Virus record (IMG/VR): IMGVR_UViG_3300011189_000044
Coordinates: 1-24,435 of that record
Strand: one strand, 5' to 3'
DNA length: 24,435 nt
Source of the DNA: a virus
The translations under genes and the position numbers were made by a program. The notes under the pieces are model-generated. The model searched no databases and was not told where the DNA came from. It was given only the letters and a program-made list of their open reading frames with translations. This document shows positions 1 through 24,435 of this stretch, in pieces. Every line of letters starts with the position of its first letter. Position 1 is the first letter of the stretch.

Positions 1-259
1 CTATGTTCCAGATCCAATTGATCCAATCCTGATTGATGCTACAGGCGAAATTATTAAGGGTATTCAAGCTGGTGTGATTTATGCCGGTATTGCTCGTCAG
101 ACGACAAGTGAGAGCGTTAAGGCTGATACGGTACAAGTAACCGAAAGCTTTGCCGAAAGTAGTGTGGAGATATCAGAATTTGAGCAGATTGCTCGGGCCT
201 TTATTGACTCACTTGACTTGAAGTCTAAAGGTTTTACGTTCGAGGTGTTTCGGGCATGA
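1..259 (+). CDS. Phage neck/connector protein, 5' end missing
   Basis: The reading frame is open from position 2 to the left edge, so this is the C-terminal ~85 residues of a longer protein. An internal ATG at 74 is probably not the true start. The stop overlaps the next start in an ATGA arrangement at 256-259, which implies translational coupling to the head-closure-like gene. The stretch VKADTVQVTESFAE followed by an acidic helix loosely resembles small siphovirus head-tail connectors of the gp6 or DnaT-like type. That assignment rests mainly on its place just before neck genes, not on a firm motif. Confidence 0.55.
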   Translation, partial: YVPDPIDPILIDATGEIIKGIQAGVIYAGIARQTTSESVKADTVQVTESFAESSVEISEFEQIARAFIDSLDLKSKGFTFEVFRA

Positions 260-627
260 TCAAAAACAAAATCCAATCCAAAGTAGCAAAAGCCTTTGAT
301 AAAAAGCTTGCTGATGCGGTTAATACATTCACGTGCTCAAAAGAAATTCAGTCGGGCGAGTTTGATTTTGAAACACAGACTTATCCAACCGTTACCGTTG
401 AAGCGTACAGCGGTCGTGGTGTTCTGTTTGGCTCTTATTTGAAAGATATGGTTAAGCCTACTGATTACCAAGTCACAGATTCAAAGGCCACGGTGTTGCA
501 AAATGAAGTGACTCAAGTACCGCAGATAGGTGATGTGTGGGCTACTTTAAAGGGACGGTTCAAGATTGTGAATATTGGTGCAGATCCAACAGGGAGTATT
601 TGGGTTTGCCAGTTGAGGAAAGTTTAG
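256..627 (+). CDS. Head-closure / head-tail joining-like protein
   Basis: This 123-residue soluble protein starts at an ATG that overlaps the preceding stop by four bases. It has a basic N-terminal helix (about residues 1-25) and a C-terminal half rich in short beta strands (about 60-120), a layout common in siphovirus head-closure or stopper proteins that seal the portal before tail attachment. Position between a connector-like gene and the gp10-like gene supports that role. I recall homologues in Acinetobacter phages carrying the label 'glutamate 5-kinase'; nothing here looks like a kinase. Confidence in a neck role is moderate and no catalytic motif is visible. Confidence 0.55.
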   Translation: MIKNKIQSKVAKAFDKKLADAVNTFTCSKEIQSGEFDFETQTYPTVTVEAYSGRGVLFGSYLKDMVKPTDYQVTDSKATVLQNEVTQVPQIGDVWATLKGRFKIVNIGADPTGSIWVCQLRKV

Positions 628-656
628 TAATATCCTTCTGAAATTAAGGGGGATTT

Positions 657-1373
657 ATGGCTAAAAAGACACTAAAAGAAAAGATAAATGATGTGGCGTT
701 TTGGACTGTGATTTTCCTCATCTTGTATTTAATAATTGGGTATTTGCTTGAAAGCTTATGGTTATCTAAGCCACTTAAATTAGACGAATTATATGAATTA
801 TTAAAAGATGGATTTAGCATTACCGCAGCATTTCTGGCACCAGTAGCAGCGTTTATTTTGTTTAGTGACTGGAGAGAGCAACATAACAAACAAGTTAGAA
901 ATGAGTTTGCACTAAAAGTTTTTACTCAATTTGAAGCATTAGAAAAAGAAATCCACGAAGCTGGAATGATTCTGATTGAAATGGAACATCTTGTGCCGTA
1001 CGAGTCACAAAATAGATTTAGTTCTGATCGCAGGCCAATTTACTTAAATGATAAGTTATTTAAAGATAATGGTGACTTAATTTTATCGTTTAACTACAAG
1101 ATTGATGATATTCAGGAGGTTTTCAATATCCTTTTGGATAAAATAAGATACTTTGGAATTGCTACAAGTCAATTAATTGAAGTTACTACGGTGGCATTCT
1201 TACTTCTAGAGAAATTTAAAGAAATAAACATTAAAAATGAAGATGATACATATAGTGAATACTTGAAGTTGTTAGATGTTAATTCGAAAAAACTTGAGCA
1301 ATACTATGAATTAAGAAATATGATTTCAGATTTAATAATCACTGATCTTCTAAAAACTTTTCAAGCTGATTAG
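657..1373 (+). CDS. AT-rich membrane protein of unknown function (moron)
   Basis: This 238-residue protein has a strong ribosome-binding site (AAGGGGGAT, seven bases before the ATG). Two hydrophobic segments lie near the N-terminus, about residues 14-36 and 53-71. They are followed by a mostly helical, charged cytoplasmic region with probable coiled coil (about 72-235). The motif SDWREQHNKQ directly after the second membrane segment is one I associate with hypothetical membrane proteins of Acinetobacter; I cannot name a family. It is visibly more AT-rich than its neighbours, separates two neck genes that are normally adjacent, and has no promoter or terminator that I can see, so it is probably read through with the tail operon. 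A superinfection-exclusion or defence role is possible but unproven. Confidence 0.7.
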   Translation: MAKKTLKEKINDVAFWTVIFLILYLIIGYLLESLWLSKPLKLDELYELLKDGFSITAAFLAPVAAFILFSDWREQHNKQVRNEFALKVFTQFEALEKEIHEAGMILIEMEHLVPYESQNRFSSDRRPIYLNDKLFKDNGDLILSFNYKIDDIQEVFNILLDKIRYFGIATSQLIEVTTVAFLLLEKFKEINIKNEDDTYSEYLKLLDVNSKKLEQYYELRNMISDLIITDLLKTFQAD

Positions 1374-1407
1374 GTTTAAAAGTAATTGTATTTTATGGGT
1401 GGTGTAT

Positions 1408-1782
1408 ATGTCATGGAAAAACAAACCAACTAATTTTGCTTTAACTGCTTTAAAAGATGCTGATCAACACGTTCAAAAAATTGTAGGTGAAGTCTTACAG
1501 CAGGTTGTAGTTCGATCACCTGTAATGGATGGTGAGTTCAGAGCATCACATAAAGTTACGCTTGATTCACCAGATAACACTTATGAAAAAAACATTGATG
1601 CATCAGGTGCCAACACAATCGCAGAAGGTTTAAAAGTAGCAGCTACGGCTAAGATTGGCGGCCTGGTCTATGTTCAATCGAATAGTCCATACGGGGACAA
1701 GTTAGAAAATGGACATAGTATGCAAGCACCACATGGTGTCTACGCCCTAACATTTCAGTATGTGTGCGAGAAATATCAATGA
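1408..1782 (+). CDS. Tail completion protein, HK97 gp10-like
   Basis: The protein has a helical N-terminus, a central 'RSPVMDGEFRASHKV' segment, and a C-terminal 'SNSPYGDKLENGHSMQAPHGVY' region split by a short turn. A pattern of 'P..tG.L..S' and 'Y...lE.G....P.G' is the usual signature of HK97 gp10-like neck proteins that complete the tail-head interface. A GTG nine bases upstream (1399) is also in frame. I chose the ATG at 1408 because GGGTGG at 1398-1403 then acts as a ribosome-binding site. The stop overlaps the next start as ATGA. Its length of 124 residues fits the family. Confidence 0.75.
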   Translation: MSWKNKPTNFALTALKDADQHVQKIVGEVLQQVVVRSPVMDGEFRASHKVTLDSPDNTYEKNIDASGANTIAEGLKVAATAKIGGLVYVQSNSPYGDKLENGHSMQAPHGVYALTFQYVCEKYQ

Positions 1783-2213
1783 TGACAAATACTCAAGCTT
1801 TGCGAGCCATTCTTGCACGTGTTGGTTCTTTTACTGGGATGCTTAAAGAACATATTCAACTGGCAAATAATCCTTTGCACGAAGGTAAACCATTTGAACC
1901 ACCTGAAAAAGAGATATGGTCCAAGATAACCGTAAGCAATGCAGGAAAGTTTATTACTGGGATGGGAGATAAGCCCTGTACTCGAACTACGGGCATTATT
2001 TTCATTCAGTTATTTGCACCACTTAATACAGGCACTGATGAATTGTCTCAATTGGCAGATAAGTGGGCCGAACACATGGAGTTCTATAAGGTTGATCAAC
2101 TAGAACTACGTGAAGCCAATATCATTGATGCAGGTCATTCTAGCGCGATTGGTGACCCGTCTAGTATGAGTTACTACCAGTACAACGTGAATGTGTCATA
2201 TATCGTGAACTAA
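1779..2213 (+). CDS. Tail terminator protein
   Basis: About 144 residues, placed between the tail completion gene and the tail tube gene, which is the standard siphovirus position of the terminator (lambda gpU-like) that caps the tail tube and binds the neck. The region GIIFIQLFAPLNTGTDE, with 'V..P...G' and a following helix LADKWAEHME, matches the minor-tail/terminator pattern, and the C-terminus ends in an amphipathic strand (YNVNVSYIV). A GTG at 1764 is in frame. The ATG at 1779 is preferred because it overlaps the previous stop (ATGA) and suits coupled translation. A second ATG directly follows at 1782. Confidence 0.7.
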   Translation: MMTNTQALRAILARVGSFTGMLKEHIQLANNPLHEGKPFEPPEKEIWSKITVSNAGKFITGMGDKPCTRTTGIIFIQLFAPLNTGTDELSQLADKWAEHMEFYKVDQLELREANIIDAGHSSAIGDPSSMSYYQYNVNVSYIVN

Positions 2214-2231
2214 ACCCAAATTCTCATTTAC

Positions 2232-2254
2232 CCGTCCTTTTAGGGCGGTTTTTT
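2232..2254 (+). terminator. Terminator after tail terminator gene
   Basis: A seven-pair stem (CCGTCCT / AGGGCGG, one G-T pair) with a TTT loop is followed by six T. It sits 18 bases after the stop of the tail terminator gene and may set the level of the highly expressed tail tube gene downstream. Confidence 0.75.
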
Positions 2255-2260
2255 ATTGCC
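2249..2260 (+). repeat. TTTTTTATTGCC repeat, copy 1
   Basis: The 12-base string TTTTTTATTGCC forms the T-run of the hairpin and the following bases. Identical copies occur at 7588-7599 and 17517-17528, each between a terminator hairpin and the ribosome-binding site of the next gene. Confidence 0.7.
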
Positions 2261-2278
2261 TAAACTCAGGAGACAGCT

Positions 2279-3214
2279 ATGTCAAAAGGCACTGATGTGG
2301 TGATCCACATTGCGAAAGAAGAAACACCCAATACGCTGCCAGTGGTGCCTGAATGGCACACGTTGCGCCGTAACTCTGACTCATTGAAAAAGACAGTGTC
2401 TTTGACCCAATCTGATGAGATTGTAGACTCTCGTTTTGAGCAAGGCTCGGTTGCTACTTCTGCAGAAGCGGTCGGCAATATTGAGTACGAGTTATCTGCA
2501 CTCAGTCAAGATATGTTCTTTGAAGGTGTGGCAGGCAACATGTTTGTTGATTCAGGCACACCAAGTGTGTCAACGCTTGAAATTGGTGGCGACACTTTAC
2601 CAACCTATACGATTGTAAAGCACGACAAGAAAGTCGGTTTTATTCAAGTATTCTCAGGTTGTCGCATTGGTGAGCTTACCATTCAGGGTGATACCGAAGG
2701 CAAAATTACAGGTAGCGCTTCAATCAGTGCGACTGGTTATGACAACCCAGTGGCGACTCCTGTGGTTAACCCACTTGCTGCTACTGATACACCATTCATG
2801 TCATCTATTAATGTGAACGAGTTTAAGATTAGTGGAGTAAGTACTGTTGGTACAGCATGTGCTGAATCATTCACAATCACGATTAACAACAACCTGACAG
2901 CTAAGCCATGTCTCGGCAACGGTAGCTTGATCCCAAACCGTTATACCGAAGGTAATGTGAGTATCACGCTAAATGTAACATTGGCCTTAACTACAACTTC
3001 AAAAGCGTGGATTCCTTATGTTGAGTCGCGCCAAAACATGACTGCGGAAATTGGTTTGGAGGATTCTATAGGTAATGCCTATGGGTTCAATTTCACCAAG
3101 TTGGAACTGGATAATGATGGCCTGTCCGATACTAATAAAAATGATGACCATACGCTAGCTATGGAATTTCGTCAGGTGAAAGAGGCACCAACCATTACAC
3201 GCACTGAAGCATAA
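2279..3214 (+). CDS. Major tail tube protein
   Basis: A 311-residue protein rich in beta strand, Thr, Ser and Gly, and lacking cysteine clusters or membrane segments. The N-terminal part (residues 1-170) has the run of 'RRNSDSLKKT', 'EIVDSRFEQGSVATSAEAVGN' (split by strands) and 'LSQDMFFEGVAGNMF' that I associate with the siphovirus tail tube fold, where many copies stack as hexameric rings. The remaining ~140 residues ('VNEFKISGVSTVGTACAESFTITI...') look like a second, Ig-like or repeated tube domain. It is flanked by terminators on both sides, which fits a separately tuned structural gene. The ribosome-binding site is CAGGAGA before the ATG. Confidence 0.85.
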   Translation: MSKGTDVVIHIAKEETPNTLPVVPEWHTLRRNSDSLKKTVSLTQSDEIVDSRFEQGSVATSAEAVGNIEYELSALSQDMFFEGVAGNMFVDSGTPSVSTLEIGGDTLPTYTIVKHDKKVGFIQVFSGCRIGELTIQGDTEGKITGSASISATGYDNPVATPVVNPLAATDTPFMSSINVNEFKISGVSTVGTACAESFTITINNNLTAKPCLGNGSLIPNRYTEGNVSITLNVTLALTTTSKAWIPYVESRQNMTAEIGLEDSIGNAYGFNFTKLELDNDGLSDTNKNDDHTLAMEFRQVKEAPTITRTEA

Positions 3215-3219
3215 ACATA

Positions 3220-3241
3220 GCCCCGAAAGGGGCATTTTTTT
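3220..3241 (+). terminator. Terminator after tail tube gene
   Basis: GCCCC / GGGGC stem closed by a GAAA tetraloop (3220-3233), followed by ATTTTTTT, six bases after the tail tube stop codon. It can reduce read-through into the tail chaperone gene. Confidence 0.85.
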
Positions 3242-3252
3242 AGGATTAGAAA

Positions 3253-3723
3253 ATGGCTTTAAAAGCAGAAATTCAAAAGAGCAAAAATGTCTCACTATGG
3301 AAAGAATATAAGGATGCTGAAGGTAATGTGCTGGCGGAATTTAAAATTCGTGGTGAAGCATATAAGCCTTACCGGGTAGCTCTGGAGCGTGCTCAGAATC
3401 AGGTGGCATCAAAAGGGTATGTTGTTTCAACTGCAGGTGCTGAAGATAAGCTCTATCACGAACTTTTACTTGAGGCAGCAGCATGTCACCTGATTGAAGA
3501 TTGGAAGGGAGTGGTTTTCTCTGAAAATGGAAAGGAAGTTGAACAGCCCTATACTCCAGAGAATGCTACCAAACTATTCGATATGGGCGATATTGGTGTA
3601 GCTGTGTGGGTTTTTGTGAAGGCTCATGCTGAGAAGATTCAGTTAGAAGCCGACCAAAATAAAGCAGATATACTGGGAAAGTCACAGAGCTCTACCGATG
3701 GCACACAGGAGACGGTGGATTAA
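3253..3723 (+). CDS. Tail assembly chaperone, short form (gpG-like)
   Basis: A 156-residue acidic, helical protein in the position of lambda G, between tail tube and tape measure. The family coats the tape measure protein and recruits tail tube subunits during assembly. The N-terminal part carries the strand pattern 'WKEYKDAEGNVLAEFKIRG'; the rest is helical (about residues 42-82 and 100-140). Near its end the in-frame codons ctG GGA AAG form a classic slippery heptamer (3675-3681), so a minority of ribosomes should shift to -1 and make a longer 248-residue product. The zero-frame protein ends 14 codons after the slip site. Confidence 0.85.
   Translation: MALKAEIQKSKNVSLWKEYKDAEGNVLAEFKIRGEAYKPYRVALERAQNQVASKGYVVSTAGAEDKLYHELLLEAAACHLIEDWKGVVFSENGKEVEQPYTPENATKLFDMGDIGVAVWVFVKAHAEKIQLEADQNKADILGKSQSSTDGTQETVD
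3675..3681 (+). promoter_or_regulatory. -1 ribosomal frameshift site GGGAAAG
   Basis: Read in the chaperone frame the bases fall as G GGA AAG, the X XXY YYZ pattern. The heptamer is the one used at the lambda G/T junction. In the -1 frame the sequence is closed by a TAA at 3660-3662 and open from 3663 to 3998, so the slip site lies within the overlap as required. No strong downstream hairpin is obvious; a weak ACCG/CGGT pairing (3694-3697 with 3713-3716) is the best I see. Confidence 0.88.
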
Positions 3724-3998
3724 CTGACTTTCAAAAGAGGCTGCGGGATAAGCTTGGGCGTAAGTTGGATGATGCACCTGGGTTTAGTTATATAGCTCAT
3801 GCTATCTTGACAGCATTTAATGTGATTGCCCGTGGCCGTTCTTACCATCCTGTTGCTATGCCGCTGGATGGCAGCCATATCAATGCTTATCTTGAGCTGT
3901 ATGAAGCGCCGTGTGAGTTGCATATCTTTGTGGAGTGTGTATTTGCGTTGGATAATTTGTTTTTGGATGGGGTGAGGAAAATTTTAAGTAATAAGTAG
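3681..3998 (+). CDS. T extension of tail assembly chaperone (made by -1 frameshift)
   Basis: This is the C-terminal part of a GT-type fusion. After residue 143 of the short form, the -1 frame reads VTELYRWHTGDGG and then LTDFQKRLRDKLG..., giving 105 residues to the stop at 3996-3998. It ends with a conserved-looking helical region 'HINAYLELYEAPCELHIF'. A TTG at 3765 could be called as a separate start for a 77-residue protein, but it lies in the middle of this open frame and has no good ribosome-binding site. In lambda the T part binds tail tube protein while the G part binds the tape measure; the same division of labour is inferred here. Confidence 0.8.
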   Translation, partial: VTELYRWHTGDGGLTDFQKRLRDKLGRKLDDAPGFSYIAHAILTAFNVIARGRSYHPVAMPLDGSHINAYLELYEAPCELHIFVECVFALDNLFLDGVRKILSNK

Positions 3999-4051
3999 TT
4001 TCAAAAGTCATATTAACTATAAAACACTGACCCAACAAAAGATTAATTTAC

Positions 4052-4060
4052 TGTTATAAT
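4052..4060 (+). promoter_or_regulatory. Extended -10 promoter of the accessory block
   Basis: TGTTATAAT matches the extended -10 consensus TGnTATAAT exactly. No good -35 lies at the usual distance, as is typical for extended -10 promoters. Transcription would start near 4067, 70 bases after the chaperone T stop, and would include the hairpins and the 14-codon ORF that follow. Confidence 0.65.
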
Positions 4061-4066
4061 AGGTTG

Positions 4067-4138
4067 ACTAATGCCATGTTTGATGGGTAACATGCACTCA
4101 ACAACAACCCTATTATCATTAGATAACAGGGTATTTTT
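4067..4138 (+). ncRNA. Candidate small RNA or structured leader
   Basis: From the predicted start near 4067 the transcript would hold one hairpin at 4073-4095 (CATGTT/AACATG plus an outer G-C pair around a bulged C; loop TGATGGGT). A single-stranded CA-rich linker follows (CACTCAACAACA), then a second hairpin at 4107-4132 (ACCCTATTAT/ATAACAGGGT, one A-C mismatch) and ATTTTTAT. That is the layout of a short Hfq-type or antisense sRNA with an intrinsic terminator, about 70 bases long. C4-type antisense RNAs are common in Acinetobacter prophages, but I cannot confirm membership by eye. It could equally be an attenuator for the 14-codon ORF and the membrane gene downstream. Confidence 0.45.
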
Positions 4139-4155
4139 ATCAAAAGGAGAAAATT

Positions 4156-4200
4156 ATGAAAACTATTAAACTTTTGACTGATGGTTACGGTTTAGGCTAA
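4156..4200 (+). CDS. 14-codon ORF (leader peptide candidate)
   Basis: The ORF encodes MKTIKLLTDGYGLG and is preceded by AAAAGGAG with seven bases to the ATG, one of the best ribosome-binding sites in the window. It lies between two hairpins, one with a T-run before it (4107-4137) and a strong terminator after it (4222-4257), so it makes up its own tiny transcription unit. The peptide has no signal sequence or lipobox and no codon run that suggests classical amino-acid attenuation. It may be a leader peptide that couples translation to read-through into the 4268 gene, a small signalling or toxic peptide, or chance. The translation signal makes chance less likely. Confidence 0.4.
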   Translation: MKTIKLLTDGYGLG

Positions 4201-4221
4201 ACATAACCTCAAGAATTCTAT

Positions 4222-4257
4222 AAAATAAGGTGTCAATTTTGACACCTTATTTTTTTT
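4222..4257 (+). terminator. Strong, symmetric terminator before the 4268 gene
   Basis: A perfect inverted repeat of up to 15 pairs (AAAATAAGGTGTCAA / TTGACACCTTATTTT) with a TT centre is followed by more T. The A-rich left side means it could also stop transcription on the - strand. It lies only ten bases before the GTG start of the membrane gene, so that gene depends on read-through or attenuation unless another start site exists. Confidence 0.85.
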
Positions 4258-4267
4258 CGGGGATATC

Positions 4268-5209
4268 GTGGGTTTTTTTTTAACGTATTGCTTAATTCTT
4301 TCATACGCAATAGTTTTTGTATATTTTTATCTTTTTGAAAGGGATGATTATTTTTATAAATATAGAGGAAGCATTCAACTGAGTTTGGTGCTTTGCTTAA
4401 TTGGATTGTTCTTTGCACAAATTATTTTTTGGAAAACTTTTGCCTTAGACTATAATTTTTTAAACTTCAGTCTAAAAGCTAAACCTGGCACTACGAAAAC
4501 AACAGCATTAGTGACTATGCTTGCTGCAATAGCAGCAGTTAGTGGATGGGTCTTTACAAGTCGTGTGCAGATTATTAATGCAACCAAGACACACGCGATG
4601 CAAGCTTTGATGAATAGTAGAAACTCTACGATTTACGTTCAAAGAGTAGATGAAGCGATGGCTATTCGTCAAAAATTGAGAGATAAAAAAGGGTTGGGAG
4701 TTAATGATCTGGTTGTAGTTTCACAAGAAGATTATATAAATTTGAAACCAGAAGAAAGATCCGCGATCCATTATATGTTGAATTTTATGGAGTTCATTGC
4801 GGTAGGCGTGAGGCATAACAATATGGATGAAGAATTAATTAAGGGCAGTTTGAAGACGATATTAAAGAACAATTATCTAATGTTTCAACCTGTTATTGAG
4901 TTTGTCCGTATTGGCTCACCAAGCAACTATATTGAAATGGAGACACTTCATAAAAGATGGGATGAATACAATAATGACAAATGTATGAAATGCACAAACT
5001 GGTTTAAAGTTAGCGATGATAGCAAGGAAAAAAATCAGCCAGCCAGAAAGAGTATTTATGCAGTTATGACAATCCTAACATTGGGGTTATGGAATTTAGC
5101 AATTACTGGCATTGAGTTTTTTGAAAGATATGCAAAAAGCAATTTGAAAAATGATTTTGTTTGCATTGATTGTGGTGGCGAAAGCACACCCTCAGGTAAT
5201 ATTAAATAA
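4268..5209 (+). CDS. DUF4760-like membrane protein with split four-Cys site
   Basis: A 313-residue protein starting at GTG, with GGGG at 4259-4262 as ribosome-binding site. Hydrophobic segments lie at about residues 4-23, 38-60 and 80-97. They are followed by a helical region (about 105-235) with 'ERSAIHYMLNFMEFIAVGV' and a 'GSLKTILKNNY' segment typical of DUF4760. The C-terminal part has C239-x2-C242 and C299-x2-C302 on either side of another hydrophobic stretch (265-283), so the four cysteines could form one metal site at the membrane surface. The gene is AT-rich, has its own terminator and belongs to the accessory block. Function is unknown; superinfection exclusion is one possibility. Confidence 0.75.
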   Translation: MGFFLTYCLILSYAIVFVYFYLFERDDYFYKYRGSIQLSLVLCLIGLFFAQIIFWKTFALDYNFLNFSLKAKPGTTKTTALVTMLAAIAAVSGWVFTSRVQIINATKTHAMQALMNSRNSTIYVQRVDEAMAIRQKLRDKKGLGVNDLVVVSQEDYINLKPEERSAIHYMLNFMEFIAVGVRHNNMDEELIKGSLKTILKNNYLMFQPVIEFVRIGSPSNYIEMETLHKRWDEYNNDKCMKCTNWFKVSDDSKEKNQPARKSIYAVMTILTLGLWNLAITGIEFFERYAKSNLKNDFVCIDCGGESTPSGNIK

Positions 5210-5210
5210 T

Positions 5211-5230
5211 CACCCTCGGGTGGTTTTTTT
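5211..5230 (+). terminator. Terminator after the DUF4760-like gene
   Basis: CACC / GGTG stem with loop CTCG (5211-5222), then G and seven T, two bases after the stop codon. The stem is short but the T-run is good. Confidence 0.7.
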
Positions 5231-5235
5231 AATGC

Positions 5236-5263
5236 TTGAAAAAACAGCTATATATTGTATAAA
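5236..5263 (+). promoter_or_regulatory. Promoter for the 82-codon gene
   Basis: TTGAAA (5236-5241) and TATAAA (5258-5263) are separated by 16 bases. The start site would fall near 5270, inside the first codons of the ORF that begins at 5263. If this promoter is the one used, that ATG cannot be translated and the in-frame ATG at 5299 becomes the likely start. Confidence 0.55.
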
Positions 5264-5511
5264 TGAAACTTGTCTTACAATTGAGTGTGCCTTCAATAAT
5301 GGTAGATTACAGTAAAATCGAAGAAGAAATTGAAAATATGGAGTCGGGTCAGAGAAAGCCATTCGGTGGAAATTACACCGCCAATGAGTTTCAGGGGGTG
5401 TATAAATTCCTTCTAAACCTACAGGAAGAAGGGGTGATTTACGTTAAGGAACATCGAGAATCAATGTCTGGTTACGACCTAGTGGATGCAGCGTTTGTGA
5501 CAAAAATTTAA
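5263..5511 (+). CDS. Small hypothetical protein
   Basis: Up to 82 residues (70 if translation begins at the ATG at 5299, Met13). I do not recognise a family. The first 12 residues of the long form (MKLVLQLSVPSI) look unlike the rest, which is acidic and helical: 'YSKIEEEIENMES', then 'ANEFQGVYKFLLNLQEEGVIYVKEH' in two parts. No good ribosome-binding site precedes either ATG. It is framed by its own promoter (5236-5263) and a tight terminator that begins at the stop codon, the arrangement of an independent moron gene. The length and charge would suit a small regulator or an anti-host protein, but nothing specific supports either. Confidence 0.55.
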   Translation: MKLVLQLSVPSIMVDYSKIEEEIENMESGQRKPFGGNYTANEFQGVYKFLLNLQEEGVIYVKEHRESMSGYDLVDAAFVTKI

Positions 5512-5530
5512 AGCACCTTCAGGTGCTTTT
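5510..5530 (+). terminator. Terminator after the 82-codon gene
   Basis: AAAGCACC / GGTGCTTT stem, eight pairs, with loop TTCA, overlapping the TAA stop; T-run within and after the stem. Confidence 0.85.
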
Positions 5531-5595
5531 CTAATAACCAAGTAGACTTTTTTCAAGAGAATGAGTATTTTATCTCCATAATTAAAGGGGGTAGA

Positions 5596-6129
5596 ATGGA
5601 AAAGATAATAAGTTTAAGTATTCTTGCTTTAGTGTTGACTGGCTGTACATCAATTCAAGTGAACAATACATCTGGGTTTAATCCCAGTTCAATACGTGAA
5701 GTATGTATTATTCATAATCCAAAGGTGATTATTAAAGATTTTGATGGAGTTATTGAGAGAAGTTTTTCTAGACATAACATTAAGGCTAAAACCTATAAGG
5801 AAAGTGCGAATCTTAGCTCATGTCAGACAATGTTAAATTATACTGCTTTACGTTCATGGGATATTGTGCCGTATATGGTATCAGCTCAATTTAACCTTAT
5901 TCAAAATGGGCGACAAGTTTCTGAGTCTTCATTTAAGTTAAAAGGAAATGGTGGGTTAGCTCTCAATAAATGGCGCAGCACTGAAACCAAGGTAAATGAA
6001 TTAGTAGATGAATTATTGGGTAAAAAGCCAGGTGGGAATAATGTAATTTCTCCTGCTTTGAGCGAAGAGAAGCCTTTGATTTTAACTGCGCCACCACTTG
6101 AACAACTAAATAAAAGTTCTGATCGGTAA
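5596..6129 (+). CDS. Lipoprotein, possibly Sbal_3080-type (moron)
   Basis: A 177-residue protein with a lipoprotein signal: MEK charged start, hydrophobic core and lipobox L14-T-G-C17, so the mature protein starts at Cys17 and would be lipid-anchored, probably in the outer membrane because Thr rather than Asp follows. The region 'REVCIIHNPKVIIKDF' with 'ERSFSRHNIKAKTY' and a later 'LRSWDIVPYMVSAQFNLI' resembles what I know as Sbal_3080-family lipoproteins, a family without known function. The ribosome-binding site is AAAGGGGG. An outer-membrane lipoprotein encoded by a prophage tail region may alter phage receptors or adsorption. The C-terminal 30 residues are Pro/Ser-rich and look unstructured. 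Confidence 0.75.
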   Translation: MEKIISLSILALVLTGCTSIQVNNTSGFNPSSIREVCIIHNPKVIIKDFDGVIERSFSRHNIKAKTYKESANLSSCQTMLNYTALRSWDIVPYMVSAQFNLIQNGRQVSESSFKLKGNGGLALNKWRSTETKVNELVDELLGKKPGGNNVISPALSEEKPLILTAPPLEQLNKSSDR

Positions 6130-6183
6130 TTTGATGATCTTGACGGTGTAACTTATAAAGCTGGTTTACGCTATAACTTCTAA
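6130..6183 (+). pseudogene. C-terminal remnant of an outer-membrane beta-barrel gene
   Basis: Directly after the lipoprotein stop and in the same frame, 17 codons read FDDLDGVTYKAGLRYNF and end at TAA. The alternating pattern V-x-Y-x-A-x-L-x-Y-x-F with a terminal Phe is the classic beta-signal of an outer-membrane barrel's last strand. No start codon or ribosome-binding site belongs to it. It seems to be the 3' end of a porin-like gene carried along with its terminator, probably a recombination scar. Confidence 0.5.
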
Positions 6184-6189
6184 AGAATG

Positions 6190-6216
6190 ACCGCCCAAAG
6201 TGGCGGTTTCTTTTTG
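6190..6216 (+). terminator. Terminator after the barrel remnant
   Basis: ACCGCC / GGCGGT stem with loop CAAAGT (6190-6207), followed by TTCTTTTT. It now ends the lipoprotein transcript, although it probably came with the remnant just before it. Confidence 0.75.
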
Positions 6217-6267
6217 TGCGGGAAATTAGTATCTTGTTCCAATAATAAATATTTGGGGTAGTGGGGT

Positions 6268-7005
6268 ATGGGAGATTATTTAGGCAAGGCTGCTCATGAA
6301 AAACAATCAGCCAAAATAGCAATAAAAGAAAAAAGGTTTGATGATGCGTGGAGGCATTTAAATAATCAAAAAGATTTATACCTGAAGCACGCCCATAGGA
6401 TGCAATTCTCAGAGATACATACACTGGTTATAGATTCCTCACCTCATGAAGATATGGCGAATATTCTAAGGCTGGAGGGAAAGCACAAGAGCGCTTTAAG
6501 TAATATATCCTATACCTACAAAGCAGCTCATTTAGCAGACCGGCCAACCATCACATTAGAGAAAAAGTTAGAGGCTTATTACAATAGGGCCTATAAAAAG
6601 CAACCCTTCAAAAGATTTTTATCCTTGCTTAAAGCTCTGCCTAACGGTGACCTTGTCTCTGTAAGGGATTTTGTGGAAATTTACTATCCTATAGCTCCCA
6701 CGATAGATGATGATCAGGCCCCACCTTATACTGCTCAAAATAGGATCGATATAGCTCAAGAGAAAGCAAAGTCAATTAATAGTGACTTCCTTGAAAGAAG
6801 AGAGCAGCAAAAGGCTATTGCGAGCGCCAAGGTAGTGGATACTAAAAAAGAGAGTCACCCTGAGCCAAAATATGCTGATACAGCGAGCATTAAAGTAAAT
6901 CAGAAAACTCCAAATACTTTCTTGGGATACCCTAACTCTGACTGGATACTAAATATCACCATAGGTGCTATAGTTTTAGTGGTATTTATTTGGCTAATGG
7001 GTTGA
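6268..7005 (+). CDS. Tail-anchored membrane protein of unknown function
   Basis: A 245-residue protein with no N-terminal signal and a single C-terminal hydrophobic segment (about residues 226-244, ILNITIGAIVLVVFIWLMG) that would anchor it in the inner membrane with a cytoplasmic domain. The N-terminal ~120 residues are basic and helical, with TPR-like spacing ('AIKEKRFDDAWRHLNNQKDLY', 'GKHKSALSNISYTYKAAHL' in consecutive helices). A linker (about 165-220) is rich in Lys, Glu, Gln and Ser. I do not recognise a family. The ribosome-binding site is GGGGTAGTGGGG. It sits eleven bases before a secreted-protein gene, so the two are probably co-transcribed, and the pair may act together at the cell envelope. 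Confidence 0.65.
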   Translation: MGDYLGKAAHEKQSAKIAIKEKRFDDAWRHLNNQKDLYLKHAHRMQFSEIHTLVIDSSPHEDMANILRLEGKHKSALSNISYTYKAAHLADRPTITLEKKLEAYYNRAYKKQPFKRFLSLLKALPNGDLVSVRDFVEIYYPIAPTIDDDQAPPYTAQNRIDIAQEKAKSINSDFLERREQQKAIASAKVVDTKKESHPEPKYADTASIKVNQKTPNTFLGYPNSDWILNITIGAIVLVVFIWLMG

Positions 7006-7016
7006 TAAGGATTCAT

Positions 7017-7553
7017 ATGAAGAAAATTATTTTATTGGCTTTATTTTCTGTCAGCACTATAGCGTTATCTCAGGAAATTTATACCTTAAAAACCTCGGAT
7101 GGTAGCACCCTACTCACAGCAAAAGAGCCTACTGAAGAAAAGTATGGAAAATTTACAGTTGAGAAAAAAACATATTATCCAGAATGGTCTCCATTGGACT
7201 GGAATTATGTTTGCTCAAAAGATAAGTTTGATGGAAAAAAGAGCTGCTCGTTAAACAAATCGCATAGCGATGTAATGGTTAGTATTTTTGATGGGCAGCA
7301 CAGTGTATATGTTGGGAGAGACCATTATCCAAGATCACAAAGCGCTATAAAAGTAGATAGTAATGCACCAATTTATGGTTATGAAGGCTCAAGCAATACT
7401 CCCAAGAAAGTCATTGAGCAGATGAAAAAGGGGAAGATTGCGTACACCAGATACAGAGAGTGGCCGTATGATTATAATCGAGATGGTGAAGTTGATCTGA
7501 CAGGTTTTGCCGAGAAATACAATGAAATGTTAGAGAAGTATAAAGAACTCTAA
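7017..7553 (+). CDS. Secreted periplasmic protein of unknown function
   Basis: The ATG at 7017 gives a 178-residue protein with a clear signal peptide: MKK, hydrophobic core IILLALFSVSTIA, and probable cleavage after ALS (residue 19). An upstream in-frame ATG at 6990 lies inside the previous gene and would bury the signal, and AAGGA at 7008-7012 fits 7017. The mature protein has two cysteines (in 'NYVCSKDKFDGKKSCSLN') that could form a disulfide. Its C-terminal part ('VDSNAPIYGYEG', 'AYTRYREWPYDYN', 'LTGFAEKYNEML') loosely resembles invasion-associated IalB-type proteins, but the match is too weak for a call. It is the last gene of the accessory block. Confidence 0.7.
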   Translation: MKKIILLALFSVSTIALSQEIYTLKTSDGSTLLTAKEPTEEKYGKFTVEKKTYYPEWSPLDWNYVCSKDKFDGKKSCSLNKSHSDVMVSIFDGQHSVYVGRDHYPRSQSAIKVDSNAPIYGYEGSSNTPKKVIEQMKKGKIAYTRYREWPYDYNRDGEVDLTGFAEKYNEMLEKYKEL

Positions 7554-7570
7554 AGAAGTACAACTTACAA

Positions 7571-7593
7571 ACCTCGCGAAAGCGGGGTTTTTT
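7571..7593 (+). terminator. Terminator closing the accessory block
   Basis: ACCTCGC / GCGGGGT stem with one T-G pair and a GAAA tetraloop (7571-7588), followed by a T-run. It separates the accessory genes from the tape measure gene. Confidence 0.85.
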
Positions 7594-7599
7594 ATTGCC
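7588..7599 (+). repeat. TTTTTTATTGCC repeat, copy 2
   Basis: Identical to 2249-2260 and 17517-17528. This copy lies between the terminator of the accessory block and the ribosome-binding site of the tape measure gene. Confidence 0.7.
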
Positions 7600-7614
7600 T
7601 GCAGGAAAGTAAAT

Positions 7615-10600
7615 ATGACTCAAGAGTCCCGCCTGGTCATCGTGATTGACTCAAGAAATGCTGAGCGTAATGCGCGTGCAGTTGCCAGCGAGCTGGAAAA
7701 TCTAACCAAGAAAGGCGATCAAGCTGAAACTCAGATGACGGCAATGGGCGCTTCGATTAAAAGCCTTGTTGGTTATATGGGTGGGATTTTGACTATCAAC
7801 AAGGCTATTGCTATGGCCGACGATTATACGCAGATGGCTGCACGTATTCGCAATGCAACTGCAAATGCTGAAGAATATGCGATGGTGCAGGATCGTTTGC
7901 TCAACACAGCTAATACGACTTATCGACAACTTGGCGAAGCTCAAGAAGTGTATTTAAGTATGGCTGGTGGTATGAAGTCGCTTGGCTATCAAACCAAAGA
8001 AACCTTGGAACTAACAGACTCACTTTCTTTTAGTTTTACTCACAATGCAACCCGAGTTGACCAAGCGCAGTCAGCAATGGATGCATTAAGTAAATCTATG
8101 GCTAAGGGTAAGGTTGATGGTGATGCGTGGATTTCAATTGTTACTGGTGCAGACAATATCATTGCTGATATGGCCAAAACCACAGGTCAAACAGAAGCTG
8201 AAATTCGTCGCTTGGGGGCAGAAGGTAAAGCATCACTAGACGATCTAATCAAAACCCTGATCACTACTCGTGAACAAAATGAAAAGCTTGCCAATAATAT
8301 GGAGAACAGCCTAGCGGATGGTTTTACGAAATTGTCTAATGAGGTGACTGTTTATCTCGGAAAAGCCAACGAAGCAACGAGTGCTACAGGAATATTAGCA
8401 GGCGGGTTGAGTAGTTTGGCAGATAACCTGGACTTGGTTGCAAATACTGGTGCAGCACTGGGTTTGGGATATGTGACTACTGCATTACTAACAAAAGGTG
8501 CTGCTGTTAAACAAAGTCTTGTTGATTCAGCGGCTCGTCGTGTGGCTGATCAGGCTGAAATCCAATCGCAAGTACAGTTGGCTGCTGTTGAGGTTCAGCG
8601 TACACGTCAAATTACCGCTTTAGCTGCTCAAGAGGTTCATCTAGCAAGACTGGAGCTAAATTCTGCTACCACCCGAGATGCACGTGCAGCAGCAACAATG
8701 CGCCTAACTCAAGCAGAAGTAGCTCTTAATATTGCAACTAAAAATACTACGACTGCTACAGCCACTTATAGCGCCGCTCAAGCCGCAGCCACAACAACGT
8801 CACTAACATTGGCTAGCGCTGCAAGATCAGCCTTAGCTTTTATGACGGGACCGGTTGGTCTCGGTATTACGGTGGCAACGGTTGCAGCCGGATACCTACT
8901 GCTGGGCGACAATTCAGAAAAGACCACGGTTTCATTGCGTGAAAACAATGAGGCAGTAAATGATGCTATTCAAAAATACCGCGAGCTAGATGATGTTCAA
9001 AAGCGCGGGCAACAGGCAGCTGAGAAGGCAAAGTTATCTGAACTAGCTGAGGGTTATAAGGAATTAACAACCGACTTAAATACCAATGCATACGCCTTGA
9101 GTCGACACAATGATTTCACTCAGGAGCAATCTCGTGAGGTAAATGCATTAATTGCTGAATTTAAGCAAACAGGTGATTTAGATAAGTTTTCTGCGGCGAT
9201 TAATAAACTTTCTTTTGTGAGTCAGGACTCTAAAGATAAGTTTAACGCTCTGGCTGGGCAGGTTCGCACTTCTGGAAATGAATATAAAAACCAGAAGCAA
9301 TTTGTTGATGCAATGACCAACTCCCTAAATCAAAATGGCGCTGCGGGAGATAACGCAGCAAGAGGGATTAGAAATGCAGCTGAGGCAGTAGCGGAATACA
9401 CAGGTAAATTGAAATCCCAGCAATGGGATTTGGAGTTTACTAATGCGCTTGTTCAAAAACATGGGAAGTCAGCGCAGGAAGCAGATTTGCTTTTGCAGGC
9501 TTACCGTGAAAACGAAAAAAAAGGCATCAAAGGTGTAACAGCTGAACAAAAGAAAATTATTAGCAACATTGAGGCTCAAAGGCGTTCATCTGATGCTTAT
9601 AACAAGGCCCAAGCAGATGCATTGGCAAGGCAGAAAAAAGCTGCCAAAGAAACCACATCTCAATCTCAGAAAGACAAAAAAGAGGCCGAAAGACTAGCTA
9701 AAGAGCAATTCGATTTACGGGAACAGATTGTTTATGAAAGTGCGCACAGAGAAAAGCAAATTGAATTAGATCTTGCAAGGGAAATTGCTGAAATTCGTAA
9801 AGCTAAATTTAACCCAAAAGATACAGCTGGACTTATTGGCAATGCTGAGGCACGTGCTGGCTATGAAAAGGAGTTATATACCGAGCAACTTAAATATCAA
9901 CTAAATGAATGGCAGTGGACGGAAGAGGAAAAGCTAGATCAGCGTGTCAAAATTAATCGATTATTAATCCTGTCTAGTCGAGAGTTGACTGACACAAACA
10001 AGCAATACAACTTGGATTCAATGGTTGATCAAAGTAATCACGAACTCGCTCTAATCAAGCTTTCACAAGAAACTCGCCTCTTTCAAATGCGTGAAGCTCT
10101 CATGTCCGAAACCACAGCCATGCAGGAGCGTTATCGCTTAGAACGCGAGCAGATCCTTCTAAACTCAAAGTTAAGCCAAGAGCAAAAACTGCGTGAAATT
10201 GCTTTAAGCAAGGCTTTGCAGGAGGAAGAAAACCGCAAGCGTTTAAATAGCGCAGTTCAGCAATGGGGTGGCATCAATGCTGAGCTGACAGGTACTACAG
10301 ATCAATTTAATCTTGAGAAAGAGCGATTTGATCGACTGGATAAATCGCAAGCACTGTTTGATGCTGAGTTGGCGATGGCTGGTGAAAACTATGCATTAAA
10401 GGAGCAGGCGTATCAGGCTCATGTCGACAGAATGACTGCAATTGAGAATGCTTATAGTGTTTCATCACTCCAGCTTCAACTTGGTTATGGTCAACAAATG
10501 GCTTCCAGTATGTCTAGCATGATGGGGGCTATCTTCGGCGAAAAATCAAAAGCTTATGCAGCAGCTTTTGCTGTTGAAAAGGCCTTTGCTGTGGCGCAAG

Positions 10601-11175
10601 CTGCAATTGCAATGGGGCAAAATATTGCTCAGGCGTCTGCGATTGGCTTCCCCCAAAACATTCCTATGATTGCTGGTGCTATGGCGCAAGGTGCCCAGAT
10701 TGCTTCAATTATTGCATCCGTAGCGGCACCTACTGGGTATTCTGATGGTGGCTTCACTGGTTATGGGGGCAAGTTTGATCCCGCAGGTATTGTTCATAAG
10801 GGTGAGGTAGTTTGGTCGCAAGAGGATATTAAGCGCTGGGGTGGTGTAAACGTTGTTGAGGCTATGCGCACGTCACAGCCGCCAAAAGGTTACTCAGATG
10901 GTGGTTTAGTCACCCCACAAGATACATATCGTGTAGGAATGGGAACCGTGGAAGCAATTAATCGCAATTCTGATGTGCAAGCTGAACGGCAGGCTCAGGC
11001 GAGTGCTAAATCACAGCAATCTTCATCAAATGGCATGCAGGGTCTTACGATTATCAATCAAATTGAACAGGAGGATTTGGTTGGTGGTTATTTTAGAAAG
11101 CCTGCTGCTGGGCAGTTAATTTTAAACCTCATTAAGGCAAATCCTTCTGAGTTTAGGCGCGCACTAGGAGTGTAA
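7615..11175 (+). CDS. Tail tape measure protein
   Basis: The largest gene, 1186 residues. An N-terminal tape-measure domain covers about residues 40-250 ('MADDYTQMAARIRNAT', 'YRQLGEAQEVYLSMAGGM', 'SMAKGKVDGDAWISI'). Two hydrophobic stretches follow, about 275-292 and 405-431, then long coiled-coil-forming helices rich in Gln, Glu, Ala and Lys (about 600-900). Near the C-terminus (about 1041-1085) is the conserved 'YSDGGFTGYGGKFDPAGIVH' and 'KGEVVWSQEDIKRWGGV' region seen at the end of many siphovirus tape measures. The protein sets tail length; with the usual helix rule of about 1.5 angstrom per residue, the tail would be some 170-180 nm. AGGAAAG precedes the ATG. It is the first gene after the accessory block. 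Confidence 0.93.
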   Translation: MTQESRLVIVIDSRNAERNARAVASELENLTKKGDQAETQMTAMGASIKSLVGYMGGILTINKAIAMADDYTQMAARIRNATANAEEYAMVQDRLLNTANTTYRQLGEAQEVYLSMAGGMKSLGYQTKETLELTDSLSFSFTHNATRVDQAQSAMDALSKSMAKGKVDGDAWISIVTGADNIIADMAKTTGQTEAEIRRLGAEGKASLDDLIKTLITTREQNEKLANNMENSLADGFTKLSNEVTVYLGKANEATSATGILAGGLSSLADNLDLVANTGAALGLGYVTTALLTKGAAVKQSLVDSAARRVADQAEIQSQVQLAAVEVQRTRQITALAAQEVHLARLELNSATTRDARAAATMRLTQAEVALNIATKNTTTATATYSAAQAAATTTSLTLASAARSALAFMTGPVGLGITVATVAAGYLLLGDNSEKTTVSLRENNEAVNDAIQKYRELDDVQKRGQQAAEKAKLSELAEGYKELTTDLNTNAYALSRHNDFTQEQSREVNALIAEFKQTGDLDKFSAAINKLSFVSQDSKDKFNALAGQVRTSGNEYKNQKQFVDAMTNSLNQNGAAGDNAARGIRNAAEAVAEYTGKLKSQQWDLEFTNALVQKHGKSAQEADLLLQAYRENEKKGIKGVTAEQKKIISNIEAQRRSSDAYNKAQADALARQKKAAKETTSQSQKDKKEAERLAKEQFDLREQIVYESAHREKQIELDLAREIAEIRKAKFNPKDTAGLIGNAEARAGYEKELYTEQLKYQLNEWQWTEEEKLDQRVKINRLLILSSRELTDTNKQYNLDSMVDQSNHELALIKLSQETRLFQMREALMSETTAMQERYRLEREQILLNSKLSQEQKLREIALSKALQEEENRKRLNSAVQQWGGINAELTGTTDQFNLEKERFDRLDKSQALFDAELAMAGENYALKEQAYQAHVDRMTAIENAYSVSSLQLQLGYGQQMASSMSSMMGAIFGEKSKAYAAAFAVEKAFAVAQAAIAMGQNIAQASAIGFPQNIPMIAGAMAQGAQIASIIASVAAPTGYSDGGFTGYGGKFDPAGIVHKGEVVWSQEDIKRWGGVNVVEAMRTSQPPKGYSDGGLVTPQDTYRVGMGTVEAINRNSDVQAERQAQASAKSQQSSSNGMQGLTIINQIEQEDLVGGYFRKPAAGQLILNLIKANPSEFRRALGV

Positions 11176-12321
11176 ATGAAAATCCAAACTACACTTTTTG
11201 GTGAATTGGTTTTACTGGACCAGTGCACGCTTGTAGGATCGTCTGAAAGTCTAGGATTTCAAACTTACGTCAACAGTTCACACAATGGCACTGAGAAACG
11301 AAAAGCTTTACGTGAAACCGCATCTCAAGTTTTGAATATTGATTATGTGGTGGCACGTCAGGCCTTGGCGCAGAACTTCAATGTGTTGTGGGGTGGTTTA
11401 CGTAAACTGTGGGCCATTCCTGTTGATGTAGAGTGGCAGCGGATTAGTGGTGTGGATGGTGATTTTATTGAATGTGTAACTTCAATTTATGATTTCCGAA
11501 ACGATTCCTTAGCATTGCTTAAGCATAAGGACGGTCTAACCGTTGTTGAAATCAAAGAGGTACTAGCCAATGGTCTAAAACTTTATGAGTCGATCATCTT
11601 GCAGAATTTCACTATACGCCCACTTCGAGTGGGCTTTATTTTGGGTGATGTATCGGCACCCATCAATGCAGTTTATGGTCAACCAAGTCTTCAGTTTCAG
11701 GTGATGGATGCACCTTATCTGCAAGTACCAGTCCCCGTGCAGTTTCTTGGACATGACATTTACTTTAAGCGTTTATTGCTTGAGGGAGATGCGTTAAATG
11801 TCACCGTACTGCAGCACCAGACTGTGGTGGATTTTGGATTAGGGCCGATTGATCAGCATAGCAACTGGCTACATGCCCGTTACGGCAAACCGATGCGAAC
11901 AGTGATGAAAGGTCAGCAAGCCTTGTTTGAGTATCGACAGTTTCTATTTCGCCGACTGGGACAATATCGCGCATTTTGGTTGCCAACATTTGAGCGCAAT
12001 TTTTATGTCAAAAGTACTGGGACGATTTCAACTGTGATTGACGTTGAGTTGAACCAGTACCAGGAATATGCCTCGAATCGAAAGCATATCGCCATTCAAG
12101 ACAAGTCAGGCAATTGGACTGCACATAGCATTTCAAATGCAGCGCAAACCAGTAACACACTGAGACTCACCATTACACCGGCACTCAATAAAGCTGCTGT
12201 GGATATTCGAATGATCAGCTATTTAGGTCTTCATCGGCTCAATAACGATTCAGTGGATATTCAATATAAAGGTGCAGGCATCACTGAGTCTTCAGTTGCC
12301 ATTTTGGAAATTGAGCCATGA
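11176..12321 (+). CDS. Distal tail protein (Dit-like)
   Basis: A 381-residue protein that begins immediately after the tape measure stop, with GGAGTG as ribosome-binding site. Its place between tape measure and the BR0599-type hub matches the distal tail protein of siphoviruses and of the Rhodobacter gene transfer agent (g12). The N-terminus is mainly beta strand; the segment 'QQALFEYRQFLFRRLGQYRAF' (in two parts) with 'WLPTFERNFYV' is the most distinctive and resembles the 'W.p.....f' strand of the DUF2460/distal tail group. The last 80 residues are beta-rich and could be a carbohydrate-binding-like addition. Its stop overlaps the next start (ATGATGA). Role: hexameric ring that joins tail tube to tip. 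Confidence 0.65.
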   Translation: MKIQTTLFGELVLLDQCTLVGSSESLGFQTYVNSSHNGTEKRKALRETASQVLNIDYVVARQALAQNFNVLWGGLRKLWAIPVDVEWQRISGVDGDFIECVTSIYDFRNDSLALLKHKDGLTVVEIKEVLANGLKLYESIILQNFTIRPLRVGFILGDVSAPINAVYGQPSLQFQVMDAPYLQVPVPVQFLGHDIYFKRLLLEGDALNVTVLQHQTVVDFGLGPIDQHSNWLHARYGKPMRTVMKGQQALFEYRQFLFRRLGQYRAFWLPTFERNFYVKSTGTISTVIDVELNQYQEYASNRKHIAIQDKSGNWTAHSISNAAQTSNTLRLTITPALNKAAVDIRMISYLGLHRLNNDSVDIQYKGAGITESSVAILEIEP

Positions 12322-13376
12322 TGAAATTTTTTACTCGATTGCTCGGTAATGGGCAATCAACCATTGCCAAGCGGGAACTGTATCTCTTCCAAACGGGCAA
12401 TGTACAACGTGCCTATACCAATGGAGATGCCTTTATTGAGCATGCGGGTCTGGTGTATGAGCCGCACGTGATTAAACGTGGTTCGCATAAGTCTGGACGA
12501 GACTTAGAGAAGCAAACCATGGAGATAGAGTTTTCATTGCTTTCAGTATTCGCCCAGAATCTTTCCCGTTCTGAACTTGAAGAAATCACCACAGTTCAAA
12601 TGTTCAGTTATGAAGGGGTTGAGTTTAGACAGTTTTGGTCGGGGCGCTTGACCAAAGTCAAACCGCATGATGAAGGCATTAAACTTCAATTTGAAACGGA
12701 ATACACCAAGGTGGGGCGTAATGCGGTGACTCGAAAGATTCAAGCCACATGCCCTTATCGATTGTTTGATCAAGATTGTCGATTGGCCAAGGCAAATTAT
12801 GCGGTGAAGGCCACCATCAAAAGCGTGGATAAGTTGAACATGGAACTACGTGGCCTAGAAGCTTATGCAGACAATTATTTTCTGATTGGCATGATTGAAG
12901 ATCCAAGCGGGGTGTTGATTACCATTGATAGCAGTAAAGGCAATCAGCTTGTTTTAAAGCGGCGCTTTGATTCGTTTAGCAATATTGCAATTAGCGATGC
13001 TGAATATACGGCATTAATGGATGACATTGCCTTAAAAACTCAGGCATTGGCAGATGCTCAAGCTACATTGGCACTGAAACAAACGGCCTATGATCAAGCG
13101 CTTGAGGCATTGAATAATGCAGCCCCTGAAGATCCCAATTATCAGGACTTGGTGGATGCGCTTGCACTGGCTGAAACCGAAAAAAATGCAGCAGCCTCTA
13201 CAATCCCGATTGCTGAAGCTGAACTTCGCTCCGCTGAAGAAGCCGTGCCTTATGTGACGCTTTATCCTGGTTGCTTAAAAACACCGGATGCATGTAAGGC
13301 CTATTCCAATCTGCCGAATTATGGCGGTTTTCCTTTTGTTCCGGGTGATAACCCGCTTGTTAGACAGGTGGTGTGA
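12318..13376 (+). CDS. Tail tip hub, DUF2163/BR0599 family, with coiled-coil insert
   Basis: A 352-residue protein. Residues 1-140 fit the DUF2163 N-terminal domain ('YEPHVIKRGSHKSGRDLEK' and 'FRQFWSGRLTKV'). Residues 141-227 and 311-352 form the BR0599 C-terminal domain with its cysteines: 'CPYRLFDQDCRL' (C145, C154) and 'YPGCLKTPDACKAYSNLPNY' (C319, C326), then 'GGFPFVPGDNP'. The cysteines probably bind metal, an iron-sulfur cluster or form disulfides at the tip. Between these halves, residues about 228-310 are an Ala/Gln/Glu-rich predicted coiled coil that is not part of the usual family domain. The equivalent in the gene transfer agent is g13. ATG overlap with the preceding stop implies coupled translation. 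Confidence 0.85.
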   Translation: MMKFFTRLLGNGQSTIAKRELYLFQTGNVQRAYTNGDAFIEHAGLVYEPHVIKRGSHKSGRDLEKQTMEIEFSLLSVFAQNLSRSELEEITTVQMFSYEGVEFRQFWSGRLTKVKPHDEGIKLQFETEYTKVGRNAVTRKIQATCPYRLFDQDCRLAKANYAVKATIKSVDKLNMELRGLEAYADNYFLIGMIEDPSGVLITIDSSKGNQLVLKRRFDSFSNIAISDAEYTALMDDIALKTQALADAQATLALKQTAYDQALEALNNAAPEDPNYQDLVDALALAETEKNAAASTIPIAEAELRSAEEAVPYVTLYPGCLKTPDACKAYSNLPNYGGFPFVPGDNPLVRQVV

Positions 13377-13377
13377 T

Positions 13378-13596
13378 ATGTGGCCTCAGATTATTTTTGC
13401 TGTTGTGACCATGATTGTATCGGTCGCAGTGTCTTTGATGATGATCAAGAATCAGAAGACGCGGACAGTGGCGGGTGAGGTTGAAGCCCCCAGCGTTGAA
13501 TATGGGACACCGATCAAGGTGGTACTCGGTTCACGCGATGTCGCGCCAACCTATACCTATTTTGGCGATCAAAAGGCGGTAGCACTGAAAAAATGA
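13378..13596 (+). CDS. Small tail tip protein with hydrophobic N-terminus
   Basis: The ATG at 13378, two bases after the hub stop, gives 72 residues; AGGTGGTG in the end of the hub gene serves as ribosome-binding site. The longer upstream frame to 13288 lies wholly inside the hub gene and is not needed. An N-terminal hydrophobic helix (about residues 3-22, PQIIFAVVTMIVSVAVSLMM) is followed by 'YGTPIKVVLGSRDVAPTYTYF', the 'G-T-P-I-x-V-V-x-G-(T/S)-R' motif that I associate with small proteins encoded just before lambda J-like tip proteins. It probably helps assemble the tip or is carried into the tail. The stop overlaps the next start as ATGA. Confidence 0.65.
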   Translation: MWPQIIFAVVTMIVSVAVSLMMIKNQKTRTVAGEVEAPSVEYGTPIKVVLGSRDVAPTYTYFGDQKAVALKK

Positions 13597-13814
13597 AAAT
13601 TTACATTCGGCATATTCGGGCTGCGAAGTATTGCAGAAAAGAGGGCGTTAAGCCCTTTTTTGATGCCCACCATTGGGACTGGTCAGATTTCTTGGCCAAT
13701 GGAATTGATGCCCAAAAGCTGATTGATACACAAGATGCCATGGCTTTAAACGTCGTAAAGATTGCACAGGAAGAACACAATGAGCGGTGGAAAAAAACAG
13801 ACATACGCACATAA
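13593..13814 (+). CDS. Small conserved tail-region protein
   Basis: A 73-residue soluble protein with pattern 'IRHIRAAKYCRKEGVKPFF' then 'HHWDWSDFLANGIDAQKL' and 'DAMALNVVKIAQEE'. I have seen this arrangement (R-x-A-x-Y-C, then W-x-x-F-L-x-x-G-I and D-A-x-A-L-x-V-V) in small proteins next to tip genes of B3/JBD30-like Pseudomonas phages and other siphoviruses; no function is established to my knowledge. It overlaps the previous gene by four bases and the next by 35, so all are translated as a unit. No NlpC/P60 peptidase gene, which often lies at this point in related tail modules, is present. Confidence 0.65.
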   Translation: MKIYIRHIRAAKYCRKEGVKPFFDAHHWDWSDFLANGIDAQKLIDTQDAMALNVVKIAQEEHNERWKKTDIRT

Positions 13815-16569
13815 ATACTATGCAGGTTGGCAAGCCGTTCTTGCCCATGCAGGGTGCTTTCTTCGTCGAATTTGGGTAGAAGATAAAGAAGCTTGGTATG
13901 GCGGGATGGGCAATGGCTCAAGCCGTATTGCGCAGCAAAATTTATTTGGCGGCCATGATGTAGGTGGTGGTGGCGGGGTAACGGGTAATTTTAATTATTA
14001 CACGGGTTCTCCAAACCAAATGCCAGATCCTTATTTAGAAAAAAAGTTAGGTGTAGGTAATGTCCCTGCTTCACGCGGTGTTTGTTCGTTTGTATGGAAG
14101 CAGGGATATTTCGGAACATCCAATTATATGAAGGATTGGAAATACCGACTTTCATATGTGAATGGAATTAAGCCGACCTTTATTGATGGTGTGACCAACA
14201 TTGTGATTGCAATGGACAGCTCAATGTCTATGACTGAGGAAGATTTTTTATTCTTCACAACGTCTGGTGTTGCACGAATGATTGGGTTAATTGGGGATTT
14301 GGTGGCGGTATATGATGGATCAATAATTAATCTTCGATTAATGTTCTTTGATGCATCACTCCATATTAAAGATTATGTTGGGTTCACAGAAGATGATGTG
14401 CCGGATGCTATTGCTTGGATAAATGCTAAACGTCAAGTTAGCGGGGTGTCCATTTCCAGTATGATCAGTTCGGCTGAGAGCTTTTTAAATACACACCAAA
14501 CAGAACATTGTCGTCGAATATTTATACCTATGCATGATGGGTGGGATGTAACCCCTGCTGTTATTGAGCAGTTTCAATCCATGTTTCATGACACTTCTGT
14601 TTATCAAACCCATACCTTTTCATCAGCAAGTGTTGATTTTGTTCCATTAAATGCCTTGCTTCTGCAGGCGGATAATACCCCAGAAGATAATACGGGGCTT
14701 GGAGCATTTGTGCCTCACTTTGCACCAGGTGATGCTGAAGCAGTTTTTAATATTGAGGCTTGGTTTGGGGTGCGCTCAGGTGAGCCTGATATGAATCCAG
14801 CGGATATGTTGTGGACCTGTATCACCAACACTGCGTGGGGGATGGGTCAGCCTGAAGATATGCTGGACAAAGATAGCTTTTTAAATGCTTGGGCGGTGCT
14901 CAACCAAGAAGACATGTATATGTCGATCGTGTTTGATGATGAGGGTGAGATTGAGAAAATCATCGACTTGATCTGTGAGCACATCGATGCAGTGTGTACG
15001 GTCGATAGTCGCACCAACAAGTGGGTATTAACCCTGGTTCGAGATGACTATGTTGCAGATGACTTACTGATCCTTGATGAGTCGACTATTGGCAAGATTT
15101 CAGATTATGAAATCCGTACTGCAGCAGAGCAAATCAATCAGATTACCGTGACCTATTGGGAGAAAGAAACAGGCAAAGATGCCACGGTGACAGCACAAGA
15201 TCCTGCACGTATTGCTCAAAATGGCTTGGTGAATAAGTCAGTGACTTATGATGGCTTTACCAATGCCAAGACCGCTTATACAGCTGCTGAACGTGATTTA
15301 AAAGCGCTTTCTAGTCCTCTGAAAATCGTCACGCTCAACAATGTTGATCCCGATACTGCATTGCAGTTGAAAGAAGGCAATGCCTTTCGGTGGAATTGGG
15401 CAGCACATGGCGTGGATGGGGCGGTGATGCGCGTCAATTCAATTGACTATGGCGATGACCACAACTTTGGGGCAACGATTGAAGCCATTGAGGATGTGTT
15501 TAGTACGCCGATGAACTCTGTGGTGCCCTATGTACCACCGTATGAGAACCCAGCCAATCAAGCACCGCTTGATAATCCTCATGTCCGTGTACTTGAGCTT
15601 CAATACTATGATGCGGTGCAATTTGCCACTGAGTCAGAAGTGAATGCTGATCTTGCAGATGAGCCTACTTTGTCACGCGTTGCTGTGGTGGCCCCACGTG
15701 GTCAACAAAATGCCATGTCGGCTGAGATCTATGTGGATTCCGGTTCAGGCTATGCTTCAAAGGCAACTTTGGATTATTGCCCAAGTGCAGAATTGGCACA
15801 GGCCATTGGCAAAATGGAATCTACATTCTCAATTCGCAAAGTCGAGGATTTAGAAGAAATTGAGCTGGGTAAATGGATCTTGGTCAATGGTGAGCATATG
15901 GCAGTGACCGCCATCAGTGAAACTGAAATTACGGTCAAACGTGGGGTGAACTATACCGTTCCGCAGGATCATGCTGCAGGTTCGTTGATCCTATTTTGTG
16001 ATGACTACATTGCACTGGATGAAACGGATTACTTTGCGGGTGAATCGCTCAATGTGAAGGCACTCACCAAGACGGGATCGGCACAGCTTGCGCTTGGATC
16101 AGCAACGGCACATACATTGGAGATGGCGGGATTAGCAAACCGACCTTATCCACCTGGTAATTATAAAATTAAGGGTGAGTATTTTCCTGATTCAATTTAT
16201 GGAGTTTGTGAGCTAACTTGGGTTGGTCGAAATAGACTTCAACAAACAGGTGGAATAGCTATTGGTTTTATAGATGGACATATTAATCCAGAAGAAAACA
16301 CATCTTATATTGTTCGCGTCAAAAACCCTAACTCAGGTGTTGTAGTCTTTGAAAGCAGTGAAATTATTGAACACTCATTTTTATTAGATACAGAACTTAT
16401 CCCGCTAACTATTGCGAAAATAGAGATTTATTCAAAACGAGGTGGTTATGAGTCACTTTATGCCCAATCATGTGTTTCAAATATTATCAAGGCAGGTATT
16501 TCTTTCAAGTTCGAAGATGTTGAATATATCCCTCCAGTCGGTAGTGAAGTTGACTTTACATTTGAATAA
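13780..16569 (+). CDS. Tail tip attachment protein (J/megatron-like) with inserted VWA domain
   Basis: The ATG at 13780, with AGGAAG at 13768-13773, gives 929 residues; a TTG at 13762 is less likely. Residues 1-125 are the usual J/megatron N-terminus ('YAHKYYAGWQAVLAHAG', 'FGGHDVGGGGGVTG', 'VPASRGVCSFVWKQGYFGT', 'DWKYRLSYVNG'). The family then normally runs quickly to 'DMNPADMLWTCITNTAWGMG' (337-356). Here some 200 residues intervene, with 'IVIAMDSSMSMTEEDF' (D146-S-S-M-S150, the DxSxS MIDAS motif), 'SGVSISSMISSA' (221-232) and 'RRIFIPMHDGWD' (D253-G254), the three metal-site elements of a von Willebrand A domain. Residues 337-580 form the hub/Phage-tail_3 part, and the end (about 788-929) is an FN3-like module that is more AT-rich. 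Role: tail tip and receptor contact. Confidence 0.85.
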   Translation: MSGGKKQTYAHKYYAGWQAVLAHAGCFLRRIWVEDKEAWYGGMGNGSSRIAQQNLFGGHDVGGGGGVTGNFNYYTGSPNQMPDPYLEKKLGVGNVPASRGVCSFVWKQGYFGTSNYMKDWKYRLSYVNGIKPTFIDGVTNIVIAMDSSMSMTEEDFLFFTTSGVARMIGLIGDLVAVYDGSIINLRLMFFDASLHIKDYVGFTEDDVPDAIAWINAKRQVSGVSISSMISSAESFLNTHQTEHCRRIFIPMHDGWDVTPAVIEQFQSMFHDTSVYQTHTFSSASVDFVPLNALLLQADNTPEDNTGLGAFVPHFAPGDAEAVFNIEAWFGVRSGEPDMNPADMLWTCITNTAWGMGQPEDMLDKDSFLNAWAVLNQEDMYMSIVFDDEGEIEKIIDLICEHIDAVCTVDSRTNKWVLTLVRDDYVADDLLILDESTIGKISDYEIRTAAEQINQITVTYWEKETGKDATVTAQDPARIAQNGLVNKSVTYDGFTNAKTAYTAAERDLKALSSPLKIVTLNNVDPDTALQLKEGNAFRWNWAAHGVDGAVMRVNSIDYGDDHNFGATIEAIEDVFSTPMNSVVPYVPPYENPANQAPLDNPHVRVLELQYYDAVQFATESEVNADLADEPTLSRVAVVAPRGQQNAMSAEIYVDSGSGYASKATLDYCPSAELAQAIGKMESTFSIRKVEDLEEIELGKWILVNGEHMAVTAISETEITVKRGVNYTVPQDHAAGSLILFCDDYIALDETDYFAGESLNVKALTKTGSAQLALGSATAHTLEMAGLANRPYPPGNYKIKGEYFPDSIYGVCELTWVGRNRLQQTGGIAIGFIDGHINPEENTSYIVRVKNPNSGVVVFESSEIIEHSFLLDTELIPLTIAKIEIYSKRGGYESLYAQSCVSNIIKAGISFKFEDVEYIPPVGSEVDFTFE

Positions 16570-16581
16570 GGAGTTCTAAAT

Positions 16582-17469
16582 ATGGCAAATATTGCATTAT
16601 GTACTCATGATAAAACGCATGCTACCTTTACTAACACAAAGTCAATGCTAGAAAGTTTTGGGCATATTGTGTCTGGTTACGGTAGCGAAGAGATGTTTGC
16701 ATCGCAACTTGCAAACTTCGATATTATTTTATGTACGAGAATGTCGGTGGGATCCGCAGATATTAACGCAGTCGCTGGAGCTGTTGATTTAGGAACACCT
16801 GTGATTTGCGGCTCTATTTATAATGCTTCGGAGAATACAAGCACTACTGCAGTAGTTTCTGTCGCAGTAGGTATTGCGAATTCACAAGAGACAAGAGGAG
16901 CAAGTATTTTGGGGTTTTATCCAAAAAAGATGCATCCTGTTTTTTCTGAGAATATGATTGGACTCGATGCGCTATGCCCCACTTTTACATCAGCATCTTA
17001 CTATGGTTCAATTAGACTTTCGGAACTTGCCCCAGGGGGTAATGTTATTGGAAATTATGAAAATACATCTAATAGTGATGCTGTAATTGCGATTTATAAT
17101 AAAGGTGCAATAGTCTTAAACTCAAAAACTCTTGGTGCAGATGTAATCTTTTGTGGTTTTTTATATGGATTAGCAACTTACTCACAAGCTGGTGCAGGAT
17201 TAATAAACTCTCTAATAGAAAATAGCATTATTAAAAGGTTTATCCGTGGAAATGTCAGAGACTCAGCTAATTTACCAATTTCAAGAAAACTTGTCGCAAT
17301 TAATAAATCAGATTTATCTTTAGCAGGAAGTACATTCAGCGACCCATCAACAGGTGAATTTGAGATAAAAGTAGGTGAGGATGCTGTTTACACAGTGATT
17401 TGTTATGACGATGATGGCGGCACAAAAAATGCACTGGTAAAAGACAGAGTAATTTCAGTTGAAGAATGA
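16582..17469 (+). CDS. Tail tip/fibre-associated protein, Rossmann-like plus beta-sandwich
   Basis: A 295-residue protein following the tip gene by 12 bases with AAGGAG as ribosome-binding site. Residues 1-215 have the beta-alpha rhythm of a Rossmann-like or class I glutamine amidotransferase/ThuA-like domain: 'ANIALCTHD', 'MLESFGHIVSGYG', 'FDIILCTRM', 'GTPVICGSIY', later 'AIVLNSKTLGADVIFCGFLY'. No catalytic Cys-His-Glu triad is convincing. Residues 220-293 ('FIRGNVRDSANLPISRKLVA', 'STFSDPSTGEFEIKV', 'YTVICYDDDGG') form a beta-sandwich like carboxypeptidase-regulatory domains often found in tail fibres. As the last and AT-rich tail gene it probably takes part in receptor recognition and varies between phages. 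Confidence 0.6.
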   Translation: MANIALCTHDKTHATFTNTKSMLESFGHIVSGYGSEEMFASQLANFDIILCTRMSVGSADINAVAGAVDLGTPVICGSIYNASENTSTTAVVSVAVGIANSQETRGASILGFYPKKMHPVFSENMIGLDALCPTFTSASYYGSIRLSELAPGGNVIGNYENTSNSDAVIAIYNKGAIVLNSKTLGADVIFCGFLYGLATYSQAGAGLINSLIENSIIKRFIRGNVRDSANLPISRKLVAINKSDLSLAGSTFSDPSTGEFEIKVGEDAVYTVICYDDDGGTKNALVKDRVISVEE

Positions 17470-17497
17470 TAATTGAATTCATGCTTTTTAAATTTAT

Positions 17498-17522
17498 AGC
17501 ACCTCAAAAGGGTGCTTTTTTT
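17498..17522 (+). terminator. Terminator at the end of the tail operon
   Basis: AGCACC / GGTGCT stem with seven-base loop (17498-17516), followed by a run of T. It separates the tail genes from the lysis genes. Confidence 0.85.
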
Positions 17523-17528
17523 ATTGCC
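17517..17528 (+). repeat. TTTTTTATTGCC repeat, copy 3
   Basis: Identical to 2249-2260 and 7588-7599, again between a terminator hairpin and the ribosome-binding site of the next gene, here the holin. Confidence 0.7.
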
Positions 17529-17546
17529 AAAAATTAGGAGTGGTCT

Positions 17547-17918
17547 ATGAATGACCCATTAAGTATCAAGGGCCTACCATGGCTTTTTAAAATTATCGCT
17601 GCAGTGGTTGGGGCAATCTTTGCTCTGACGTTATCGGGGGATATCGACACCGAGGGACGAATTAAAATCACGATGGGGGTGATTATGAAGTTCACGTTTA
17701 GTGTGGCGATTAGTCTGTATGGTGGTTCAGCATTTATTGAATATTATGGTTGGCATGTCTATTCACATATGACGCAAGGCTTTGTAATGTTGATCTTTGC
17801 GATTTTCGGAATGTTGTTAATTGGCATCTGGTATCAAGCGATTCAGCTGTTACGTGGTAAAACCATTGGTGAATTAATCTTTGAAATTCGATCAGCTTTT
17901 AAAGCAATGTTTAAGTGA
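17547..17918 (+). CDS. Holin
   Basis: A 123-residue protein with three hydrophobic segments, about residues 13-30, 43-63 and 76-98, and a short basic C-terminus (KTIGELIFEIRSAFKAMFK), the outline of a class I holin. It sits directly before the endolysin gene, with TTAGGAG as ribosome-binding site. The holin forms inner-membrane lesions that release the endolysin at the time of lysis. No clear dual start (Met-x-x-Met) motif for an antiholin is visible at its N-terminus, so timing control of that kind cannot be claimed. Confidence 0.8.
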   Translation: MNDPLSIKGLPWLFKIIAAVVGAIFALTLSGDIDTEGRIKITMGVIMKFTFSVAISLYGGSAFIEYYGWHVYSHMTQGFVMLIFAIFGMLLIGIWYQAIQLLRGKTIGELIFEIRSAFKAMFK

Positions 17919-17929
17919 GCAAGTGAAAA

Positions 17930-18508
17930 ATGAAACATATTTTTGATTTTTTAAGAAAGATCAGTGGTGGAACACTTACTCAAAAACAGGTAGATGCTGC
18001 CAATCAAGTGATTGCTACAGCTACAGATGTATCAGTGGCTGATATGTTGGGTATTGCGATCGACCAGATGGCTGTTAGTCTTTTTGGTGTGGATCTCATC
18101 TGTGGTTTTGAGGGAAAGCGGCTTACTGCCTATGACGATGGGGTGGGAGTGTGGACGATTGGTTTCGGTACCACAGTTTATCCGAACGGCATTAAAGTCA
18201 AGAAAGGTGATACCTGCACTGAAGCACAGGCCAAGGCATACATGGCGCATGATTTGAAGAAGTTTGAAGCTGCTGTAAATAATGCAGTGAAGATGCCGCT
18301 TAATCAAAATCAGTTTGATGCACTGGTATCACTTGCCTACAACATTGGGACAGGTGCTTTTAGCAAATCAACATTAGTAAAAAAGCTGAATGCCAATGAT
18401 ATTCGTGGTGCTGCAGATCAGTTTGATGTATGGGTGAATGCAGGCGGTAAACGTATGCAAGGGCTTGTGAATCGCCGGACTGTTGAAAAGGCTTTATTTT
18501 TGAAATGA
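17930..18508 (+). CDS. Endolysin, GH24 lysozyme (T4-type muramidase)
   Basis: A 192-residue protein that cleaves the beta-1,4 bond between N-acetylmuramic acid and N-acetylglucosamine in peptidoglycan. Residues 54-190 are the GH24 domain with the catalytic E-x8-D-x5-T pattern: E61 (GFEGKR), D70 (AYDDG) and T76 (WTIGFG). Later conserved parts are 'LNQNQFDALVSLAYNIGTGAF' in two strands and 'KRMQGLVNRRTVEKALF'. The first ~50 residues are an extra, mostly helical extension without a signal peptide or clear SAR anchor, so release should depend on the holin. The stop overlaps the start of a small lipoprotein gene (ATGA). Confidence 0.92.
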   Translation: MKHIFDFLRKISGGTLTQKQVDAANQVIATATDVSVADMLGIAIDQMAVSLFGVDLICGFEGKRLTAYDDGVGVWTIGFGTTVYPNGIKVKKGDTCTEAQAKAYMAHDLKKFEAAVNNAVKMPLNQNQFDALVSLAYNIGTGAFSKSTLVKKLNANDIRGAADQFDVWVNAGGKRMQGLVNRRTVEKALFLK

Positions 18509-18609
18509 AGTTATTTACTTTATTGCTGTGCATCCTGCTTTCAGGTTGCACAGCTCATTCGATTTCGACAAATGTTCATGTCACTGTTTGTGTGCAGTGT
18601 GTGAATTGA
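18505..18609 (+). CDS. 34-aa lipoprotein after endolysin (Rz1/o-spanin-like candidate)
   Basis: The ORF reads MKLFTLLLCILLSGC and continues for 19 more residues. It has a lipoprotein signal with lipobox L12-S-G-C15, so the mature peptide is only 20 residues, lipidated at Cys15, with two further cysteines (C29, C32). The start overlaps the endolysin stop by four bases, the coupling expected of a lysis gene. Position suggests an outer-membrane spanin subunit that helps disrupt the outer membrane at lysis. No inner-membrane Rz partner is visible, and the mature part lacks the proline-rich sequence common in Rz1. It may therefore be a reduced or different lysis lipoprotein. Confidence 0.6.
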   Translation: MKLFTLLLCILLSGCTAHSISTNVHVTVCVQCVN

Positions 18610-18612
18610 AAC

Positions 18613-18635
18613 AGCCCTCTAAGTGAGGGCTTTTC
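18613..18635 (+). terminator. Terminator at the end of the lysis genes
   Basis: AGCCCTC / GAGGGCT stem, seven pairs, loop TAAGT (18613-18631), followed by TTTCTT. It lies between convergent genes. Confidence 0.85.
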
Positions 18636-18854
18636 TTAATTCAAAACGGAATTATTGTTGGCTTCATCTATTAGTTCCTTTAATAACTCTACACTTGCCA
18701 TTTTGTAGTGTGGATTAGCACCAGTAAGTTTGTTATCAACTATTTTTCTTTCGTAATTAGCAAGGATTAAATTTAGGTCGTAACCACTAAGTTTAAGTAG
18801 GTTTATTAAAGCGCCTAAAGTTACCTCGGTTACATCTGATTCTTCTAGTTTCAT
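18636..18854 (-). CDS. Small hypothetical protein downstream of umuC
   Basis: 72 residues from the ATG at 18854; a further ATG at 18866 would add MVNF. I prefer 18854 because GGTGA lies five bases before it and because a predicted promoter starts transcription near 18874, leaving only eight bases to 18866 without any ribosome-binding site. The protein is mostly helical ('TLGALINLLKLSGYDLNLIL', then 'KMASVELLKELIDEANNN'), acidic, with no membrane segment. I do not recognise a family. It follows umuC by 37 bases on the same strand and could be expressed with umuDC as well as from its own promoter. The T-run terminator of the lysis genes abuts its end. Confidence 0.55.
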   Translation of the reverse strand: MKLEESDVTEVTLGALINLLKLSGYDLNLILANYERKIVDNKLTGANPHYKMASVELLKELIDEANNNSVLN

Positions 18855-18880
18855 AAAGTTCACCATTATTTGTTGTTTAA

Positions 18881-18909
18881 TATATATTCTTTTAGTTATT
18901 TACAGTCAA
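18881..18909 (-). promoter_or_regulatory. Promoter inside the end of umuC
   Basis: On the - strand TTGACT (18909-18904) and TATATA (18886-18881) are separated by 17 bases, close to the sigma-70 consensus. The -35 lies within the last codons of umuC. Transcription would start near 18874 and read the small gene at 18636-18854. Confidence 0.6.
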
Positions 18910-20190
18910 CATACCATCCCAACTAAAATAATCCCTCGTCAAACTTCCTCGACTCATCGACCAGCCACGGTTCGGCAATTTACATGGTCCTATCGCAAGC
19001 TTCTTATCTCCAAACCTCTCCTTAACTCCTTCCATTGCAAGCTGTAGCTTTTCATTTCGTTCGATGGATTCAATATCACTGAGAAGGTCAGGAATGTATG
19101 CCGCTTTATTCTCGATACACGTTAAAATCACGCCGCATTTTTTAAACTCAACACCTTCTTGAAACAGTTCACTCATTTGCTTCATCACTGCTTTATTCAT
19201 GACTGCAGCAGAGTCTGTTGGCTCGGCAAAGCCCACACTGATGGATTTCTTATAAAACGGCTTATTCTTATCAAATGGATTGGACTCAGCAAAAGCAATC
19301 ACGCAGCCACATAAGCTTTTATCCTCACGTAGACGTTTAACAGCTGACTGCAGGTAATCACTCATTGCCTCAGACAAAGATTCTTTATCTGTTACACGTT
19401 GGCCAAACGACCTTGATGAGATGATTTGTTTTTTAGCGGGTGGGGCATGTTCAATTTCGATGCAAGAAATACCTTGCAGCTCAGCTACCGTCTTGGCCAT
19501 AACAATAGAAAAGAGTCTTTTCATATTGCGCGGTTCAGTTCGAGTAAGATCCTGAACGGTATGCACACCCATAGCATGCAGTTTCTTACTGTGCTGTCGA
19601 CCGACTCCCCAAACCTCAGAGACATCGATCAAACTAAAAAAGTAATCCTTATGTTTTGGGTCCATTGATACCAAATTGCAGACACCAGAAAAGCGTTTGG
19701 CTTTCTTGGCCATATGGTTGGCCATCTTTGCCTCGGTTTTACTTCGGCCAATTCCAACCGATACAGGTAAGCCGATCCACTTAGCGATACGCTCACGCAT
19801 ATCTTGAGCGTATTCAGTTAAATCGAATTTATGTTCATATGCAGTGAGATCTAGAAAGCATTCATCGATCGAATAAATCTCATGCTCTCCTGGTGCAACA
19901 TATTCGGCAAGGATGCTGTGAAAGCGTTTAGACATTTCTGCATAGACTTTATAGTTGCTCGAAAGCACTTCTACCTTGTGCTTCTCAACAATGTCTTTGA
20001 TTTGGAATAGGGGCACACCCATTTTAATACCAAGATCTTTAGCTTCCTGTGAACGTGCAACTGCACAGCCGTCATTGTTTGAAAGCACAATGACTGGTCT
20101 ATTATTCAACTTTGGATTGAACACGCGCTCACAACTGACATAACAATTGTTTACGTCAATTAAGGCATAGATCTTGTTTTCGCTTCTCAT
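18892..20190 (-). CDS. umuC: DNA polymerase V catalytic subunit UmuC
   Basis: A 432-residue Y-family translesion polymerase; E. coli UmuC has 422. It copies over DNA damage and causes SOS mutagenesis when joined to processed UmuD' dimers and RecA. The palm carboxylates are visible: D12 in '[13 protein letters not shown]' and D109-E110 in '[11 protein letters not shown]'; Tyr18 stands at the usual steric gate. The finger motif '[17 protein letters not shown]' and helix-hairpin region '[17 protein letters not shown]' follow, then the little-finger domain from about residue 240. The ATG overlaps the umuD stop by four bases, so the two are made together under the SOS operator upstream of umuD. 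Plasmid or phage copies (rumB-type) are common in Acinetobacter. Confidence 0.93.
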
Positions 20191-20759
20191 CTGAAGCTCT
20201 TAAGAACGCGGGTGACAACACCCCAAATAATGAACTCTTGTCCTTCACTGAAATGAATGTCGTCATAATCAGGGTTTTCAGCTTTTAGCCAACATACACC
20301 AGCATCTCCACACATAAGACGCTTAACGGTGAACTCATTGTCGACCAGTGCAATCACGATGTCCCAGTGCTTTGCCTCAAGGCTACGATCGACAATCAAC
20401 TCATCGCCAATATCGATACCAATATTGATGAGTGACAGTGAATTAACACGCACGATGAACGTAGCGGCGGGATTCTTTATCAGGTGCTCATTAAGATCTA
20501 AGGTCTTATCGACGTGATCTTGGGCAGGGGAAGGGAAACCCGCTTGCACGCGCTCAGTGGCCAATGGAATAGCCATATGTGTGACTGGATCAACTTGGCG
20601 TATGTGATCGATTTCAGGATCAGCTTTAGCCTTATTGAGAAATGCTTTGATTTCTAAAACTGATGAGTTTGGCACACGGATAAGTGTGGTCAACTCAGAG
20701 CGTTTTCGCCCTGCACCGGGCCTCACACCACCATGGTTTTTGATATCGTTCATAGCCAT
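20187..20759 (-). CDS. umuD: UmuD, SOS mutagenesis S24 protease subunit (long form)
   Basis: 190 residues from the ATG at 20759 (an ATG at 20753 and a TTG at 20783 are also in frame; the TTG lies upstream of the predicted transcript start). E. coli UmuD has 139, so there is an extra ~50-residue N-terminus with '[14 protein letters not shown]', a basic motif seen in the Acinetobacter UmuDAb group. Numbered from the TTG, the self-cleavage site is A81-G82 in '[12 protein letters not shown]', and the Ser-Lys dyad is S117 and K154 ('EFTVKRL'). Spacing from site to Ser (36) and Ser to Lys (37) equals E. coli. The usual G-D-S-M around the nucleophile is S-L-S-L here. It is cleaved in the presence of RecA filaments and then activates UmuC; the long tail may also give repressor activity, as for UmuDAb. 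Confidence 0.88.
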
Positions 20760-20784
20760 CTTGATTTCTGTAACAGATTTCAAG
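20760..20784. promoter_or_regulatory. SOS-type operator, 25-bp palindrome
   Basis: On the - strand the halves are CTTGAAATCTGT (20784-20773) and ACAGAAATCAAG (20771-20760) around a central T. The only mismatches are two symmetric A/A positions per half, so 10 of 12 pairs are perfect. It covers the predicted start site of the umuD promoter. A LexA-family repressor is expected to bind; in Acinetobacter, which lacks LexA, UmuDAb fills that role. Which protein binds here is inferred. Confidence 0.75.
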
Positions 20785-20813
20785 ATTGTAGATTTCGGTC
20801 AAAATAAATTCAA
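20785..20813 (-). promoter_or_regulatory. umuDC promoter
   Basis: On the - strand TTGAAT (20813-20808) and TACAAT (20790-20785) are 17 bases apart. The start falls near 20778, inside the palindrome at 20760-20784, so a bound repressor would block initiation. The start site also lies after the in-frame TTG at 20783, which rules that codon out for this transcript. Confidence 0.65.
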
Positions 20814-20843
20814 ATTTAAAAGCTGTGGATAATCAACGGGCCT

Positions 20844-21494
20844 TCAAATTAAATTAGGTTGAGCACCATTTTCAGATAAGCGGGATTTAGGAAAGGTGAT
20901 GTACTCATCCTGCATTTCAAAGAAGAACTCATGAGCCTCTTTAAAGCTGCAACTCAACCATTCCTCGCGGTATTCATCAGGGATTACAATGATCGAGCGT
21001 TTTTCATCGTTGGGCTTATGGAACTGCTTCATGAAAGGGTGTTGGTCTGCATTGATCGTCAGCATGCTCATCGATCTGATTTGCTCTCCATCGATTACGG
21101 CACTCTCGTATATGGCCGCCACGGTAAAGGGCATACCATCCTCACGTGCAATTCCATACCAGTGTGATTTACCATCAATGTATTTGGGTTCAAAGATAGT
21201 TTCGACAGGAATTAAACCAAATTGTGACTTATGCCAAGCCTCTCTAAAACTTGGTTTCTCAGCGACCGTTTCAGTCCGAGCATTGTAGGTGTACTTGCCG
21301 AAACTCTTTTCCTTGGCCCATTTAGGAATCATCCCAAAATTAACGGATCTCCATTCGATCTTGCCGTCATTAGAAAAGATCAAAGGCGAGGGATAGTTCG
21401 GGAATATGTCTTCAGGGAACTCCAACTGATCAGGCTCAGGAAGGTCTAGCAGAAATGCACGATTCTTTCTGATCGCTTCAAAGTTTGCGCACAT
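20844..21494 (-). CDS. SRAP/YedK (HMCES-type) abasic-site crosslink protein
   Basis: A 216-residue SOS response-associated peptidase family protein. Members bind abasic sites in single-stranded DNA and form a thiazolidine link through Cys2, protecting the site until repair. Cys2 is directly after Met, as needed; 'YTYNARTETVAEKPSFREAW' supplies N71 and R73, 'ETIFEP' E102 and 'QFHKP' H159, in positions equal to YedK N75, E105 and H160. The N-terminus is MCANFE rather than the usual MCGRF. AGGGATAAG is the ribosome-binding site. It is upstream of umuDC on the same strand with 84 bases between, so it may share the damage response, but no palindrome like the umuD operator is present before it. Confidence 0.9.
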   Translation of the reverse strand: MCANFEAIRKNRAFLLDLPEPDQLEFPEDIFPNYPSPLIFSNDGKIEWRSVNFGMIPKWAKEKSFGKYTYNARTETVAEKPSFREAWHKSQFGLIPVETIFEPKYIDGKSHWYGIAREDGMPFTVAAIYESAVIDGEQIRSMSMLTINADQHPFMKQFHKPNDEKRSIIVIPDEYREEWLSCSFKEAHEFFFEMQDEYITFPKSRLSENGAQPNLI

Positions 21495-21557
21495 AGACTT
21501 ATCCCTGTTTATTCTTTATGATCATCGCACAAATAATAACCCAACCAAGAATAAAAA

Positions 21558-21815
21558 ATGATTTCAAAACAATTTAGGATCGTCAACGCAATACTCGCAG
21601 TCATCGGCATAGCTGCCTTCATCTTTTTCCAGTATCAAATGAGACCTGACACGCTTGGTGGCTTTAAGGAAGGCACAGAAGAGTATTACGGTTATCAATA
21701 CGCACGTGATAACAACCTAAAGAGTGCGGATCAATGCGATGATGAAAAGGATGATCCTGAAATGAATATCAATGATGCATTTATCAAAGGCTGCAGGAGC
21801 TCTTTCGAGAAATAA
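21558..21815 (+). CDS. Small single-pass membrane protein, hypothetical
   Basis: An 85-residue protein with an N-terminal hydrophobic segment (about residues 9-25, VNAILAVIGIAAFIFFQ) and a soluble, acidic part that ends in '...YGYQYARDNNLKSADQC' (Cys59), 'NDAFIKGC' (Cys79) and a short tail. The two cysteines and the G-Y-x-Y-A pattern suggest a periplasmic domain with a disulfide; I have seen similar small proteins in Acinetobacter genomes but know no function. It is divergent from the SRAP gene with 63 bases between the two starts. The ribosome-binding site is weak, and a symmetric hairpin follows the stop. Confidence 0.6.
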   Translation: MISKQFRIVNAILAVIGIAAFIFFQYQMRPDTLGGFKEGTEEYYGYQYARDNNLKSADQCDDEKDDPEMNINDAFIKGCRSSFEK

Positions 21816-21896
21816 TTGCTTGGCACCTGTCAGAATACGTAAATTTCTCAGAAGGACAATGCATAAAGATAAGTAATAGGATGAGTGATAAAATTG

Positions 21897-21929
21897 GCTG
21901 CGCTACTTATAAGTTGCGCAGCTGTTTTT
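21897..21929. terminator. Bidirectional terminator between 85-aa gene and chrA
   Basis: GCTGCGC / GCGCAGC stem, extended after a T-T mismatch by ACT/AGT around TATA (21897-21922), then TG and five T on the + strand. On the - strand the hairpin is followed by CAATTTTAT, so it can also end the chrBA transcript. It lies between the convergent genes, whose stops are 21815 and 21929. Confidence 0.75.
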
Positions 21930-23278
21930 CAGATTATGAGCTTAATTACTAATCCTAGTAACGCCGAACCGATGATGACTCGGAGCACACTCTGATTAAA
22001 CTTAAATAATGCGACTATAGCTAAAATAGCAATAATGGCAGAAATATAATCAAAACTTCCTTCAAAGCCCTTTGGCCAAAGCACGTGGTAACATAAAAAG
22101 AGAGCTAAATTCAGAATTACACCCACCACGGCAGCGGTAATGGCTGTTAAAGGGGCTGTGAATCTAATTTGATTATGCGTGGACTCTATGACAGGCGCCC
22201 CCGCTAAAATGAAGAAAAATGAGAAAATAAACGTAAACCAAGTGACAATGATTGCACCTAATGCACCCGCAATAAATTGATGCTCAACACCTAATAGAGA
22301 TTGATTGTAAGCCGCCAAGAAGCCGACAAAAGCCACCACCATGATCAACGGACCAGGAGTACTTTCACCTAGAGCTAGTCCATCAATCATTTGAGTTGGT
22401 GTCAGCCAGTGATAAAAACCGACGGCCCCCTGATATACGTAAGGCAGAACAGCATAAGCTCCCCCGAATGTCATAAGAGCAGCTTTAGTAAAAAACCAAG
22501 CAAGTTGAGTATAAGAATGACTCCATCCAAAAATTGCTGTTAAAGAGATGAGCGGAATTAGCCATAAAAGTGCTGAGATTACTGCTATTTTGATTAGATG
22601 CGACCATTTAAAAATGGCGTGTTCAGGTGTGGGAGTGTCGTCATCAATAATTGCACGACCATAAGATTTTTGACTGGAATGATGTGCATTTACCTGAAAT
22701 AACTCTGGAAGCTTTTTACCTGCGAAATAGCCTGATATAGCTGCACATAGAACAATTAAAGGGAAAGGGACATTAAAAATAAATATTGCAATAAAAGCGA
22801 CAACTGCAATTGCCCATAGAAATTTATTCTTTATTGATCGACTACCAATACGATAAGTGGCATGAAATACAATGGCTGCAACTGCTGGCTTAATGCCATA
22901 AAACAAGCCCGCAATGATCGGGACATCTGCATATTTAACATAAACCCAAGACAACCCGATCAGGATAAATAGAGAGGGTAAAACAAAGAAAACACCTGCA
23001 ACGATGCCTCCTTTGGTTTTATGCATTAACCAACCAATATAAGTTGCGAGTTGTTGAGCTTCAGGCCCAGGTAACAACATGCAATAGTTCAGAGCATGCA
23101 TAAACCGCTTTTCTGAAATCCATTTTTTTTCTTCAACCAGCTCTTGATGCATAACAGCAATTTGCCCAGCAGGGCCTCCAAAGCTGATGAATCCGAGTTT
23201 TAACCAAAATTTAAAAGCTTGCCAAAAGCTAATAGATTCAATTTCTATTTCATTTGACAAAGATGGCTTATTGTTCAT
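21929..23278 (-). CDS. chrA: Chromate transporter ChrA (long-chain, two-domain)
   Basis: A 449-residue inner-membrane protein of the CHR superfamily that exports chromate from the cytoplasm. Two homologous halves are visible. The N-terminal half has 'FWLKLGFISFGGPAGQI' (GGPAGQI at 34-40), 'ALNYCMLLPGPEAQQLATYI' (LPGPEAQQ at 69-76) and the first group of membrane segments. The C-terminal half has 'FFTKAALMTFGGAYAVLPY' and 'GLALGESTPGPLIM'. Some ten hydrophobic segments are recognisable. A His/Ser-rich loop (about residues 195-215) separates the halves. The start overlaps the chrB stop by four bases, so both are made from the chrB promoter, probably induced by chromate. Confidence 0.92.
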   Translation of the reverse strand: MNNKPSLSNEIEIESISFWQAFKFWLKLGFISFGGPAGQIAVMHQELVEEKKWISEKRFMHALNYCMLLPGPEAQQLATYIGWLMHKTKGGIVAGVFFVLPSLFILIGLSWVYVKYADVPIIAGLFYGIKPAVAAIVFHATYRIGSRSIKNKFLWAIAVVAFIAIFIFNVPFPLIVLCAAISGYFAGKKLPELFQVNAHHSSQKSYGRAIIDDDTPTPEHAIFKWSHLIKIAVISALLWLIPLISLTAIFGWSHSYTQLAWFFTKAALMTFGGAYAVLPYVYQGAVGFYHWLTPTQMIDGLALGESTPGPLIMVVAFVGFLAAYNQSLLGVEHQFIAGALGAIIVTWFTFIFSFFFILAGAPVIESTHNQIRFTAPLTAITAAVVGVILNLALFLCYHVLWPKGFEGSFDYISAIIAILAIVALFKFNQSVLRVIIGSALLGLVIKLII

Positions 23279-24201
23279 GCTAAATTCCTTTGAAAGTCTG
23301 CATACAAGCCATCAAAAATATGGTTTGAAAGCTGGAGTAATTGATCATCATTTGTGATCGTGCTTCTGAGACCTTGTAAGATTTTTTCAATACCTAATGC
23401 TTCAGCAGGCTCATTTCCTCCAACATCTAAAAAATGAACAATTTCAGCGATTTTATTTAAAGCAGGGTTTTGTAATTTAAAGCTATGCATTAACACTTCA
23501 TAAGTGACTAGATTATTGATATGCGTAAATTTGGCATGATCAAAATCGAAACCTAAGGCATCCTTTGGGCAATCATCGGGGTGCTCTAACCAAATAAATT
23601 CTGCCTGAGGGTCTACAAATTTTTGAATGATCCATGCTGATGCCAAACGGTCAACCCAAGGACGCTTTCTAGTTGCCCAGATTTTATTTTGAAAATCTTG
23701 CTTGAATAGGACTTTTATTTGCTGTTCAAAATTATTGGGTTCATCATCTTCACCTAAACGAGCAATAGCATGTTCTAATCGGGTGAGTTCATTCAGTGTT
23801 TTACTTTGTTGAATATTGGGGAAAAAGTCTATTTCTACCAGTGAATTGATGGACTTTCTTAATTTTCGGATTTGTTTGAGATATTCTTTTTTCTTACTTT
23901 CTTCAAGCTTACTTTGTATTTGAGAAATTTCAGTTCTGAGTTCCTCATACTCTCCACTCCGATCAAAAAGTTGTCCCAGATCTAGATGTGCAGGAGCTTC
24001 AGCGTGAAAGATATAAGCATGTCCATTTTCATTGAAATGATCATCGATAACAGTATCAAATTTTTCAGAATGTATTGCTGGTAGGAGATAGACGCCATCT
24101 CTTAGTGTAGCTGCACCATTCGATTTTAATGAACGCCAAATTCGCATTCTGGCGGCAGTACTTTGACTAGGAGGTGATGATACAAGTAATGATAATTTCA
24201 T
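23275..24201 (-). CDS. chrB: Chromate resistance protein/regulator ChrB
   Basis: 308 residues; the family is about 300-320 residues and acts as a chromate-sensing regulator or helper of ChrA. The N-terminal domain has 'LLVSSPPSQSTAARMRIWRS' with 'GAATLRDGVYLLP', typical of ChrB. The middle is a long coiled coil (about residues 85-120). The C-terminal domain has 'WATRKRPWVDRLASAWIIQK', 'GFDFDHAKFTHINNLVTYEV' and 'IVHFLDVGG', with a conserved R-P-x-x-D-R-x-A-S-A-W pattern and carboxylates. The ATG (24199-24201) is part of an inverted repeat, and there is no strong ribosome-binding site. It overlaps chrA by four bases. Since the operator-like repeat includes its own start, autoregulation is likely. 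Confidence 0.9.
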   Translation of the reverse strand: MKLSLLVSSPPSQSTAARMRIWRSLKSNGAATLRDGVYLLPAIHSEKFDTVIDDHFNENGHAYIFHAEAPAHLDLGQLFDRSGEYEELRTEISQIQSKLEESKKKEYLKQIRKLRKSINSLVEIDFFPNIQQSKTLNELTRLEHAIARLGEDDEPNNFEQQIKVLFKQDFQNKIWATRKRPWVDRLASAWIIQKFVDPQAEFIWLEHPDDCPKDALGFDFDHAKFTHINNLVTYEVLMHSFKLQNPALNKIAEIVHFLDVGGNEPAEALGIEKILQGLRSTITNDDQLLQLSNHIFDGLYADFQRNLA

Positions 24202-24239
24202 GTTATAAACTCAACATATTTTGTTTAATTTATAACATG
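24199..24239. promoter_or_regulatory. 41-bp dyad operator of chrBA
   Basis: Perfect 11-bp arms CATGTTATAAA (24199-24209) and TTTATAACATG (24229-24239) share a centre (24219) with inner arms AACA (24213-24216) and TGTT (24222-24225). The chrB start codon is part of the right-hand arm when read on the - strand. Arm centres are 30 bp apart, about three helical turns, so dimeric or looping repressor binding is likely; ChrB itself is the obvious candidate. Confidence 0.65.
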
Positions 24240-24435
24240 TTTAATTTTTTGGTAATGGATTTAATTGAATAACAATATGCGTAAAAAGAATAAATAGTTT
24301 TTTGACTTAAAGAGGGTGACTATATAAGTACAATTAAAATAAAAAATGCTGACAACCTTATGAATCAGGGCAACGCTATAGCTTTAATGTATGAGTTGTA
24401 TTCTGTTTGTTCTGTAAGATAGTTTTTCTCAATCA
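24240..24435. other. Region upstream of chrB with no supported gene
   Basis: An AT-rich stretch. The only + strand ORF is a 20-codon frame from 24360 (MNQGNAIALMYE...), without a clear ribosome-binding site. A TTGACT at 24311-24316 with TATAAG 15 bases later could be a weak + strand promoter for something beyond the window. I see no tRNA, repeat or attachment site. Confidence 0.5.

Follow-up and report, generated by a model that had tools for sequence, protein, structure and literature searches.

The location of secondary adhesins in Gram-negative siphophages is poorly known. Phage JBD30 attaches to the pilus via the separate fibres gp47 and gp48 (PMC11445458). DLP4 uses type IV pili (PMC9206674) and has a hub of 772 amino acids (PMC6469090). 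Adhesion domains inserted in baseplate proteins are already known as a kind: roseophage R4C has a megatron with an inserted carbohydrate-binding domain, as well as a hub oligosaccharide-binding domain, which are proposed capsule binders (PMC10276861). In phage lambda gpJ, an FNIII-A insert lies in the HDII-insertion domain (PMC10721106). On metal-dependent adhesion sites (MIDAS) in phages we found a single paper, on haloviruses with AAA ATPase partners (PMC7911831). In the openly accessible literature, we found neither a tail hub of a phage described as carrying a von Willebrand A (VWA) domain nor a description of a hub socket. The VWA domain itself has already been noticed by annotation, as GenBank labels the tail protein of Bordetella phage MW2 'von Willebrand factor type A'.

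Here we analyze a 24.4-kb IMG/VR virus fragment (24,435 nucleotides, hereafter the window). Its hub shares both fold and sequence family with JBD30 gp53 (8rk3) and with the phage Chi tail-tip protein (8vjh), two proteins that have no domain at the site where the window's hub carries an insert of about 200 residues.

The hub gene and its insert

The window presents the siphophage order of tape measure, distal tail, upper baseplate and hub, with two small genes separating the upper baseplate gene from the hub gene. The main features are the following:

7615 to 11175: tape measure, upstream of the hub gene
11176 to 12321, plus strand: distal-tail-like tail protein (phrog_1082), between the tape measure and upper baseplate genes, without VWA
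12318 to 13376, plus strand: upper baseplate, gpL or GTA gp13-like partner protein (phrog_778, Phage_phiJL001_Gp84_N, Phage_BR0599)
13780 to 16569, plus strand: baseplate hub or tail tip protein, 929 amino acids from the ATG (PHROG and structure matches)
13786 to 14151, plus strand: N-terminal hub segment, residues 9-130, which aligns to the Chi and JBD30 hubs and is conserved in all relatives
14179 to 14775, plus strand: predicted inserted VWA domain, approximately residues 140-338 (VWA_2 in relatives, AlphaFold2, structural Z)
14791 to 15510, plus strand: post-insert hub segment (MNPADML..., residues 344-583), with invariant alignment columns, which aligns to JBD30 and Chi
16108 to 16566, plus strand: variable C-terminal part of the hub, approximately residues 783-935 (DNA identity to sisters about 30-70%)

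The hub reading frame is open from TTG 13762 to 16569, but the likely protein has 929 amino acids because a Shine-Dalgarno-like aggaag lies upstream of ATG 13780. We number residues from the TTG, which turns D146 of a preliminary description of this locus into D152. The protein matches the phrog_1101 tail protein (E 7e-201). It is a siphophage hub of the JBD30 gp53 or J type by sequence, with E-values of 4e-53 to 8vjh and 7e-50 to 8rk3 among the sequences of solved structures, and by fold, since the hub part of its AlphaFold2 model reaches Z 25.4 to Chi and 25.0 to JBD30 (VIA-align). The profile of the N-terminal segment is present in 151 of the 156 hub-holding reading frames.

Three further observations concern the window. 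The last 150 or so residues of the hub form a second variable module, just upstream of which the sisters are at least 90% identical. In the upper baseplate protein, a coiled-coil-like stretch of around 80 residues is added between the two Cys pairs; it is seen only in the window's group (the Cys-pair gap is 163 in the window and mostly 75-94 in others). Finally, a ChrA chromate transporter and ChrB adjoin SRAP and UmuDC-like genes at 21929-24201 on the minus strand; this region is possibly metal-resistance cargo of the phage or the host flank of a prophage.

The alignments with Chi and with JBD30 both break at window residue 127-130 and restart at residue 343-344, and residues ~131-343 are therefore inserted in comparison with both hubs of known structure. 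The conserved blocks are spaced by about 213 residues in the window versus about 24 (up to about 37) in insert-free relatives. Thus, the contrast drawn in the preliminary description between an insert of about 200 residues and a short spacer is borne out, and so is its main proposal of a VWA domain in a conserved tail hub protein; the segment is in frame. Its limits of 14155-14770 are close, but the domain itself spans approximately 14179-14775.

At E<=0.01, the Pfam VWA_2 profile matches 26 of the 29 inserts that belong to this family, the best of them with E 3.1e-13. The match of the window insert alone is weak (E 0.0041, 18.2 bits) and falls below the curated cut-off of 27. When the insert was searched with phmmer against the PDB sequences, the sole match was EZH2, which we judged to be due to chance; the VWA identity therefore rests on the family profile and on the fold. 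A tblastn search with the insert only returned no match at E<=0.01 among phages because the VWA diverges too fast. With the whole protein, 18 phage records had one place covering at least 80% of it.

The structure predicted by AlphaFold2 from 36 sequences (mean pLDDT 76.7) gave the VWA fold that the preliminary description had anticipated. In the VWA core, 10-residue blocks mostly have pLDDT between 80 and 93, with values falling towards the end of the domain. Modelled residues 130-330 superpose on the inter-alpha-inhibitor heavy chain (6fpy; Z 19.3, 174 aligned residues, rmsd 2.3), the Mfa5 pilus tip (6tnj; Z 18.7, 183 aligned, rmsd 2.7) and ANTXR2 (8fz4; Z 18.3, 170 aligned, rmsd 2.5). The insert model also matches integrin alpha M (Z 17.7) and the SpaC pilus adhesin (Z 17.3, VIA-align). 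On this modelling, the hub insert belongs to the VWA superfamily, with the predicted Rossmann-like VWA fold.

The metal site

The positions of the MIDAS in the window are the following:

14215 to 14229, plus strand: DxSxS motif, D152, S154 and S156 (DSSMS), from the alignment
14446 to 14448, plus strand: position of the MIDAS Thr, occupied by Val229 here and by Thr in most relatives
14536 to 14541, plus strand: Asp-Gly, D259 and G260 (within MHDGWD, 14530-14547), from the alignment

Of the three MIDAS elements reported in the preliminary description, DxSxS and DG hold. The Ser-rich second site (SGVSISS, 14440-14460) does not, as the Thr column corresponds to Val229.

We measured conservation in 36 non-redundant phage VWAs, which share less than 60% mutual identity and 29% on average. 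The five columns with the highest conservation coincide with the MIDAS positions (D152, S154, S156, 229 and D259), and this alignment provides strong evidence of selection on the metal site across the phage VWA family. The D/S/S triad is kept in 75 of 76 hub VWAs, the remaining one being a gap, and the third-loop Asp is found in all 76 (D259 of HDG in the window). At the Thr column, 67 of the 76 have Thr and the window has Val in an ungapped alignment. Its whole group of eight sequences has Val, Ala or Ile there, with Ser one residue later. In I domains, the MIDAS Thr ligates the metal in the open state. With the canonical Thr missing from its MIDAS, the window is a less certain case of metal-dependent ligand binding than its relatives. 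A separate motif near the end of the phage VWAs, DNT(P.DG) (window residues ~304-306), is conserved almost at the level of the MIDAS.

Occupants of the hub insertion site

We gathered the relatives through the conserved post-insert hub segment, which makes the sampling independent of the insert. Among 113 unique linkers and inserts, counts that describe the nearest 80 loci of each search and are not prevalences, 85 are long inserts of >=100 residues; the remainder are short linkers, with 17-37 residues and in most cases 24. A survey of VWA at this site, as the preliminary description had proposed, gives 30 among the 85 unique long inserts after trimming of the linkers. The others comprise a second family of 23, two families of nine, a family of three, one pair and nine singletons, one of which joins a family of nine by profile. 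In Pfam, the second family weakly resembles beta-galactosidase jelly-roll domains, and its AlphaFold2 model (pLDDT 86.6) matches the GH2 sugar-binding jelly roll across 133-147 residues with Z 12.6-14.4. For the family of three the match is Laminin_G_3 (LamG), with a best E of 5e-12, and one singleton has BNR repeats (E 1.7e-6). The two nine-member families gave no Pfam match, when all members of one and two members of the other were searched. All these families are mutually unrelated. In bacterial genomes, VWA occurs in 47 of 64 readable hubs, mostly in Rhodobacteraceae prophages. Some Mesorhizobium prophages (L185, L212, L217, L220 and L221) have inserts of about 360 residues with propeller-like repeats (YAVWS, VWSIPTG) at the same socket. 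The hub insertion site is real and widespread, and its occupants suggest that it is a plug-in socket for host-adhesion modules.

To follow the occupants in evolution we used a hub tree built without the insert, a quick tree under LG+G4. On this tree, VWA presence requires at least 15 changes, and well-supported branches make at least eight of these unavoidable. When every occupant type is counted, the number of changes is 43, and for the empty state it is only four. The single domain gain put forward in the preliminary description therefore does not stand, given that many different domains fill the site and that VWA alone has changed so often. Closely related hubs illustrate the turnover. Three loci with 92-93% identical hub segments (L107, L108 and L109) hold three unrelated inserts. 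The inserts of L016 and L066 differ, while their hubs are 95% and their upper baseplate proteins 91% identical. L017 has a VWA and L044 a jelly roll, in hubs that are 83-84% identical.

The VWA domain is also swapped as an allele within the window's own group, as DNA identity to its sisters and to locus L001 shows:

14233 to 14751, plus strand: allele-exchanged segment, residues 158-330

Compared with six sisters, the window is about 52-88% identical in DNA inside residues 158-330 (mostly below 80%) and about 85-98% identical in most flanking blocks. Compared with L001, it is mostly 97-100% identical inside and about 90-97% outside. In the VWA, the sisters differ from the window by a synonymous divergence of at least about 2, or by a saturated one, and L001 by 0.05; in the hub the value is 0.3-0.55 for both. 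The exchange limits lie just past DSSMSM on the left and near residue 330 on the right. The insert is thus diversified and exchangeable relative to its scaffold, as an adhesion module would be. A diversified tip on a conserved scaffold would be the usual look of parts that contact a receptor.

Predicted role and known systems

In our judgement the siphophage baseplate hub probably carries its VWA insert as an exchangeable adhesion module. Three VWA domains would be displayed by a hub trimer and may contact a host-surface protein or glycan, and this contact would help the tail to attach, or to remain attached, until the hub opens. Tolerance of unrelated domains of up to ~370 residues makes it most likely that the site faces the solvent. 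The common function of the occupants is most likely host-surface adhesion because those that are known include sugar-binding and lectin-like folds. Since the scaffold is unchanged, the module probably needs no specific tail partner. Phages with an empty site are common and JBD30 binds the pilus with separate fibre proteins; the module is therefore not essential for tail function and is probably an auxiliary or secondary adhesin. We infer that the VWA points outwards, that it binds to the host and that a metal ion is used. The pilus-tip adhesins Mfa5 and SpaC among the structural matches speak for adhesion, and the loss of the MIDAS Thr in the window's group speaks against it. An adhesion role, as predicted in the preliminary description, remains the best reading of the VWA, in view of a swappable site with unrelated occupants of binding type. 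The pilus binding also suggested there finds no support in the survey: the 772-residue hub of the pilus-using DLP4 is too short for the insert, while the VWA is present in the 945-amino-acid hub of PaMx28, a phage from the same genus, an argument from hub lengths only that weakens type IV pilus binding as the function of the VWA.

Elsewhere, VWA domains also act as structural or assembly modules. Alternatively, the hub VWA might have an internal assembly or scaffold function and bind a different protein of the baseplate, such as an upper-baseplate VWA or the tail fibres. In agreement with this, an N-terminal VWA occurs in the upper baseplate protein of 10 out of 30 sampled hub-VWA phages (loci L007, L008, L009, L011, L013, L014, L037, L038, L039 and L099) versus none of 83 without hub VWA, and three prophage loci of one assembly pair the two VWAs likewise. 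However, the pairing is not statistically independent, because it corresponds to only about three changes on the tree, and most hub-VWA phages, including the window, have no second VWA. Moreover, jelly rolls replace VWA in closely related hubs, as in L017 and L044, whose upper baseplate proteins are 81% identical. We consider this explanation unlikely.

Titanvirus-like Rhodobacter phages and their relatives, in which the hub site is empty, have a VWA in the distal-tail-like gene instead, as in RcTitan and in RcHartney (gp22, L018:1015-2769). Besides L018, this insertion occurs in L024, L025, L027, L028, L030, L031, L035, L166-L168 and L180; the hub site is empty in all these loci except prophage L180, which carries both VWAs. 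In some distal-tail-like VWAs the third loop is altered, with DA instead of DG. A jelly roll is also found at the start of the distal-tail-like protein. Modules of the same types therefore move among three baseplate genes. Where hub and upper baseplate both carry VWA, three copies of each would place up to six MIDAS domains round the tip and might couple metal-dependent ligand binding to hub opening, much as integrins combine adhesion with signalling, in a phage version; we regard this as quite improbable.

Another explanation is that the VWA works as a metal- or force-gated switch. Like an integrin I domain, it would shift its last helix when ligand binds at the MIDAS and so signal hub opening. 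The metal-site residues are indeed the most conserved columns, and hardly any residues separate the C-terminal end of the VWA from the conserved MNPA helix of the hub. Yet jelly-roll and propeller modules without such a helix switch fill the same site, and the window lacks the MIDAS Thr that is a metal ligand in the open state of I domains. We regard a switch as very unlikely. It is hardly tenable that the insert belonged to the tip family from its origin as a normal segment with no relation to VWA: many relatives do hold something at the site, but the linkers without a domain in JBD30, in Chi and in about 30 relatives, the mutually unrelated occupants and the VWA fold (Z up to 19) refute it.

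As an exchangeable adhesion module, the insert has wider implications. One defined hub socket for unrelated binding domains would predict from sequence which part of the hub contacts the host. Near-identical hubs that differ in one cassette form a natural set for testing the role of baseplate adhesins, and whether adsorption depends on metal becomes a testable question, given the conservation of MIDAS residues in a phage tail.

Among known systems, the tips of MW2 (APL99216.1), PaMx28, vB_SmaS_QH3, Elanor and Mallos have the same hub with a VWA at the same site. Their VWAs are about 14-23% identical to that of the window and have a full MIDAS with Thr, and several are accompanied by an upper-baseplate VWA. 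R4C resembles the window in having adhesion-type inserts in baseplate proteins, but these occupy other positions, are known from one phage and include no VWA. Lambda gpJ, a J-type hub, similarly has an extra domain in its N-terminal part, Ig-like rather than VWA; we considered its FNIII-A site as the same socket and set this aside, as residue counts point to a probably different loop. Mfa5, SpaC, integrin I domains and anthrax toxin receptors share with the phage insert the VWA fold with MIDAS, but they are cellular proteins, and their sequence kinship with it ends at the VWA superfamily.
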